From positions 62,001-126,000 of the forward strand of contig NZ_AUGL01000007.1 of assembly GCF_000422645.1 (NCBI RefSeq): a DNA stretch of 64,000 nt, in the 5' to 3' direction. The stretch comes from Ferrimonas futtsuensis DSM 18154 (GTDB lineage: Bacteria > Pseudomonadota > Gammaproteobacteria > Enterobacterales > Shewanellaceae). The notes below the pieces were generated by a model. That model saw only the letters and a program-made list of their open reading frames with translations. It searched no databases and was not told where the DNA came from. This document shows, piece by piece, positions 1-64,000 of the stretch (positions within the stretch are counted from its first letter, which is position 1; each line of letters opens with the position of its first letter). A program made the translations under genes and the position numbers.

Positions 1-2232
1 AACCTGGGCCTGCGCCACAACTTTATGGGTTCAGTGGACAAAGCCAATTTCTACTCTGAAGCCGAAGCCAAGGCCAAGGGTATGGAGAAGGTGCCTGCCT
101 ACAGCTCCATCATGGACTACGCGGCCTCCATCTTCGATGAGCTGCCGACCTATGGTAAGTACGACATCGCCGCCCTGCGCTTCGGCTATGGCCGCCAGGT
201 CGAAGCAGACCTGAGCACCACAGCCATCGATGAGGAGACCAACCAGCCCAAGACCACCACAGAGAAAAAATACCTATCTCTGACCAAGCTGGACAGCGAA
301 CTGGCTGAGGACTTCAACGCCTACCCTCGCGGCATCATCCAGCAGGTACGAGACAACTATCTGGAGAGCGACGAGCTTAAGGATATCAATCTCGGTGACA
401 ACCAGACTCTGGGCCTGACTCTGTACAACTTCTGTACCGACGAGCACACCACCACTTCGGTGCTGTGTAACCGCTTTGATGAAGGCACCAACATCAAAGA
501 GTTGACCGATTTCCGCATTCAGCGCTACTACGACAGCTACGACACCATGAACCGTCGTAACGGCCGTCAGAGCTTCTACCAGTTCCATCAGTACAACTAC
601 TTCCTGAGCCGCTGGGATCAGTTCCTGAATATTCGCGACGTAATTGAAAACGTCGAGGAGATTGACTACCTATTTGCCCGCTACCTAGGGGTCAGCAACA
701 CCAACGGTCGTGTCTTCAGTGAAATCTACGCCAACAGCTGCCGCGGTGTTCCTTATGACACCATGACCAGCAACCTGCGTAACCTGTGTGATACCTACGA
801 CGCAGCAGTCACCGCTGCCGATTTCTTCATCGATGTGATGACTCAGCCTGACAAGGTGTGTGAGCTGGAGGAGATCGCCCCAGGGGTGCCTAACCGTTAC
901 CGCTTCGCCACCCTGTCCGACCTGTGGCGCACCTACGGCCCTGGCATGTCCGACAACCGCGACATCCCCACCAGTTGCTACGACGACGAGCTGGTAGAGG
1001 TTCTGGCCAATCAGCAGAATAAGATTGTGGTCCGCTCCGAAACCCGCGATGGCCGTATCCAGGCTAGCCTTCAGGCCAACAACCCGCATCAGAGCTCAGT
1101 TGCTTCTGTCGACCTGCTGGGCGCCTGGCCTGACAAGCTGCTGGCTGCCCAGATGCTGGTACGCCGCGACAGCCCCTTCGTAGACACCGAGAACTCCAGC
1201 CTGGCGCTGATCGACATCGAAGGTAAGGTAGAAGATATCTACAGCCACCTCTCCTACCTTGCCGGCAACCCCACTGCCCGCCAGCCGGTGTTTGTGGACA
1301 AGGATGGCGAGTATGTGGAGACCGTTGATCGTTACGTGCCCAGCCTGGGCAAGATGATTGACCAGTCGCCCTCTTACCTGTGGCCGATGAAGCACTTCTT
1401 CGGTTTCACTGACCAGGACTACTATGACCTTTGGTACGACCCGGCCACTCCCGATACGCCGACCCCTGAATTCCGTGCGCTATTGAATAACCTGCACAGA
1501 TACGCCTGGGCCAAAGAGTATGGTCTGAGCGACAGTGCCCTGGGCCTGATCGATGCCATCGGCCTGCGCAGGGCCGGTCCTTACGTGGACACCGAAGGCG
1601 CCATCACCTTCTCCTGGAAGGCAGACAACTTTGTGGCCACCCGCCGCAACCTGCTGGCCCAGGCCATGGCAACTCGCGCCCTCTACGGTGAAGAGCAAAA
1701 GCCCCAGGTTGAACGCCTTGGTGGTGTTGGCTACCGGGTACGCAACGCCCTGAATGTGTTCCGAGCCGCCCGAGACCACCACGAAGCGCGCCTGATCGCC
1801 ATCGCCGATGCGGATGCTCTGAAGCTGATGCAGGAAACCACCGGCTTTGCCCGCTTCTTCCTGCTCCGTAACAACTTCAAGGAGTATGAGATCGTTCGCA
1901 ACCAGGGTCAGGACAACGAAACCACCTTTAAGTGCCGTCGCCTGGAACTGGACAGCGAAACCGAAGCCCAGCGCCTGAACCGCAAGTGTAACTCCCAGGA
2001 GTCTCTGGAGAACGCCCTGCAGTCCATCGACCGCATCGATGACACCCGTCTGTCGGAGATCTACAACCTGGCCACCACCTTCGGCGACGCCATCGAATCC
2101 AACAACCAGTACTCCACCTACCGTAAGGATGCCGAGGTCTACGACTACGATCCTCAGTTGCTGCGTCTTTGGAGCACCAACGAGTACGTGGACTATCGTC
2201 GTGCCTTCGAGCAGTTCCCTCTGTTCAACTAA
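1..2232 (+). CDS. Zinc-dependent metzincin-type protease, 5' end outside window
   Basis: The frame is open from base 1, so the gene begins before the window; 743 C-terminal residues are visible. The first residues, NLGLRHNF, are what follows the HExxH zinc motif in the large secreted metalloproteases of the DUF4953/DUF5117 type, so the zinc-binding helix is cut by the window edge. SSIMDY, about residues 35-40, is the matching Met-turn of metzincins. The rest is a long acidic, Asn/Tyr-rich domain with several Cys residues, typical of an exported protein. A strong terminator follows. The internal ATG at base 25 is not a credible start. Likely substrate: extracellular protein; this is inferred from family only. 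Confidence 0.82.
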   Translation, partial: NLGLRHNFMGSVDKANFYSEAEAKAKGMEKVPAYSSIMDYAASIFDELPTYGKYDIAALRFGYGRQVEADLSTTAIDEETNQPKTTTEKKYLSLTKLDSELAEDFNAYPRGIIQQVRDNYLESDELKDINLGDNQTLGLTLYNFCTDEHTTTSVLCNRFDEGTNIKELTDFRIQRYYDSYDTMNRRNGRQSFYQFHQYNYFLSRWDQFLNIRDVIENVEEIDYLFARYLGVSNTNGRVFSEIYANSCRGVPYDTMTSNLRNLCDTYDAAVTAADFFIDVMTQPDKVCELEEIAPGVPNRYRFATLSDLWRTYGPGMSDNRDIPTSCYDDELVEVLANQQNKIVVRSETRDGRIQASLQANNPHQSSVASVDLLGAWPDKLLAAQMLVRRDSPFVDTENSSLALIDIEGKVEDIYSHLSYLAGNPTARQPVFVDKDGEYVETVDRYVPSLGKMIDQSPSYLWPMKHFFGFTDQDYYDLWYDPATPDTPTPEFRALLNNLHRYAWAKEYGLSDSALGLIDAIGLRRAGPYVDTEGAITFSWKADNFVATRRNLLAQAMATRALYGEEQKPQVERLGGVGYRVRNALNVFRAARDHHEARLIAIADADALKLMQETTGFARFFLLRNNFKEYEIVRNQGQDNETTFKCRRLELDSETEAQRLNRKCNSQESLENALQSIDRIDDTRLSEIYNLATTFGDAIESNNQYSTYRKDAEVYDYDPQLLRLWSTNEYVDYRRAFEQFPLFN

Positions 2233-2254
2233 GGCAACTTAGATTGATAAGCAA

Positions 2255-2279
2255 GCCGGCCCCTCTGGGCCGGCTTTTT
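2255..2279 (+). terminator. Rho-independent terminator of the protease gene
   Basis: An 8-bp perfect GC-rich stem (2255-2262 with 2267-2274), CTCT loop, followed by a T run. Confidence 0.9.
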
Positions 2280-2340
2280 CATTGAGCCAACACCGGCTTC
2301 GCGGCCTCTAGCATTTGTACGCCCAACCCCTTAAAATAAA

Positions 2341-2355
2341 TGAGAATCAATTTCA
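2341..2355. promoter_or_regulatory. Fur-box-like palindrome
   Basis: TGAGAATCAATTTCA matches the 7-1-7 Fur core TGATAAT-n-ATTATCA at 11 of 14 positions. It lies 15 bases before the start of the small Cys-rich gene at 2371 and heads the iron-related cluster. Iron regulation is inferred. Confidence 0.6.
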
Positions 2356-2370
2356 GTTGAGTTGTGTGCC

Positions 2371-2724
2371 GTGTCATCATTGAAGAAACTCAAGAAGCTG
2401 GCCAGGGCGGGTAAATTTCAGAAACGCCTCGCCAGGGCCGAACAGCCTCTACGAAGCATTAACCCTGAACTCAGGGCGGTCACCCTGCAAGCAGGGCAAA
2501 GCGCAGTGCGGGAACTGATGGCACCACTCAACCCACTGCTGAGCTGGTTTAACGAGGGAGGCATCGACTTTTCCGCTGCAGACTCCAGCTCCCGTCAGAT
2601 TCAGTCGATACGACAACCGGCCCGTCCCCTGTCCATGCTGCCGCTGAAATCGCCCCCCTGTAAGCGCTGTCCGGCGCTGATGGGGGGACAGTGTAAATGT
2701 GCTGTCAAGAAGTTTGCCAGTTGA
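2371..2724 (+). CDS. Small basic protein with C-terminal Cys cluster, unknown function
   Basis: A 117-residue protein I do not recognise. The N-terminus is strongly basic (repeated K/R in the first 25 residues), the middle is hydrophilic, and the last 25 residues hold CKRC and CKC, four Cys that could bind metal or a cluster. I chose the GTG at 2371, which has GTTGAG at a usable distance; a TTG at 2362 is in frame but has no ribosome site. It is preceded by a Fur-like box and points into a convergent terminator shared with the HMA-like gene on the other strand, so a role in iron handling is plausible but unproven. Confidence 0.6.
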   Translation: MSSLKKLKKLARAGKFQKRLARAEQPLRSINPELRAVTLQAGQSAVRELMAPLNPLLSWFNEGGIDFSAADSSSRQIQSIRQPARPLSMLPLKSPPCKRCPALMGGQCKCAVKKFAS

Positions 2725-2740
2725 CCGAATCTCAGGCACA

Positions 2741-2770
2741 AAAAAAGCGCTCATCGGAGCGCGTTTTTTT
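2741..2770. terminator. Bidirectional terminator
   Basis: Stem GCGCTC/GAGCGC (2747-2752 with 2757-2762) flanked by an A run on the left and a T run on the right, so it serves both convergent genes. Confidence 0.85.
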
Positions 2771-2783
2771 CGTTGTTCTTGAA

Positions 2784-3143
2784 TCAGGCGAAGGCCAAAG
2801 CCTTGATCACCGATGGCCCCATCAGGCGTTTCAGTACCAGAACCGCTACCCCTTTGACGAGGGAACGTGACCCACTGCGCACTGCGTTTTCCACGAAGGC
2901 ATTGCGACTTGCTGAGCGCAGCCAGCCGTGACTCTCCACCGTCTCCAGCAGATCCTCTGCGGTCAGCTCATTGTGATCGAACATCAGGGTCACCGAACCG
3001 GCGTAGCGGCGATGGCGAACCTCCAGCACTGCATCTATCTGCCGCAGTTGCTCCAACAGCGCCTGCACTTCCTCAGGGTTGTTCAGAATAAAGTCTGAGC
3101 GAATCCGCAGGCGACGATCAGTTTTGTGGATATAGGTCGACAT
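2784..3143 (-). CDS. Small HMA-like domain protein of the iron cluster
   Basis: 120 residues from the ATG at 3143. Residues about 5-80 look like a ferredoxin-fold HMA-type domain without the CxxC metal site: a basic strand (RRLRIRSDF) that parallels the GRIRLK strand of the two neighbouring proteins, then two helices and strands (VLEVRHRRYAGSVTLMFD). The C-terminus (about 85-120) is amphipathic to hydrophobic. An in-frame ATG at 3173 would overlap a Fur-like sequence at 3158-3172, so the shorter start is preferred. It is divergent from the HMA/ATPase operon. Role inferred from context: accessory protein of an iron-storage compartment. Confidence 0.72.
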   Translation of the reverse strand: MSTYIHKTDRRLRIRSDFILNNPEEVQALLEQLRQIDAVLEVRHRRYAGSVTLMFDHNELTAEDLLETVESHGWLRSASRNAFVENAVRSGSRSLVKGVAVLVLKRLMGPSVIKALAFA

Positions 3144-3380
3144 CACAACACCATGAATGAGACTGATTTGCATTTAATGTATCTCATCATTCCCTGAAAC
3201 TCAAAGAAAAATCGACTGCCTTGGGGCAATATCACAAAGCCAGTGATGAGATTGATTTTTATTTGCCTTTCGGCTGTGTTTGCAGCAAAACAAGAGGGTC
3301 TTTTTGACCTCGCGCAATTTTCTCTGGATATCCACATGCCAGAATCGAGCCCTTGCCACTAGCGAAAGTGATTGAACATC
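3144..3380. promoter_or_regulatory. Divergent promoter region with weak Fur-like sites
   Basis: This 237-bp AT-richer gap separates the divergent HMA-like genes and must hold both promoters. Two 15-mers, at 3158-3172 and 3247-3261, each match the Fur core at 10 of 14 positions. I see no convincing -35/-10 pair. Confidence 0.4.
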
Positions 3381-3707
3381 ATGCCTAACACGGCCAAAGA
3401 AATAGTAAAGCTCAGGCAGTGGGTCCACGTCGCCCACCACATTCCTGGCCGAATCCGACTCAAGTTCAACTCGGCTCTGGTCACCCAGATGGCCAGATTC
3501 AAAACCGAGCAGATTCTGGAGCAGGCAGATCGCCTGCCGCCACTCAAACGGTTCCAGCTCAATACCGGCTCCAACAGCCTGATCCTGGAGTATGACCACG
3601 GAACCATTCATCCCGGTTTACTGGACAGACTGTTCGGCGAATGCCAGATGGGCGCCGAGCAGGCGTGCCAGGAACTGATCGACCTTTTAGCGCCACACTA
3701 CCAATAA
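3381..3707 (+). CDS. HMA-like domain protein, first gene of ferrosome-like operon
   Basis: 108 residues from the ATG at 3381 (an in-frame TTG lies at 3372). It carries HHIPGRIRLK near residue 20, identical to the stretch near the N-terminus of the ATPase encoded five genes on, followed by a strand-helix-strand pattern ending NSLILEYDHG. This is the HMA_2-like fold lacking the CxxC copper/zinc site, which accompanies P1B-6 ATPases. The operon continues with short gaps and overlaps to 7018. A role as a FezC-like partner of the ATPase is inference from domain and context. Confidence 0.78.
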   Translation: MPNTAKEIVKLRQWVHVAHHIPGRIRLKFNSALVTQMARFKTEQILEQADRLPPLKRFQLNTGSNSLILEYDHGTIHPGLLDRLFGECQMGAEQACQELIDLLAPHYQ

Positions 3708-3720
3708 GGATGGTTGCATC

Positions 3721-4398
3721 ATGAATAACAAAGACGAGCAAAACATGGCTTACCCCCCATACGGTTATCCTCCTGTGTGGCCGCCTCACCCCATGCATGG
3801 CTACCCTCCTCACCCCATGCACGGCTATCATCCCCACGCCATGCCACCACAAGGCTATGGTGTGCCACCTCAGGGGCAGCCGCAGATGCCCCATGGCTAT
3901 CCTCCGCACCACCACAGTATGCCTCCGCACGGCGGCCACCATGATCACCACCACAGCGATCCGCTGATGGCTCAGTCCCAGCAGATGCTGGAGGGGCTGA
4001 TGGGTGACCAGGCGGGTATCTTCAAGGATCTGCTGCACAAGCTGGGTGTGGACGACAAGGAGTTCTGGAAAGGGGCGATGATTGGCGCCGCTGCCGCCCT
4101 GATCCTCAGCAATGAGAATGTGCGCGGTAACCTGATGAGCATGCTGGGCAACGCCGGTGACCTGCTGAAAACCGGTACCGACAAGGTGAAGCAGACTGCC
4201 ACCCAGACCGCCTCGAACGTCGGCAGCAACGTCTCCATGGGCACCGATGTGTTTAAGGACACCCTGGCCGCAGGCAAGGCCGGCTTCAAAGAATCCGTAG
4301 AGCGCCACCGCTCGCCAGAGCCTCAGGCAGCCCCTCAGCAGGAAACCACCCCAGAGGCACCCACAGAGCCTCACATCAAGGCCCAAGCCAATGAGTAA
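3721..4398 (+). CDS. His/Pro-rich protein with glycine-zipper membrane segment
   Basis: 225 residues. Residues 1-80 are extremely rich in Pro, His, Gly, Tyr and Met, with repeated HPMHGY units and HHDHHH, a composition suited to metal binding. Residues about 115-135 form a short hydrophobic segment with the pattern GAAxAxxLSN, also found in the 4686-4958 product. The C-terminal half is a hydrophilic helix with apolipoprotein/YtxH-like repeats, ending Pro/Glu-rich. Start is an ATG 13 bases after the previous gene. Probably a membrane-associated structural or iron-binding protein of the compartment; no characterised homologue is recognised. Confidence 0.75.
   Translation: MNNKDEQNMAYPPYGYPPVWPPHPMHGYPPHPMHGYHPHAMPPQGYGVPPQGQPQMPHGYPPHHHSMPPHGGHHDHHHSDPLMAQSQQMLEGLMGDQAGIFKDLLHKLGVDDKEFWKGAMIGAAAALILSNENVRGNLMSMLGNAGDLLKTGTDKVKQTATQTASNVGSNVSMGTDVFKDTLAAGKAGFKESVERHRSPEPQAAPQQETTPEAPTEPHIKAQANE
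3784..3831 (+). repeat. Two-copy 24-bp in-frame repeat
   Basis: A 24-base unit starting CCTCACCCCATGCA at 3784 recurs at 3808 with few changes, encoding the repeated HPMHGY motif. It looks like a recent in-frame duplication. Confidence 0.75.
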
Positions 4399-4702
4399 CG
4401 GCTCCAGAGAGCTGAGCCCCGCCAGCCGGGCGATGATCGCCAGTGCCTTGCTGGGCGGCACCGCCTCCGCGGCAGGACAGTGGAGTGCTTATCAGCGCGG
4501 TGAGCTGCAGGTCAATGAACTTGCCGCCAAAACGCTGAAAGACGCCGCCAAAGCGGGCATAGCCGGAGGCATGGCCACCGCCGTTGCCGGTCGCATGGCC
4601 GGCCGTCCGCTGTTGTCACTGGCCACGGTGTTGTGCGCCGGCGCCGCCAGCCTCTACCTCATCGATGAATTAACGGACAACTCCAATGAAAAAAGTGCCT
4701 AA
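4391..4702 (+). CDS. Glycine-zipper membrane protein of ferrosome-like operon
   Basis: 103 residues. Its ATG overlaps the end of the previous gene by 8 bases, showing translational coupling. Two hydrophobic segments rich in Gly/Ala, about residues 14-30 and 52-90 (AGIAGGMATAVAG, then LLSLATVLCAGAASLYL), suggest a small protein that packs in a membrane through GxxxG contacts. In fez clusters a small hydrophobic protein of this kind accompanies the ATPase; equating them is inference. Confidence 0.72.
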   Translation: MSNGSRELSPASRAMIASALLGGTASAAGQWSAYQRGELQVNELAAKTLKDAAKAGIAGGMATAVAGRMAGRPLLSLATVLCAGAASLYLIDELTDNSNEKSA

Positions 4703-4958
4703 TCCATACTATCCCTACGGCTACCAGCCACAGCAGCCTTACCAGCAGCAGAATACCCGCACCCACTTCGTCTCGGGCCTGCTGGCCGGTGCCGCCGTGG
4801 CCTATCTGCTGTCCAATAAGAAGGTGCAGCAGGGCGTGGCCTCCGCCGGCAACCGCGCCTGGTCCACAGTGCGTGGCGAAGTGGAGGAGCTCAAGGAGCG
4901 CCTGGAGGACACTCAGGCTGAACTGGAATACTACCGCAACCTGCACAAGGAGCAGTGA
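4686..4958 (+). CDS. YtxH-like small membrane protein of ferrosome-like operon
   Basis: 90 residues, overlapping the previous gene by 17 bases. The N-terminus is Tyr/Pro/Gln-rich. Residues about 28-45 form a membrane segment, GLLAGAAVAYLLSN, sharing GAAxAxxLSN with the His-rich protein upstream, and residues 60-90 are a charged coiled-coil-like helix. The stop codon overlaps the ATPase ATG (TGATG). Likely a membrane anchor or scaffold; function unknown. Confidence 0.72.
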   Translation: MKKVPNPYYPYGYQPQQPYQQQNTRTHFVSGLLAGAAVAYLLSNKKVQQGVASAGNRAWSTVRGEVEELKERLEDTQAELEYYRNLHKEQ

Positions 4959-7018
4959 TGACTCAGTTTGTGGTCAAACACCACATACCTGGACGCATCC
5001 GCCTCAAGATTGAGCTGCTGGCTTCCCTGAAGGGCTGCGGCGACTGGCTGAAAACCGGTCTGCTCTCCCTGCAGGGGGTACACTCTGTCCGCCTGAATGA
5101 ATACGCCCGTTCCCTGGTGATTGAATATGATCACCAGCTGCTGGAGCCGGCGGACATTCAGGGCAGGCTGGAGTCATTGGACTGGCAGGCGGTAGAACAT
5201 GCCGACGGCGAGCACCAATACACCCGCGGCGATATTGCCCTGAACCTGATGGGTTTTCTGGCCGCCGGACTGCTGCCCAAACGCTACGCCTCCCTGAGTA
5301 CCGCGGCGCTGATCACCCCGACCCTGGAGGCCGGGGTGGAGCAGCTTAGGGATCGCACCCTGGGCGTCGAGGTATTGGATGCATTCGCCATCGGCCTCTC
5401 CGCCTGGCGTGGGGACCATAAGACCGCCATGCTCACCCAGACCCTGCTCTCCACCGGCGAGTATATGGAGCAGCTCACCAGTCGCAACAGCGACAAGCTG
5501 CTGGCCGAACTGATGCAGCCCAAGCACACCCAGGTGTGGGTCATCCGTGACGGCCAGGAGATACAGGTCAGCTCCGAAACTCTGGCCGAGGGCGAGCTGG
5601 TGCGCCTGGGCCCAGGCGACATGGTGCCCGCGGACGGCGTGATCACCCAGGGTGAATGTCTGGTCAACCAGGCCTCGCTCACCGGCGAATCGGTACCGGT
5701 GCGCCGGGAGGACAGCGCCTACCTCTACTCAGGCACTGCGATTCACGAGGGCAATGTCACCCTCAAGGTGGAGAAGGTCGGCTGTGATACCACCACAGCA
5801 CGCATCGCCGCCATCATCGCCCAGTCTCTGGGCGAGAAGAGTCAGACTCAGCTGGCGACCCAGGAGATGGCGGAGCGCCGGGTGAAGATCACCCTGGCCA
5901 TCGGCAGTGCCGTGTTCGCCATGACCGGCGATCTGGAGCGGCTGGCTTCGGTGTTCCTGGTGGATTACTCCTGTGCCCTGAAACTGTCCACTCCGGTGGC
6001 CTTCAAGTCGATGATGTACCGCGCCGCCAAGCAGGGCCTGCTGCTCAAGGGTGGCCGGGCCATGGAGAACCTGGCTGAGGTGGATACCGTGGTGTTCGAT
6101 AAGACCGGTACCCTGACCTATGGGGATCTGGAGGTCACCGATGTTATCTGTCTGCGCGAGCAGAAGAACGCCCGGGAACTGCTGGCCATCGCCGCCTCGG
6201 TGGAGGAGCACTGCAACCATCCGCTGGCTCAGGCGGTGGTCAATGCCGCCAAGCATCATGCCCTGCCTCACATCGAGCATGGAGAAGTGGAGTATGTCAT
6301 TGCCCATGGCCTGAAGAGCTCCATCGACGGTCATCCGCTGGTTATCGGCAGTCGCCACTACCTGGAGGCCCACGAGCAGGTGGACTTCGGCTCTTTGGAA
6401 CAGACCATTACCCAGCTTGAGGCCGAGGGCAAACACCTGCTGTTCCTGGCCAGTGGCAACCAGCCCATGGGGGTCATCGGCCTGAGGGACACCCTGAGGG
6501 AAGAGGTACACGACGCCCTCAAGCAGCTGAGAGACAGCGGCATTCGCAACCTGGTGCTGCTCACCGGCGATACGGCGGCAAAAGCACGCCAGGTCACCGA
6601 AGATCTGGGTTTCGATCTCTTCTTCGCCGAAGCCACCCCAGACTCCAAAGCCGATGTGGTCACCAAGCTGCAGCAGCAGGGCCACAAGGTGCTGTTCGTC
6701 GGAGACGGTGTCAACGATGCCCCTGCCCTGTCGGCAGCCGATGTGGGCCTGGCGATGGCCACGGGCACCGACCTGGCTCACCTGGCCGCAGACGTGGTGT
6801 TGATGCAGGACAGCTTGCTGGGCATTGCCCAGGCCAGGGAACTCTCTCAGGAAGCGATGGCGCTGATCGACAGCAATATCCGCCTGGCGGAGGTGGTCAA
6901 CAGCGGCATCATGCTGGCCGCAGCCATGGGCTGGCTGCGTCCCGCCACCAGTGCCCTGCTGCACAACGGCACCACCCTGGCCGTCATCAGCCGGGCCATT
7001 GCCGCCCGCCAGGGATAG
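4958..7018 (+). CDS. fezB: P1B-type (P1B-6-like) metal ATPase, probable ferrosome iron pump
   Basis: 686 residues from the ATG at 4958, with AGGAG five bases upstream inside the overlapping gene. Order: HMA-like domain with HHIPGRIRLK (about 8-17) and no CxxC; short hydrophobic helices about 90-165; actuator with TGES near 242; membrane motif SCA at 338-340 where Cu, Zn and Co pumps have CPC or SPC; DKTGTLT phosphorylation site at D381; HP motif at 421-422; hinge GDGVNDAP near 582; two final helices. The SCA motif and the GRIRLK-type N-terminus fit P1B-6 ATPases, whose known members build iron-filled ferrosomes. Iron as the cargo and the symbol are inferred from family and neighbourhood. Confidence 0.78.
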   Translation: MTQFVVKHHIPGRIRLKIELLASLKGCGDWLKTGLLSLQGVHSVRLNEYARSLVIEYDHQLLEPADIQGRLESLDWQAVEHADGEHQYTRGDIALNLMGFLAAGLLPKRYASLSTAALITPTLEAGVEQLRDRTLGVEVLDAFAIGLSAWRGDHKTAMLTQTLLSTGEYMEQLTSRNSDKLLAELMQPKHTQVWVIRDGQEIQVSSETLAEGELVRLGPGDMVPADGVITQGECLVNQASLTGESVPVRREDSAYLYSGTAIHEGNVTLKVEKVGCDTTTARIAAIIAQSLGEKSQTQLATQEMAERRVKITLAIGSAVFAMTGDLERLASVFLVDYSCALKLSTPVAFKSMMYRAAKQGLLLKGGRAMENLAEVDTVVFDKTGTLTYGDLEVTDVICLREQKNARELLAIAASVEEHCNHPLAQAVVNAAKHHALPHIEHGEVEYVIAHGLKSSIDGHPLVIGSRHYLEAHEQVDFGSLEQTITQLEAEGKHLLFLASGNQPMGVIGLRDTLREEVHDALKQLRDSGIRNLVLLTGDTAAKARQVTEDLGFDLFFAEATPDSKADVVTKLQQQGHKVLFVGDGVNDAPALSAADVGLAMATGTDLAHLAADVVLMQDSLLGIAQARELSQEAMALIDSNIRLAEVVNSGIMLAAAMGWLRPATSALLHNGTTLAVISRAIAARQG

Positions 7019-7036
7019 GCTTAGGACAACGCCAAA

Positions 7037-7064
7037 AGGCCGGAGCCGTGACTCCGGCCTTTTT
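7037..7064. terminator. Terminator between ATPase and chemoreceptor genes
   Basis: Stem AGGCCGGAG/CTCCGGCCT followed by TTTT on the + strand; A-rich bases on the other side make it usable in both directions. Confidence 0.85.
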
Positions 7065-8735
7065 CTATCCCGCTTCCGGCAACCTGAAATGATCGATGGC
7101 GTTTCTCAGTTGACTGGCGGTGGCAGTCAGTTGCTCACTCGCAGCAGCAACCTGCTGAATCTGTTGGGCATTCCCCTCCGAGGCATCACTGACCCGAACC
7201 ACGTTAACGTTGATCTCCTCCACCACCCCACTCTGCTGCTCGGCGGCGCTGGCGATCTGGGTGTTCATCTCGTTCACCTGTTGAATGGCGTCATTCATCT
7301 GCGACATCAGCTCGCTGAAGCGACCGGACAACTCCATGGTGCGCCCGCCGAGATCGCAGCTGCGTTGAATGGTTTGGACCGCCTCATGGGTTCCCGAACG
7401 AAATTGTTCAATCATTGACTCAATCTCTGTGGTGGACTCATGGGTGCGCTGAGCCAGATGACGCACTTCATCGGCCACTACCGCAAACCCCCTGCCCTGT
7501 TCACCGGCCCGCGCCGCCTCGATGGCCGCATTGAGTGCCAGCAGATTGGTCTGCTCGGCGATCCCCTTGATCACCTCCAACACAGTGCCAATGTTGTGGC
7601 TGTTCTCCTCCAGGGCTCCCATCACCGCACCGCTCTGATTCAGGCTCTCCACTAACTGTTCCGTATGCCCCATCGCCTCCAGGTTGGCCTGCTGGCTCTC
7701 CTGAGATCTCTGAGTCGCCTCCCCGGTGGCCGCCTGAGTGGCCGACGCACTGCGTGCCACCTCCTGAGCGCTTGAGGCCATCTCATTCACGGCGGTGGCC
7801 ACCTGGGTCACCTCATCGGTCTGACGACTGACGTTACTTTGTACCTCGCTGCTGGACACAGATAGAGAACCTGCGGCTTGTGCCACTTCCCGGGTGGAGT
7901 GCCTGACACCGATTAACAGTTGGGCCACGGTGTGGCGGGTCCTCTCCATGGCACAGAGCAGCTCGCCAAGCTCTCCGGGCTCATCTTTGGCTACGGGACG
8001 ACTGAAGTCGCCACCGGCGAGATCTCTTAAAGCTGAAAGCCCCTTATCCAAGCCTCGCATTATCGTCCTGGAGAACCACAGCACCATGGCACAGGCGATC
8101 AGCAGAGAGACCAGTGACGCGGATACCGAGATGTACTCCAGGCTGGTGGCCTCCCCCTCAATGCCTGCCAATGCCGACTCGGTCAGTCCGGCCAGTTGAT
8201 GCAGCAACTCCTCCACTTCGTTGGTCAAGGCCTGGGCCTCCTGCTCTATCGACACGGAGAGCAGGTCGGCCTGACTCAGAGCCCCCTGATCCAGGTGGCC
8301 AAACACCTCCTGCACATGCTCCACCCAGCTGCGGTGGTGTGCGCGAAGCTTAACCAGCGAGGCGCCCAGGGCCGCCATCTCGCCAGAACTGCCCTCGAAG
8401 AACCGATGCGCACGGCTGAACTCCCGTTCAATTTCCTCATTCATGACCCAGAAGGCCGCAAGAGAGGATTGGTAGCCCGATACTGCCCCCTCTTCCGAGG
8501 AGAGCGCCAGGGCATAGCGGAACCCCCGCTCAAACATCACCTCCTGCTCCAGCTGCAGCTCGGTGATTCGTGTGGTCGACGCCACCACAGGCATGTTCCT
8601 GTGGGCCACCTCGGCCAGGTGCCCCTCCAGGTTGGTCAGCTTGATGAAGACCGTTGAGGTGGTGAGAAGCTGAATGCCGCAGATCACCACCACCAGCAGC
8701 ACAAGACGTTGACGAATATTCAGGGAATTAACCAT
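7065..8735 (-). CDS. Methyl-accepting chemotaxis protein
   Basis: 556 residues from the ATG at 8735, which has AGGAGG just upstream; the open frame extends further 5' but without a ribosome site. TM1 lies at about 10-32, then a roughly 170-residue periplasmic helical sensor domain, TM2 near 210-228, a HAMP domain, and the cytoplasmic signalling helix with the conserved tip [16 protein letters not shown]. It relays an unidentified ligand signal to CheA/CheW. It stands alone with no che genes nearby. Confidence 0.95.
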
Positions 8736-9034
8736 GGGCGCCCTCCTGCTCGGGGCGGCCCGTCTTGCTTTCTGCGTGACCGAAAGATAGGAAAACAGCA
8801 GCGGGCATCGCCGCCCGCCCTGTGGGGGTGTCTCTGTGCAACATACGCCACATCCTTGTGATTCTCTGCGCCGATAACCTGGCACTCCCGCCAAGTCAAA
8901 AAAAGCCGGAGCGTCAGCCCGGTCCATCAACAAGATTAGCAGAGCTATCAGAAATGCAAGGCGATTTCACAGTTCGCACCGTTCCCGTCTCTGGGATACA
9001 CTGGGCATCCCGATTCGCCAGAAAGCCGGACGCC

Positions 9035-9286
9035 ATGGCCAGACCCAACAGCAAATTGCCGGATCGTTCGGTTCAGATAAGCTGCAGCCGCTGCCGCACC
9101 CAACTGCTGCGCTATCGAAAAGGGGGCAATGGTGCGCTGGTGAAGTGTTTTATTGAGCGAATCACCGAGGATAATACCCAGGAGCCGGGGATCTGTCCCG
9201 GCTGTGGCAGTCAATTTGGCCGTCAGACCCTGATTCGGGGGGTGCCCGCCTTGAAGATGGTCGGGGGGAAAGTGAGGGTCAAATAG
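9035..9286 (+). CDS. Small zinc-ribbon-like protein
   Basis: 83 residues. Two CxxC pairs, CSRC near residue 16 and CPGC near residue 55, form a probable structural zinc ribbon; the protein is basic. The frame runs open back to 8822 but that part looks non-coding, and I take the ATG at 9035. The 3' end overlaps the convergent methyltransferase gene by 8 bases. Function not recognised. Confidence 0.6.
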   Translation: MARPNSKLPDRSVQISCSRCRTQLLRYRKGGNGALVKCFIERITEDNTQEPGICPGCGSQFGRQTLIRGVPALKMVGGKVRVK

Positions 9287-10469
9287 CCCCAGCCAGAGTC
9301 GCCTGAATCAGCAGATTTCGCGGGGTGGCCCTGCGCTCGCAGAACTCGGTCAGTGACACCTGATACCCCTGTTCCTCGAGAAACAGCACCCTGTCCAGAG
9401 CCAGCCAGATCTCCAGCGGACGACGAAACAGCTGACGCACCGTCTCCATCTGCTCCACCAGGCTGACCCTGGCTTCCCCTTTCTCGAGAAAATCACCGGC
9501 CTGTGTCAGGTCCAGCCCCAATCCCTTGCGCTCACAAGCCCAGTGACAGAAAGCCTCAAACCCCAGGTCCAGCACCGCCTTGGGCACGGTCGGGACCGGC
9601 AGGTACCCCCCGCCTCCCTGACTTCGTTGAAGGGAATCAAATCCAAGCCGGTAGCTCAGTTCCAGGCGGCGCCGGCGACGCACCTGGGGCGGGGCGGTGA
9701 CCGTCTCCTGCAGAGGCAGCTTCAAGTCCATCTTGCTCAGGCTCAGACCGCTTGCCTGAGCCGCTTGGGACTGAGGCTGGTAACTCGCTTCGGGGATCAG
9801 GTGGTAACAGCAGGGTGACAGGGAAAGGGATCGGGTGCGACGTTCTGCCCCATGGCGCATCAGGGCCAGGTGAAGCTCACCACAGGCGTGCAGCGCCACC
9901 GCATGTTGTTCGCCAGCAAGCAGGGAAGCCGCATCGGCTGTCAGGGCATCCCCCTGAACAAAGCGCTGGGGTTGACCGCTTTTCGACGCCAGCACCTTCC
10001 CCTCATCGCATAACCTCTGCTGCCACTCCAGGCTGACCACCTCACGGCCGCTGGCCGCCGCCAGCACCCGTCCCAGATGGCCTTTACCGGCGCACCACTC
10101 CAGCCACGGCAGGTCGTGTGCCTGCAGTGCCGAGGCAAAGGCGGTGATCTGCTGCCACTTTCGCCCGGGTACCCCTGTATCCAGACGGGAGGGACAGCGG
10201 ATCTCACGCCCTTCGCTGATCTCAAGGGACGCCAGCGAGCTGAGCTCAGACACCATAGTCAGATGGGGGGCGAGAAGAGCAAGCAGTGCCGGCGCGTCCT
10301 GGCGCAGCGACGTCAGGGTCTCATCAGACTGCTCACCCAGCCAGGAGCACAGAGCGGGAGCCGACGCCAACCAGGGCAGACTCAGCTGTTCGAAAGGCAC
10401 AAACTGCCACCACTGGCGAGCGGCCAGCAGCAGTTCAGTGAGTCGAAGAAACCTTTGATGATGATCCAT
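9279..10469 (-). CDS. SAM-dependent methyltransferase, METTL25-like fold
   Basis: 396 residues from the ATG at 10469; in-frame ATG 10499 and TTG 10508 also exist and no start has a strong ribosome site. A Rossmann methyltransferase core is visible: motif I as WCAGKGHLG, then HACGELH and SPCCYHL, a set found in the METTL25/PF13679 methyltransferases. The C-terminal 130 residues are helical. It follows the glutaredoxin-like gene on the same strand, about 60 bases downstream. The substrate is unknown. Confidence 0.78.
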   Translation of the reverse strand: MDHHQRFLRLTELLLAARQWWQFVPFEQLSLPWLASAPALCSWLGEQSDETLTSLRQDAPALLALLAPHLTMVSELSSLASLEISEGREIRCPSRLDTGVPGRKWQQITAFASALQAHDLPWLEWCAGKGHLGRVLAAASGREVVSLEWQQRLCDEGKVLASKSGQPQRFVQGDALTADAASLLAGEQHAVALHACGELHLALMRHGAERRTRSLSLSPCCYHLIPEASYQPQSQAAQASGLSLSKMDLKLPLQETVTAPPQVRRRRRLELSYRLGFDSLQRSQGGGGYLPVPTVPKAVLDLGFEAFCHWACERKGLGLDLTQAGDFLEKGEARVSLVEQMETVRQLFRRPLEIWLALDRVLFLEEQGYQVSLTEFCERRATPRNLLIQATLAGAI

Positions 10470-10529
10470 GGAAACCCAGGGGCGCAAAAAAACGGCCATT
10501 GTAGCCAAAGCCCCCAGGTCAGGAAAGGC

Positions 10530-10904
10530 CTATCCGGTGGTGCCGTATCGCTCATCCAGATAGGCGATGATGTCACCGGACTCCAGCATCCACTGGCTGC
10601 CATCGTCACCGTCAATGCGCAGGCAGGGCACCATCACTTTGCCGGCGTTCTGCTCCAGTTCGGCCCGGTATACCGGATGACGGTTCACATCCCGGGTCTC
10701 TATGGGCAGGTTCAGGCGATGCATGGCACGACGAACTTTGATGCAGAAGGGGCAGGCATAGAACTGATAGAGGGCAAGACTCTGTACCTCTTTGGCTACC
10801 CTGGCCTGCTCCTCAGGGGAGCGTTTCATCGCCCTGGGGCGGGTCAGAGCATCGCCCAGGGCTATGGTGCGGCCCAGGCCTTCTCGTACAATTTTCAACA
10901 GCAT
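10530..10904 (-). CDS. Glutaredoxin-like thioredoxin-fold protein
   Basis: 124 residues. A short basic N-terminal helix precedes a glutaredoxin domain with the redox motif CPFC at about 51-54, cis-Pro in VPCLR and the ESGDIIAYLDERY helix that also occurs in GST N-terminal domains. Probably reduces disulfides or binds glutathione in the cytoplasm. The ATG has AGGAT upstream. The methyltransferase gene follows on the same strand. Confidence 0.85.
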   Translation of the reverse strand: MLLKIVREGLGRTIALGDALTRPRAMKRSPEEQARVAKEVQSLALYQFYACPFCIKVRRAMHRLNLPIETRDVNRHPVYRAELEQNAGKVMVPCLRIDGDDGSQWMLESGDIIAYLDERYGTTG

Positions 10905-10990
10905 TTGCGGATCCTGTAATGGTTACATGGCGCCATTGTACCTAAGGCTCGGCCAAATGGGCAGGGGTCGCATTTTTGCCAGCAAACGTG

Positions 10991-11016
10991 AAGCGGGTCG
11001 CTGTCGCGACCCGCTT
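10991..11016 (-). terminator. Hairpin downstream of mscS
   Basis: A perfect 11-bp stem (10991-11001 with 11006-11016) and TGTC loop lies about 37 bases after mscS. The T run is weak, so it may end transcription inefficiently. Confidence 0.55.
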
Positions 11017-11052
11017 TAGTAGGGTTCTCCCAAAACCTGTCAGGGCGGAGGA

Positions 11053-11886
11053 TCACTGATGATCGGCAGGCGACCTCGCAGGCAACTGCTGAACATGCAG
11101 GTCCATCTGGGGATAGGGGATACCAACACCGGCTTCATCCAGGGCAACCTTGATGTTGGCCATCAACTGGAAATAGGCGTTCCAGTAATCTGCGCCCTTC
11201 ACCCAGGGGCGGACCACAAAGTTGACACTGGAATCCGCCAGTTCAGACACTTCAATGGTAGGTGCAGGATCATCAAGCACATACTGGCAGGCCTTGACGG
11301 TCTTCGTCAGCACTTCGCGGGTCTGGCGCAGATCCGCGTCATAAGAAACCCCGATCACCAGGTCCACGCGCCGGGTATCCTTGGCACTGTAGTTGACGAT
11401 GACGCTGCTCATTACCGCCGCGTTGGGGGCGATGATCTTCTTGTTATCCGGTGTTATCAGGGTGGTGGAGAAGATGGAGATCTCTTCAACCACACCGGCC
11501 ACACCGGCGGCTTCCACGTAGTCTCCGGCCTTGCAGGGGCGGAACACCACCAGCAGCACGCCAGCGGCAAAGTTGGAGAGAGAGCCCTGCAGCGCCAGGC
11601 CGACGGCCAGGCCAGCGGCACCCAACACGGCAATCAATGAGGCGGTCTGCACCCCCAACTGAGCCAGAACGGCCACCAGGGTCACCGCCATGATCATCAC
11701 CGAAATAAGGGCTCCGATAAAGCTGACTGCGGTCTTCTCCACATTCCGCCGGGTCATTACCGCTTCCGCCAGCTTACGCACCAACTTGCTGATCCAGCGA
11801 CCCACAATGAAGATCACCAGGGCGAACACGATATTCATCCCGTAGGCCATTGCCAGCCCAGGCAACTGCTCCATCCATGCTTCCAT
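11053..11886 (-). CDS. mscS: Small-conductance mechanosensitive channel
   Basis: 277 residues, close to the 286 of E. coli MscS. Three N-terminal membrane helices, the last (about 88-117) with the Gly/Ala-rich pore-lining pattern GLAVGLALQGSLSNFAAG, then the soluble beta domain and vestibule. It opens under membrane tension to release solutes during hypo-osmotic shock. It starts 5 bases after the OmpA-like gene, so the two are one operon. Confidence 0.95.
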   Translation of the reverse strand: MEAWMEQLPGLAMAYGMNIVFALVIFIVGRWISKLVRKLAEAVMTRRNVEKTAVSFIGALISVMIMAVTLVAVLAQLGVQTASLIAVLGAAGLAVGLALQGSLSNFAAGVLLVVFRPCKAGDYVEAAGVAGVVEEISIFSTTLITPDNKKIIAPNAAVMSSVIVNYSAKDTRRVDLVIGVSYDADLRQTREVLTKTVKACQYVLDDPAPTIEVSELADSSVNFVVRPWVKGADYWNAYFQLMANIKVALDEAGVGIPYPQMDLHVQQLPARSPADHQ

Positions 11887-11891
11887 ATTCC

Positions 11892-12404
11892 CTACTCTCC
11901 CTTAATCAGTTTTAGGGTTATTGGCTGAGCCACCACCTCAACGCGGCGGTTGGCGGCCAGTCCTCGGTCATTTTCCTTCAATGGCTCACTCTCCCCCAGT
12001 GCATGGAGGGAAAGTGATCGGCGATCTACGCCATAATTCAGCTCCAGGACTTCGGCTACCGCTTCTGCCCGGGCTCTGGACAGTGTCTGGTTGGTGCCGG
12101 CGCCTCCACGCTCATCGGCGTGCCCCTTTACCACCAACTGATGACCCTGCCATTGGCTCATCCAGGGCTGAAGTTTCCTGAGCTGGTCCTGACGCACCAC
12201 GGACGAACCGCTGTCAAACAGCAGCACCACGGTGCGTGCCTCCTGAGCCGCCTGTGCCGGGCACCCATTGCCGCTGGCTACGGTGGCCGATGTCCTTGGG
12301 CAGGCGTCCTTGCTGTCAGGCACACCATCCCCATCTCTGTCCCCGGCAAGGGCCGGGGCAGCTAACACCAAGGTACAGCACAAACATCTGATAAAGAAAG
12401 TCAT
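11892..12404 (-). CDS. OmpA-family cell-wall-binding protein
   Basis: 170 residues with a signal peptide (about 1-20, ending ALA-GD), a thrombospondin type 3-like Ca-binding motif DRDGDGVPDSKDACP, and a C-terminal OmpA domain with the peptidoglycan-binding features GHADERG and NRRVEV. Likely periplasmic and bound to the wall. The ATG has AGGAG upstream, and mscS follows at once. Confidence 0.9.
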   Translation of the reverse strand: MTFFIRCLCCTLVLAAPALAGDRDGDGVPDSKDACPRTSATVASGNGCPAQAAQEARTVVLLFDSGSSVVRQDQLRKLQPWMSQWQGHQLVVKGHADERGGAGTNQTLSRARAEAVAEVLELNYGVDRRSLSLHALGESEPLKENDRGLAANRRVEVVAQPITLKLIKGE

Positions 12405-12457
12405 ATCTCGCTCCTGGCTTCATCTCAAAGATAGACCAAGCGGAAGCAAAAGGCAGG

Positions 12458-13048
12458 TTAAAACAGCTGTCCCTGGGTGGGACCGCCACCAGGGTGAGCC
12501 AACACATGGAAGGATAGGAGACCACTGCCGAGCTCGGCACTCTGTAACCAGGCTCTGGCCGGCGCCCCGATCAGCGCCACAGGCATCCTGTGGTGATAGT
12601 CGGTAAGGGCGGGCGTGGCGGCCTGAGTCACCAGCACCACGGCGCCGTTGGGCAGGGACTCTGCCGGCGGCCACCAGAGCCCGGCAAAACTGAACAGGGA
12701 GCGTGAGGCGGAAAAACGGTATGCCTGTTTGCCACTGCCCTCTTTGCGCCACTCAAACCAGCCGGATGCGGGGACCAGGCAGCGCCTGTGAGCCAGAGCC
12801 TGACGAAACATCGGCTTTTCCGCCAGAGTCTCGCTGCGGGCATTGATGACGGGCCTGGGCAACCCGGGGTGAGGCAAGCCCCACTGAAACCGTCTCAGGC
12901 TGAGTTGGCCGTCCAGTTCCAACAGCGCCGACACCAGTTGGCTGGGACGGATCTCCTCCTGAGGGACCAGTTCAAAGGTGCCCCCATCCATCCCCAATTG
13001 CTCCCGGGTGTCATAACCGTCACTCAACTGAAAGAAACGGCCGCACAC
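12458..13048 (-). CDS. yedK: SRAP-domain abasic-site crosslinking protein (YedK/HMCES)
   Basis: 196 residues. The catalytic Cys follows the initiator directly (MCGRF), so the GTG at 13048 is the true start. Other SRAP signatures are NARSET, CLVPASGWFEW and HHRMPV. The Cys links covalently to abasic sites in single-stranded DNA and shields them. It begins 2 bases after the stop of the DUF924 gene, giving a two-gene operon. Confidence 0.92.
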   Translation of the reverse strand: MCGRFFQLSDGYDTREQLGMDGGTFELVPQEEIRPSQLVSALLELDGQLSLRRFQWGLPHPGLPRPVINARSETLAEKPMFRQALAHRRCLVPASGWFEWRKEGSGKQAYRFSASRSLFSFAGLWWPPAESLPNGAVVLVTQAATPALTDYHHRMPVALIGAPARAWLQSAELGSGLLSFHVLAHPGGGPTQGQLF

Positions 13049-13050
13049 GG

Positions 13051-13656
13051 TTACTGACCAAACCTGGGGGCGCCGTCGGCAAGGTAGAGGGCCTCTGCGG
13101 CACTGTTTTGCCGCCCTAACACCTGATTCCGGTGGGGAAAACGGCCAAAACGTTCGATGATCTCCAAGTGCAGCTGCTGAAATTTCAGGGTGCCTTCGGC
13201 TTCGGTCAGCGCCCTGCCGGTCAGCCCCTGGGTCAGGTCGGTCAACACCTCGACGCCGAGACGCTGGTCCTCCAAAGATTCTGAGTGCTGCAGCGGCATG
13301 TAGAAGAACTGCTTCTCCGACAGACTGAGTTCACCGTCCATGCCGGTGGCGATCCCCTCTTTACAGAGCGTCACCGCTTTGGCATCCCCGGCAAAGGCTT
13401 CAGCCCGGCCCCGGTACAGGTTTCGGCTGAACTGGTCCAGTACGATGATCAGCGCCAGGCGCCCTCTGGGCTGTTCAGCCCACAGCTCCAGCTCCCCGGT
13501 CAGGGCCCGCTGATGAAGCTCACCGAAGTGAACCCGGATCTCCTCGTCGATCACCTCTCCGGCGCCAAACCACAGCTTGCCTTTCGGCTCTTTAGGCAAG
13601 CCCTGTTCCAGCTCTCCGAACCAGAAAAACAGCACCTGTTCGACTTCTGGATTCAT
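13051..13656 (-). CDS. DUF924 family protein
   Basis: 201 residues from the ATG at 13656 with AAGGAG at good spacing. Hallmarks of the family: FWFGE near the N-terminus, DQFSRNLYRG in the middle and FYMPLQHSE, with GRFPHRN near the end. All-helical, TPR-like, cytoplasmic; biochemical role not established. Co-transcribed with yedK. Confidence 0.88.
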   Translation of the reverse strand: MNPEVEQVLFFWFGELEQGLPKEPKGKLWFGAGEVIDEEIRVHFGELHQRALTGELELWAEQPRGRLALIIVLDQFSRNLYRGRAEAFAGDAKAVTLCKEGIATGMDGELSLSEKQFFYMPLQHSESLEDQRLGVEVLTDLTQGLTGRALTEAEGTLKFQQLHLEIIERFGRFPHRNQVLGRQNSAAEALYLADGAPRFGQ

Positions 13657-13702
13657 CCCATCTCCTTGTTCAGTGGCCAAAGTTTGGTTCTGTATTCAGA
13701 GC

Positions 13703-13731
13703 AAAAAACAGGCCGACTTTCAAGTCGGCCT
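13703..13731 (-). terminator. Terminator of the DUF4136 lipoprotein gene
   Basis: Stem of 9-10 bp (13710-13719 with 13722-13731) with a run of six A on the + strand at 13703-13708, read as U on the leftward transcript. Confidence 0.85.
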
Positions 13732-13738
13732 GGGTGAA

Positions 13739-14308
13739 TCACTTCTCTTTGCCGGGTGGATAACCCTCGAAAATGGCGGAAACCACCTTCTGAACCTGCT
13801 CAGTCCGCTTCTCCGGCGTCAGGTTCTTCTTCAGGGTGTCGGTGCCGCTGCCACGCCACAGCAACTGCTTGGTCTTGGCATCGATAATGTCAACGACCAG
13901 GGTGCCCTCCTTGTACTCGCGAACCCGGGTGTCCGCCTGGACCCCAGTGCCCCAATAGCCGTGACGGCTGTGGTAATAGGGGTAGTAACCAAAACTGGTG
14001 TAGAAGGTATCGACGTCGATCTTCTTCTCAACCTGAGTCAGGTAGTTCACCAGCACCTGGGCATCACTGGCGGGCACCTGGGACAAGCCGGCGTTGCTCA
14101 GCTGGGCGGTAAGGGCATCCCGGATGCGCCGGTCGTTGAGGCCGTCCATCTGGTACTTGGCCGAACCACTGTCCGGAGTGGCTTCCACCCAGGCCCACTT
14201 GGTGAAGCCATCGAACGCCACCTTCTCGTCGTAGTCGTACTCGGTGCTGACCGAGCTGCAGCCCGCCAGCGCCAAAATGCCAATCCAAAGAAACGCGCGC
14301 TTCAACAT
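13739..14308 (-). CDS. DUF4136 lipoprotein
   Basis: 189 residues. A lipobox LAGC at 14-17 marks a lipid-anchored envelope protein; the rest matches the DUF4136 pattern (VAFDGFTKWAW, VDIIDAKTKQLLWRG). It is the only gene of its unit. Function unknown. Confidence 0.88.
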   Translation of the reverse strand: MLKRAFLWIGILALAGCSSVSTEYDYDEKVAFDGFTKWAWVEATPDSGSAKYQMDGLNDRRIRDALTAQLSNAGLSQVPASDAQVLVNYLTQVEKKIDVDTFYTSFGYYPYYHSRHGYWGTGVQADTRVREYKEGTLVVDIIDAKTKQLLWRGSGTDTLKKNLTPEKRTEQVQKVVSAIFEGYPPGKEK

Positions 14309-14523
14309 AGTGGGATCCCTATCCGTTAATACACTGTTTATGACCTTAACACAGGGATTCAGGTTCCCTAAAGCCTATCTACCCTCTCAGCCAGCCGCAG
14401 TTCAGCAAGGGGCTGTCACTCTAGACTCCTTGCCCGAGCTTCCCCAACCACCCAATTGGTTGTCTATACTTTTTAACAACTTATTAGGATCCCCCGGATC
14501 CTTGTTCTTAGGAGTGACAGAGA

Positions 14524-15063
14524 ATGAGAGCGCTGAAGATATGGGTATTCGCACTGATTACCATGACGGTTGGATTCGGTGCCCAGGCCGCCTCAAAAAC
14601 CGAGATCGACGCCAAGGTCAAAGGGGCGCTGCAGCAACTCTACAAAGAGACGCCGGCGGCGAAAGAGCTGGTGGCCAAGGCTCGAGGGGTACTGGTTCTG
14701 CCGGAAGTGTACAAGGCGGGCTTTGGCATCGGCGGCGAATATGGCGAAGGCGCGCTGCTGATCAATGGGACCCCCGCAGATTACTACGCGACCGCGGCGG
14801 CCTCTTTCGGCCTGCAGGTAGGCGCCCAGGTTAAGAGTCAGGTGGTGCTGTTTATGACCTCTGAAGCCCTGGACAACTTCCGCAACAGCCAGGGGTGGAA
14901 AGCCGGCGTGGATGGCTCCGTGGCCCTGGCCACCCTGGGAGCGGGCGGCACTTTCGACAGCAATACCCTGAGGCAGCCCATCATCGGGTTCATCTTCTCG
15001 AATAAGGGGCTGATGTATAACCTCACCTTCGAGGGTTCCAAGTTCACCAAGATCGACCGCTGA
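14524..15063 (+). CDS. YSC84-related lipid-binding exported protein
   Basis: 179 residues with a signal peptide (cleaved after about AQA, residue 22). The Ysc84/SYLF domain follows: KARGVLVLPEV, GFGIGGEYGEGAL and a Gly-rich C-terminus. Members bind lipids; here it should be periplasmic. Ribosome site TAGGAG precedes the ATG. A short perfect hairpin, AGGATCC-CCC-GGATCCT at 14486-14502, lies in the leader. Confidence 0.85.
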   Translation: MRALKIWVFALITMTVGFGAQAASKTEIDAKVKGALQQLYKETPAAKELVAKARGVLVLPEVYKAGFGIGGEYGEGALLINGTPADYYATAAASFGLQVGAQVKSQVVLFMTSEALDNFRNSQGWKAGVDGSVALATLGAGGTFDSNTLRQPIIGFIFSNKGLMYNLTFEGSKFTKIDR

Positions 15064-15074
15064 GGTCGCTCGAT

Positions 15075-15836
15075 TCAGTCGACCAACAGCTGTTCGATAT
15101 GCTGCTGCAGGTTCTCCACCAGCTCAGGGGTGAGCCTGCGGCGCTGCCTGTCTCCACTCTCCTCCAATATGCGACTCACCGCCGCCGCCATGCCCCGGCC
15201 GGTGCGAGTGACCTCGGCATGCAGGTAAAGCCCCCCTTCTGCGGGCACCACCGCCAGTTCCATCTCTTCGATGCGTCCCTTGAACGGCCCCTCAACCACG
15301 CTGTAGTGGAACATCTGCAAATAGGGCGCCGTCACCCTGGCCATGGAGGAGACCGCTTCGGTGTGCACCAAATCCTGGGTAAAACCCAGCCTGGTGATCG
15401 CCACCAGCAGGTCCGCGACCAGGGGCTGGGGCACCACCTGAAACAGGTCCTTATCGCTGGGATCCCGGGCCTGACGGATATCCAGGCCGGTAGACAGCCA
15501 CACTTCGGTGTTCCCCAGGGTCAGGGGAGTGAACTCCGGCAATTGAAACTCGATGGGGATCTCCAGCTCCTCACGGGCACCGACTGTCATCGCCACAGGC
15601 AGCTGAAAATGCGCCAACTCCACCTCCTGGGTCTGCACATGGCCATCCTCTCTCTGCTGATAGCGACAGTGGAGAGAGAAGTAGACCCCATGGATGTGCT
15701 GACCTATGGAGCCTCCCTTGGCCAGCACCCGGGCGGTCACCCTCTGACCGGGCGAGTAACTGTCGGAGCTCAACAGGGTATCCACCTCGCAGGAGCCCAT
15801 GCCCATGGAGGAAAGCAGTCGGTTGAAGAGGGACAT
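15075..15836 (-). CDS. Spo0M-like arrestin-fold protein
   Basis: 253 residues. The N-terminal 130 residues are beta-rich with an arrestin-like pattern (YSPGQRV, YFSLHCRY, ELEIPIEFQLP, STGLDI), as in the Spo0M/SpoOM family, followed by a C-terminal regulatory segment. It is cytoplasmic. The family is found in non-sporulating gammaproteobacteria too; its job there is unclear. It ends 11 bases from the convergent YSC84 gene. Confidence 0.82.
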   Translation of the reverse strand: MSLFNRLLSSMGMGSCEVDTLLSSDSYSPGQRVTARVLAKGGSIGQHIHGVYFSLHCRYQQREDGHVQTQEVELAHFQLPVAMTVGAREELEIPIEFQLPEFTPLTLGNTEVWLSTGLDIRQARDPSDKDLFQVVPQPLVADLLVAITRLGFTQDLVHTEAVSSMARVTAPYLQMFHYSVVEGPFKGRIEEMELAVVPAEGGLYLHAEVTRTGRGMAAAVSRILEESGDRQRRRLTPELVENLQQHIEQLLVD

Positions 15837-15907
15837 CGGCGCAGATTTTCCTTTTTCTTCTGTGATTTTGGTAAACTGACAGGCCCATACCTGATAAGCC
15901 GCAAGAT

Positions 15908-16237
15908 ATGATCTCTAATCAAGACTCGCAACTGGTATATAGCACCGACCAGGGGCGCATTACCCAGGAAGAGACAAAAACCCAACCGCCACAAGGCGAT
16001 GGTTGGGTTCGCATCCACCTGGACAGAAAGGGCCGAAAAGGCAAAGGAATGATGGTGGTGAAGGGGCTAGGCTTAGAGGACAAGAAGCTCAAGAAGCTGG
16101 CCGCCACCCTGAAAAAGAAGATGGGTGTCGGCGGTGCCGTCAAGGAGTTCGACATCGAGATCCAGGGCGACAAACGGGATCAGCTGAAGCAGCTACTGGA
16201 ACAACAGGGCTTCAAGGTCAAACTGGCTGGAGGTTAA
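15908..16237 (+). CDS. yciH: SUI1/eIF1-like translation initiation factor homologue
   Basis: 109 residues. A variable N-terminus (1-30) and the SUI1 domain: VRIHLDRKGRKGKGM, LKKLAATLKKKMGVGGAVK and DQLKQLLEQQGFKVK. It is the bacterial counterpart of eIF1, acting at the ribosome during start selection. It sits 10 bases before yqgE. Confidence 0.93.
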   Translation: MISNQDSQLVYSTDQGRITQEETKTQPPQGDGWVRIHLDRKGRKGKGMMVVKGLGLEDKKLKKLAATLKKKMGVGGAVKEFDIEIQGDKRDQLKQLLEQQGFKVKLAGG

Positions 16238-16247
16238 GGAGTTACCC

Positions 16248-16811
16248 ATGCAAAGCCTGAAAGATCACCTGTTGATCGCCATGCCCTCACTGCAGGACAA
16301 GGTGTTCAAGCGCTCGGTTACCTACCTCTGTGAACACGACGAAGAGGGGGCCATGGGGCTGATCATCAACCATCCCATAGGACTGGCGCTGGACGAGTTG
16401 TTGAAAAAGATGGAGCTGCAGGAGGAGGGGTTTGTCCTGCCCAGTAGTCTGGCCAACCAGGTGCTGCTCGGCGGGCCGGTGACGCCGGATCGCGGCTTCG
16501 TCCTCCACAGCAGCGAACGCAACTTCGCCAACAGCCGTCGCATCAACAATGAGCTTACCGTCACCTGCTCCAAGGATGTCCTCGACTGCCTGGGACAGGG
16601 AGAGGCGCCGGACCACTATCTGGTGGCCCTGGGGTACGCCGGATGGGAAGCGGGCCAGCTGGAGCAGGAGATCCTGGAAGGGTCCTGGCTGACCATTCCC
16701 GCCACCCCGGAACTGCTGTTTACAGTGCCCCATAAGGATCGCTGGGCCGCCGCGACTCGAGCTCTGGGCATCGACGCCTGGCAACTCTCCGGGGAGATTG
16801 GCCACGCATGA
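16248..16811 (+). CDS. yqgE: YqgE/AlgH family protein (UPF0301)
   Basis: 187 residues with the family signature [10 protein letters not shown] and [15 protein letters not shown], and [15 protein letters not shown] later. Function uncertain despite the AlgH name. Its last codons overlap ruvX by 4 bases (ATGA), the usual yqgE-yqgF pairing. Confidence 0.95.
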
Positions 16812-17227
16812 GTGACACCATTCTCGGATTCGACTTCGGCACCAAGGCGATCGGCGTCGCCATCGGCCAGAGCATCACCGGCACCGCCCAGCCCCTGTGC
16901 GGCCTCAAGGCCAATGACGGCATCCCCAACTGGGATGAGGTCGCCAAGCTGTTTGCCGAGTGGCAACCCAGCCTGGTGGTTGTGGGCCTGCCCCTGAACA
17001 TGGACGGCACCGAACAGGAGCTGACCCTGAGGGCGCGCAAGTTTGCCAACCGTCTCCACGGACGCTTCGGGGTCAAGGTAGTGACCCAGGATGAACGCCT
17101 GACCACCACAGACGCCAAAGCGCACCTGTTTGAGCGTCGCGGATTTCGTGGCCTGAAAAAGTCCGCCATCGACGCCACCTCGGCCGCCCTGATTCTCGAA
17201 GGCTATTTCGAGTCCCTCTACGGCTGA
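16808..17227 (+). CDS. ruvX: Putative pre-16S rRNA nuclease / Holliday junction resolvase homologue
   Basis: 139 residues of RNase H-like fold: [14 protein letters not shown] at the start supplies the first acidic residue, [13 protein letters not shown] the second motif and QDERLTT the third. YqgF in E. coli processes the 5' end of 16S rRNA precursor. Coupled to yqgE. A bidirectional terminator separates it from thrC. Confidence 0.95.
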
Positions 17228-17241
17228 TAGCTCATTGGCTC

Positions 17242-17275
17242 AAAAAAAAAAGAGGACGCCACGGCGTCCTCTTTT
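17242..17275. terminator. Bidirectional terminator, ruvX/thrC
   Basis: Stem AGAGGACGCC/GGCGTCCTCT (17251-17272) with nine A before and TTTT after; serves both convergent units. Confidence 0.92.
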
Positions 17276-17289
17276 CATATCTGGGTGAC

Positions 17290-18561
17290 TCAGAGCAGCT
17301 TGGCTCTCAGACTCTCGAAGGAGTTGGCCAGAGACTCGCTGAGCAGGGGCTTGACCGCCGCCCGGGCCAGTGCCTCAGGCAGGGGCAGATCCAGGCCCAG
17401 CAACTCGTCCACCGACTCCTTGAATTTGGCCGGGTGGGCGGTCCCCAGGAAGATGCCGCACTCCTCCGGATTCAGGGAGAGCGAAAGCGCCCTGCTGGCC
17501 ACCGCCGCATGGGGCTCAGACAGGTAGCCCCCCTTATGCAGGGCGGTCAGCTGGGTCTCACACTCGGCCTCGGACACGGCCACCCCCTCCAGCTGAGCCA
17601 GAGACCAGCCCTTGGCCTGGCACAGGGCCTCGACTCGGGGCCAGTTATTGGGCGCCGACACATCCATGGCGTTGGAGCGGGTGGCCACAGTAGGGCGCAC
17701 CTCCCACTGGCCGTTGGACAGGTAACGGGGAACGGTGTCGTTGCTGTTGGTGGCGGCAATGAAACGCTTCACCGGCAACCCCATCGCCTTGGCCAGCAAG
17801 CCGGCGGTCAGGTTACCGAAGTTGCCACTGGGCACGGAGATCACCGCCTGATGACGGCGCTCCTGGGGCAGCTGCGCCACCGCCTCGAAGTAGTAGCAGA
17901 TCTGCGCCAGCAGCCGGGCGATGTTGATGGAGTTGGCGGAGTTCAGCCCAATCGCCTTCTTGAGGGGTTCATCCTCAAACGCCGCCTTCACCAGGGACTG
18001 ACAGTCATCGAAACTGCCGGCCACCGACAGGGTCTGAATGTTGCTTCCCAGGGTGCAGAACATCTTCTCCTGCAGGGGACTGATGCGTCCCTCGGGGTAG
18101 AGAATCACCACCTTGATGTTGTCCAGGCCGTAGAAGGCATCGGCCACGGCGGCACCGGTGTCCCCCGAGGTGGCGGTCAGGATGGTCAGAGACTCCTCCC
18201 CCGCCAGGTGGGACAGCACCCGCGCCAGGAAGCGGGCACCAAAGTCCTTGAAGGCCAGGGTGGGGCCGTGGAACAGCTCCAGGCAGTATTGGCGATCACA
18301 CACCTGGGCCAGGGGCGCCTCGAAAGTGAAGGCATCCCGCACCAGGGAGGCGACGGTCTCCTCACCCAACTCCTCGCCCAGCCAGGCGTTGAGAATGGCC
18401 ACAGAGCGATCCACAAAGGGCATCGCCAGCAGCTCATCCACGTTGTCCAGCTTGGGCAGGCTTGAAGGGAAAAACAGCCCGCGGTCCCTGCCCAGTCCCT
18501 GGCGCACGGCCTGGGAGAAGCTGACGGTCTGATCGGGATGTTTCAGGTTATAGAGTTCCAT
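17290..18561 (-). CDS. thrC: Threonine synthase
   Basis: 423 residues, the E. coli type. Converts O-phosphohomoserine to threonine using PLP. The PLP lysine is K105 in FHGPTLAFKDFGARF, and TSGDTGAA and PSGNFGN bind the cofactor phosphate. Last gene of thrLABC, 5 bases after thrB. Cytoplasmic. Confidence 0.97.
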   Translation of the reverse strand: MELYNLKHPDQTVSFSQAVRQGLGRDRGLFFPSSLPKLDNVDELLAMPFVDRSVAILNAWLGEELGEETVASLVRDAFTFEAPLAQVCDRQYCLELFHGPTLAFKDFGARFLARVLSHLAGEESLTILTATSGDTGAAVADAFYGLDNIKVVILYPEGRISPLQEKMFCTLGSNIQTLSVAGSFDDCQSLVKAAFEDEPLKKAIGLNSANSINIARLLAQICYYFEAVAQLPQERRHQAVISVPSGNFGNLTAGLLAKAMGLPVKRFIAATNSNDTVPRYLSNGQWEVRPTVATRSNAMDVSAPNNWPRVEALCQAKGWSLAQLEGVAVSEAECETQLTALHKGGYLSEPHAAVASRALSLSLNPEECGIFLGTAHPAKFKESVDELLGLDLPLPEALARAAVKPLLSESLANSFESLRAKLL

Positions 18562-18566
18562 GATGG

Positions 18567-19502
18567 TTACTTCTCGCTCTGGTAGATAACCCCATCCTCC
18601 GCCAGCCGGCAGATATGGGCGAAGCCCCTGGCATTGGCCAGGTAACAGGTGTCCAGGTAGTGCTTGGCCCGCTGGGCGCTCTCTTTATCGCGGCAGACGG
18701 CAAACAGGGTTGGGCCGGATCCGGAGATGCCTACGGCGTCGGCCCCCAATTCAGCCAGGGCGGACTTGGCCGCCACAAACCCGGGGATGTGGGCCGCCCG
18801 ATGGGGCTCCGCCAGCTCATCTTTAAGCATGGCCAAGGCTTGCGCCTGGTCCTGGCGATAGCAGGCATCCACAAAAGCCGCCAGATTCTGGCCAAAGGCG
18901 ATGGTGGTGCCCTTGTCGTACTGCTCTGGCAGCAGCGCCCGCATCTTGGCGGTGGACAGGCTGATCCCCGAATAGGCCACCACCCAGTACCAGTCATCGA
19001 AGGCGGGGAGCTTGCGGGCAAAATCCGCCACCATCAATTGCAGGCCGCCAAGGTAGCTGGGCGCCACGTTGTCGTAGTGGATGGAGCCGGAGATCTGTCC
19101 CTCCAGCTCCCCCATCAGCTTGAGCAGCTCAACCTCACTCAGGGGATCATCGAAAAAACGATTGAGTGCGGCACAGGCGGCCACCACAGAGCTGGCACTG
19201 GATCCCAGGCCGCTGCCCACCGGCAGGTTCTTCTCCAGGGTCAGCGCCAAGGGCTGGGGCGCCAGGCCGCTGGCATCGAAGAACGCCTCCACCGCCTTGA
19301 GCACGATATTCTGAGACGGATCTCTGGGCAGCACATCCTCATAGGGGCCACAGCAGGCAAACGCCGGCGTCTCTGCGTCCTCCACGCTGACGCGATCGCC
19401 AAGACGACTGCCATCCACAGGTTGCAGGGCGGCGCCGAGCAGATCGAAGCCCACACTGACGTTGCCCATGGACGCGGGGGCGTACGCGGTCACTTTAGCC
19501 AT
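18567..19502 (-). CDS. thrB: Homoserine kinase
   Basis: 311 residues from the ATG at 19502, one base after the thrA stop; a longer frame exists but starts inside thrA. GHMP kinase: YAPASMGNVSVGFD at the N-terminus, the ATP loop LPVGSGLGSSASS, and GISGSGPTLFAV near the C-terminus. Phosphorylates homoserine for threonine synthesis. Confidence 0.97.
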   Translation of the reverse strand: MAKVTAYAPASMGNVSVGFDLLGAALQPVDGSRLGDRVSVEDAETPAFACCGPYEDVLPRDPSQNIVLKAVEAFFDASGLAPQPLALTLEKNLPVGSGLGSSASSVVAACAALNRFFDDPLSEVELLKLMGELEGQISGSIHYDNVAPSYLGGLQLMVADFARKLPAFDDWYWVVAYSGISLSTAKMRALLPEQYDKGTTIAFGQNLAAFVDACYRQDQAQALAMLKDELAEPHRAAHIPGFVAAKSALAELGADAVGISGSGPTLFAVCRDKESAQRAKHYLDTCYLANARGFAHICRLAEDGVIYQSEK

Positions 19503-19503
19503 C

Positions 19504-21954
19504 TCAGCCCTCCTTCTGCCAAGCTTGGGTACGCAGGATATCGGCAAAGACACCAGCCGCGGTCACCGCAGTTCCGGCACCGTATCCGCGCAGCACAAAG
19601 GGCAGAGGCTGATAGTAGCGACTGTAGAAGGCCAGAGCGTTCTCGCCCCCCTTGATGGCGTACAGCGGATGCTGGGGTCCCACGGCCTGAACCGCCACCT
19701 TACAGCTGCCGTCCGCTTCGATGGCGCCTACATAGCGCAGCACCTTATTCTCGGCTTGGGCGGCAGCCACCATCTGAGCCACCTCGGCGTCCGCCTGGGG
19801 CAGATTGGCCATGAAGGTGTCGGTGTCCCCACTGGCGTCGAAGGAGGCGGGGAGCACACTCTCCACCTGGATATCGTCCATCTCCAACTCCAGGCCGGCC
19901 TCCCGAGCCAGGATCAGTACCTTGCGCGCCACGTCCATGCCCGCCAGATCCTCTCTGGGATCCGGCTCGGTGAAGCCCTTCTCCCGCGCTCGGGTGGTGG
20001 CGTCGGAGAGGGACACCCCCTCCTCCAGCAGACCAAAGATGTAGGACAGGGAGCCGGATAGGATGCCGCCGAAGCTGTGCAGCTCATCACCGGCACGCAG
20101 CAGCCCCTGCAGGTTGTCGATGACCGGCAGTCCGGCCCCCACATTGGTTTCATAGAGGAACTGGCGACGCTGGCGGCGTGCGACCTGGCGCAGTTCACGG
20201 TAGTAGGCCATATCGGCGGTGTTGGCCTTCTTGTTGGGGGTCACCACGTGCAGGCCGGCGTTCATGGCATCCAGATAACGGGCCCCCAGGGCGTCGCTGG
20301 CACTGCAATCCACCAGCACCGGGTTGGTCAGCTTGGCGTCGTGGGCAAAGGCAAACAGCGCCTCCAGGCACATGGGCTGTCCCTTGACCTCGAGTTGTTC
20401 CCGCCAGTTGTCCAGGTCAAGGCCATGGGGGGCCAGCAGCATCTGCCGGGAGTTGGCCACCCCACAGACCCGCAGCGCCACATGATGGTCATTCAGCGCC
20501 TGCTGCTGCTGATTGATCTGACTGAGCAGTTCGGCGCCCACCTGACCACAGCCCACCAGCAGCACATCCACATAGAGGCGGCTGTCGAAGAAGTTCTGGT
20601 GGCAGATGCGCAGGGCGGCGGCGGCGTCATCGTTGCGGATGACCGCCGAGATCGCCCGCTCCGAGCTGCCCTGGGCAATGGCGGCGATGTTGATGGAGGC
20701 CTGGGCCAAGGAGCGGAAGAAGCGGGCCGCCACCCCCTTGCGTGTCTTCATGCCATCGCCCACCAGGGTGACGATGGCCATGCCGGGCATCAGTTCCAGG
20801 GGATCGAGCATCTCACTCTTCAGTTCCAGGGCAAAGGTCTCCTCCAGGGCCTGTACCGCCAGCTCCTGATCCTGCTCCTCCACACAGAAGGAGATGGAGT
20901 ACTCAGAGGAGCTCTGGGTGATCAGACTGACCGACACACCGGCCAGGCTCATGGCATCAAATACCCTGGCGGCCATGCCAACCATCCCCTTCATTCCGGG
21001 GCCGGACACACTGATCATGGTCTGTTCCGCCAGGTGGCTGACCGCCTTCACCGCATCGCTGCCCGCCCCCTCCTGATGAATCAGGGTACCCAGGGCCTGG
21101 GGGTTCAAGGTATTACGGATACGGCAGGGGATCTGGTGCTGGGCGATGGGTGCGATGGTTCTGGGGTGCAGCACCTTGGCACCGAAGTAGGAGAGCTCCA
21201 TCGCCTCCTTGTAGCTCATCTCCTCCAGCAGGCGGGCATCGGGCACCAGGCGGGGATCCACACTGTACACCCCGTCCACGTCGGTCCAGATTTCGCAGCT
21301 GTCGGCGTGAAGGCAGGCGGCCAGGGCGGCGGCGGAGTAATCTGAACCATTGCGGCCCAGGGTCACGGTCTGCCCTTCCTGGTTGCAGGCGGTAAAGCCG
21401 GGCATCACCCAGAAGCGGTACTCACCCACGGGCAGGGAAGCCAGACGCTGACGGGAGGCTTCGATGTCCACCTGGGCATCCAGGGCTTCCCCCTTGGCCA
21501 TCAGGTATCGTCTTGGCTCCAGGAAGGCGCAACGCTCACCCCGAGCAGAGAGCAGGGCCATCATCATGTGCACCGACAGGCGCTCCCCGACCACCATCAC
21601 TTCCGCCACCACCTCATCGGGACAGCGCCCCAACAGCGCCACACCCTGAAGCTTTTGAGCCACCTGATCCAGCTCCTGCTGCCACAGGACCATCAGGGCT
21701 TCGCGCGCTTCCAGATCCAGTTCGGCGCCGCCACTGAGCTCATCCAGGGTCTGACGGACCGGATTCAGCAACTCATCACTGTAGCCGGCCACCGCTCGAT
21801 AGACCGCCGACTCCAGGGCATTGGTGACCCCTTTGGGAGCCGACAACACCAACGCCAGAGAGAACCCCTCGACGCTCTCCTGTGCCAGAGTCGCCACCTG
21901 GGCGAACCGCTCCGCACTGGCCAGGGAAGAGCCCCCGAACTTCATCACCTTCAT
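19504..21954 (-). CDS. thrA: Bifunctional aspartokinase I / homoserine dehydrogenase I
   Basis: 816 residues, matching E. coli ThrA at about 820. Aspartokinase half: KFGGSS at 6-11, [10 protein letters not shown], then two ACT-like regulatory segments. Homoserine dehydrogenase half from about 465 with [13 protein letters not shown] and VTPNKKANT. Catalyses the first and third steps of the homoserine branch, feedback-inhibited by Thr in this family. First structural gene of the operon; its leader carries an attenuator. Confidence 0.97.
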
Positions 21955-21980
21955 CTCGTCTCTCCTGTTGTGCCCTGCCC

Positions 21981-22016
21981 AAAACGAAGAAAGCCCGCTT
22001 TGGGAGCGGGCTTTCT
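21981..22016 (-). terminator. Threonine operon attenuator terminator
   Basis: A 12-bp perfect stem (21988-21999 with 22005-22016) and 5-base loop; the leftward transcript ends in UUCGUUUU. The segment GCGGGCU of its 3' arm is repeated in the last codons of thrL (22051-22057), so an antiterminator pairing with the 5' arm is possible. Confidence 0.88.
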
Positions 22017-22045
22017 GGTAACTGATTCTGTGGTTTCTTCAGATA

Positions 22046-22126
22046 CTAGCAGCCCGCCCCGCGACCGGTGGTACCGGTGCCGGTAATCACGATAATGGTG
22101 GTGATTACAGCCTGCATATTTAGCAT
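22046..22126 (-). CDS. thrL: thr operon leader peptide
   Basis: A 26-residue frame reading MLNMQAVITTIIVITGTGTTG then RGAGC. Six Thr and four Ile occur between residues 8 and 20, as in E. coli ThrL, which has consecutive Thr/Ile regulatory codons. Slow translation when charged tRNA-Thr or tRNA-Ile is scarce would favour the antiterminator and let thrA be transcribed. It lies about 90 bases upstream of thrA with a terminator between. Too short for routine gene calling. Confidence 0.88.
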   Translation of the reverse strand: MLNMQAVITTIIVITGTGTTGRGAGC

Positions 22127-22196
22127 TGTTTTCTGAATAAACCTTTAAATTTGTCGTACCTGTTACTTGAACTGAATGGCGCAGAAGAGTCAAGGA

Positions 22197-22877
22197 CTAT
22201 TTTTTCAGTGCCTTTTCGATGTCCCCCACCAGGGTGTGAGCCATTGACACATCCCTTTGATTAAAAAGGGCCAATCGATCTTTCAGCCAGAGGCGGAGGG
22301 GATCATTCTCTGCAACGTTTAAATCATTCATCAAGGTTATGGAGCGCTGTTTCAGCGCCGACAGCGGCCCTTCGCCGGCGGTATCGGGCAGGGGAGCCTG
22401 GGGAACCCGAGAGAACTCATAGGCGTAAAGCATGGCCGCCTGGGCCAGATTCAGGGAGGGATAGGGATTCGCCAGGGGGATGGTGGTCAGCAGATCCGCC
22501 AGGGCCAGATCCGCATTGGACAGGCCCGACTCCTCGCAGCCGAACACCAGGGCAACCCTTGGGGCGGCCTCACCCAGGGCCCGCACCTTCTCCACCGCCT
22601 GGGCAGGGGAGTGCAGCACCCGTTTGTCGCCCCGGCGACGAGCGGTACTGGCGATCACCAGATCCTGGTCGGCCACAGCTTCCGCCAGCGTCGCGAACCC
22701 CTCAGCCTGGCTCAGCAGCTCCTGACTGCCATGGGCCACCCAGCCCGCTTCCTGACTCAGGTGGGCCTGGGAAGCCACAACCCTCAGCCGTTCAAACCCC
22801 ATGGTCTTCATGGCACGGGCTACCGCTCCCACATTTTCCCCCCGAGCGGGGGCCACCAGAATAAAGGTCAGTTCCAC
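22197..22877 (-). CDS. lasT: TrmJ/LasT family RNA methyltransferase
   Basis: 226 residues from a GTG at 22877 with AGGAGAGATT before it. SpoU/SPOUT knot fold: VAPARGENVGAVARAMKTMG at the start, VFGCEESGLSN and the SAM-binding loop IPLANPYPSLNLAQAAM. Neighbouring the thr operon is the position of lasT (yjtD) in enteric bacteria. Predicted to 2'-O-methylate tRNA or rRNA; the exact target is not known. Confidence 0.88.
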   Translation of the reverse strand: MELTFILVAPARGENVGAVARAMKTMGFERLRVVASQAHLSQEAGWVAHGSQELLSQAEGFATLAEAVADQDLVIASTARRRGDKRVLHSPAQAVEKVRALGEAAPRVALVFGCEESGLSNADLALADLLTTIPLANPYPSLNLAQAAMLYAYEFSRVPQAPLPDTAGEGPLSALKQRSITLMNDLNVAENDPLRLWLKDRLALFNQRDVSMAHTLVGDIEKALKK

Positions 22878-23019
22878 AATCTCTCCTCGTGCTAGGACCG
22901 CGATTGCGCCAAGGGTAATGAAATCCCATTGAGAAGCAAGGTTGGTGACGGTAGGTTAGAGGGTGCAGGGGCGAAGATCGCACGCCCCAGGTCCCGCAGT
23001 CAGGTAAGGAGTACCACAG

Positions 23020-24717
23020 ATGGACAAGGGCACCCCAAAACGGCTCGCCTACCGTATTCTCACCGGGTTTGATCAACACTACCGGCTCTTTTCCCGGGTC
23101 AATGCCGGCGCGCCGGAGCGATTTCTCAGTGCGGACTGGGCCGGAGTTCAGCGCGCCCAGAAGCAACGAATCCGCTTCTACAGCCAGCGGGTATCGGAGA
23201 CCGTGGCCGCCCTGATGGCCAGGCTGGACAGCCCCACCATCTCCACTGAACTGTGGCGCGCCGCCAAGAGCGAATACAGCGACCTGCTGCAGGGCCACCC
23301 CCAGGCAGAGCTGGCAGAGACCTTCTTCAACTCGGTATTCGCCCGGCTGTTTCGCCACCGGGGCCTGGACAATCAGCACCTGTATATCCACACCGCCAGT
23401 GCCCGCCGCGCCCCCTTTGCCCCCCACAAACTCTGCTGGCGCTTCAGCCTGGGGGAGCGTCCTAAGGAAGCGTTTCGCCGTGCCCTGGGCTACGCCAGGC
23501 TGCTGAACGCCTTCGAAAATATTGACCAGGATCTGGCCAGGCTGCATCAACGGTTGGAACCCGTCATGGCCCGGCTGAAAGCCCATGATGTGGAATTTCT
23601 CAAACCGGTGTTCTATCGCAACAAAGGCGCCTATCTGGTGGGACGGCTTATCGGTCACCGGGGAGAATCCCCGCTGATCCTGCCCATCCGCCATGGAGAA
23701 GCGGGGCTGGCCCTGGATGCGGTGATCACCCGCCAGGATGACTGCTCGGTGATATTCAGTTTTACCCGGGCCTACTTTATGGTGGAAACCGACCGCCCTG
23801 CCCTGTTGCTGCGCTACCTGCGTCACCTGATGCCCAACAAATCCTGGGCGGAACTCTACACCGCCATCGGCCTGCAGAAACACGGCAAGACCGAGTTTTA
23901 CCGCTCCTTCCTCAGCCACCTCAATACCAGCAGCGACCAGTTTGTCATCGCACCGGGGATCAAGGGAATGGTCATGAGCGTGTTCACCCTGCCCTCTTAC
24001 GATGTCGTATTCAAACTGATCAAGGACAGCTTCGCCCCGCCAAAGGAGAGCAGCAAGGCGGAGGTGATGGAGAAGTACAACCTGGTGAAGGAGCACGACA
24101 GGGTGGGCCGGATGGCCGACACCCAGGAGTTTCGCAACTTCGCCTTTCCCCGACACAGGTTCAGCCCGGCCCTGCTGGACGAGCTGCTGACCTGTGCCCC
24201 CTCTGAGGTGGAGCTGGATGGCGACCGAATCATCATCCGTCACCTCTATATCGAGCGGCGGATGACGCCGTTGAACATCTACCTCGATGGTGCCGACGAC
24301 CTCCACCTGCACCGGGCCATCGGCGAGTATGGCAACGCCATAAAACAACTGGCCGCCGCCAACATCTTCCCCGGGGACATGCTGTTTAAGAACTTCGGGG
24401 TCACCCGCCATGGTCGGGTGGTGTTTTACGACTACGACGAAATCGACTATATGACCGACTGCAATTTCCGGGTGATTCCGCCCCCACGCTATCCGGAAGA
24501 TGAGATGGCGGCCGAACCCTGGTACTCGGTGGGCCCCAAGGACATCTTCCCGGAGGAGTTTGGCCGCTTCCTGCTGGGGCGTGCGGAGATCCGCAAGAGC
24601 TTTATGGCCCAGCACAGGGATCTGCTCCAGGCCAGCTACTGGCAGGGGTTGCAAAGCCAGATCCGCGACGGGATCTACCCGGATATCCGCCCCTACCGCC
24701 AGGAGTGTCGCCTCTGA
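23020..24717 (+). CDS. aceK: Isocitrate dehydrogenase kinase/phosphatase
   Basis: 565 residues, near the 578 of E. coli. It phosphorylates and dephosphorylates isocitrate dehydrogenase, sending carbon to the glyoxylate shunt. AceK features: LYIHTASARRAPFAP, GIKGMVMSVFTLPSYDVVFK for nucleotide binding, and FKNFGVTRHGRVVFYDYDEIDY for metal and catalysis. aceA and aceB are not adjacent, unlike in E. coli. Confidence 0.97.
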   Translation: MDKGTPKRLAYRILTGFDQHYRLFSRVNAGAPERFLSADWAGVQRAQKQRIRFYSQRVSETVAALMARLDSPTISTELWRAAKSEYSDLLQGHPQAELAETFFNSVFARLFRHRGLDNQHLYIHTASARRAPFAPHKLCWRFSLGERPKEAFRRALGYARLLNAFENIDQDLARLHQRLEPVMARLKAHDVEFLKPVFYRNKGAYLVGRLIGHRGESPLILPIRHGEAGLALDAVITRQDDCSVIFSFTRAYFMVETDRPALLLRYLRHLMPNKSWAELYTAIGLQKHGKTEFYRSFLSHLNTSSDQFVIAPGIKGMVMSVFTLPSYDVVFKLIKDSFAPPKESSKAEVMEKYNLVKEHDRVGRMADTQEFRNFAFPRHRFSPALLDELLTCAPSEVELDGDRIIIRHLYIERRMTPLNIYLDGADDLHLHRAIGEYGNAIKQLAAANIFPGDMLFKNFGVTRHGRVVFYDYDEIDYMTDCNFRVIPPPRYPEDEMAAEPWYSVGPKDIFPEEFGRFLLGRAEIRKSFMAQHRDLLQASYWQGLQSQIRDGIYPDIRPYRQECRL

Positions 24718-24816
24718 TCCCCCTTTGGAGGTAAAAATGTTGCCTCAGTCATGGTGCAGCAAGGGTGAAAGCCGTATGATTTGGCCTTTTACACTCATCT
24801 GTTTTTGGAGTTCCGG

Positions 24817-25392
24817 ATGAAAATTGCTGCCAATACCGTCGTTACCATGCACTACCGTCTGCGTGACGGCGAAGGCGAACTGATCGAAGACTCCTTCGGC
24901 GGTCAGCCTATGCAGTACCTGCATGGGGCCAACAACCTGATCCCAGGCCTGGAAGCACAACTGGCTGACAAGGCTGCCGGCGACAAACTGGACGCCTCTG
25001 TGGCCCCTGAAGAAGCCTATGGTCCATACCAGGAGGGGCTGAAACAGGAGGTGCCTCTGGCTGCCTTCGGTGACATCGAAGACATCACCCCCGGCATGCG
25101 CTTTATGGCGGAAACCGATCAGGGTCCGGCTCCTGTGGTTGTCGCTGAAGTGCGTGACGACACCGTAGTGGTCGACGGCAACCACCCTCTGGCTGGCGTA
25201 ACCCTGCAGTTCGAAGTGGAAGTGGTTGAAGTACGTACCGCGACCGAAGAGGAGATCGCTCACGGTCACATCCACGCCGCCGGCGGCTGCGGCGGTGGTT
25301 GCAGCGACAAGGGTGATGACCATGAATGCTGTGGCGGCACCGGCGAGTGCGGTGACCACGGCGAAGGCAAGGGCGGCTGCGGCTGCCACTAA
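24817..25392 (+). CDS. slyD: FKBP-type prolyl isomerase with metal-binding tail
   Basis: 191 residues from the ATG at 24817 with GGAG upstream. The FKBP core (1-70 and 120-145) encloses the insert-in-flap domain (about 70-120) of SlyD. Residues 149-191 form a His/Cys/Gly-rich tail (many GCGGGC and HECC clusters) that binds nickel and zinc. It folds proteins and supplies Ni to hydrogenase in E. coli. Confidence 0.96.
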   Translation: MKIAANTVVTMHYRLRDGEGELIEDSFGGQPMQYLHGANNLIPGLEAQLADKAAGDKLDASVAPEEAYGPYQEGLKQEVPLAAFGDIEDITPGMRFMAETDQGPAPVVVAEVRDDTVVVDGNHPLAGVTLQFEVEVVEVRTATEEEIAHGHIHAAGGCGGGCSDKGDDHECCGGTGECGDHGEGKGGCGCH

Positions 25393-25410
25393 GGCTTAGC
25401 CTCTCGATAA

Positions 25411-25436
25411 AACGGCAGCTCAGGCTGCCGTTTTTT
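25411..25436. terminator. Bidirectional terminator, slyD/usp
   Basis: Stem AACGGCAGC/GCTGCCGTT followed by T run; AAAA on the left lets it act for the leftward gene too. Confidence 0.9.
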
Positions 25437-25478
25437 ATTGCCTGAAGAGCGTCGTTGAGAGTTCCCCCCAGCGCCAGA

Positions 25479-26333
25479 CTATTGATCGAACTGGGGCACC
25501 ACCAGCAGGTGGCTGTGCATCTTACTGAGGATCTCCTCAGCGGTATTGCCCATCACATAGCCCAGGATCCCCTTGCGCTGACGGGCGCCGATGACGAAAT
25601 ACCCCACCTGCAGCTTATTGGCCAGCTGAGGCAGGCACTGGGTCTCATCCCCAACCATCACATGCACCTGATCCTTGGGCAGCCCTAAAGACTCAAGCAG
25701 CAGCGCATTGTTTCGATAGACATCCTTCACCAGTTGCCTGGTATCGACCACCTCCAGGTCCCGAATCACCCGGGACAGATGCACCACGTAGGCCAGGTGC
25801 AGCTCACCGCCGGTGGCCTTCACCAGCTGCTTGGCATGATGGAGCAGCTGCTGATTCAACATCTGCTTGGCGTCACTCTTGCTACCGAGATCCAGAGCCA
25901 CCAGCACATCCTGGGCCCTGGCCCTGTGGTTGTCGGTGAACAGCATCAGCGGCACCCGGGTCTGGCGGATCAGGTGCCAGTCTGTGGGCAGCAGATGGTC
26001 ACTCTTACGGTAGGACTTGACGATCATCGAGGCCCCCTGGTCGGCCAGGTCCGCCACGTCCTCGGCCAGGTATTTTGCCCAGCGAACCGTTACAGGCACT
26101 CCTCCTCCCAGCTGAGACAGCCGGGTGTGCAGCTTATCGTCCAGATCGCTCATCAAGCGATTCTTAATGGACTCCACCAGCTCCTGGGTCATCCCATCGG
26201 TGGTGGGCATCGATTCGTGGCAGTACCCCACCACCTCCGCGTCCATCTGCAGTGTTTGTGCTAATTCCACTCCCTTGGCCAAGGCGTCAAATTGGTCGTC
26301 GTCCCTGGGAGCCACGATCAAGATCTTGCTCAT
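25479..26333 (-). CDS. Tandem universal stress protein (UspE-like)
   Basis: 284 residues from the ATG at 26333 with GGGAGGGAC before it. Two Usp domains in tandem, about 1-125 and 130-284, the second ending with the nucleotide-binding loop GARQRKGILGYVMGNTAEEIL. The first copy has lost this loop. Divergent from the antiporter gene. Likely stress-linked regulator in the cytoplasm. Confidence 0.87.
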   Translation of the reverse strand: MSKILIVAPRDDDQFDALAKGVELAQTLQMDAEVVGYCHESMPTTDGMTQELVESIKNRLMSDLDDKLHTRLSQLGGGVPVTVRWAKYLAEDVADLADQGASMIVKSYRKSDHLLPTDWHLIRQTRVPLMLFTDNHRARAQDVLVALDLGSKSDAKQMLNQQLLHHAKQLVKATGGELHLAYVVHLSRVIRDLEVVDTRQLVKDVYRNNALLLESLGLPKDQVHVMVGDETQCLPQLANKLQVGYFVIGARQRKGILGYVMGNTAEEILSKMHSHLLVVPQFDQ

Positions 26334-26442
26334 AGTCCCTCCCCTGTCGCAATCAAGCACCAGAGTTCCGAAGAAATTCTATGATTTAAACATAGCCTAA
26401 CCTGGGCGTGCTCACCGAGCTTTGACTCTAAAAGGAGCCCAC

Positions 26443-27666
26443 ATGCACCTGGACACCTTCCTGCTCAGCCTGCTGTTGATGTTGTTGCTGGCCAAGATCT
26501 TGGCCCAGTTGTGCTGGCGTCTCGGGCTGCCCGCGGTGGTCGGGGAGTTGAGTTCGGGTCTGATCCTCGGTCCCTCTCTGCTGGGTTGGGTCACCCCTCA
26601 TCCCCAGTTGCACAACCTGGCCGAGCTGGGGGTGGTCACCCTGATGTTTGTCATTGGCTGCGAAACCTCCATCAAGCGTCTGCTGTACAGTGGCCACCGG
26701 GTGATCACCGTCGCCCTGAGCGGGGTGCTGGTGCCCGCCCTGCTGATTCCCCCTTTTGTCCATTGGCTGCTGCCAGCCCCTCCGCTCGAAGCCCTGTTCT
26801 TTGGCGTGGCATTGACGGCCACCAGCATCGGCATCGCCATGCGGGTGCTCAGACTCAATCAGCAGGACAAGGGGATAATGGGGCACACCATCTTAGGGGC
26901 AGCCATCATCGATGACGTCTTGGGGGTGTTGTTGCTGGGGCTGATGTTCAGTCTGTCCAATGGCGACATGGAGCCCATAGGGCTGGCGCTGCAGCTGGTC
27001 ACCATAGTGCTGTTTCTGATGCTGGCGCCGGTCGCCACCCGAGTGCTGGTCTATCTGATCAAGCCTCTGACCAAGCAGGATATGTTGCCGGGTTTCCACG
27101 CCAGCACCGTACTGCTGCTGATCTGCCTGTTTGGCTGGCTGGCCTACCTGTGCGGCACGCCGCCCCTGCTGGGAGGCTTTGCGGCGGGCCTGGGGATCTC
27201 CCGTCACTTTACTTCGCCCTGGTCCAAATGGCTGGTGAACCCCTTCCCCTTTACCCGGAAACTGGAACAGGCCTCAGGACCGCTCAATGACGTTCTGGCA
27301 CCGCTGTTCTTCAGCTATGTGGGGCTGAGCATAAACCTGAACCAGCAGGCTCTGACACCCACCACCCTGATCATTGCGCTGGTGCTGACCACGCTGGCGG
27401 TACTGACCAAGTTGCAGTGTGGATTGTGGCTTTCCGGAAGCTGGCGGCAGAAACTGATGGTGGGCAGCGCCATGGTACCCAGGGGCGAGGTGGGACTGGT
27501 GTTCGCCGAGATGGGCCGGCGGGTAAATCTGCTTGGGGATGAGAGCTTTGCCCTGCTGGTTCTGGTGATCACCCTGACCACCATAGTAGGACCTGTGGTG
27601 CTCAAATGGGCCTGTACCCACCCGGGGCCAGGCGACCAGGCCAGGGGGCAGGCGCCCCCTGGCTAG
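26443..27666 (+). CDS. CPA2-family cation:proton antiporter
   Basis: 407 residues from the ATG at 26443 with AAAGGAG upstream. About 12 membrane helices, with family signatures PAVVGELSSGLILGPS, ALTATSIGIAMRVL and AAIIDDVLGVLLL (the paired Asp that exchanges ions) and GAMVPRGEVGLVF-like MVPRGEVGLVFAE. No TrkA-N domain, so closer to NapA/GerN Na+ antiporters than to full KefB. A 9-bp-stem hairpin (27641-27662) overlaps its last codons and can act as terminator. Confidence 0.9.
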   Translation: MHLDTFLLSLLLMLLLAKILAQLCWRLGLPAVVGELSSGLILGPSLLGWVTPHPQLHNLAELGVVTLMFVIGCETSIKRLLYSGHRVITVALSGVLVPALLIPPFVHWLLPAPPLEALFFGVALTATSIGIAMRVLRLNQQDKGIMGHTILGAAIIDDVLGVLLLGLMFSLSNGDMEPIGLALQLVTIVLFLMLAPVATRVLVYLIKPLTKQDMLPGFHASTVLLLICLFGWLAYLCGTPPLLGGFAAGLGISRHFTSPWSKWLVNPFPFTRKLEQASGPLNDVLAPLFFSYVGLSINLNQQALTPTTLIIALVLTTLAVLTKLQCGLWLSGSWRQKLMVGSAMVPRGEVGLVFAEMGRRVNLLGDESFALLVLVITLTTIVGPVVLKWACTHPGPGDQARGQAPPG

Positions 27667-27675
27667 GATCAGGGA

Positions 27676-27912
27676 TTACGCCTCCCCTTTGCGAGCCTTC
27701 ACCGCCTTCTCCACGGCCTTCAGGGCGTGAGCTTCAGTGGGCACCTCTCCAGAGGAGAGATCCAGCGGTATCCTCTTGTGCAGTCCGGTGATGTCCTCCG
27801 CCAGGTGGAGCCAGTCCGGATGCCAGTACAGAGTCACTTCAGAATCCACCTGCCAGCGGTGAACGCCGCTGTCCTGTCCCTGATAATTGATGTTGCCAGG
27901 TTCCCAATCCAT
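27676..27912 (-). CDS. Conserved hypothetical small protein
   Basis: 78 residues from the ATG at 27912 with GAGGAG upstream. No signal peptide or membrane segment. Notable are three Trp and DWLHLAEDITGLH, with a Lys-rich end. I do not recognise a family. It ends 9 bases from the antiporter stop, convergent. Confidence 0.65.
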   Translation of the reverse strand: MDWEPGNINYQGQDSGVHRWQVDSEVTLYWHPDWLHLAEDITGLHKRIPLDLSSGEVPTEAHALKAVEKAVKARKGEA

Positions 27913-28009
27913 CGCAATCTCCTCACTTGTCACTCTATCTCATTATCACTGTACGCTCAGCTCGGATTAACAAACCTGAGATAGCTCAAAAAGCAGAAGG
28001 TAACAAGGT

Positions 28010-28032
28010 TCGGCACCACAGGGTGGTGCCGA
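28010..28032 (-). terminator. Hairpin after the aromatic permease gene
   Basis: A 10-bp perfect stem (28010-28019 with 28023-28032), 20 bases after the permease stop. The following U run is poor. Confidence 0.55.
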
Positions 28033-28052
28033 CGGCTGGGAGAAGGGCAGGA

Positions 28053-29309
28053 TCAGGGGTAGCTTGGCAGCATACCCAGCAGGGCCAGGCTTTCACACAG
28101 AATCACCAACAGGCCGAAGCCGAGCACCAGGAACAGACGCAGGTTGCCACCGGACACCCTGAACCCTTCGCTGGCACCGCGACGACGCAATACCAGGGCG
28201 ATGGAACAGGGAAGCACCAGGACGAAGATGCTCGCCAGCAGAGAGGCATAACCTATGGCCACGATGAAGCCATCTGGAATGGCCACCGCCAGGGTTAATG
28301 TCGGCAGGAAGGTCACCGCACCGGCCAGGGCGGTGTCGCGCGGGCTGTCCCCCAGCCCCAGTTGGTCCTTCATGAAGTCCAGCAGTCCCAGGGCAACCCC
28401 CAGGAAGGAGCTGGCCAGGGCAAACTTGGCGAAGAAGCTAAGCAGGGTGTCGATAAACTGACCGTCCACCGCATCGCCGACCGCACCGATGAGGGCACTG
28501 ACGTTGCCGCCTGACGCCACCACCTGAGCGAAATCGGTACGGGAGACCGTCCCCAGGATGGCAAACTGCCACAGGGCGTAGATGGCCAGGGCCAGCAGGC
28601 TGCCGCCGAGTATCGCCTGACGTGACTTGCGGATATCCATGTCATAGTGCTTGACGATACTGGGCACGGTGCTGTGGTAGCCGAAGCTCAGTGCCAGAAC
28701 CGGAATCCCCAACCAGATGTAGGGCAGTGTCTCGCCCATCCCCACCTCGGGGAACAGGTTGGTGGAGGTGACCTCGGCGGACAGCATGCCGATGGAGGTG
28801 ATGAAGGTGATCACCATGGCACCGATCATGATGGTGCTCACCCGGTCCACAGCCCGGCTTCCCAGCAGCACTATGCCACCGAGCACAATGCCAAACACCA
28901 GTCCCGCCTGCCAGTTGGCCAGGCTCAGACCAAAGCCCGCCTCCAGACTGGACGCCAGCACCGAGGATCCCCCGGAGATGTAGGCGTAACAGAGAATGTA
29001 ACTGACGAATCCCACGGTACACAGAGAAGCGATGACCCCAGGCAGCCCCAGGGTATCCTTAGCCATGGTGGCGTAGCTGGCACCGGCATGATAATTGAGG
29101 TTGGCCTCGGCCAGATACATGGCGGAGCTGTAACAGCAGTAGCAGCAGAGGGCAAGGATGATCACCGACCACCCAAACCACATGCCGGCACTCATCACCG
29201 GCAGGGACAGCATACCGGCCCCTATGGCGGTGCCGGCAATGATCATCGCCCCACCCAGAATACCGGGTGAAGCCTGTTTTGCTGATGTCTCTAATACTAC
29301 TTCTGACAT
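28053..29309 (-). CDS. Aromatic amino acid permease (HAAAP family)
   Basis: 418 residues, 11 membrane helices. The N-terminal GGAMIIAGTAIGAGMLSLP is the hallmark of the Mtr/TnaB/TyrP hydroxy/aromatic amino acid transporters. Imports Trp, Tyr or Phe with protons; which one cannot be told from sequence. It begins 21 bases after trpR on the same strand, so regulation by tryptophan is likely, making a Trp carrier (Mtr-like) the favoured guess. Confidence 0.92.
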   Translation of the reverse strand: MSEVVLETSAKQASPGILGGAMIIAGTAIGAGMLSLPVMSAGMWFGWSVIILALCCYCCYSSAMYLAEANLNYHAGASYATMAKDTLGLPGVIASLCTVGFVSYILCYAYISGGSSVLASSLEAGFGLSLANWQAGLVFGIVLGGIVLLGSRAVDRVSTIMIGAMVITFITSIGMLSAEVTSTNLFPEVGMGETLPYIWLGIPVLALSFGYHSTVPSIVKHYDMDIRKSRQAILGGSLLALAIYALWQFAILGTVSRTDFAQVVASGGNVSALIGAVGDAVDGQFIDTLLSFFAKFALASSFLGVALGLLDFMKDQLGLGDSPRDTALAGAVTFLPTLTLAVAIPDGFIVAIGYASLLASIFVLVLPCSIALVLRRRGASEGFRVSGGNLRLFLVLGFGLLVILCESLALLGMLPSYP

Positions 29310-29330
29310 CGATGTCTCCGTTGTAACTCG

Positions 29331-29618
29331 TTAACTGGGCCCCAGCAACAACTCCTGCATCAGGACACGCTGGGGTTCGGGCAGATGTTTTAATGTGTTT
29401 GAACAACGAGTGATGGTGGCAATGCTGACATTCAGCGTTGAGGCGATCTGTCTCTGGGTCATCTCCCCCTGCAACAGGGCACGAAACACCGCCAAACGGG
29501 CGCCTATGGCTTCCCGCTCATCCGGGGTCAGCAGAAGAGAAAACAGAGGATCCAGTGACTCCTTACCACTCAGTCCGGCGATGAGATCGAGCGCCCCATC
29601 CCAATACTCAGATTCCAT
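29331..29618 (-). CDS. trpR: Trp operon repressor
   Basis: 95 residues from the ATG at 29618, or 101 from a GTG at 29636; E. coli TrpR has 108. All-helical dimer with the helix-turn-helix MTQRQIASTLNVSIATITRCSN and LLTPDEREAIGARLAV, binding L-Trp as corepressor. Forms an operon with the aromatic permease. A perfect 20-bp palindrome ends two bases before the GTG and is a candidate autoregulatory operator. Confidence 0.95.
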   Translation of the reverse strand: MESEYWDGALDLIAGLSGKESLDPLFSLLLTPDEREAIGARLAVFRALLQGEMTQRQIASTLNVSIATITRCSNTLKHLPEPQRVLMQELLLGPS

Positions 29619-29637
29619 ATCGTTTTTTGTCTCCACA

Positions 29638-29657
29638 TGTAATGCCGTAGCATTACA
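29638..29657. promoter_or_regulatory. Palindromic operator candidate upstream of trpR
   Basis: TGTAATGC-CGTA-GCATTACA, perfect 8-bp arms, directly upstream of trpR. It keeps the TGTA-N12-TACA outline seen in enteric trp operators but not their inner bases. Confidence 0.6.
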
Positions 29658-29725
29658 CCGCTACAGCAGGACAAAGGCGAGCGCTTTTTTCCCCCGTGAG
29701 ACCCTGAGCCACTTTCAGATACATT

Positions 29726-29762
29726 TGTGAGCTTGGTCACGGGCACATTTGCGCGTTACTAT
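29726..29762 (+). promoter_or_regulatory. Promoter with CRP-like site for cytochrome c' gene
   Basis: TGTGA-GCTTGG-TCACG (29726-29741) matches the CRP consensus at 9 of 10 conserved bases and overlaps a -35-like TTGGTC (29733-29738); TACTAT at 29757-29762 is the -10 with 18-bp spacing. Confidence 0.6.
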
Positions 29763-29798
29763 TCACATGAGCAAAACAACAACAGGGAAAATGCAACA

Positions 29799-30254
29799 AT
29801 GACAAGAAGTTCAATGCTGTTGGCCGCACTGCTGGCCATGAGCGGCTCAGTCGCAGCCGAGGGTGCCTTCAATACCGCGGAGGATGCCATCAAGTACAGG
29901 CAACATGCCTTCCAGCTGATCAAGGAAAATTTCGGCGACATGCACGCCATGATTAAGGGCAAGAAGGCGATGGATGACGCCGCGTTCCAGCGTCGGGCAG
30001 AGCATCTGGCGATGCTGGCCAACATTCCCTTCGATGCGTTCAAGGTCGCCGGCTCCAACAAGGGCGATACCGAAGCTCTGGCGTCGGTCTGGAGCGACAA
30101 CGCCAAGTTCAACGACATCGCCAAGGAGTTTCAGCTGGCCTCCTCAACACTGGCGACGGCCTCCGCCAGTGGCGACGCCGGTGCCATCAAGAAGGCCTTT
30201 GGCGCCACGGGCAAGACCTGCAAAGGCTGCCACGATCAGTTCAAACAGGACTGA
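29799..30254 (+). CDS. Cytochrome c' (class II c-type cytochrome)
   Basis: 151 residues from the ATG at 29799. Signal peptide about 1-21 (ending VAAEG), four-helix bundle, and the haem-binding CKGCH near the C-terminus, the class II arrangement. Periplasmic; members bind NO or take part in electron transfer. A CRP-like promoter suggests induction by cAMP-CRP as for other respiratory genes in relatives. Convergent with a b-type cytochrome gene. Confidence 0.92.
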   Translation: MTRSSMLLAALLAMSGSVAAEGAFNTAEDAIKYRQHAFQLIKENFGDMHAMIKGKKAMDDAAFQRRAEHLAMLANIPFDAFKVAGSNKGDTEALASVWSDNAKFNDIAKEFQLASSTLATASASGDAGAIKKAFGATGKTCKGCHDQFKQD

Positions 30255-30266
30255 TTCCCGGACACA

Positions 30267-30294
30267 GAAAAGGGCTGCAGATGCAGCCCTTTTT
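30267..30294. terminator. Bidirectional terminator between cytochrome genes
   Basis: Stem AGGGCTGCA/TGCAGCCCT (30271-30290) with AAAA before and TTTTT after. Confidence 0.9.
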
Positions 30295-30309
30295 CATCAC
30301 GGGCCCGGA

Positions 30310-30954
30310 CTACCACAGGGGAAGAATCAGGCCAAGCAGCACCCCGCACGAGGTCAGGGTCAGTGGCAACAGCCAGCGTATGGGCGAACTGGCACTGCTG
30401 CGTCGTCCTTCGGCGGTGAACCCGTAGCCGGTAAGCATCGCTTCCACCAGGTTCACCCCATTGAGCCGATAGAACAGGATGGCCGCCAGATGCAACGCCA
30501 CACTGGCCAGTATCAGGTCAAAAAAAAGGTGGTGCAGACTGGTCAGGGTGGACGCCAGCGCGCTGCTGACATAGGGGGAGAGAGGCCCCTCGGAGAGGAT
30601 ATCGTCGGTGGCAAACAGGCCGGTGATCACCTGTCCCATCAACAACATCAGCATCACCAGCACCATGTAGCCGCCGGCGGGATTGTGGCCAAAGTAGGGA
30701 CGCTTGTGATGACGCCAATGGGCCAGATAGTGAATAACGGCGCCGGGATGACGCAGGAAGTGATCGAATCGCGCGGTGGTGGTGCCGACAAAGCCCCAGA
30801 GCACTCTCATCAGCAGCAGGGTCATCAGCAGATAGGCACAGGTCATGTGCCACTCCATCATTCCCTGATCTGCGGTATACCAACACAGAGGCAGCAACAA
30901 GGCCGTCCCCCAGTGAAACAGGCGGACCATGCCGTCCCAGATCTTCACCTTCAC
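30310..30954 (-). CDS. Cytochrome b561-type membrane protein
   Basis: 214 residues with four or five membrane helices and candidate haem-ligand His residues: VRLFHWGTAL near the start, RFDHFLRHPGAVIHYLAHW, and HHLFFDLILASVALHLAA. Resembles b-type cytochrome subunits paired with c-type cytochromes. It may pass quinol electrons to a periplasmic cytochrome such as the neighbouring c', though the two are on opposite strands. Confidence 0.88.
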   Translation of the reverse strand: MKVKIWDGMVRLFHWGTALLLPLCWYTADQGMMEWHMTCAYLLMTLLLMRVLWGFVGTTTARFDHFLRHPGAVIHYLAHWRHHKRPYFGHNPAGGYMVLVMLMLLMGQVITGLFATDDILSEGPLSPYVSSALASTLTSLHHLFFDLILASVALHLAAILFYRLNGVNLVEAMLTGYGFTAEGRRSSASSPIRWLLPLTLTSCGVLLGLILPLW

Positions 30955-31140
30955 CTTAAACTCCTTGGAATCCGGTCTGGGCCAGGCGTTTTTAAGGCGG
31001 TTATTTCCTAGACGAACCGCAGCACTCCCTTGCCCTAAATCCCACCCATAATGCGCCGCTTTTGATTATCCCACAAGCGAAAATCTGTGTTTTTTTAACC
31101 TAAGTTGAACCGATTGCGTATCTTTCCGACATTCGACAAA

Positions 31141-31160
31141 AAGGTGATCGAGATCACTTT
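31141..31160. promoter_or_regulatory. CRP-like site upstream of raiA
   Basis: GGTGA-TCGAGA-TCACT is a symmetric CRP-type site (8 of 10 conserved bases), centred about 78 bases before the raiA start. The 274-bp gap 30955-31228 holds nothing else I can name. Confidence 0.65.
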
Positions 31161-31228
31161 ACCCACACACAAAAGTGGAGTTAGTCTGAAGTTGAACCTG
31201 ATTTTGGGTCATACAGAAGGGGAACTCT

Positions 31229-31567
31229 ATGAGAATTGAAATCACCAGCAAACACCTCGCCGTAACCGACCCCATCCGTGAACGCATCGAAAGCCGTTTT
31301 GAGAAACTGAATCGACACGACGTCGACCTCATCAGCCCCCATGTGATCATCACCCAGGAGGGCAACGACTTTCAGATAGAAGCGTCCATGGGCGTCCCCA
31401 GCGGCAAACTGTTTGCTAAAGCTTCTCATGAGAACCTGTACAACGCCATCAACCAGATGGGACAGAAACTGGAGCGTCAGCTGAACCGCCACGCTCACAA
31501 AGATCAGGCCAAGCGTCATGTCAAACCCGCCGCCGTCGAGGTGGAAGAGGAGGAGAACGCGGCCTAA
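31229..31567 (+). CDS. raiA: Ribosome-associated inhibitor / hibernation factor
   Basis: 112 residues, like E. coli RaiA (113). The S30AE fold is evident: MRIEITSKHLAVTDPIRERI, SPHVIIT and LYNAINQMGQKLERQLNRH, with an acidic tail (VEEEEN). Binds the 30S A/P sites and stops translation under stress. Position just before pheL-pheA matches E. coli. A CRP-like site lies upstream. Confidence 0.95.
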   Translation: MRIEITSKHLAVTDPIRERIESRFEKLNRHDVDLISPHVIITQEGNDFQIEASMGVPSGKLFAKASHENLYNAINQMGQKLERQLNRHAHKDQAKRHVKPAAVEVEEEENAA

Positions 31568-31595
31568 GACTCCCGAGAACTGTCTGATGAGGAGT

Positions 31596-31618
31596 GCGCC
31601 GGCAAACGCCGGCGCTTT
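31596..31618 (+). terminator. Terminator-like hairpin after raiA
   Basis: GCGCCGGC-AAAC-GCCGGCGC with a short TTT; GC-strong but with a weak U tract. Confidence 0.7.
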
Positions 31619-31624
31619 GCGTTG

Positions 31625-31654
31625 TTGACAAAAGCATCGGCGAGCCGCTAGTGT
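31625..31654 (+). promoter_or_regulatory. pheL-pheA promoter
   Basis: Perfect -35 TTGACA (31625-31630), 18-bp spacer, -10 TAGTGT (31649-31654), just upstream of pheL. Confidence 0.75.
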
Positions 31655-31660
31655 AGCCCA

Positions 31661-31717
31661 ATGATAAAAATTCAGATTCACAGGTTTTTTATTTTCTTTT
31701 TTGCACCACCCAGATAG
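31661..31717 (+). CDS. pheL: pheA leader peptide
   Basis: 18 residues: MIKIQIHRFFIFFFAPPR. Five Phe codons at positions 9-14 parallel E. coli PheL. Ribosome stalling at these codons when tRNA-Phe is uncharged would leave GGGAGGC (31717-31723, at the stop codon) free to pair with the terminator 5' arm and allow pheA transcription. No obvious Shine-Dalgarno precedes it. Too short for routine gene calling. Confidence 0.88.
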   Translation: MIKIQIHRFFIFFFAPPR

Positions 31718-31760
31718 GGAGGCGAGATGCGGGTGCCAAAACGAAAATAGATGACCCAGC

Positions 31761-31787
31761 AAGCCTCCCACACCGGGAGGCTTTTTT
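31761..31787 (+). terminator. pheA attenuator terminator
   Basis: Stem AGCCTCCC/GGGAGGCT and TTTTTT. The 3'-arm sequence GGGAGGC recurs at 31717-31723, giving the alternative antiterminator pair. Confidence 0.9.
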
Positions 31788-31829
31788 GTATTCGGCGGGC
31801 CAGGCCCTCAGAGCAGCAACGAGGATAAG

Positions 31830-32975
31830 ATGGACTTAAACAAGATAAGAACCGACATCAATCAGGTCGACAGCGATCTGCTGGCCTTGCTGGCGAGGCG
31901 TCGTCAGCTGACCCTGAATGTGGCCAGAAGCAAGGAGATCGACCTTAAGCCGGTTCGGGATCAGGAGCGGGAACATCAGCTGCTGGAGAAACTGGTGGCC
32001 CTGGGCAAGGATCAGGGGTTGGACGCCCAGTACGTGGTCCGCCTGTTCCAGACCATCATTGAGGATTCGGTGCTGCGTCAGCAGGCCTGGCTCCAGGGCC
32101 GGCAGAACACCAGCCAGGATCTGGTCACCGTGGCCTACCTGGGAGCACGGGGCTCCTACAGTCACATCGCCGCCCAGGGCTACTTCACCCGCCGGGAGAT
32201 GTCGATGGTGGAGATGGGCTGTCCGGACTTCCATGAGGTGATTCAGGCGGTGGAGCAGGGCAACGCCGATTACGGCATATTGCCGATTCAGAACACCTCC
32301 TCCGGCTTCATCAACGAGGTCTACGACCTGCTGCAGCAGACCCACCTGCAGATCGTCGGAGAGACCACCGAGACCATAGGCCACTGCCTACTCACTCTGC
32401 CCGGTGCCGAGCTGGATGCCATCGACACCATCTATGCCCACCCCCAGGTGCTGTCCCAGTGCAGCAATCACCTGCGCGGCTACCCCGGGGTGAAACTGGA
32501 GTACTGTGCCAGCTCCGCCCACGCCATGGCCCTGGTGGCCGACGGCCAGGATCCCACCAAGGCCGCCATCGCCAGCCAGGCCGGCGGCGCACTCTATGGC
32601 CTGGAGGTTCGCCGGGAAAAACTGGCCAACCAGGCAGACAACGAGAGCCGCTTCATTCTGGTGGCACGAAAGGCCAAGGAGGTGCCGGTACAGGTGCCCG
32701 CCAAGACCACATTGATCATGGCCACCGGCCAGAAGGCCGGTGCCCTGGTCGACGCCCTGCTGGTGCTGAAAAACAACGGCCTCATCATGAGCAAGCTCAC
32801 CAGCCGCCCCATTCCGGGCAACCCCTGGGAGGAGATGTTCTATCTGGATGTGGAAGCCAACCTGAGCAGCAATGCCATGCAGAACGCCCTGTCGGAGCTG
32901 GTGCCCATCACCCGTTTCGTCAAGGTGCTGGGCTGCTACCAGAGCGAGCGCATTCTGCCCACCGAATTGGCGTAG
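31830..32975 (+). CDS. pheA: Chorismate mutase / prephenate dehydratase (P-protein)
   Basis: 381 residues. Chorismate mutase domain 1-90 (LNKIRTDINQVDSDLLALLARR), prephenate dehydratase about 105-285 (YLGARGSYSHIAAQGYF, ILPIQNTSSG), and ACT domain about 300-381 with GALVDAL, which binds Phe for feedback inhibition; ESRFILV lies between. Makes phenylpyruvate from chorismate. Controlled by the pheL attenuator upstream. Confidence 0.97.
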   Translation: MDLNKIRTDINQVDSDLLALLARRRQLTLNVARSKEIDLKPVRDQEREHQLLEKLVALGKDQGLDAQYVVRLFQTIIEDSVLRQQAWLQGRQNTSQDLVTVAYLGARGSYSHIAAQGYFTRREMSMVEMGCPDFHEVIQAVEQGNADYGILPIQNTSSGFINEVYDLLQQTHLQIVGETTETIGHCLLTLPGAELDAIDTIYAHPQVLSQCSNHLRGYPGVKLEYCASSAHAMALVADGQDPTKAAIASQAGGALYGLEVRREKLANQADNESRFILVARKAKEVPVQVPAKTTLIMATGQKAGALVDALLVLKNNGLIMSKLTSRPIPGNPWEEMFYLDVEANLSSNAMQNALSELVPITRFVKVLGCYQSERILPTELA

Positions 32976-33040
32976 CCGACACTCGGCGCGGGCGGCGTTC
33001 TTCCCCTTTGCCGGTGCGCCACTGTGGCCCGCGTCCCCAT

Positions 33041-33072
33041 AAAAAAGAGGTGCCAGATGGCACCTCTTTTTC
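33041..33072. terminator. Bidirectional terminator, pheA/tyrA
   Basis: Stem AGAGGTGCCA/TGGCACCTCT (33046-33067), A run before and T run after. Confidence 0.92.
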
Positions 33073-33086
33073 CTAACGGCTCATCC

Positions 33087-34226
33087 TCAGCTTTCGCTGC
33101 GATTGTCGTTGGCGCTGAGCAACATATTGCCGCTTTCGCTCTGGAACTGCTGGGCGAAGTCCCCAAACCACTGGGCGATGTCGTCGAACTGCGCCTCAAA
33201 CGCCTCCTTGTCCCCCTGCTCGAGGAAGGTCAGCGCCTCCTGGTAACGCTCCAGATAATGGCGCGCCCTGGCCAGGGTGTCGGGCTGGGAGAAGATGATG
33301 TCGCCATAGAGCTTGGCATCCTGGGCAAACAGACGACCCACCATCGCCAGCTCCAGCCGGTAGATGGGGGAGCTGAACTGCAACAGCTGGTCCAGGTCCG
33401 CCCGCTCCCGGCGCAGATGAGCGCCGTAGACAAAGGCGGTGAAGTGGCGCATCGCCTGCACCAGTTGCATCGCCTGGTCGTGCTCGGCGGCGGACGCCTC
33501 ATGCAGACGGGCCCCCCAGATGCGGATCTGCTCCAGCAGCCAGGCGTACTTGGCCTCTTCGCGACCGTGACACACCACCACCACCTGCTTGGCCAGACTG
33601 GCGAGATCCGGACCAAACATCGGGTGCAGCCCCACGACCGGTCCCTTGTGGCTGGCCAGCATCGCCGCCAGCGGCGCCTGCTTGATACTGGTCAGATCCA
33701 GCAGTACACACTCCTTAGGCAGGCTGGGCAGTTGCTCAATCACCTGGGTGGTGTTGTGGATGGGCACCGAGACCACCACCACACCGGCGCCCTCGAGGAT
33801 GGCATCGGCGTTGGGCCAGTCCTCCTTGTCGAGGATGCGCACCTCGTAGCCGGAGAGACGGAACAGCTGGCTGAACAGGGTGCCCAGTTTGCCGGCCCCA
33901 CCGACGATCACCACAGGCCCCACGTCCGGATTGATGCACTTGAAGCCGACGTCGTTCTCGCTGGCGTAGGACTCACGCATGATGCGGCGCAGCAGATCCT
34001 CAATCAATTGGGGGGGCACCCCCATCAAAGCGGCCTCATCACGGCGCTTCATCAGCATCGCCGCCTCCCGCTTCGGGGCGTAGATGGGTACCCCCTGCTC
34101 ATGCTTGATCACCCCCACCTCGGACACCAGATCCAGGCGGCGGCGCAGCAGGGTCAGCAGATCCTTGTCCACCTCATCGATGCGATCACGCAAACGCTCC
34201 AGTTCGATACTGCTTCGTTCAGCCAT
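33087..34226 (-). CDS. tyrA: Chorismate mutase / prephenate dehydrogenase (T-protein)
   Basis: 379 residues. Chorismate mutase 1-90 ([19 protein letters not shown]), NAD-binding dehydrogenase from about 100 ([18 protein letters not shown]) and a helical C-terminal domain containing LHPMFGPD. Makes 4-hydroxyphenylpyruvate for tyrosine. Its ATG overlaps the aroF stop by one base (TGATG), so the two are coupled. Confidence 0.97.
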
Positions 34227-35302
34227 CAGGCACCTCCGAATCGGATTGGCAGCACAGGGGCCAGGTCCTCTGCGCCCTTGCGCAGCAGGTCGGCCGTGGT
34301 CTCCCAGTCGATGCAGGCATCGGTGATGGAGACCCCATAGGTCATCTCCTCCCGGGCCAGATCCGAGGACTGGTTGCCCTCATTGAGGTGGCTCTCCAGC
34401 ATGATGCCGATGATGGAGGTGTTGCCCTCGATGATCTGATTGAACACGTTCTGGGCCACCAGGGGCTGACGACGGTGGTCTTTGGAGGAGTTGCCGTGGC
34501 TGCAGTCGACGATCAGCCGGGAGTTCAGGCCCGCATCATGCAATTGACGGGTGCACATCTCCACGTTCACCGAATCGTAGTTGGGCTGCTTACCGCCACG
34601 GAGGATCACATGGCCGTCCGGATTGCCCTGGGTCTGCAGCAGGGCCACCTGCCCCGCCTGGTTGATCCCCATGAAGCGGTGACCGCTGGCGGCGGACTTG
34701 AGGGCGTTCATCGCCACATCCAGCTTGCCGTCGGTGCCGTTTTTAAAGCCCACCGGCATGGACAGGCCGGAGGCCATCTCCCTGTGGGTCTGGGATTCTG
34801 TGGTGCGGGCGCCGATGGCGGACCAGGAGAACAGCTCTGCCAGGTATTGGGGGCTGATGGGGTCCAGGGCCTCGGTGGCCACCGGCAATCCCAGCTCTGC
34901 CAGCCAGATAAGCAACTCGCGGGCGGCGCGCAGCCCCTTGGCCACATCGAAGGAGTTGTCCATGTCCGGATCGTTGATCAGTCCCTTCCAGCCCACGGTG
35001 GTGCGGGGTTTTTCGAAGTAGACCCGCATCAGGATAAACATTTGATCGCCCAACTCTTCCTGCAGCTTTTTCAGCTTCAGGGCGTACTCTTTGGCCGCGT
35101 CCACATCGTGGATGGAACAGGGGCCGGTCACCACCAGCAGTCGGTTATCACGTTTGTGGACGATGTCGGCGACCTGGGCACGGGCGCCGTTAATATATCG
35201 ATAGGCATGCTCGGAGAGGGGCAGCTCATTTTTCAGCTGCTCCGGGGTAATCAGGACCTGTTCAGATTGAATGTGGATGTTGTTAATACTGTCCTTTTGC
35301 AT
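34226..35302 (-). CDS. aroF: DAHP synthase, probably Tyr-sensitive isozyme
   Basis: 358 residues, type I DAHP synthase: [28 protein letters not shown], and [11 protein letters not shown] near the end. Joins PEP and erythrose-4-phosphate in the first shikimate step. Pairing with tyrA points to the Tyr-regulated AroF; sequence alone does not prove which amino acid inhibits. ATG has GGAGAT upstream. The 208-bp region before it has two small hairpins but no convincing TyrR box or leader peptide. Confidence 0.92.
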
Positions 35303-35461
35303 TTCTGCATCTCCAAGTATGACCCATCGGTAAAGCGATTCGATGGGTAAGTTAACCCAACCGGTGCTTCCGGCCTGAGTTCACCATGCCTTTTATGGAT
35401 AGGAGATGCAAGTAAATGCTGAACTGGATGAGAATTCGCAGGCAAAGCCTTATAAAACGAT

Positions 35462-35488
35462 AAAAGCCCGCCGAAAGGGCGGGCTTTT
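35462..35488 (-). terminator. Terminator of the rpsP-rplS operon
   Basis: Stem AAAAGCCCGCC/GGCGGGCTTTT with loop GAAAG, about 22 bases after rplS. Confidence 0.9.
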
Positions 35489-35510
35489 ACCAGTTTCAAC
35501 TAAGAAATTC

Positions 35511-35858
35511 TTAGTTGAGGCGCTCGCGGATACGGGCAGCCTTACCAGTACGACTACGCAGGTAGTACAGTTTGGCACGACGAACGCGACCACGACGCTC
35601 TACTTTGATGCTTTCTACCAGCGGAGAGTGAGTCTGGAACGCACGCTCTACGCCTTCACCATTAGAGATTTTACGTACAGTGAACGCAGAGTGCAGGCCA
35701 CGGTTACGCTTAGCGATAACCACACCTTGGAACGCCTGAAGACGGGTCTTGTTACCTTCGGTTACACGAACCTGTACAGTAACGGTATCACCAGGGCCGA
35801 ACGCGGGTACGTCCTGCTTCATTTGCTCTTGTTCAAGCTGCTTAATGATGTTGCTCAT
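35511..35858 (-). CDS. rplS: 50S ribosomal protein L19
   Basis: 115 residues, same length as E. coli L19 (115). [20 protein letters not shown] and [20 protein letters not shown] are typical, with a basic tail. Last gene of rpsP-rimM-trmD-rplS, 32 bases after trmD. Confidence 0.98.
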
Positions 35859-35890
35859 AATGTCTCTCTTCCTAGATTAAACTGAAAACT

Positions 35891-36658
35891 CTAACGTTCA
35901 TCCTGACCCTGATGGGCGACGAACTCGGCAAGCAACTTGGCTTGCTCGTCAGTCAGAGCTAGGTTGTCAAGTAACTCGGGCCGTCGTTGCCATGTGCGTC
36001 CAAGGGACTGCTGCAACCGCCAGCGCCGAATCGATTCATGATTGCCGCTTAACAGGACTTGTGGAACCTGTTGACCATCCAGAACCTCCGGACGGGTGTA
36101 GTGAGGACAATCCAGCAGGCCATCCGAGAAGGAGTCCTGCTCTGCCGAGGCCTGCTTTCCCAACACCCCAGGCACCAGCCTGGATACGGCGTCGATCAAG
36201 TTCATGGCCGGCAGCTCACCACCACTGAGGACATAGTCACCAACGGACCACTCCTCATCAACTTCCGACTGGATGATGCGCTCGTCGATACCTTCGTAAC
36301 GACCACACACCAGCACCATGCGCTTGTTCTGAGCCAGCTCCTCCACACCCTGCTGGGTCAGTGGACGGCCCTGAGGCGACAGGTAGATCACCTTAGCCTC
36401 GTCACCCGCTTCGGCCTTGGCCGCACGGATGGCATCGCGCAAGGGCTGCACCATCATCAACATTCCCGGACCACCACCATAAGGACGGTCATCCACGGTG
36501 CGATGTCGATCATGAGTGAAATCTCGGGGATTCCACGTCTGCAATCCAATCAAGCCGTTTTTCACGGCGCGACCGGTTACCCCAAACTCAGTCACAGCAC
36601 GAAACATCTCGGGAAACAGGGTTACAACCCCCAACCACATTGCGTTCGCTTGTGTCAT
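35891..36658 (-). CDS. trmD: tRNA (guanine-37-N1)-methyltransferase
   Basis: 255 residues. SPOUT knot enzyme making m1G37, which prevents frameshifting. Signatures GVTLFPEMF-like [36 protein letters not shown] and [15 protein letters not shown]. Start overlaps the rimM stop by one base. Confidence 0.98.
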
Positions 36659-37185
36659 TAAAAACTTGGGTCCCAGTCAACGGTAATTAGTTTATCGGAT
36701 TTGCTCACCTCAAGGATGAACTGCTCCGGGACAAAAGGAACCATACGTTCTCTTTTGCCAAAGGCGTCTTTCGGGTTCGCCTTGATCTCCAGTACGTCAT
36801 TGGCGCCGGTTTCCAGAACTCCGGAAACAGTACCCATGTCGTACCCCTGGGTGTTGACCACCTTACAGCCGATGAGATCACGCCAGTAGAACTCGTCTTC
36901 CGGCAACTCAGCCAGCTGGTCAGCGGTGATAGAGATGTCGCAGTTGGTGTAGGCAGCGGCCGCATCACGGTCCTCAACCCCTTCCAGGCGCACAATCAGG
37001 CCGTTGTTTTGACGACGCCAATCCAGCACCTTCATCTCCTGCTGCACCCCACCCCGGGTGACTAACCAAGGACGGTACTCGAAGATACCCTCTCGATCGT
37101 CGGTAAAGGGGTTGACCTTCATCCAGCCCCGAATCCCATGTGGCGCACCTAGGCGGCCCACCATCATCAGTTCCTGCTGTTTCAT
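36658..37185 (-). CDS. rimM: 16S rRNA processing protein RimM
   Basis: 175 residues from the ATG at 37185. N-terminal RimM domain ([21 protein letters not shown]) and C-terminal PRC-barrel ([19 protein letters not shown]). Assists maturation of the 30S head by binding S19. Second gene of the operon. Confidence 0.97.
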
Positions 37186-37210
37186 CAACTTACCCCTAAC
37201 CTAACACCCA

Positions 37211-37462
37211 TTAAGCCGCAGCTTTACGGGCGTCCTTCACCAGAGTGGCTACGCGATCGGACAGGGAAGCGCCCTGGGATACCCAGTGATCGATACGATC
37301 CAGGTCCAGGCGTACACGCTCTTCCTTACCGGCAGCGATAGGGTTGAAGAAGCCGATCTTCTCGATGAAGCGGCCATCGCGCTTGGAGCGAGAGTCCGCT
37401 ACAACCACTTGATAAAAGGGACGCTTTTTAGCGCCACCACGGGCTAAACGAATGGTTACCAT
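37211..37462 (-). CDS. rpsP: 30S ribosomal protein S16
   Basis: 83 residues: [20 protein letters not shown] and [14 protein letters not shown] are diagnostic. First gene of the operon, with its own promoter and a GC hairpin (TTGGGGCCC/GGGCCCCAA, about 37498-37519) in the leader. Confidence 0.98.
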
Positions 37463-37535
37463 AAGGTAATTCCTCTAATGGTTTTACAGCAATAGAATTG
37501 GGGCCCGTAGGGGCCCCAAGGTAGAAAGCCCGCCG

Positions 37536-37563
37536 ATTTTACCTGAATGCAAGCGCATTGCAA
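37536..37563 (-). promoter_or_regulatory. rpsP operon promoter
   Basis: On the - strand: -35 TTGCAA (37563-37558), 16-bp spacer, -10 TAAAAT (37541-37536), in the 164-bp gap after ffh. Confidence 0.7.
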
Positions 37564-37626
37564 CCATTTCGGCGGTTCTGTGGCCACCACAACCGAGTGT
37601 AGCAGCCGGGAGTTTGGACGCTGGGA

Positions 37627-38997
37627 TCAGCGGCGGGGCATCTTCATGCCCGGGGGCAGCATGCCGCCCATACCGCGCATCATCTTCTTCATGCCTCCCC
37701 CCTTCATCTTCTTCATCATCTTCTGCATCTGGGTGAACTGCTTGAGAAGACGGTTCACATCCTGCAGCTGGGTTCCGGAACCGGCGGCGATGCGACGCTT
37801 GCGGGAGCCCTTGATGATGTCGGGACGGGCACGTTCACCCGGGGTCATGGAGTTGATGATCGCCTCCATCTGGCGGGTCATCTTGTCATCCTGCACCTGG
37901 GCCAGGGCCTCAGCAGGCAGCTGTCCGACGCCGGGCAGTTTCTCCAGCATGCCCATCATGCCACCCATATTGTGCATCTGGCGCAGCTGGTCACGGAAGT
38001 CCAGCAGGTCGAAACCTTCACCTTTCTTCAGTTTCTTAGCCAGCTTCTCAGCCTGACCACGGTCGACCTTACGCTCCACCTCCTCAATGAGGGAGAGCAC
38101 GTCGCCCATGCCCAGGATGCGGGAAGCCACCCGGTCCGGGTGGAAAGGCTCCAGCGCATCGGTCTTCTCGCCCACACCCAGGAACTTGATCGGCTTACCG
38201 GTAATGTGGCGGATGGAGAGGGCGGCACCACCGCGGGCGTCACCGTCCACCTTGGTGAGGATCACACCGGTCAGCGGCAGGGCTTCGTTAAACGCCTTGG
38301 CCGTGTTGGCGGCATCCTGACCGGTCATGGCGTCCACGGTGAACAGGGTTTCCACCGGATCGATGGCAGCGTGCAGCGCCTTGATCTCGTCCATCATGTC
38401 AGAATCGACGTGAAGACGACCGGCGGTATCGACGATCACCACATCGATGAACTTCTTGCGTGCATGGTCCACCGCCGCATTGGCGATGTCCACCGGCTTC
38501 TGGCTGACGTCGGAGGGGAAGAACTCCACGCCGATGTCATCGGCCAGGGTTTCCAGCTGCTTAATGGCCGCAGGACGGTAGACGTCGGCACTGACCACCA
38601 GGACAGATTTCTTCTGACGCTCCTTGAGCTGTTTGGCCAGCTTACCCACACTGGTGGTCTTACCGGCACCCTGCAGACCCGCCATCATCACGACGGCCGG
38701 CGGCTGACTGGCCAGATTCAGGGCTTCGTTGGACTGGCCCATGGCCGCCTCAAGCTCGCTCTGAACGATCTTGATGAAAGCCTGGCCCGGGGTCAGGCTC
38801 TTGGAAACTTCGGTGCCGACGGCACGTTCACGCACCTTGGACACGAAGTCACGGACCACCGGCAGAGCCACGTCGGCTTCCAGCAGCGCCATGCGCACTT
38901 CGCGCAGGGTCTCTTTAATATTGTCTTCAGTAAGACGGCCACGGCCGCTGATGTTCTTCAGCGTCTGGCCCAAGCGTTCGGATAAATTCTGGAACAT
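37627..38997 (-). CDS. ffh: Signal recognition particle GTPase Ffh
   Basis: 456 residues from the ATG at 38997 (MFQNLSERL, as in E. coli MFDNL); an ATG at 39009 would add four residues. NG domain with GLQGAGKTTSVGKLA, VDTAGRLHVD and TKVDGDARGG; C-terminal Met-rich M domain ending in MLPPGMKMP binds signal peptides and 4.5S RNA. Directs inner membrane proteins to FtsY/SecYEG. Confidence 0.97.
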   Translation of the reverse strand: MFQNLSERLGQTLKNISGRGRLTEDNIKETLREVRMALLEADVALPVVRDFVSKVRERAVGTEVSKSLTPGQAFIKIVQSELEAAMGQSNEALNLASQPPAVVMMAGLQGAGKTTSVGKLAKQLKERQKKSVLVVSADVYRPAAIKQLETLADDIGVEFFPSDVSQKPVDIANAAVDHARKKFIDVVIVDTAGRLHVDSDMMDEIKALHAAIDPVETLFTVDAMTGQDAANTAKAFNEALPLTGVILTKVDGDARGGAALSIRHITGKPIKFLGVGEKTDALEPFHPDRVASRILGMGDVLSLIEEVERKVDRGQAEKLAKKLKKGEGFDLLDFRDQLRQMHNMGGMMGMLEKLPGVGQLPAEALAQVQDDKMTRQMEAIINSMTPGERARPDIIKGSRKRRIAAGSGTQLQDVNRLLKQFTQMQKMMKKMKGGGMKKMMRGMGGMLPPGMKMPRR

Positions 38998-39236
38998 CGC
39001 CTGCAGCATCGGTTAATGATCAATCGCTCGGCATTATAACGGTGCGTCAGAGACAAACACAAACCGCCGCGGCCCCCGTGGGGAACCAACCCAGGGGATC
39101 ACCTGTCACAAACAGACAAAATTCACCAATCAAATTGGGAATCTAGCCGCTGCCCAAAGCCCGGAGTGCATGATAAGCTTGGGAAATTGGGAGCGTTCCC
39201 CGATCGATATCTATTTTTGTGAGGTAAAGAGGCACT

Positions 39237-40022
39237 ATGGAGTTTTTTGCCATCAGCGCAATCATTGGCTACGGCCTGGCCTTCTACCTGGTCGCCAGCA
39301 AATTGCTGCACCCTCAGGGGCCCAACCGCAAACTGGCCGCCATGGTCGGTGCCGTGGGGGTACTCAGCCATGGGGCTGCCCTGGTTCCGCAGATTCTGGA
39401 GAATGGTGCCCAGCACTACAGTCTGGTGAACACCGCCTCCATGGTGATGCTGATGATCACCACCGCCATCACCCTGATGCTCACCCGCATCAAGGTGATC
39501 GTCGTGGTGCCCGCGGTCTACATCTGCGGCATCTTCGGCGCCGCTGGCATGGTGCTGCTGCCCCAGAACGAGGGCTACCTGTTTAACGACCCCGCCCTGT
39601 TTACCCATGTGGGCACCTCGCTGTTGGCCTACTCGGTGTTCCTGATTGCGGCCCTGTACGCCATCCAACTGGCCAGCATCAACCGCCGTCTCAAGGATCG
39701 CAAACTGATGCTGGAATCGCCGCTGCCGCCGCTGATGACCGTAGAGAAGCAGCTGTACCACTTCGTGATGATCGGCTTTGTGCTGCTGAGCCTGTCACTG
39801 CTTACCGGCTTTGTGTTCCTGGAAGGCTTCTTCGGCAGTGGTCAGGCCCATAAGGCGATCTTCGCCATTGCCGCCTGGCTGGTGTACGGCACCATGCTGT
39901 TGCGCCACCGTACTCAGGGGATTCGCATCCGCAGCGCCATCATCTACTCCATGTCCGGCGTCACCCTGCTGACCCTGGCCTACTTCGGCAACCGGCTGGT
40001 GCGAGAGCTGTTCATCGGCTGA
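39237..40022 (+). CDS. ypjD: YpjD family inner membrane protein, CcsA/ResC-like
   Basis: 261 residues, eight predicted membrane helices, cytochrome c assembly protein-like domain (HVGTSLLAYSVFLIAALYAIQLA and conserved His residues at HVGT and near the N-terminal half). E. coli YpjD sits beside ffh in the same way. A role in haem handling is suggested by the domain only. ATG preceded by GAGGTAAAGAGG. Divergent from ffh. Confidence 0.9.
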   Translation: MEFFAISAIIGYGLAFYLVASKLLHPQGPNRKLAAMVGAVGVLSHGAALVPQILENGAQHYSLVNTASMVMLMITTAITLMLTRIKVIVVVPAVYICGIFGAAGMVLLPQNEGYLFNDPALFTHVGTSLLAYSVFLIAALYAIQLASINRRLKDRKLMLESPLPPLMTVEKQLYHFVMIGFVLLSLSLLTGFVFLEGFFGSGQAHKAIFAIAAWLVYGTMLLRHRTQGIRIRSAIIYSMSGVTLLTLAYFGNRLVRELFIG

Positions 40023-40100
40023 GACACGAGGCTGCCTCTTGACAGGAGGCAGCCATTTCCCGACTCTACAATTTCAGCCGCCTAATAGGATTGCCCTGAC

Positions 40101-41366
40101 TTGGACGAGATATCCACCGACAGCCTGCTCATCGCCCTGGCTGTCCTAATCTGCCTCTCCGCTTTCTTCTCCGGTACGGAAACCGCGATGATGTCGCTCA
40201 ACCGCTACCGTCTTAGACACCTCAGTCAACAGGGTCATAAGGGCGCCAGCCGGGCCGAGCGTCTGCTGGAGCGTCCCGACCGGCTCATTGGCCTTATCCT
40301 CATCGGCAACAACATCGTCAACCTGGCAGCAGCCTCACTGGCCACCATCGTCTGCCAGCGCTGGTTTGGTGCCTGGGGGCCGGCGGTGGCCACGGGCGCC
40401 CTCACCTTTATTGTGCTGATCTTTGCCGAGGTCACCCCCAAGACCCTGGCCGCCCTCTATCCGGAGAAACTGGCTTACCCCAACAGTGTGGTGCTGCGGC
40501 CACTGATGACCCTGTTCTATCCACTGGTGTGGCTGGTCAACAGCATCAGCAATGCCCTGCTCTCCATCGTCGGGGTGCGTCCCCTCCACGGGGATGGGGA
40601 TGATCTCTCCGCCGATGAGCTTCGCTCTGTGCTCAACGAGGCCAGCGCCATGATCCCGAGGCGACACCGGGAGATGCTGGTCTCCATCCTGGACCTGGAA
40701 AAGGTAACGGTGGAGGATGTGATGGTGCCCAGAAACGAGCTCTACGCCATCGACATCAACGACGACTTCAAGAACATGATGAAGCAGTTGACCCACAGCC
40801 CCCACTCCAAGGTGCTGCTCTATCGGGGCAACATCGACGATGTGGTGGGTTTCCTGCACCTGTCGGATCTGCTCAGGCTGATGACCCGGGACCAGGAGGT
40901 CAGCGACAAGGCCACCCTGCTGCGCGAAGTGCGGGAGATCTACTATGTGCCCGAGGGCACGCCACTGAACGTGCAGCTGCTGAAGTTTCAGCGTGCCAAG
41001 GAGCGCCTTGGGCTGGTGGTCGATGAATACGGTGACATACAGGGGCTGGTCTCCCTGGAGGACATCCTGGAGGAGATTGTCGGCGACTTCACCACAGGCT
41101 TGCAGCCGGCGGTCAGCGACGAGATCAACCGTAACGAGGATGGCAGCTATGAGGTGGACGCCAGCATCAACATCCGCGACATGAACCGTGAGATGAACTG
41201 GAAGTTCCCCACCGACGGACCCAAGACCCTGAACGGCCTGGTGCTGGAGACCCTGGAGGAGATCCCCAAGGTGCATACCCGGCTGACCATAGGCGACTAC
41301 CAGATTGAGGTGCTGGACGCCAATGAGAGCATGGTCACTACGGTACGGGTCGAACAGGCAAAATAG
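40101..41366 (+). CDS. corB: CNNM/CorB-type transporter (HlyC/CorC family)
   Basis: 421 residues from a TTG start; no nearer ATG fits. DUF21/CNNM membrane domain (1-175) with FFSGTETAMMSLNRYRLRHL, two CBS domains (about 200-320), and a C-terminal CorC/HlyC transport-associated domain (about 340-421). Thought to act in Mg2+ export or resistance (E. coli CorB/YfjD). Next to ypjD as in E. coli. Confidence 0.93.
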   Translation: MDEISTDSLLIALAVLICLSAFFSGTETAMMSLNRYRLRHLSQQGHKGASRAERLLERPDRLIGLILIGNNIVNLAAASLATIVCQRWFGAWGPAVATGALTFIVLIFAEVTPKTLAALYPEKLAYPNSVVLRPLMTLFYPLVWLVNSISNALLSIVGVRPLHGDGDDLSADELRSVLNEASAMIPRRHREMLVSILDLEKVTVEDVMVPRNELYAIDINDDFKNMMKQLTHSPHSKVLLYRGNIDDVVGFLHLSDLLRLMTRDQEVSDKATLLREVREIYYVPEGTPLNVQLLKFQRAKERLGLVVDEYGDIQGLVSLEDILEEIVGDFTTGLQPAVSDEINRNEDGSYEVDASINIRDMNREMNWKFPTDGPKTLNGLVLETLEEIPKVHTRLTIGDYQIEVLDANESMVTTVRVEQAK

Positions 41367-41390
41367 CAAAGGCAAGAATCTCTTCTATAC

Positions 41391-41431
41391 TGAAAGACCG
41401 GATCGGCCCGCCGAGCCGGTCTTTCATTTTT
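41391..41431 (+). terminator. Terminator of corB
   Basis: 11-bp stem TGAAAGACCGG/CCGGTCTTTCA with 14-base loop and TTTTT. Confidence 0.85.
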
Positions 41432-41446
41432 CAGGGAGGAGAGGTG

Positions 41447-41803
41447 ATGCACAGATTCTTGGCCGCAGCGACCCTGCTGCTGACCATGTGGACAGATGTC
41501 GCCAGTGCCGAGGTGCATTGGGTTAAGGCCCCGACTCTGGTTACCCAGGATCCCAGCTTCAGTCAGATCCCCCTCACCCTGCAGACTCAGTGGGGAAACA
41601 GCCACTGGTACACCCAGACCTCTCTCAGCCTCACCCGCCAGCAGTCCCCCTGGCTGACCCGGGAGATCGACCAGGGCCTGGGGGCCCGGGTCGGCACCGG
41701 CGTCCAGATGGGTCGCTTCACCCTCTCCGTCGACCTGCAGTTTCAACAGCAACAGCAGCAGAACCTGACGGTGCTGGGGTTTAATACCGAAGTGAAGTTC
41801 TGA
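41447..41803 (+). CDS. Small exported hypothetical protein
   Basis: 118 residues from the ATG at 41447 with GGAGGAGAGG upstream. Signal peptide about 1-21 (VASAEVHW). The remainder is alternating, beta-strand-like with aromatic ends (HWYTQTSLSLTRQ, FTLSVDLQFQQQQQQ) and terminates in Phe, resembling a short outer-membrane or periplasmic beta protein. Family not recognised. Confidence 0.65.
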   Translation: MHRFLAAATLLLTMWTDVASAEVHWVKAPTLVTQDPSFSQIPLTLQTQWGNSHWYTQTSLSLTRQQSPWLTREIDQGLGARVGTGVQMGRFTLSVDLQFQQQQQQNLTVLGFNTEVKF

Positions 41804-41819
41804 CCCTGGTTCCAACATC

Positions 41820-41846
41820 AAAAAGGCCACCCTGGGGTGGCCTTTT
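41820..41846. terminator. Bidirectional terminator before acpS
   Basis: AAAAGGCCACC/GGTGGCCTTTT, symmetrical, 25 bases from the acpS stop; ends the long leftward operon and the rightward small gene. Confidence 0.92.
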
Positions 41847-41871
41847 GCGATTGCAGCAGCTCAAGCTGGCT

Positions 41872-42249
41872 CTAGCTAAGGATTACCGTGGCCACCGCAT
41901 AGCGGCGTTCATCCGCCAGGCTGATGTGGGCCTGCTCGGCGCCCAGGGCCTGCATCCTGGCCAGGGCCCCCTGTGTCAGGATCAGCTGCGGCGCCCCCTC
42001 GGCGTTGTGGCCCAGCTCGATGTGCTGGAAGGAGACCCCGCGGCCGATGCCGGTTCCCAGGGCCTTGCCCGCCGCCTCCTTAACCGCAAAGCGCTTGGCC
42101 AACAACCTGGCCGGCGCCTTGGAGCCGGCCAGCTCCTCCAGCTCACCGGGGGTGAGGATGCGGCGGGCAAACTTCTCACCCAGCCGCTGATACTGCGCCT
42201 CTACCCGCTCAATCTCGACGATGTCTGTGCCCAGCCCCTTGATGCTCAT
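41872..42249 (-). CDS. acpS: Holo-ACP synthase
   Basis: 125 residues. GLGTDIVEIERVE at the N-terminus and RFAVKEAAGKALGTG are the two Mg/CoA-binding signatures. Transfers phosphopantetheine to ACP. Start overlaps pdxJ by one base. Confidence 0.97.
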   Translation of the reverse strand: MSIKGLGTDIVEIERVEAQYQRLGEKFARRILTPGELEELAGSKAPARLLAKRFAVKEAAGKALGTGIGRGVSFQHIELGHNAEGAPQLILTQGALARMQALGAEQAHISLADERRYAVATVILS

Positions 42250-42983
42250 CAGATCCCCTGACGCCCTTCCAGCATCAGCCGCTTCATGTCCCGAACCGCC
42301 AGGTCCAGGCCGTCGATGGCGGCGCGGGCGATGATGGCGTGACCGATATTGAGCTCGTAAAACTCCGGGATGGCGGCAATGGGCTTGACGTTATGGTAGT
42401 TGAGACCATGGCCGGCGTTGACCACCAGCCCCTGGGACGCGGCGTAGGCAGCGCCATCACGGATGCGGGCCAGTTCGGCGTCTGCTTCCGCTTCGGTCTC
42501 GGCATCGGCGTAGGCGCCGGTGTGAATCTCGATGTAGGGCGCCCCCACCTTCACCGCCGCGTCGATCTGGGCCCGGTCCGCATCGATAAACAGGGACACC
42601 TTGATGCCCGCCTCGTTGAGGCGCGACACCGCATCCAGCATCTTGTCCAACTGACCGGCCACATCCAGGCCGCCCTCGGTGGTGAGCTCTTCACGCTTTT
42701 CCGGCACCAGGCACACATAGGTGGGGTTCACCTCAAGGGCAATGGCCAGCATCTCCTCGGTCACCGCCATCTCCAGGTTCATCCGCGTCTTCAGGGTCTG
42801 AGCCAGCAGATAGACATCCCGGTCGATGATGTGGCGTCGGTCTTCACGAAGGTGGATGGTGATGCCATCGGCACCGGCGTGCTCCGCCACCGCCGCCGCA
42901 TGAACCGGATCCGGGTAGCTGGTGCCCCTGGCCTGACGCAGGGTGGCGATATGGTCGATGTTGACCCCAAGAAGAATACTCAT
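42249..42983 (-). CDS. pdxJ: Pyridoxine 5'-phosphate synthase
   Basis: 244 residues, TIM barrel: [36 protein letters not shown], and [12 protein letters not shown]. Condenses 3-amino-1-hydroxyacetone phosphate with DXP for vitamin B6. The pdxJ-acpS order after recO is standard. Confidence 0.98.
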
Positions 42984-42985
42984 GC

Positions 42986-43699
42986 CTAGTCCTTGTTGTT
43001 GATTCGTTTCATAAACAGCTCCCTGCTTCGCAGAGGCTTGTTGCCCAGGTGCGGCCTGAGCAGGGTCCGGGCCAGATGCTTGGCCTGGACCAGATGTTCC
43101 GGTGCCAGCCGCTGCTGTGCCAGGGCCAGCAGCATCGCCCCCTGATAGCCCCGGTCATGGCCCACCGGCACAAACCCCTGCTCCGCCACCAGGGCGTAAC
43201 AGCAGCTCGCCTCCAGCGGCTCGCCGGTGGCATCCCGGCTCAGGGCCGGCGCTTCACCCAGGTGGGTCAGCAGTGCCCACTCGAAGTAGCGCAGCACCGA
43301 CTCGTGCTGCTCCTCGGCGGCCAGGGTCAGCAAACACTGATGGTAGGCCTGGAACAGTTCGGTGCACTGGGCCAGCTCAGACAGCAATCGTACCGCCAAT
43401 TCATTGAAGTACAAACCACAGTAGAGCTTATCACCGGAGAGGGGAACCGGAAGAGAGAGGGTTTCGGCCCCCTTGAGGGTCTTGAGAGAGCCCTGGCCGG
43501 TCAGGGAGACCTTCAGGGGCTGGAAGGGCTGCAGGGCGGCCTTCATCAGGCCCCCCTGCTTACCGGAGGTTCGTGCCACCGCCGCCACCCTGCCCTCCTG
43601 CTCGGTGAGCAGGGTGATCAGCTGGCTGCGCTCGCGATAGGGTCGGGCGTGCAGCAGATAGGCAGACTGCCAACCCGGCTCCACCTTAGTCGTCTCCAT
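42986..43699 (-). CDS. recO: DNA repair protein RecO
   Basis: 237 residues from the ATG at 43699, inside the last codons of era (14-base overlap). OB-fold N-terminus ([24 protein letters not shown]) and a helical domain. Loads RecA on SSB-coated gaps with RecR. Zinc-finger Cys residues are not obvious, as in E. coli. Confidence 0.94.
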
Positions 43700-44591
43700 A
43701 CCCCAGGCTGCGCAGCGCACGTTCATCGTCTGCCCAGCCGGATTTCACCTTCACCCAGGTCTCCAGGTAGACCTTGGTGTCGAACATCTTCTCCATCTCG
43801 ATGCGGGCTTCGCGGCCGATGGTGCGAATCTTTTCGCCCTTGTTGCCGATCACCATCCGCTTCTGACCAGTGCGCTCCACCAGGATCAGGGCGTTGATGT
43901 GGTAGGTGCCCTTCTCGTCCACCTTGAACTGCTCGATCTCCACGGTGGCGGCATAGGGGAGTTCATCGCCCATGAAACGCATCAGTTTCTCGCGCAGGAT
44001 CTCCGACGCCATGAAGCGCTGACTGCGGTCGGTGACGTAGTCTTCCGGGAAGTAGTGGATCGACTCGGACACGCTGGCCAGGGAGAGCTCCATGATCGGC
44101 GTGATGTCGCCCCCCTTGCCGGCGGCAACCGGGAACACCGCGTCAAATTCGAAGCGTTGCTGCAGCTGCTGAAGGTGGGGAAGAAGCTCCTCCTTATCCT
44201 TCACCTGATCGATCTTATTGACCACCAGGGCGGTCTTGCGATGCTCACCGCCGCGACCCAGCTTCTTCAGGACCATCTCGTCATCGGCGGTCCACTTGGT
44301 GCCCTCCACCACGAACAGCACCAGTTCCACGTCCGCCAGGGAGCTGGCGGCGGCACGGTTCATCAGGCGGTTGATCGCCCGCTTCTCCTCCACATGCAGC
44401 CCAGGGGTATCGACGAAGATCACCTGGCGCTCGCCTTCGGTGTGGATCCCCATGATGCGGTGACGGGTGGTCTGGGGCTTGCGCGAGGTGATGCTCACCT
44501 TCTGTCCCAGCAAACGGTTCAGCAGGGTGGACTTGCCCACATTGGGGCGGCCGACGATGGCGACGAAGCCGCAATAGGTGGTGTCTGTCAT
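43686..44591 (-). CDS. era: GTPase Era
   Basis: 301 residues, equal to E. coli. G1 GRPNVGKST near residue 14, G3 DTPG, G4 NKID, and C-terminal KH domain with [17 protein letters not shown]. Binds the 3' end of 16S rRNA during 30S assembly. Start overlaps rnc by 4 bases. Confidence 0.98.
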
Positions 44592-45259
44592 GATTCCAGT
44601 GCCTCCAGGACCCGGGCGGCGGCATCCTGCTCCGCCTTACGGCGGGAGCTGCCTGTGCCCACCACGGGCTCGTCCAGCTCACACACGGAGCAGTGGACAG
44701 TAAACTGTTGATTATGGGCGTCACCGGCCACGGTGATCACCTCGTAGGCCGGCAGGGGCTTGCGACGGGACTGAAGCAGCTCCTGCAGACGGGTCTTGGG
44801 ATCCTTCTGGCCTGCCCCAGGCTGGATGGCGTCCAGCCTGGGCTTCCACAGGGCCAGCAGCACCGGCTTGCAGGCCTCGATGCCACCGTCGAGGAAGATG
44901 GCACCCAGCACCGCTTCCACCGCATCCGCCAGAATCGACTCGCGGCGATGGCCACCGGATTTCATTTCTCCCGGCCCCAGCTTGATGTATTCGCCCAGAT
45001 TCAGCTCCAGGGCGATCTCCGCCAGGGTGGCCCCCTTGACCAGGGTCGCCCGCATCCGGGTCATCTCGCCCTCGGGGGCCTTGGGAAACCTGTGGTACAG
45101 GTCTTCGGCCACCACCATGGAGAGCACCGCATCTCCGAGATACTCGAGACGCTCATTATGGCGACTGCCCGCACTTCTGTGGGTCAGGGCCTGCTGTAAT
45201 AATTGAGGCTGCTGAAACTCATAGCCCAGCAGCCTCACCAATCGTTGTAAATCAGCCAC
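44588..45259 (-). CDS. rnc: Ribonuclease III
   Basis: 223 residues. Catalytic signature [14 protein letters not shown] near residue 38, second acidic site [15 protein letters not shown], and a C-terminal dsRNA-binding domain ([13 protein letters not shown]). Processes rRNA and dsRNA. Nine bases after lepB. Confidence 0.98.
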
Positions 45260-45268
45260 TGCTAACCT

Positions 45269-46189
45269 TTAATCAATTCCGCCAATACGGCTGAAGCGAA
45301 CGCCAGTGGGTACCCAGGAGGGCAGCACGCTGTCGCGCTCGCGGTCAAACTCGAAGGAGATCCAGATGCCGGTCGCCTTGCCCACCAGGTTCTCCTCGGG
45401 GACAAAGCCCCAGAAACGGCCGTCGGTGCTGTTGTCACGGTTGTCCCCCATGACAAAGTAGCTGCCCTCGGGCACCACCCAGTCGCCGGTCTGACGGCCC
45501 TGCTGCTTATAGTAGTAGCGCAGGGGTTCAGGGCGACGCGGGTTAATCAGGATGTCGTGCTCCACCCCGGCCAGATCTTCATCCAGGCGCATCAGCGGCG
45601 TGCCGTTCTGGAAGAACTCATCCCGGTTCACCTCAACCGACTGCACCGGCTCCAGCCCCGGGCATGTGGCCACACCGGCCTCACACTTGGGCTGCAGGTA
45701 GAGGGTCTTGTTGCGGTACACCACGCGGTCACCGGGCAGGCCGATCACCCGCTTGATGTAGTCCACCCGGATATCCTTGGGGTATTTGAAGACGATGACG
45801 TCACCACGCTGGGGATCGTTGTTGTCCCAGAACTTGGCGCGGAACACAGGATCCCGCAGGCCATACTCATGTTTGTTCACCAGGATGAAATCGCCCACCA
45901 GCAGGGTGGGCATCATGGAGCCTGACGGGATCTGGAAGGGTTCCCACAGGAAGGAGCGCAGCACCAGCACAAAGGCGATCACCGGGAAGATGGACTTGGA
46001 GGTTTCCACCAGCCAGGGTTCCTGAACCAGTTTGTCTCTGGCCTCCTCCGGCAATTCGGCGGTGGTCTGCTCGCTGGCAAACGCCAGCTTCTGCTGTCGC
46101 CGCGGCGCCAGGTAAAACTTATCCAGTAGCCAGATCAGGCCGGTCCCCAGGGTGACCAGAACCAGGATCAGGGAAAACAGTGCCGCCAT
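45269..46189 (-). CDS. lepB: Signal peptidase I
   Basis: 306 residues. Two N-terminal membrane helices (about 3-22 and 66-80), nucleophile S91 in PSGSMMPTL and general base K146 in YIKRVIGLPGD, plus GDNRDNSTDGRFWG box E. Removes signal peptides in the periplasm. Six bases after lepA. Confidence 0.98.
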   Translation of the reverse strand: MAALFSLILVLVTLGTGLIWLLDKFYLAPRRQQKLAFASEQTTAELPEEARDKLVQEPWLVETSKSIFPVIAFVLVLRSFLWEPFQIPSGSMMPTLLVGDFILVNKHEYGLRDPVFRAKFWDNNDPQRGDVIVFKYPKDIRVDYIKRVIGLPGDRVVYRNKTLYLQPKCEAGVATCPGLEPVQSVEVNRDEFFQNGTPLMRLDEDLAGVEHDILINPRRPEPLRYYYKQQGRQTGDWVVPEGSYFVMGDNRDNSTDGRFWGFVPEENLVGKATGIWISFEFDRERDSVLPSWVPTGVRFSRIGGID

Positions 46190-46195
46190 GCGCGA

Positions 46196-47986
46196 TTAAT
46201 CTCCTACCTTGAGTACCGCCAGGAAGGCCTCCTGAGGCACCTCAACATTACCCAGCTGCTTCATCCGCTTCTTACCCTCTTTCTGCTTCTGCAACAGCTT
46301 CTTCTTACGGCTGACGTCACCGCCATAACACTTGGCGGTCACGTCCTTACGCAGGGCCTTGACGGTGCTGCGCGCCACGATCTGGTTGCCGATGGCCGCT
46401 TGGATGGCAATATCAAACATCTGGCGGGGAATCAGTTCACGCATCTTCTCCACCAGCTGGCGGCCCCGGAACTGAGCATTCTCCTTGTGAGTGATCATCG
46501 CCAGGGCATCCACCCGGTCGCCGTTGATCATCACGTCCAGACGCACCATCTCCTCCTGTTGGAACCGGACAAAGTTGTAGTCCAGGGAGGCAAAGCCACG
46601 GCTGGTGGACTTCAGTCGGTCGAAGAAGTCCAGCACCACTTCCGCCATGGGCAGTTCATAGGTCACCGCCACCTGGTTTCCGTGGTAGGCCATCTTAGTC
46701 TGAACACCCCGCTTCTCGATACACAGGGTGATCACATTCCCCAGATACTCCTGAGGGACCAGGATGTTGGCCTCAACAATCGGCTCCGCAATGGTTTCGA
46801 TGTTGTTCAGGGGAGGAAGTTCCGACGGGTTGTCCACCATCAGGGTCTCGCCCTTGGTGGTCTCAACCTCATACACCACGGTCGGCGCTGTGGTGATCAG
46901 GTCCAGGTTGTACTCACGCTCCAGGCGCTCCTGGATGATCTCCATGTGCAGCATCCCCAGGAAGCCGCAACGGAAGCCGAAGCCCAGGGCCGCGGAGGTC
47001 TCAGGCTCGAAGAACAGGGAAGCGTCGTTCAGGGAGAGCTTGTTCAGGGCATCCCGGAAGGACTCATAGTCTTCACTGGAGATGGGGAACATGCCGGCGT
47101 ACACCTGGGGCTTCACCTTCAGGAAGCCGGGCAGAGCCTGGTCGGAGCCGTGCTTGGCGTGGGTCAGGGTATCGCCCACGGGGGCACCGTGGATCTCCTT
47201 GATGCCACACACCACCCAACCCACCTCGCCGGTGAGCAGCTCTGTGGTGTCCTTCTGCTTGGGGGTAAAGATCCCCAGACGGTCCACACCCCACACCTGA
47301 CCGGTGCTCATCACCTTGATCTTGTCGTTCTTCTTCAGCTTGCCGTTCTTGATGCGCACCAAAGAAACCACGCCCAGGTAGTTGTCGAACCAGGAGTCGA
47401 TGATCAGCGCCTGCAGCGGCGCCTCGGGATCCCCCTCGGGGGCAGGAATGGTCTTAACGATGCACTCCAGCACATCCTCAATACCGACGCCGGTCTTGGC
47501 GGAGCAGCGCACTGCCTCCATGGCGTCGATGCCGACAATGTCTTCAATCTCTTCCGCCACCCGCTCAGGGTCTGCCTGGGGCAGGTCGATCTTGTTGAGG
47601 ATCGGCTGCACTTCCAGGTCCATCTCGATGGCGGTGTAGCAGTTGGCCAGGGTCTGGGCTTCCACCCCCTGACCGGCGTCCACCACCAGCAGGGCGCCTT
47701 CACAGGCCGCCAGGGAACGGGACACCTCGTAGCTGAAATCCACGTGTCCTGGGGTATCGATGAAGTTCAGTTGGTAGGTTTCGCCATCTTGGGCGGTGTA
47801 GTCCAGCGTCACACTCTGCGCTTTAATGGTGATGCCGCGCTCACGCTCCAGATCCATGGAGTCGAGGACCTGCTCCGCCATTTCACGATCGCTCAAACCG
47901 CCGCACACCTGGATCAGGCGATCGGACAGGGTCGACTTACCGTGGTCGATATGGGCAATGATACTGAAATTACGAATATGCTTCAT
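46196..47986 (-). CDS. lepA: Elongation factor 4
   Basis: 596 residues (E. coli 599). P-loop [10 protein letters not shown] near residue 11, [17 protein letters not shown]-like domains and the LepA-specific C-terminal domain (KAYGGDV-like [14 protein letters not shown]). Ribosomal GTPase active under stress or in initiation. First gene of the lepA-acpS block; 145 bases after rseC. Confidence 0.98.
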
Positions 47987-48131
47987 CTAGGCCGCTTCTT
48001 GCAAAAACAACAGGAACAAAACTATCAGGGATAGATACAGGGGGGGGATTTTAACGGATTTTATCCCCGGCGGCTATGGAATAGGTAACCGCCGGGAATT
48101 GGTGCCCTCTTCAGCAACAAAGAAGAGCCAC

Positions 48132-48566
48132 CTACTCCTTGGCAGGCGCACCCAACACCTTGATGATTCTCGGTGTGGGTGTCAGTGAATCTGCCAGACG
48201 CCGGGCTGTCATAAAGCCTGCCCCACCCAGGGCCAAACCCAGACCCAGGGCCAACAGTTCGGCGCCGCCCATCAGGGCAGTGCCGCCTACCCCCACCAGT
48301 AAGCCTAGCAGGGGCAGCAGATAAACCAGGGCGGCGGCACTGAGCAGTTGCTGCTCGGGGATCCCCAGGGTCACCTGGGTGCCCGGGCTAAGCCGCTGCT
48401 TCCAGGGCAGGGTCAGGCGCTGAGATCTGGGATTCAGCCCCTTGGCCACCACGCCGGTGCCGCAGTTGTCGGACTCATGACAGTGGCCGCAGGCGCTCTG
48501 CACCTGCCAGCTCAGGGTGACCTGGCCTTTGTCCCAGGACTCCACCCGGGCCAGGGCCTCCATCAT
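48132..48566 (-). CDS. rseC: SoxR-reducing/sigma-E regulatory protein RseC
   Basis: 144 residues. Cys cluster CGHCHESDNCG near residues 22-32 and two adjacent membrane helices (about 75-125). ATG overlaps the rseB stop (ATGA). RseC-type proteins belong to the sigma-E operon and also act with Rsx in reducing SoxR. Confidence 0.94.
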   Translation of the reverse strand: MMEALARVESWDKGQVTLSWQVQSACGHCHESDNCGTGVVAKGLNPRSQRLTLPWKQRLSPGTQVTLGIPEQQLLSAAALVYLLPLLGLLVGVGGTALMGGAELLALGLGLALGGAGFMTARRLADSLTPTPRIIKVLGAPAKE

Positions 48567-49510
48567 TGGCCGGACTCCGCCGGATAGATGGAGTTGGCCA
48601 CATTGGTCAGGCTCTCCAGGGGCAAGCGTCCCACCACAACCACTTCCACGTCGCCGTGGCGTGCAGACGCCAGGGAGAGGCCGCTGCCGGTGGAGAGGCT
48701 CTCGGGCATCACCACCTGGCCGGCCAGGCCGATGTAGACCGACATCTCGGTCAGGCCGTCGCTCAGGGCCAGGTACTGAACCGGGTCATTGACACCGAAC
48801 AGGCGGTGCTGGTCCACATGGGTCAGTTTGAAGCCCTGAGGCAACCAGCCGAAACGCCAGGGAGACTGCTGATCGCTGTTGGCCCTGACCATCACCGGCG
48901 GCCAGTTCTCTTCGGTCAGTTTGCCCAACACCGGCGGCGGCACCTCGAAGGCGGCCATCTCAATCACCAGATACTGCTCCAGCAGCTGACCATCGGCGTT
49001 GAGGGTATCGATACGCAGGGGCAGCGCCGTTTCCATATCCAGCCACAGGCTGTAGCTGTAGCGGAACTTGTCAGTGGAGACGATGCGCACCACCTGAGAG
49101 GTACGACCCGCCACCCGATCCCGGCCCCCCACGGCCAGCTGGTAGTAGGGGGTGAAGGCTTCCACGCCGGTGCCGAACGCCGGCGGAATAAAGCCGCTGA
49201 TGCGAGCGCTGCGAACCGAGTAGGGTTTGACGTCGTGCTCCAGGTAGGTGACCTGGTCGCCGATTCTGACCACATTCTTCTGTGGGCCGTTCAGGTGCTC
49301 CAGGTAGGCCACCTCCTTGCCATCCACGGTGCCGTGGAGATAGCGAAGGGGACGGATGTGATCCGACTGCAGGTGTATCAGGGAGTAGCGGAACTGGGTA
49401 TTGGAGAGGGCGTGCTGCATCTTCTGCAGCCAGTCGATGGCGGGGTCGTCGCCAGCGGCATGGGCCGGCAATGCCAGCAACCATGCCACTACAAACAAGA
49501 ATTTACGCAA
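48563..49510 (-). CDS. rseB: Sigma-E regulatory protein RseB
   Basis: 315 residues with signal peptide (about 1-18, AHA). Two periplasmic domains of the MucB/RseB family (SNTQFRYSLIHLQ; LPQGFKLTHVDQHRL). Binds the RseA periplasmic domain and blocks its cleavage until lipopolysaccharide or misfolded porins displace it. Nine bases after rseA. Confidence 0.96.
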   Translation of the reverse strand: MRKFLFVVAWLLALPAHAAGDDPAIDWLQKMQHALSNTQFRYSLIHLQSDHIRPLRYLHGTVDGKEVAYLEHLNGPQKNVVRIGDQVTYLEHDVKPYSVRSARISGFIPPAFGTGVEAFTPYYQLAVGGRDRVAGRTSQVVRIVSTDKFRYSYSLWLDMETALPLRIDTLNADGQLLEQYLVIEMAAFEVPPPVLGKLTEENWPPVMVRANSDQQSPWRFGWLPQGFKLTHVDQHRLFGVNDPVQYLALSDGLTEMSVYIGLAGQVVMPESLSTGSGLSLASARHGDVEVVVVGRLPLESLTNVANSIYPAESGQ

Positions 49511-49519
49511 GCGTGCCTC

Positions 49520-50113
49520 TTAGTTTTGCTCTTGATCGTCGTTGGACACATTATGCCCCTTCAGACGCTGCTGCAACAGGTGGTCACGCAGATAGGCGTT
49601 CACCCGGCGGCGCTGTTCCATCGCCTGGGCCTCGGCACTCTGAGCCTGGGCCTGACGGGCGGCAGGAGTGTTGGCCTGATAGCTGGCTGGGGTGGGAGCG
49701 CCCACAACCGGCAGGGTATTGAGTACAGGCACAGGGCTGTTCTGCTGCTCGGCACCATACTGCTGCACACCCACCACGGCGATGGCGGCAACGGTGGCGG
49801 CGATGGCGTACTGACCGAAGCGGCGAGAAAACTCCACCACCTTGCCAGAGACCATGGAGCGTCGGCTTGGCTCAGAGGACTTAGGTTCCTCTTTGGGCGC
49901 CAGCACTGTGGGCTCCAGCTCCAGGGCGGCAGCCACGCTGGAGGCGATGTCCAGATTCAGCTCCTTGGGCAACTCGTTGCGCATCGCATCACCAATCAGG
50001 TGGTAGCGACCCCAGGAGGACTGCATCTCTTCATCCTTAAGCCACTGCTTGAGGTCCAGATCGGTTCCTTCTCCGTCAACCCAAGCCGATACTGCTTCTT
50101 TACGTTCTGTCAT
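49520..50113 (-). CDS. rseA: Anti-sigma-E factor RseA
   Basis: 197 residues. Cytoplasmic anti-sigma domain (ERKEAVSAWVDGEGTD, SSWGRYHLIGDAMR), one membrane helix about 94-112, then a Gln/Ala-rich periplasmic tail (AARQAQAQSAEAQAMEQRRR). Holds RpoE inactive until DegS/RseP proteolysis. 18 bases after rpoE. Confidence 0.95.
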   Translation of the reverse strand: MTERKEAVSAWVDGEGTDLDLKQWLKDEEMQSSWGRYHLIGDAMRNELPKELNLDIASSVAAALELEPTVLAPKEEPKSSEPSRRSMVSGKVVEFSRRFGQYAIAATVAAIAVVGVQQYGAEQQNSPVPVLNTLPVVGAPTPASYQANTPAARQAQAQSAEAQAMEQRRRVNAYLRDHLLQQRLKGHNVSNDDQEQN

Positions 50114-50131
50114 GGTTCACCCTGATTGATA

Positions 50132-50710
50132 CTACCGCTCTAACAGCGGTTGAATCCTCTTGTCGATCGCTTCCCGCGCCCTGAAGATACGGCTACGTAC
50201 CGTGCCTACCGGACACTCCATTACAGTCGCGATCTCCTCGTAGCTCATCCCCTCCAACTCCCGGAGTGTGATGGCTACCCTCAGCTCTTCCGGCAATGTT
50301 TCGATGGTGCTGAACACTGCCCTCTTAATCTCGTCTGACAGCAGCTGGCGCTCCGGAGAGCCATGCTCTCTCAGTGCATCGGCACCGTCATAAAACTCAG
50401 CTTCTTCCGCGTCCACGTCCGTTGCAGGTGGCCGCCGTCCCTGTGACACCAGATAGTTTTTGGCGGTATTGACCGCAATCCGGTATAGCCAGGTGTAAAA
50501 CGCGCTCTCCCCACGAAAGTTAGGCAGAGCCCGGTAGGCCTTGATAAACGCTTCCTGTGCCACATCAGCGACATCGCCCTGATTCTTCACATAGCGGCTT
50601 ATCAGATTGGCTACCTTGTGCTGGTACTTCATCACCAGCAAATTAAAAGCTTGTTTATCACCTTGTTGAACGCGTTCGACCAGCTGCTGATCGCTGTTTG
50701 GCTCACTCAC
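50132..50710 (-). CDS. rpoE: RNA polymerase sigma-E factor
   Basis: 192 residues from a GTG at 50710, matching E. coli RpoE (191); an in-frame ATG at 50728 adds six residues with no ribosome site. Region 2 (DVAQEAFIKAYRALPNFRG) and region 4 helix-turn-helix (MSYEEIATVMECPVGTVRSRIFRAREAI). Directs the envelope stress regulon and, through the site at 50775-50800, its own operon. Confidence 0.97.
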   Translation of the reverse strand: MSEPNSDQQLVERVQQGDKQAFNLLVMKYQHKVANLISRYVKNQGDVADVAQEAFIKAYRALPNFRGESAFYTWLYRIAVNTAKNYLVSQGRRPPATDVDAEEAEFYDGADALREHGSPERQLLSDEIKRAVFSTIETLPEELRVAITLRELEGMSYEEIATVMECPVGTVRSRIFRAREAIDKRIQPLLER

Positions 50711-50774
50711 TTGAGAGCACTCTCCCATAAACTAAACTGCTGATTTTGCTTTTACTCGTCTCCGCGCACTTAGG

Positions 50775-50800
50775 TAGACTGCGCCTACTGGTAAAAGTTC
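50775..50800 (-). promoter_or_regulatory. Sigma-E promoter of the rpoE operon
   Basis: On the - strand: -35 GAACTT (50800-50795), 16-bp spacer, -10 TCTA (50778-50775), followed by CC. This fits the sigma-E consensus GAACTT-N16-TCTGA, so rpoE is autoregulated. Confidence 0.82.
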
Positions 50801-50847
50801 GTAAAAAATTGTGATCCGATCGAAAAATCTGCACTGTCCGCGAAATT

Positions 50848-50876
50848 TTGGTGCTGGAACGGGAAGCGGGTAACAT
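50848..50876 (+). promoter_or_regulatory. nadB promoter
   Basis: -35 TTGGTG (50848-50853), 17-bp spacer, -10 TAACAT (50871-50876), about 33 bases before the nadB ATG. Confidence 0.6.
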
Positions 50877-50908
50877 AGGGTCACATTTCCAAAACCCCAT
50901 GATACCTA

Positions 50909-52534
50909 ATGAAAGCCGGGATTGAACACAGTACTGATGTCTTAGTCATCGGTAGCGGTGCCGCAGGCCTGACTCTGGCCCTGAAATTGGCCAATCGCTG
51001 CCAGGTCACCGTCGTTGCCAAAGGCCCCCTGACCGAGGGCTCCACCTATTATGCTCAGGGCGGCATCGCCGCGGTATTCGACGAAGAGGATACCGTGGAG
51101 TCCCACGTGGAGGATACCCTGATTGCCGGGGCCGGACTGTGTGACCGACAGGCGGTGGAGTTCACCGCCCGGGAAGCCCGGGCCGCACTGGAGTGGTTGA
51201 TCCGTAAAGGGGTGGACTTCGATGAGGAGGAGCCTCAGGGCGCCCCCTCCGGTACCGAACCCCGCTATCACCTGACTCGCGAAGGCGGGCACAGTCACCG
51301 TCGCATCCTCCACGCCGCCGACGCCACAGGCAAGGAGGTGCAGCTCACCCTGGAGGAGCAGGCTCGCCGCCACCCCAACATCACCCTGCTGGAGCGCTAC
51401 AACGCGGTGGACCTGATCACCAGTGCTAAGCTGGGGCTGTCCGGCGATGCCAGGGTGGTAGGAGCCTACGTGTGGAACCGCACCGCTGAGCATGTGGAAA
51501 CCGTCAGTGCCCCCTTCGTGGTTCTGGCCACAGGTGGTGCCTCCAAGGTATACCAGTACACCTCCAACCCGGATGTCTCCTCGGGAGACGGCATCGCCAT
51601 GGCCTGGCGAGCCGGTTGCCGGGTCGCCAACATGGAATTCAACCAGTTCCACCCCACCTGCCTCTATCACACCGAAGCACGAAACTTCCTGCTGACCGAG
51701 GCACTGCGGGGCGAAGGCGCGCTGCTCAAGCGCCCCGATGGCAGCCGCTTTATGCCGGACTTTGACCCCCGCGAAGAGCTGGCGCCCCGAGATGTAGTAG
51801 CCCGGGCCATCGACTTCGAAATGAAGCGCCTGGGTGCCGATTGCATGTATCTGGACATCAGCCATAAGGACCCGGAGTTCGTCACCCGCCACTTCCCCAC
51901 CATCCATAAGCGCTGCCTGGATCTGGGGATCGACATCACCAAGCAGCCGATCCCCGTGGTGCCGGCGGCACACTACACCTGTGGCGGCGTGACGACCGAC
52001 CTGGATGGCAAAACCGACATCGCCGGCCTCTATGCCGTGGGCGAAGTGGCTTACACTGGCCTGCACGGTGCCAACCGCATGGCCAGCAACTCGCTGCTGG
52101 AGTGCCTGGTGTTTGCCCGGGCTGCCGCCCGGGACATCTTCCAGAGACTGGACCAGGTAGAGAACACCACCGGACTGCCACAGTGGGATGAAAGCCAGGT
52201 CACCGATTCCGACGAAAACGTGGTGATCTCCCACAACTGGCATGAACTCAGGTTGTTTATGTGGGACTACGTGGGAATTGTACGCACCGACAAGCGTTTG
52301 CAACGGGCCCTGCGACGGGTGGAGATGCTCAAGGGCGAGATCCACGATTACTACTCGGACTTCAAGATCAGCAATGACCTGCTGGAGCTGAGGAACCTGG
52401 TGCAGATCGCAGAGCTGATCATTCGCAGCGCCATGGCCCGCAAAGAGAGCCGCGGACTGCACTACACCCTGGATTACCCCCAGCAGCAGGACAACCCCAC
52501 CCCTACGGTTCTGACTCCGTCGACCCGAGCCTGA
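50909..52534 (+). CDS. nadB: L-aspartate oxidase
   Basis: 541 residues. FAD-binding [13 protein letters not shown] near residue 12, substrate loop [12 protein letters not shown], and HPTCLYH; C-terminal helical domain. Oxidises aspartate to iminoaspartate for NAD synthesis. Divergent from rpoE, the usual arrangement. Its last 32 bases overlap ygfX, which is convergent. Confidence 0.98.
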
Positions 52535-52916
52535 CCAGGATACGACAGAGCCGGTGCCAGCCGGCTCTGTCCATCTGACCACGGCTGAGCCACCAGCGTC
52601 GCCCTCCCGGTTGCACCCACAACAGCGCCACTGAGCCCAGTACCCAACTGCGCCGATCCAGCCGGAACGGCTCACCACTGCCCAGTTCCACCCCCTCGCC
52701 ATTGTCTGCCAGCAGGAAGGGAAGTGTCTCCGGTGCCCTGACCAGCCAGGGCAACAGTGCCAGGGGAGCCAGCATCAGTTGCCAGAGCGCCTGCAGGGGC
52801 AACCTGCCTTCCGGCCACAGCCACAGGCTGAACAGCAGCACAAGACTCAGCGCCAGCCTGAGCCAGTTGGGGTAGGAGTTGGGGGCCGGGAAGGAGTAAC
52901 GAACGGGGTCAGCCAT
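52503..52916 (-). CDS. ygfX: YgfX/CptA-like membrane protein
   Basis: 138 residues from the ATG at 52916. Two adjacent membrane helices (about 20-60), then a cytoplasmic domain rich in Trp and Arg. Follows sdhE as in E. coli ygfYX. E. coli YgfX is linked to FAD-assembly and has been called a toxin of cell division. The 3' end overlaps nadB by 32 bases. Confidence 0.82.
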
Positions 52917-52974
52917 CTGCACAGTGTAGTTGACCCCGGGGACGGTGACGCAGCGACGGTCTGAAAACGGCGGG

Positions 52975-53238
52975 TTAGCGCAGCTGCTCCCGGTTGCGCT
53001 CCAGAATCAGGGCGACCATGGCGGCCAGCTGGGGATCCGGGCAAGCCTCATGGCCCATAAACCAGGCAAACATATCCGGGTCATCGCAGGTCAGCAGCCG
53101 CTCGAACTGCACTTTCTGCTGCTGATCCAGGGAGAGGTAGTGCTTTTCCACAAAGGGTTCCAGCAACACATCCAGTTCCAACATGCCACGACGGCACGCC
53201 CACTTCAGCCGGGCCAGGTTTTCCCTCTCTTGGTTCAT
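52975..53238 (-). CDS. sdhE: FAD assembly factor SdhE
   Basis: 87 residues, E. coli SdhE 88. Hallmark RRGMLELDVLLEPF gives the RGxxE motif at 17-21. Helps insert FAD covalently into SdhA and FrdA. Placed 2 bases after a Bcr-type exporter gene and 58 before ygfX. Confidence 0.95.
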   Translation of the reverse strand: MNQERENLARLKWACRRGMLELDVLLEPFVEKHYLSLDQQQKVQFERLLTCDDPDMFAWFMGHEACPDPQLAAMVALILERNREQLR

Positions 53239-53240
53239 AG

Positions 53241-54443
53241 TTATTCCTTAACGCTCAGGTGTTTCTCGTGCCAGAGATAATACCCCAATGACGCCAGCGA
53301 GCATACCGCCATCCCCACCAGCATGGGTGCAGGGGATTCGGGGTGCACCAGTGACAGCAGGGCGCCGGCCAGGGCGCCCGCCAGGAAGCGCATGGCCCCC
53401 CCCAGGGCGGATACCGATCCTGCCGCCCCCTCGAACGCATCCAGGGCCAGGGTGGTGGCATTGGCACTGACCATGCCCAATGGCCCCATCATCAGCATGA
53501 TGGGCACCACCACCGCCCACAGAGGCGGCTCATTCAGCAATGAAGTGGCCAGGGCCAGGGCTGCCCCCAGGGCGGTGATCAACAGACCCCGGACCATCAT
53601 CCTGGCGGTACCGACCCTGGCGACATAACGGGCATTCACCGTGGTCAGGGTCATCATGGTGACAATATTCAGGCCAAACAGGTAGCCGAAGTGCTCCGCG
53701 GCCACCCCAAAATAGCGGATATAGACGTAGGAGGAGCCGGTGACAAAGAGGAACAGAGACGCAGAAAACAGGGTTCCCACCATCAGGTACACCCGCACCC
53801 TATCATGCACAACGATGGCCCGATACAGGGAAAGCGCCGCACGGAATCCGGCAGGCTGACGCCCCTCTGCTGGCAGGGTCTCCCCCACCCGCCATCGCAT
53901 CAACACCACCAGCGCCAGGGCAAAGCCTCCCAGCAGATAGAAGATCGCCCGCCAGCCGCCATGAAGCAGCAGATAACCACCCAGGATCGGGGCCGCCAGG
54001 GGGGCCAGGTTCATCACCAGCATCACAAAGGACATGGCCCGGGCAAACTTCTCCCGCTGAAACAGATCCCGCAATACTGCCATCACCACCACGGAGGCCC
54101 CCGCCCCGCCCAGGGCCTGGAGGGAGCGGGCGGCGATCAGCATCTCCACCGAACTGCTCCAGGTCGCCACCAGGCTGGCCACCACAAACACCCCCAGGCT
54201 TCCCCCCAGCACCGGCATCCGACCATAGGCATCGGTGAGCGGTCCATACAGCAGCTGGCCCACGGCAAAACCCACCAGGAAGAAGCTCACCGTCAGCTGA
54301 GTCAGAGCCACGGTGGTGTTCATCTCATCGGCGATGGTTGGAATGGCGGGCAGATACATGTCGATGGCCAGAGGGGTCAGCCCCGCCAGGGCCCCCAACA
54401 GCACAATAAGCCCCAGACCTGAAGCTTTGGTTTGGTCGGTCAT
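53241..54443 (-). CDS. Bcr/CflA family multidrug MFS exporter
   Basis: 400 residues from the ATG at 54443 with AGGAGCGG upstream. 12 membrane helices; DMYLPAIPTIADEMN and GQLLYGPLTDAYGRMPVL are characteristic of Bcr/CflA drug:H+ antiporters (motif A). sdhE follows after 2 bases, so the exporter and sdhE-ygfX appear co-transcribed. Substrate unknown. Confidence 0.92.
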   Translation of the reverse strand: MTDQTKASGLGLIVLLGALAGLTPLAIDMYLPAIPTIADEMNTTVALTQLTVSFFLVGFAVGQLLYGPLTDAYGRMPVLGGSLGVFVVASLVATWSSSVEMLIAARSLQALGGAGASVVVMAVLRDLFQREKFARAMSFVMLVMNLAPLAAPILGGYLLLHGGWRAIFYLLGGFALALVVLMRWRVGETLPAEGRQPAGFRAALSLYRAIVVHDRVRVYLMVGTLFSASLFLFVTGSSYVYIRYFGVAAEHFGYLFGLNIVTMMTLTTVNARYVARVGTARMMVRGLLITALGAALALATSLLNEPPLWAVVVPIMLMMGPLGMVSANATTLALDAFEGAAGSVSALGGAMRFLAGALAGALLSLVHPESPAPMLVGMAVCSLASLGYYLWHEKHLSVKE

Positions 54444-54486
54444 ACCGCTCCTGATAAAAGGGGCGCCCTGAGCGCCCCGATGTTGA

Positions 54487-55398
54487 CTACTTGAACCGTT
54501 TGAAGGCCGGTTCCTTGCCACTGAAGAGGTCGGTGAAGTCGGTCTCTAGGATCCGTTTCACCGCCGGGTGCTGAATCATTCGCTCGGCGAACATCACATG
54601 ATACTGCTCGGTTATGTCGACGGTTTCTCCCACCAACTGAACCCCCTGAGACAACAGCTCCTCCCGGTACAGGGTCGGCGCGATGAAGATCCCCTGGCGA
54701 TAGAGGCCGAAGGCTTTCATCATCGCGGCATCGTCAAACTCGCCGACGATAACCGGCGACACCCCCACCTCGTCGAACCAGCGCAGCAGCTGCTGACCCA
54801 GGGCGGTCTTACGGTGAGGCATCAGGATGCGCGCCCCATCCAGGTTGGCGGGAAAGCGCCCCTCCACCTTCTCCTGGGAGAAGAAGCTGATACCGGTCTC
54901 CCCCAACTTCTTGCTGAGGATCTCGGGGTACTTCAAGGACTCGGCATCACTGCCGGAGAGCACCATATCCAGCTTGTGCTGGGACAGACGCTCCATCAGG
55001 TTCTCTTCGCCGGACTCATAGCAGCACAGGTGGATCGAGCCATCATCGGGCATCACCGACAACAGCAGCCGGCTGGCCAGGCTCTTGGACAGGGCATCGG
55101 AGGAACCCACCTCAAACAGGATCGACTTGTCCTGGGTGTAGTTCAGCAGATCCAGCATCTCGTAGCTCAGGCTGAACATCTTGTCGGCGTAGCGAAACAC
55201 CAATTCCCCCAGGTCGGAAGCCACCAGCTGACGCCCCTGACGACGAAACAGCTTGCCTCCCAGGCGGTGCTCCAGATGACGAATCTGGCCGGTGACCGTC
55301 TGAGGCGTCAGGAACAGAGCTTCCGCTGCCTTGGTGACCGAACCCTTCTTGCGAACCATCCAGAAATAGTAGAGGTGATTGTAATTTAGATGCGCCAT
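54487..55398 (-). CDS. nhaR: LysR-type regulator NhaR
   Basis: 303 residues from the ATG at 55398 with GGGAGG upstream, matching E. coli NhaR (301). N-terminal helix-turn-helix KKGSVTKAAEALFLTPQTVTG (about 23-43) and LysR effector domain. In E. coli it activates nhaA in response to Na+; no nhaA is adjacent here, so its target is elsewhere. Confidence 0.92.
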   Translation of the reverse strand: MAHLNYNHLYYFWMVRKKGSVTKAAEALFLTPQTVTGQIRHLEHRLGGKLFRRQGRQLVASDLGELVFRYADKMFSLSYEMLDLLNYTQDKSILFEVGSSDALSKSLASRLLLSVMPDDGSIHLCCYESGEENLMERLSQHKLDMVLSGSDAESLKYPEILSKKLGETGISFFSQEKVEGRFPANLDGARILMPHRKTALGQQLLRWFDEVGVSPVIVGEFDDAAMMKAFGLYRQGIFIAPTLYREELLSQGVQLVGETVDITEQYHVMFAERMIQHPAVKRILETDFTDLFSGKEPAFKRFK

Positions 55399-55765
55399 AA
55401 CCTGGACCTCCCTTGGGGGAGGGCTTCTCCTTAAATCGACGAGCCAGCCGATGTCTCGGCCGGAAACCGGAAACCGTGCCGCAGAGGTGCGGCGTGGGGA
55501 CTGCAGGGTGCAATCCGCTCCATTATAGTTCGGGAAAGCTGAACAAAAGCCCAACCATAAGCAAATGAGACTACCACAAAGCAGGCCGTCAACCACCACT
55601 TAAAATTGCGATTGAGTCGATGGATGAACCGAACAGGAGCAAGGGCCTCAGATGCGCCCGGGAAGGGAGAGAGACTCATCACCCGCCCGGCCACAGGCCG
55701 GGTATGGCCCGGGCAGGACTCGATATGGCCGAAACGGCGCCGCCCCAGGCCGGGGCAGCCAACGG
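55399..55765. promoter_or_regulatory. 367-bp gap before nhaR with hairpins
   Basis: Holds a perfect -10 TATAAT on the - strand (55527-55522), probably for nhaR. It also has a 7-bp perfect hairpin CCCGGCC-ACA-GGCCGGG (55686-55702), which could end thyA transcription though it lacks a U run. Confidence 0.5.
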
Positions 55766-56617
55766 TCAGACAGAAAAGGGGTAGGCGATGGGATCGTGGT
55801 GCTGATAGCCCTCCACCTGAAAATCCTCCAGGGTCACCCAGGTTTCCAGATCCTCAAGGCTGTTGATCTTGGGGTTGATCAGCAGGCGCGGCGACTCGAA
55901 GGGTTCCCGTTTGAGCTGCACATCCCGCATCGGCTCCAGCTGATCTTCATAGATGTGGGCATTGACTATTTTGTGGTAGGCCTTGCCCGGCTTGTGACCG
56001 GTGATCTGCGCCATCAGCGCCAGCAGGGTAAACACCTGAACCTGATTGAAGTTCAGCCCCAGAGGCACGTCGCAGGAGCGCTGATAGGAGGTCAGATGCA
56101 GGGTATCCCCCAACAGGGAGAAGGTGTGGGTGTGCATACAGGGACGCAGGCACCCCAGCTCAAACTCTCCGGGATTGTAGAAGGTGAGGATCTCACCACG
56201 GTCATCCACGCCACGACTCAGGTCATCGACAATCTTGGCCAGCTGATCCAGCGGGGTACCGTCATGCTTGCGCCAGGCGCGTCCCTGGACCCCATAGACC
56301 CGGCCCATGTCATCCTCACCCTTGCGATGGGGGTTGGCCAGCCAGGCAGGGTTGTCATTGGCATTGGCATTCCAGGTGTTGCAGCCGATGGCACGGAACT
56401 GCTCGGCACTGTCATAGCCTCTCAGGTAACCCAACAGCTCGGCGATGGCCGCCTTCCAGTAGCTCTTGCGAGTGGTGATCAGCGGAAAGCGGTTTCCGCC
56501 GACATCATACTCCAGATCGGCGTTGATCACCGTCAGGCAGCGCTTGCCTGTGCGGGAATTCTCTACCCAGTCGCCCTCGTCGACGATGCGTTGGCATAGG
56601 TCCAGATACTGTTTCAT
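55766..56617 (-). CDS. thyA: Thymidylate synthase
   Basis: 283 residues, somewhat longer than the 264 of E. coli. Nucleophile C160 in [12 protein letters not shown], folate/dUMP contact [20 protein letters not shown]. Makes dTMP from dUMP with methylene-THF. Downstream of lgt, 53 bases away, as in many gammaproteobacteria. Confidence 0.98.
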
Positions 56618-56670
56618 GGGTCTACAAACCTTCAGATATTGTTATATTTCCGCCCCTTTGAAGGACAGTG

Positions 56671-57450
56671 TCATTTGGTCGGCCGCATCATCAGATAGCC
56701 GCCATAGGCCAGCATGGGGAGGGTCAGCAACTGCCCCATGGAGAAGCCCATATACAGGCTCATGTGGGCGTCAGGCTGACGGACGAACTCGATGAGGAAG
56801 CGGGCACAGCCATACCCCACCAGGAACAGACCGGCCACCGCCCCGGGCTTGTCGGTGCGATTCTTGTACCAGTGGAGAATCAGGAACAGCACCAGCCCCT
56901 CGAGCACCGCCTCATACAGCTGAGAGGGATGACGGGGAAGAGGCCCGGCACCGGGGAAGATTATCGCCCAGGGCACATCGGTCACCCTGCCCCACAGCTC
57001 ACCGTTGATGAAGTTGCCGATGCGACCAAAACCCAGCCCGATGGGTATGGTCGGAGCCACCAGATCCGCCACCTGCCAGAAGGTGCGCTGCTGCCGGCGG
57101 GCGATCCACAGCATCGCCACGATCACCCCAATCAGGCCGCCGTGGAACGACATCCCTCCGTTGGTGATCTTAAACAGGTAGAGGGGATCCTCCAGCAGCC
57201 ACTGCCAGCCATAGAAGAACACGTACCCCAGACGCCCGCCGAGCACCACTCCCAGAAAGGCATAAAACAGCAGGTCGGAGACCTGATCACGGCTCCAGGT
57301 GGAGCCCGGCTTGTCTGCATGGCGGTTGAGCATCCACATGGCGCCCAAAAAACCCACCAGGTACATCAGGCCATACCAACGCAGGGCCAGGGGACCGATC
57401 TCGACAATCACAGGATCGATCTGGGGAAACACAAAGTAGCTTTCGGTCAT
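56671..57450 (-). CDS. lgt: Prolipoprotein diacylglyceryl transferase
   Basis: 259 residues from the ATG at 57450. Seven membrane helices; Lgt signature [14 protein letters not shown], with [15 protein letters not shown]-type [16 protein letters not shown] at the N-terminus. Adds diacylglycerol to lipobox Cys. Between ptsP and thyA; leader has three tandem hairpins (57474-57524). Confidence 0.97.
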
Positions 57451-57473
57451 CTTGGAATCTTCTGTATAGTCCA

Positions 57474-57524
57474 CCACCTTGAGGTGGCGGGGCCGTCAAC
57501 GACGGCGGGGGCACTTGGCCCCCG
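57474..57524 (-). other. Three tandem small hairpins in ptsP-lgt spacer
   Basis: CCACCT/AGGTGG (57474-57487), CCGTC/GACGG (57493-57505) and CGGGGGC/GCCCCCG (57506-57524) sit back to back. None has a U run, so RNA stability or translation control is more likely than termination. Confidence 0.55.
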
Positions 57525-57579
57525 TCCCTTAAAAGTGGCTCTAGGATACTGAGTCAGCGTCCCAATTGCCATGATCGCC

Positions 57580-59811
57580 CTAGGCGTCCTGGTAGAGCTC
57601 CGACAGATCGTGCTCATCCAGCCAGCTGCGGGCCAGATCCCGCACCTGCTGATCGTCGCAGGCCTGCAGCAGGGCACCGCGCAGCGGCTCCAGCCGGGCC
57701 GAGCTCAGGTGACGCACCAGGTGATGGATACGGCCCAGGCTGCGGCGGTTCATGCTCAGCTGACGCAGTCCCAGGGCCATCAGGATCAACGCCCCCTCGG
57801 GTTCACCGGCCATCTCACCACAGACACTCAGCTCACTGTCTCCCGCCAGAGAGACGGTCTGGGCCAGGGCCTGAATCACCGCAGGGTGATAGTGACTGAA
57901 CCTGTCCGCCACCTGGGCATTGGTCCTGTCCACCGCCAGCAGATACTGGGTCAGGTCATTGCTGCCCACCGAAAAGAAGTCCACCTTCTGTCTCAGTTGC
58001 GGCAGCAGGTAGATGGCGGCAGGGACCTCGATCATCACCCCCACCTGGACTCTGGGCAGGGTGCACTCCAGCTCCTCCTCCAGCTCCCGACGGGCCTGTT
58101 CAATCAGCTTGCTGGCCTGCTCCACCTCATCCAGGTTGGAGACCATGGGCAGCAGGATGCGCAGATTGCCGGTTTCCACCGACGCTCGCTGCATCGCCTT
58201 CACCTGAACCAGGAACAGCTCCGGATGGTCCAGAGTAAGGCGGATGCCACGCCAGCCCAGGAAGGGGTTGTCTTCCCGAATGGGAAAGTAGGGCAAAGGC
58301 TTGTCGCCACCGATGTCCAGGGTGCGTATGGTCACCGGCTTGCTGCCCAGGGCACGCAGCACCCGACCGTAGGCCCGCTCCTGAGTCTGCTCAGTGGGGA
58401 AGTGGTTCTGCAGCATGTAGAGAGTTTCTGAGCGATAGAGGCCGATGCCCCCCACATAGGCGGGGTCCAGCTGCTCCCCTTCCGCCACCAGCCCGGCATT
58501 GACCTGCAGGCACACAGGCTCACCATCGAGGGTTTTGCAGGGCTCGGTCAGGCCGCGCTCATAACGGGCGTCCTTCTTGGCCAGGGAGGACTGGAAGCGG
58601 TGAAACTCGCGTACCACGGTCTCTGCCGGTTCCACCAGCAGTTGGCCGCGCACCGCATCCAGGATGGCGCGCTTGCCCGCCAGGGCCTGGATGGGCAAGC
58701 CATCAATGCCAAACAGCGCCGGAATCGACATCGCCCTGGCCAGAATCGCCGCGTGGGAGCTGGCGCCCCCCTCGACACTGACGATGCCCGCCAGCTTGCT
58801 GCGGGGCACCTCTGCCAGCATGGTGGCGGTGATCTCGCTGGCCACCAGGATCACCGGCTTTGTGGGCGGCTTGCCCCCCTGCCCGGGCCGGGCCAACTGG
58901 CCCAGGATTCGTTGACCGAGATCCTTAAGGTCGCTGGCGCGCTCCTTAAGATAGTGATCGGTCATCGCTTCAAAACGGGCCACATACTGGGTAAAGACCC
59001 TGGACACCACGGTCTCCGCAGACCAGCCCTCGTCACAGCCCGCCATCAGATCCTGCTGCAGCACCGGATCGGCAATCAGATACTGGTAGATGTCGAAGAT
59101 GGCGCTGATCTGGGATTCGATCTCGCCGCTGAGACGCCCGCTGAGGGCCGTCATCTCATCCTGAGTCGCCAGCAGTGCCCGCTCCAGCCTGTCCCACTCA
59201 CGATCACTGCCCTGGCCCTTGCTCGCCTCCATGGAGAGGGAGATGCGTGGACGCGCCAGCAGGATCTGGGCATCGGCGATGCCCGGGCTGGCCACGGTGG
59301 CGCTCCAGCGACGGGGCCCGGTGTCGGTCAATTCGGGCGCATCGCTGCTGGGGCGCAACTCGGGCACCAATTGCGAGGCCAGAGTCACCAGGAAGGCTTC
59401 CTCATCCTCGTTGAACTGACGGGCCAACTTCTGCTGCACCACCAACACCCCGAGGACCTTACTCCTGTGGGTAATGGGGGTAGCCAGAAAAGCACGGAAC
59501 TCATCTTCATCGACTTCGGGAAGCAGTTTAAAGGCGGGGTGTGAGGGCGCATCGGCCAGGTTGATGGGCTCTTCCCGGCGCATCACCATTCCGACGATGC
59601 CCTCACCGGCATTGAGACGGGCCCGGCCCACGGCTGAGGGAGCCAGGCCGTCGCTGGCCTTGAGGACTAGCCCCTCACCATCGGTAAGATAGAGTGAGCA
59701 GCAATCGGTGTTCATGGCGGCGCGGGTCTGTTGCACCAACTCGATCATCGACTGCTCCGCAGTCTGAGCTTCAGCGACCCGCTGCACTATGGTGCGCAGT
59801 GTGGTAATCAT
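57580..59811 (-). CDS. ptsP: Phosphoenolpyruvate-protein phosphotransferase (EI-Ntr)
   Basis: 743 residues. N-terminal GAF domain (1-150), linker, then EI-type domains with phospho-His H353 in [14 protein letters not shown] and the PEP-binding region [12 protein letters not shown] and GSNDLTQY. First enzyme of the nitrogen PTS. Its first codons overlap rppH by 4 bases, so they are coupled. Confidence 0.97.
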
Positions 59812-60356
59812 CGGCCTCTTCTTCGTCGTCTGGCTTTGTTGTTTCCATCCCGGGTGCGTTTAGTATGGTCCTTGCGCGGCTGAAATGGCATAGCCACCGG
59901 CGCAAACTCCTTCATCACCTTACGATAGACATCCCGTTTAAAGGAGACCACCTGGCGAACTGGGTACCAGTAGCTGACCCAGCGCCAGTCATCGAATTCA
60001 GGGTGGCCACTGCGCTTGAGATCGATCTGATCTTCGCCGGACACCAACTCCAGCAGAAACCATTTCTGTTTCTGACCAATACATACCGGCTTGGAATCTT
60101 GCCGGACCAGCCTCTTGGGCAGACGATATCTGAGCCAGGAGCGACTGCTGGCGAGGATTTTGACATCCTTTTTCTGCAGTCCTACCTCTTCATACAGCTC
60201 GCGATACATCGCCTGTTCGGCGGATTCTCCCTGATCCAGCCCCCCTTGGGGGAACTGCCAGGAGTGTTGGCCATACCGCCTTGCCCAGAGCACCTGGCCT
60301 TGGCGGTTACAGATAATGATCCCCACATTGGCTCTATAGCCTTCGTTGTCGATCAC
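59808..60356 (-). CDS. rppH: RNA pyrophosphohydrolase
   Basis: 182 residues from a GTG at 60356 beginning [13 protein letters not shown], parallel to E. coli MIDDDGYRPNVG; an in-frame GTG at 60398 would add 14. Nudix box [23 protein letters not shown], ending in an Arg-rich tail. Removes pyrophosphate from mRNA 5' ends to trigger decay by RNase E. Confidence 0.94.
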
Positions 60357-61051
60357 TATGTCATCCGATTGATTTTTATCTTGCTCTGATTGTTCCACAG
60401 AATGACGCTCGGGGGCAATCCCGGGCTAGAGAGCGGCCACAGTGGGTAACTTTGAGAATTTTCAACACTTATATACAGAAATTTTATCCCCCGGTCGATT
60501 CACCCTAAAGTTATCAACCGCAACTGTGGATAAGCCTGTTTGTAAATTTGTATGTGGTGGAGATATCCGCAAAGGATGAACATAATCCATCCTTGAACGG
60601 AGTGAAGCCGCAAAAATAAAACCATTTTAAACAATAAGTTAACCAGAAAAACCGTTCAGATCCCTTCGGAGGATCTCGGATCGTTCAAAATCTCACCGCC
60701 CCCTGTGTCCTGGTACAGACTTTGACTCAACTGCTCAGAAAACCCCTGGCAACCCGGTTAGGGATCCACCACCCTCCGCCCCCTGTGGATCAATTCCCGG
60801 CAGTTATCCAGTCAAACTGTGCATAACTCTGTTAAGAAAAAACGGGTAAGGGCGGGATAACCTGAATAACAGTGACAATTACTGCATTTTGATTATGACT
60901 TAATTATTTTAATTTCATGAAGTTAGCCTCATTCGCAGGACGTTTTGCAGGGCTTGCCACGCTGTGGGCAACAAGCCAGTACAAAAATCGCTCACAAAAG
61001 TTATCCCCATCGAGGTGTCACAGTTTGGGAGCTTCGGGTTAGAATGGCGGG
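60357..61051. other. AT-richer gene-free region with DnaA boxes and GATC cluster
   Basis: About 700 bp without a credible gene. Two perfect DnaA boxes of type TTATNCACA occur on the - strand at 60525-60533 and 60818-60826; near matches lie at 60784-60792, 60804-60812 and 61001-61009. GATC occurs at 60659, 60672, 60679, 60763 and 60788. It includes the promoters of rppH and mutH, which I cannot place with confidence. Confidence 0.55.
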
Positions 61052-61732
61052 ATGATCGAACTCGACTTCACGCCAAACTCCGAATCACAGCTGCTCGACC
61101 GCGCCGAGGCGGTGGCCGGCTGGACCCTGGGAGAGCTGGCCGACGCGCTGGGCATAGCGGTGCCCGACAACCTGCTGCGCCATAAAGGCTGGAGCGGTCA
61201 ACTGCTGGAGCGCTACCTCGGGGCCAGTGCCGGCTCCAAACCCCACCCTGACTTCGAACAGCTGGGCATCGAACTGAAGACCATCCCGGTCGACCTGCAG
61301 GGCAAGCCCCTGGAAACCACCTTTGTCAGCGTCTGCCCCCTGACCAATCTGGGTGGTCTGCGTTGGGAGGAGAGCCCCGTCTGCCATAAGCTGACGGCGA
61401 TCCTGTGGATCCCCATTCTGGGAGAAAGGCAGATTCCAGTGGCCGAGCGCACCCTGGGGATGCCCCTGTTGTGGCGCCCTTCCCCTGAGGAGTGGCACGT
61501 ACTGCAACAGGATTGGGAAGAGATCATGGAGCGGGTCACCCTGGGTGAGGTGGAGTCGATCACCGCCCGACACGGTGAGGTGCTGCAGCTTCGTCCCAAG
61601 GCCGCCAACAGCCGGGTGCTGACCGACGGCATTGGCCCGGACGGCACCCTGATTCAAACCCTGCCCAGAGGCTTCTATCTGAAGATCCCCTTCACCCACG
61701 CCCTACTACAGAGGCACTTCCTTAACAACTGA
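61052..61732 (+). CDS. mutH: Mismatch repair endonuclease MutH
   Basis: 226 residues (E. coli 229). Catalytic D67, E74 and K76 in [11 protein letters not shown], with [12 protein letters not shown] further on. Nicks the unmethylated strand at hemimethylated GATC when called by MutS/MutL. Its presence implies Dam methylation in this organism. Confidence 0.97.
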
Positions 61733-61762
61733 AATAATGCCTATCCAAAAAGTGATATGCGT

Positions 61763-61791
61763 TTGGGTTGAGGTCACAAAACTTGTATAAT
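61763..61791 (+). promoter_or_regulatory. Promoter of the cyclase gene
   Basis: -35 TTGGGT (61763-61768), 17-bp spacer, perfect -10 TATAAT (61786-61791). Confidence 0.75.
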
Positions 61792-61868
61792 GTCTCGTTA
61801 TTACAAATAAAAGAAGCTAGGCGGGAACTTTCCCACCGGCCCCATAATCACAGAGTCCCTTTACCAGA

Positions 61869-62972
61869 GTGCAGTCGCGGCAACAATTTCTAAAACTGGT
61901 CTTCGCCATTATCGCCTGGTCTCTAGCGATGATGGCCTATGTTACCTTCCGTTATGCTCAGGGGGACGATCGTCCGTACTGGGCGATCACGGCTGCCGAT
62001 CTCACCACCCTCTCCATCTATATGGGCCTGATATTCGGCTGTCTGCACTGGCTGTCGAACCTGATTACCGACGTCAGCGGCATCCGGCGAATGCCCTACG
62101 CCTTTATCGTGGCATTCAAGGGACTGTTTCTGCTGCTGGGGGCCCTCACCCTGGCCTACATCACCAATTGGCTCAACTCCTGGGACAATGCTGAGCAGTT
62201 TGCCGCCACCAGCCAGATCCTTACCGCCCATGTGCTCAATGCCCCCTCCGCCCAGACCCTGATCGCCTATCTGGTGCTGGTGCGTACCGGGCTGGCCTTC
62301 ATCGAGCAGATGGGGTTGCTGGTGGGTCCACGGGTGCTGCTCAACATCGGCATGGGCAAGTACCACAAACCCAGGTATGAGGAGCGTATCTTCCTGTTTC
62401 TGGACATGGTCAGCTCCACCGCCCACGCCGAGGCCCTGGGAGATTATCGTTTCAGCCGCCTCATCCAGGACTGTTTCGACCTGCTCTCCGATGTGGTCAC
62501 CCAGAACCAGGGGGAGATCTATCGCTACGTCGGAGATGCGGTGCTGATCAGCTGGCCACAGAGGCACAGATCAAGGGCGCGGCTCTGTCTCAACGTCTAC
62601 TTCGACTTCGTTCAGACCCTCTACTGGAACCGTCACTATTTCCAGAAAGAGTATGGTTTCGTGCCCAAATTCAAGGCGGCCGCCCATGGCGGTCAAGTGG
62701 TGGCAGCGCTGGTGGGAGTGTATAAGCAGGAGATCAGCTTCTTCTCCGATGTACTCAACACCCTTGCCCGCCTTCAGGACCAGTGTGGTCCCCTGGGATG
62801 TCAGATGTTGGTGTCCGATCAGGTGAAAGAGGCGCTGGATGATGACCACAGCTATGATCTGCTCTCCCTTGGGCCCATTCGACTCAAGGGAAAGCAGCAG
62901 GAGATCGAAGTGTTCTCCGTCAGTCGGACTTACTCGGCAGCAGGTCCCCAATCATCTCCCCAAGAGTTCTGA
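61869..62972 (+). CDS. Membrane class III adenylate/guanylate cyclase
   Basis: 367 residues from a GTG, about 70 bases after its promoter. Four membrane helices (about 5-25, 40-65, 75-98, 120-150), then a class III nucleotide cyclase domain beginning RIFLFLDMVSSTAHAEALG with the first metal Asp and GEIYRYVGDAVLISW with the second. Whether it makes cAMP or cGMP cannot be settled. Its 3' end overlaps oxyR by 53 bases, convergent. Confidence 0.88.
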   Translation: MQSRQQFLKLVFAIIAWSLAMMAYVTFRYAQGDDRPYWAITAADLTTLSIYMGLIFGCLHWLSNLITDVSGIRRMPYAFIVAFKGLFLLLGALTLAYITNWLNSWDNAEQFAATSQILTAHVLNAPSAQTLIAYLVLVRTGLAFIEQMGLLVGPRVLLNIGMGKYHKPRYEERIFLFLDMVSSTAHAEALGDYRFSRLIQDCFDLLSDVVTQNQGEIYRYVGDAVLISWPQRHRSRARLCLNVYFDFVQTLYWNRHYFQKEYGFVPKFKAAAHGGQVVAALVGVYKQEISFFSDVLNTLARLQDQCGPLGCQMLVSDQVKEALDDDHSYDLLSLGPIRLKGKQQEIEVFSVSRTYSAAGPQSSPQEF

Positions 62973-63825
62973 AGGTGCGCAGACGGCTGGTCGTCTGACG
63001 CCACACCAGACCAATCTCCCGGTACGCCTTCTGCCCCTCGGGCACATAGGTCAGCAGATCCGTTCCCTTGAGAATGCCGGCATCGATGGCCATCTGTGGC
63101 AGGAAGGTACTGCCCAGACCTGAGTCCACCATCTGCACCAGAGTATGCAGGCTGGTAGCGGCAAAGGGGTTGATCTTCTCCCGGTTCTCCAGATTACAGG
63201 CACTGATGGCATGGCCGGTGATGCAGTGCTCTCTCTGCAGCAGGAAGATGCTCTCGTCCGGCCAATCCTCGTAGTTGAGCTTGGACTGCGCCGCAGAGTC
63301 CTGATGAATCACCACCTGGAAGGGATCGATGCCGACCCCCATGGTGTGGAAACCCGAGGTGTCCACCGGAAGTGCCAGCAGCAGCAGATCCAATTCGCCG
63401 TTACCGAGCATGGAGAGCAGATTTTCCGTGGTATCTTCTCGAAGTAAAAGAGTAAGATCGGGGAATCGTTGCTGAGATTCCTTCACCACCCTGTTCAACA
63501 GGAAGGGGGCGATGGTGGGAATGCAGCCCAGTCGCAGAGTGCCACTCATGGCATCCCCGGCACTCTGAGCCAGATCGGTCAGCTCCTGCACCTGAGCCAA
63601 CAACTCGCGGGCACGGCAGACCACCTCTTCGCCGGTGGCGGTAAACAGGAAGGATTTGTGGTCGCGCTCGATCAGCTGACAGCCCATCTGCTCTTCCAGG
63701 TTCTGAATGCCGCTGGACAGGGTGGACTGGCTGACGTGACACGCCTTGGCGGCACGGTTGAAGTTCTGCGCCTTGTGCAGATGCACCAGATAATATAGGT
63801 TTTTGAGACTAGGGAGTCTGCGCAT
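62920..63825 (-). CDS. oxyR: Peroxide sensor OxyR
   Basis: 301 residues (E. coli 305). LysR helix-turn-helix NFNRAAKACHVSQSTLSSGI (about 21-40). The redox pair is C201 and C210 in REHCITGHAISAC, with the same 9-residue spacing as C199-C208 of E. coli OxyR. Oxidation by peroxide switches on catalase and AhpC genes. Extra Cys residues at 29, 49, 70 and 101 are noticeable. Confidence 0.95.
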   Translation of the reverse strand: MRRLPSLKNLYYLVHLHKAQNFNRAAKACHVSQSTLSSGIQNLEEQMGCQLIERDHKSFLFTATGEEVVCRARELLAQVQELTDLAQSAGDAMSGTLRLGCIPTIAPFLLNRVVKESQQRFPDLTLLLREDTTENLLSMLGNGELDLLLLALPVDTSGFHTMGVGIDPFQVVIHQDSAAQSKLNYEDWPDESIFLLQREHCITGHAISACNLENREKINPFAATSLHTLVQMVDSGLGSTFLPQMAIDAGILKGTDLLTYVPEGQKAYREIGLVWRQTTSRLRTFRTLGEMIGDLLPSKSD

Positions 63826-64000
63826 CGTCTGCTCCGGAACAATCGATTGGTTTAATCTATTTTATTCGATTCTTCAAAGGAACACACCCCCCTATACTGT
63901 GCTCAGTTTCACATGACTAACGTATTGGGAATTTGTCGGCAGTCTAGTAAGTTAGATTAAGATTGCCGTTGAAATTAACCTTTAAAAAGGAAGAGAACAC
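63826..64000. promoter_or_regulatory. oxyR divergent regulatory region
   Basis: AATCGA-N19-TCGATT (63841-63871) with a central ATCTAT looks like an OxyR-type operator just upstream of oxyR. TGTGC-N6-TCACA at 63898-63913 resembles a CRP site. A ribosome site AAGGAAGAG (63987-63995) ends the window, so a rightward gene starts right after it. Confidence 0.5.

Follow-up and report, generated by a model that had tools for sequence, protein, structure and literature searches.

A putative ferrosome (fez) gene cluster of a distinct subtype in Ferrimonas futtsuensis, with a gene for a homologue of magnetosome MamC

Known fez systems and the gene block in Ferrimonas

Among the closest described systems is the six-gene fez cluster of the Rhodopseudomonas palustris type (RPA2333-2338), with a gene for a P1B-6-like ATPase in the last position. 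In Clostridioides difficile, fezA and fezB are reported together with Fur-type iron control (consulted part of PMC12574912). Ferrosome granules are called independent and separate from magnetosomes in the consulted portion of the review PMC9160268. The window analysed here, a stretch of 64 kb, contains a block of seven genes (g1-g7) spanning positions 2371-7018:

2371..2724, + strand: g1, protein of 117 aa, N-terminus basic, Cys motif CKRCPALxGGxCKCA conserved at the C-terminus
2747..2762, no strand: terminator-like two-way hairpin in the g1/g2 interval, from a sequence scan
2784..3143, - strand: g2, HMA_2-domain protein of 119 aa, divergently oriented, hydrophobic segment at the C-terminus
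3381..3707, + strand: g3, small HMA_2 protein, HHIPGRIRLK at 3435-3464
3721..4398, + strand: g4, N-terminus rich in His, Pro and Met, DKEFWKGAM-GAAAAL-LSN segment conserved, tail long
4391..4702, + strand: g5, MamC-family membrane protein, 103 aa
4686..4958, + strand: g6, protein of 90 aa, N-terminus rich in Tyr, Pro and Gln, with a GAAVAYLLSNKKVQ segment and a EELKERLEDTQAE stretch
4958..7018, + strand: g7, FezB-like P1B ATPase of 686 aa, HMA_2 domain at the N-terminus

A sequence-only reading of this DNA had proposed six genes in and around one operon, and had described the ferrosomes of Desulfovibrio, Rhodopseudomonas and Shewanella as filled with iron phosphate. The cluster proved to be real and the number of its genes to be seven. 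A single tight operon is formed by the five genes g3-g7 (3381-7018, + strand), whose neighbouring ORFs overlap or, as the same reading had it, nearly touch (13 bases between); g1, which is followed by the hairpin, and the divergent g2 lie outside. The region held 4 terminator-like sites against 3.5 expected, a count that is not significant. The stretch HHIPGRIRLK, noticed as identical in two proteins including the ATPase N-terminus, was found in g3 and g7, and a third HMA-like protein had been suspected. All three exceed the Pfam HMA_2 cut-off of 30 (30.4, 37.1 and 43.6 bits), which marks the stretch as a family motif and not a chance match. The His-rich protein foreseen between them is g4, with 16 His within residues 1-80. 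Small membrane proteins are also present, their description as glycine-zipper proteins finding no counterpart in Pfam, where g6 is weakly YtxH-like with a score under the cut-off and g4 and g5 have no match. The g1 protein matched no family in Pfam or NCBIfam.

The six-gene type was represented in the comparison by Rhodopseudomonas sp. BR0M22, not by R. palustris itself. In both arrangements, the ATPase comes after an HMA_2 protein, a hairpin protein in slot 5 and g6, in like order, and a match was obtained in four of the six slots (g3, g6 and g7 by model, slot 5 by profile comparison), the ATPases being 42% identical over 645 residues. The block differs by the His-rich g4 in the FezA-like slot, a MamC-like protein in slot 5 and the extra gene g1. 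The g4 protein has a Gly/Ala-rich segment and was unmatched by a FezA-like model built from 2 sequences. The first gene of the six-gene type encodes an HMA protein with a DUF4405-like part (weak, below the cut-off, in 4 of 4 tested), whereas here the gene is inverted and its HMA protein has no such part. No match to g2 was obtained with the six-gene type's HMA-cytochrome model, and DUF4405, the mark of a FezC-like cytochrome, had no match in the cluster and two elsewhere in the genome. Such a cytochrome does not belong to all fez clusters, and the present models detected none at the C. difficile locus.

The C. difficile ATPase falls in the same clade as g7, with 33% identity, and is preceded by one small membrane protein (Pfam DUF6110); none of g1-g6 was found at that locus with the present models. 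We take this ATPase to be FezB, in view of the paper on the two genes and of the small membrane-protein neighbour. The ATPases nearest to g7 outside the subtype are encoded in two five-gene fez-like loci of the same phylum, L051 and L052. Like the block, these have an HMA_2 protein, a g4-like protein rich in Pro and Tyr, and g6 ahead of the ATPase; unlike it, they have an HMA_2 protein after the ATPase and no divergent g2, and the slot-5 protein and g1 were not found there at the thresholds used (L052 gave a marginal g1 hit of 0.04). Besides the Pro/Tyr-rich proteins of L051 and L052, the g4 model weakly matched g6 proteins of other fez loci.

Judged by its gene content, the block is a distinct fez subtype, lacking the cytochrome-like first gene and carrying the added Cys-motif protein g1. 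All nine close relatives kept the whole set g1-g7, as did all 13 named loci (among the best 80 of 582) with an ATPase part at least 60% identical; L056 and L057 belong to both groups. This recurrence of the same seven genes shows that the cluster is more than a chance assembly. Within the genus its distribution is patchy, with the block present in 7 of 13 other genomes. Strong matches to g1 (E <1e-30) occurred in 10 of 295 genomes of the order and g5 was present in 9 of the 295, about 0.3 kb from the ATPase; all of these fell within the 12 genomes with a fez ATPase. Among the best 80 of 582 loci, the subtype was seen in Ferrimonas, Shewanella and Photobacterium strains with culture-collection names, which should make it easy to study; Shewanella putrefaciens did not appear there by name. 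The six-gene type was present in one (G729) of 10 fez-bearing Shewanella genomes.

Clade and motifs of the ATPase

The following stretches of g7 were informative:

4979..5008, + strand: HHIPGRIRLK in the N-terminal domain, identical to the g3 stretch
5963..5983, + strand: DYSCALK, transmembrane metal-site motif, without variation in all 10 rows of alignment A1
6962..6976, + strand: HNGTT, second motif near the C-terminus, at the position of HEGST in an SPC pump

The metal-site helix of g7 carries Y-S-C, neither the CPC nor the SPC of P1B-1/2/4 pumps. The sequence-only reading, which had given SCA in place of these, was borne out: the ATPase has VDYSCALKLSTP, whereas the two P1B pumps of its own genome have ACPCAL and TCPCAL, and SCA denotes the same site one residue later, since Y-S-C aligned against the CPC of CopA. 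SPC is the mark of P1B-4 pumps, which have S-P-C where g7 has Y-S-C and form a separate clade; the SPC pump of Natronosalvus has HEGST where g7 has HNGTT. The motif D[YF][SA]C was found in 33 of 33 ATPases scoring above 900 bits and in 27 of 28 at about 560-900 bits.

In a first tree, g7 was placed in one clade with the C. difficile ATPase and with deltaproteobacterial and alpha relatives, to the exclusion of the CPC and SPC pumps (support 100/100). Six rows (L059, L070, L075, L082, L088 and L155), the named six-gene rows among them, were missing from this tree, having failed the motif filter, and L003, a non-P1B row, was deliberately omitted. A second tree, computed by a quick method, added these six rows and G729 and dropped P1B_015, P1B_016, L131 and the second L091 row; with the six-gene fez ATPases included, the g7 clade had an SH-aLRT of 100 and the main split was the same. 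Both trees gave long-branch warnings (outgroup pumps) and warnings of odd residue make-up, C. difficile included.

A role of g7 as a resistance pump for Cu, Zn, Cd or Co, set in an unusual gene neighbourhood, could be argued from the NCBIfam model ATPase-IB2_Cd, which it passed (354.6 against a cut-off of 313.5), and from its nearest solved structures, which among the best 60 of 71 chains were CopA, a Cd pump and ZntA. As no chain among these 60 bears the name of a P1B-6 or iron pump, little can be learned about g7 from its nearest solved relative. The Cu-pump model remained below its cut-off (323 against 397), and the check for a Cu, Zn or Co clade grouped g7 with the fez ATPases, away from CPC and SPC pumps. 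The trees, clade and motifs contradict this explanation, which appears extremely improbable, and Cu/Zn/Co heavy-metal efflux was rejected on clade and motifs. No relative turned up when viral contigs were scanned with the N-terminal domain of the ATPase.

Fur-like sites and the proposed working of the cluster

Two Fur-box-like sites were located by scoring against a Fur consensus of 19 positions:

2336..2354, + strand: upstream of g1, 13/19 to consensus, weak on its own
3248..3266, - strand: g2/g3 divergent promoter region, 13/19, a score reached by 3/60 shuffles

The former is one of 5 sites on the + strand of the 64 kb window with at least 13 matches. In relatives, the g2/g3 sites reached up to 16/19, with 12/19 in the closest relative (L018). 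Across 24 loci, the sites were clearly above shuffles in 10 (at most 1/60 shuffles reach the score), and the signal was missing in 9, L018 included (at least 16/60).

These data bear on plain Fe(II) efflux, in which the ATPase would export iron over the inner membrane with the small proteins as accessories and no compartment. An iron-type P1B pump alone is no proof of a vesicle, and a table in the consulted part of PMC7558416 gives Ni(II)/Fe(II) for P1B-5 and Fe(II) for P1B-6. However, four of six slots correspond to the six-gene fez type, the small membrane proteins are conserved in the nine relatives and 13 named loci, and the Fur-type sites of the 10 loci suggest expression at low iron, the opposite of what efflux would need. 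Efflux is hence regarded as quite improbable.

The fez-type reading was upheld by the ATPase clade together with the gene order. The best explanation overall is very probably that the block is a ferrosome (fez) cluster forming its own subtype, and it could work as follows. At low iron, Fur repression would be relieved at the divergent g2/g3 promoters, as the sites suggest. The small membrane proteins g4, g5 and g6 may shape or line a vesicle, into which g7, its Y-S-C/HNGTT site replacing CPC, would move Fe(II) from the cytoplasm; the clade of g7 is shown by the trees, its transport activity is predicted. Iron at the surface of the vesicle might be handled or buffered by the HMA_2 domains, which have HHIPGRIRLK-type stretches instead of Cys motifs, and by the His-rich region of g4.

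The g5 protein is a homologue of MamC

The g5-MamC relationship, the Cys-motif gene g1 and the status as a separate subtype were absent from the sequence-only reading. Profile-profile comparison of g5 with MamC (Mms13) gave 97.7% and a score of 71.7 over 77 ungapped columns of the 103-residue protein, whereas 100 column shuffles reached no more than 19.8 and the reversed control gave 17.9. The homology was seen in 10 of 10 g5 members, and in the reciprocal search a 21-row g5 model found 13 of 13 MamC at 1.7e-8 or better. Across 398 genomes from the phylum, matches to the MamC model (E <=0.001) were limited to 13 over its cut-off and to the three genomes with the present fez type. We conclude from these comparisons that g5 is a homologue of MamC, differing from it in its place in a fez operon and in a score far under the cut-off of the curated MamC equivalog model (35.3 bits against 100).

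Both proteins are small, Gly/Ala-rich and membrane-bound, and their identity over aligned columns is low (mean 23.5%, maximum 32.4%), as might be expected from convergence of two Gly/Ala-rich helical hairpins without common ancestry. The length of the ungapped match, its distance from the shuffled and reversed controls, the reciprocal result and the selectivity of the MamC model in the 398 genomes argue against this; moreover, the other five small fez families scored at most 17.9 against MamC. Convergence is therefore judged very improbable.

For a comparison of residues, Glu66 and Asp70 of MamC were placed on the EAAID motif, presumably correctly, by spacing. In the consulted part of PMC6584501, these two are named as the magnetite-contact residues of MamC; the pair was not kept in g5 (residue count over 29 g5), the equivalent of Asp70 being acidic in 3 of 29 g5 against 13 of 13 MamC. 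Common ancestry is thus supported and shared mineral control is not, as the contact aspartate is not kept; a role of g5 as a magnetite template like MamC was marked down on this count, and templating of magnetite by g5 is probably not to be expected. Rather, g5 would sit in the ferrosome membrane as an integral component, acting there as a small structural protein, as MamC does in the magnetosome membrane. A shared membrane protein, if true, would link ferrosomes and magnetosomes at the gene level and would allow a direct test of whether a common component shapes iron-filled vesicles, as the subtype separates the MamC-like part from the remaining magnetosome machinery.

The six-gene slot-5 protein scored 35.3 against g5 (control maximum 15.5), a similarity that may be partly general, since the g6 family also scored 22.2 against slot 5; compared directly with MamC it gave no match (14.8, control maximum 19.7). 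By profile score, g5 is nearer to MamC than to slot 5 (71.7 against 35.3), as it would be if a MamC taken up from a magnetotactic bacterium had displaced the slot-5 protein, rather than MamC and slot 5 having an older ancestor in common. Against such a replacement, the slot-5 protein of genome G451 matched three families (s5 6e-9, MamC 9e-6, g5 9e-3), which fits one old family, and no genome with both MamC over the cut-off and a fez ATPase was listed in two 398-genome searches. We consider replacement rather unlikely. A further reading, judged less likely than not, is that ferrosomes and magnetosomes share an old membrane-protein family: that slot 5 of fez operons and MamC come from one ancestor, that MamC moved from or into a ferrosome operon and that the slot-5 protein still governs mineral formation or compartment size in the present subtype.

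In 9 of 9 genomes, g5 was located beside the fez ATPase and not in a magnetosome gene cluster. Three MamC loci were inspected, and in one of them, L160, MamX and MamZ over the cut-off and a MamD-like neighbour were present.

The seven-gene block and its distribution

The window occupies G000:C5:62001-126000 of the 4.30 Mb F. futtsuensis genome (G000), and the block under study consists of seven genes, g1–g7:

g1, 2371-2724, plus strand: 117-aa basic protein with a Cys motif at its end
g2, 2784-3143, minus strand: HMA_2 protein, on the strand opposite to the other genes
g3, 3381-3707, plus strand: small HMA_2 protein, first gene of the g3–g7 operon
g4, 3721-4398, plus strand: His-rich protein, g3–g7 operon
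g5, 4391-4702, plus strand: 103-aa hairpin protein, g3–g7 operon
g6, 4686-4958, plus strand: 90-aa protein, weakly YtxH-like, g3–g7 operon
g7, 4958-7018, plus strand: P1B ATPase carrying an HMA_2 domain at its N-terminus, last gene of the operon

The sequence-only reading had described g3–g7 as overlapping or nearly touching, and this was confirmed: neighbouring genes of this operon overlap or are separated by a 13-base gap. The HHIPGRIRLK stretch reported as identical in g3 and g7 is likewise real and represents a family motif.

Close relatives of the ATPase, sharing 58 to 98% identity, were found in nine others of the 60 genomes searched (own genome included), and seven of these nine belong to the same genus (7/13 of its other genomes searched). 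All nine relatives retain g1–g7 in the same order and orientation, with g1 lying about 4 kb further off in locus L022. The seven genes were also present in 13/13 named loci, among the best 80 of 582, in which the ATPase part was 60 to 85% identical; two of them (L056 and L057) share their genomes with L020 and L023 and are counted in both sets. The hosts of these 13 loci were Ferrimonas, Shewanella, Vibrio, Photobacterium and one record titled Oceanospirillales bacterium; g1 was placed downstream in L058, and g4 and the ATPase were split in L068, a draft. In the remaining 67 of the 80 named loci, g1, g2 and g5 were the best match of no ORF (E 0.01). Because these 67 include L069 and L072, which we take to be other gammaproteobacterial lineages, the subtype is not class-wide. 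The full set was additionally detected in L050, L157, L158 and L162. The last of these, NZ_CP045339.1:138362-152419 of Vibrio sp. THAF190c, carries the whole block on a 1.7 Mb record titled plasmid, its genes not being annotated in the table examined.

Outside the window, at G000:C12:105616-105729, another stretch of the own genome resembles the C-terminal part of g1 with its Cys motif (E 1.2e-9). Weaker g1 matches occurred in 15 more genomes of the order without a strong g1, and since 14 of the 15 covered the C-terminal region, the motif corresponds to a wider small domain. Upstream of the block, at the window edge, a 735-aa ORF (25-2232) had no Pfam or NCBIfam family; G011, one of the nine relatives, carries an almost identical ORF and, within that region, also a longer relative. 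Downstream, an ORF on the minus strand (7065-8933), resembling by eye a methyl-accepting chemotaxis protein, was matched only in G011 among the stretches of the nine relatives.

ATPase class and comparison with other fez operons

In a 31-row tree constructed without the six-gene (Rhodopseudomonas palustris) type, the window ATPase was placed inside a clade of 18 rows, supported at 100/100 on a branch of 0.88, together with others of its own type, the five-gene loci L051 and L052 and delta and Firmicutes relatives, two of them loci of Clostridioides difficile. Outside remained 13 rows that have CPC, SPC and related motifs, and the two P1B pumps of the own genome are among these. A quick 34-row tree including the six-gene type gave the same split, with 24 rows inside (SH-aLRT 100, branch 0.85); here the window type adjoined L051 and L052 (97), and the six-gene type was the neighbour of that group (99).

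The motif counts cover 110 fez-type ATPases, each taken from a separate locus, with some genomes present twice; they were grouped by bit score. D[YF][SA]C was found in 33/33 ATPases above 900 bits, in 27/28 of the middle group (about 560-900 bits) and in 41/41 among the matches listed, of the 49 remaining ones. An HN motif near the C-terminus was present in 32/33, 28/28 and 47/49, respectively; the Natronosalvus SPC pump has HEGST at this place. The P1B-6 class was reportedly identified as the ferrosome class by Grant in 2022. A table entry gives Fe(II) as the P1B-6 substrate (PMC7558416).

The six-gene operon of Rhodopseudomonas sp. BR0M22 (L088) encodes an HMA protein with a cytochrome-like part, a second HMA protein, a FezA-like protein, a hairpin protein in the fifth place (slot 5), g6 and the ATPase. 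The same layout was seen in Rhodoblastus (L082), Azospirillum (L070), Magnetospirillum fulvum (L075) and the genomes G519, G555 and G729; rows L082 and L177 match the FezA-like model, and L075, L082, L155 and L177 the HMA-cytochrome model, by construction, as the models were built from them. The window shares g3, slot 5, g6 and the ATPase in unchanged order. In contrast to the six-gene type, it has g1, its first HMA gene runs in the opposite direction and has no DUF4405-like part, and its FezA slot is occupied by a His-rich protein without a match to the FezA-like model, itself made from two sequences. The DUF4405-like part is weak in the six-gene proteins, below cut-off in the four tested; FezC is described in a passage of PMC10979944 as a DUF4405-like cytochrome. 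Pro/Tyr-rich g4-like proteins are present in L051 and L052.

Among 117 Shewanella genomes, ten had a fez ATPase; G729 alone carries the six-gene type and the other nine the window type, though five of these nine loci end early, with little beyond g4–g7 visible. In G729, the R. palustris-type operon (L177, 4548-8438) stands in place of the seven-gene one, so both types occur in one genus.

Relationship of g5 to MamC

The g5 protein matched MamC in NCBIfam (1.1e-8) and nothing besides up to E 1, with no match found in Pfam; 10/10 orthologues matched MamC and no second family (E 0.01). Searched against 398 genomes of the phylum, the MamC model had matches in 16, of which 13 exceeded the curated cut-off and three did not reach it. 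These three were exactly the genomes in which an ATPase search of 398 genomes had found the window type, and the five with other fez ATPases were absent from the 16. A profile-profile comparison of 21 g5 with 13 MamC sequences gave 97.7% and a score of 71.7 over 77 ungapped columns, against a maximum of 19.8 for 100 column-shuffled MamC alignments, 17.9 for reversed MamC and at most 17.9 for five other small fez families. Reciprocally, a 21-row g5 model recovered 13/13 MamC proteins at 1.7e-8 or better and a 10-row model recovered them at 1.4e-6 or better. Applied to 11,927 ORFs of 89 fez loci up to E 0.5, the MamC model detected only 15 g5 proteins and a displaced protein of G451. Within the order, g5 was found in 9/295 genomes, all among the 12 with a fez ATPase and each about 0.3 kb from it; G451, G519 and G555 have the ATPase without g5. 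Of three MamC loci inspected, L160 had MamX and MamZ over cut-offs and a MamD-like neighbour, and none of the three neighbours tested in L159 and L161 was a magnetosome protein.

Slot-5 proteins from other fez loci, 18 of them identified among 25 loci, scored 35.3 against the g5 profile (maximum of 60 shuffles, 15.5) and 14.8 against MamC directly, below the maximum of 19.7 in 60 shuffles. The g6 family scored 22.2 against the slot-5 profile. In G451 (L154), six of the genes are in place and a g5-like protein is shifted downstream of the ATPase (L154:5486-5863). This protein matches each of three families, those of MamC, g5 and the six-gene slot-5 protein, with MamC as its sole NCBIfam match (1.1e-6); this favours a common origin in which the three would form one old family. 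The slot-5 region of the Ca. Albibeggiatoa fez locus encodes a hairpin-like protein (L072:5365-5724) that matched g5 only marginally (0.03) and MamC not at all.

The MamC contact residues named in a passage of PMC6584501 are Glu66 and Asp70. The first position is acidic in 13/13 MamC versus 18/29 g5 proteins and the second in 13/13 versus 3/29. Common ancestry of g5 and MamC is thus supported, but magnetite templating as a putative mechanism of g5 is not. Since deletion of mamC itself reportedly causes no defect in the size or shape of crystals (PMC3905215), a strong g5 phenotype should not be assumed. In passages of three of the four papers found to name both MamC and ferrosomes, the two are not linked; the MamC relation and the subtype may already be in the literature.

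Putative Fur sites

A Fur consensus of 19 positions was searched in the g2–g3 interval plus 60 bases of either gene in 24 loci, with 60 shuffles each, the shuffle test being our approximation. In nine loci, including the nearest relative L018, the signal in this interval was not above chance. In 10/24, the Fur-like site was reached by at most 1/60 shuffles, the best ones (16/19) being those of L025, L026 and L066. The window has a 13/19 site at 3248, equalled in 3/60 shuffles, and another 13/19 site at 2336. With such counts, control by iron starvation is likely for the seven-gene subtype and only suggested for the F. futtsuensis block itself.
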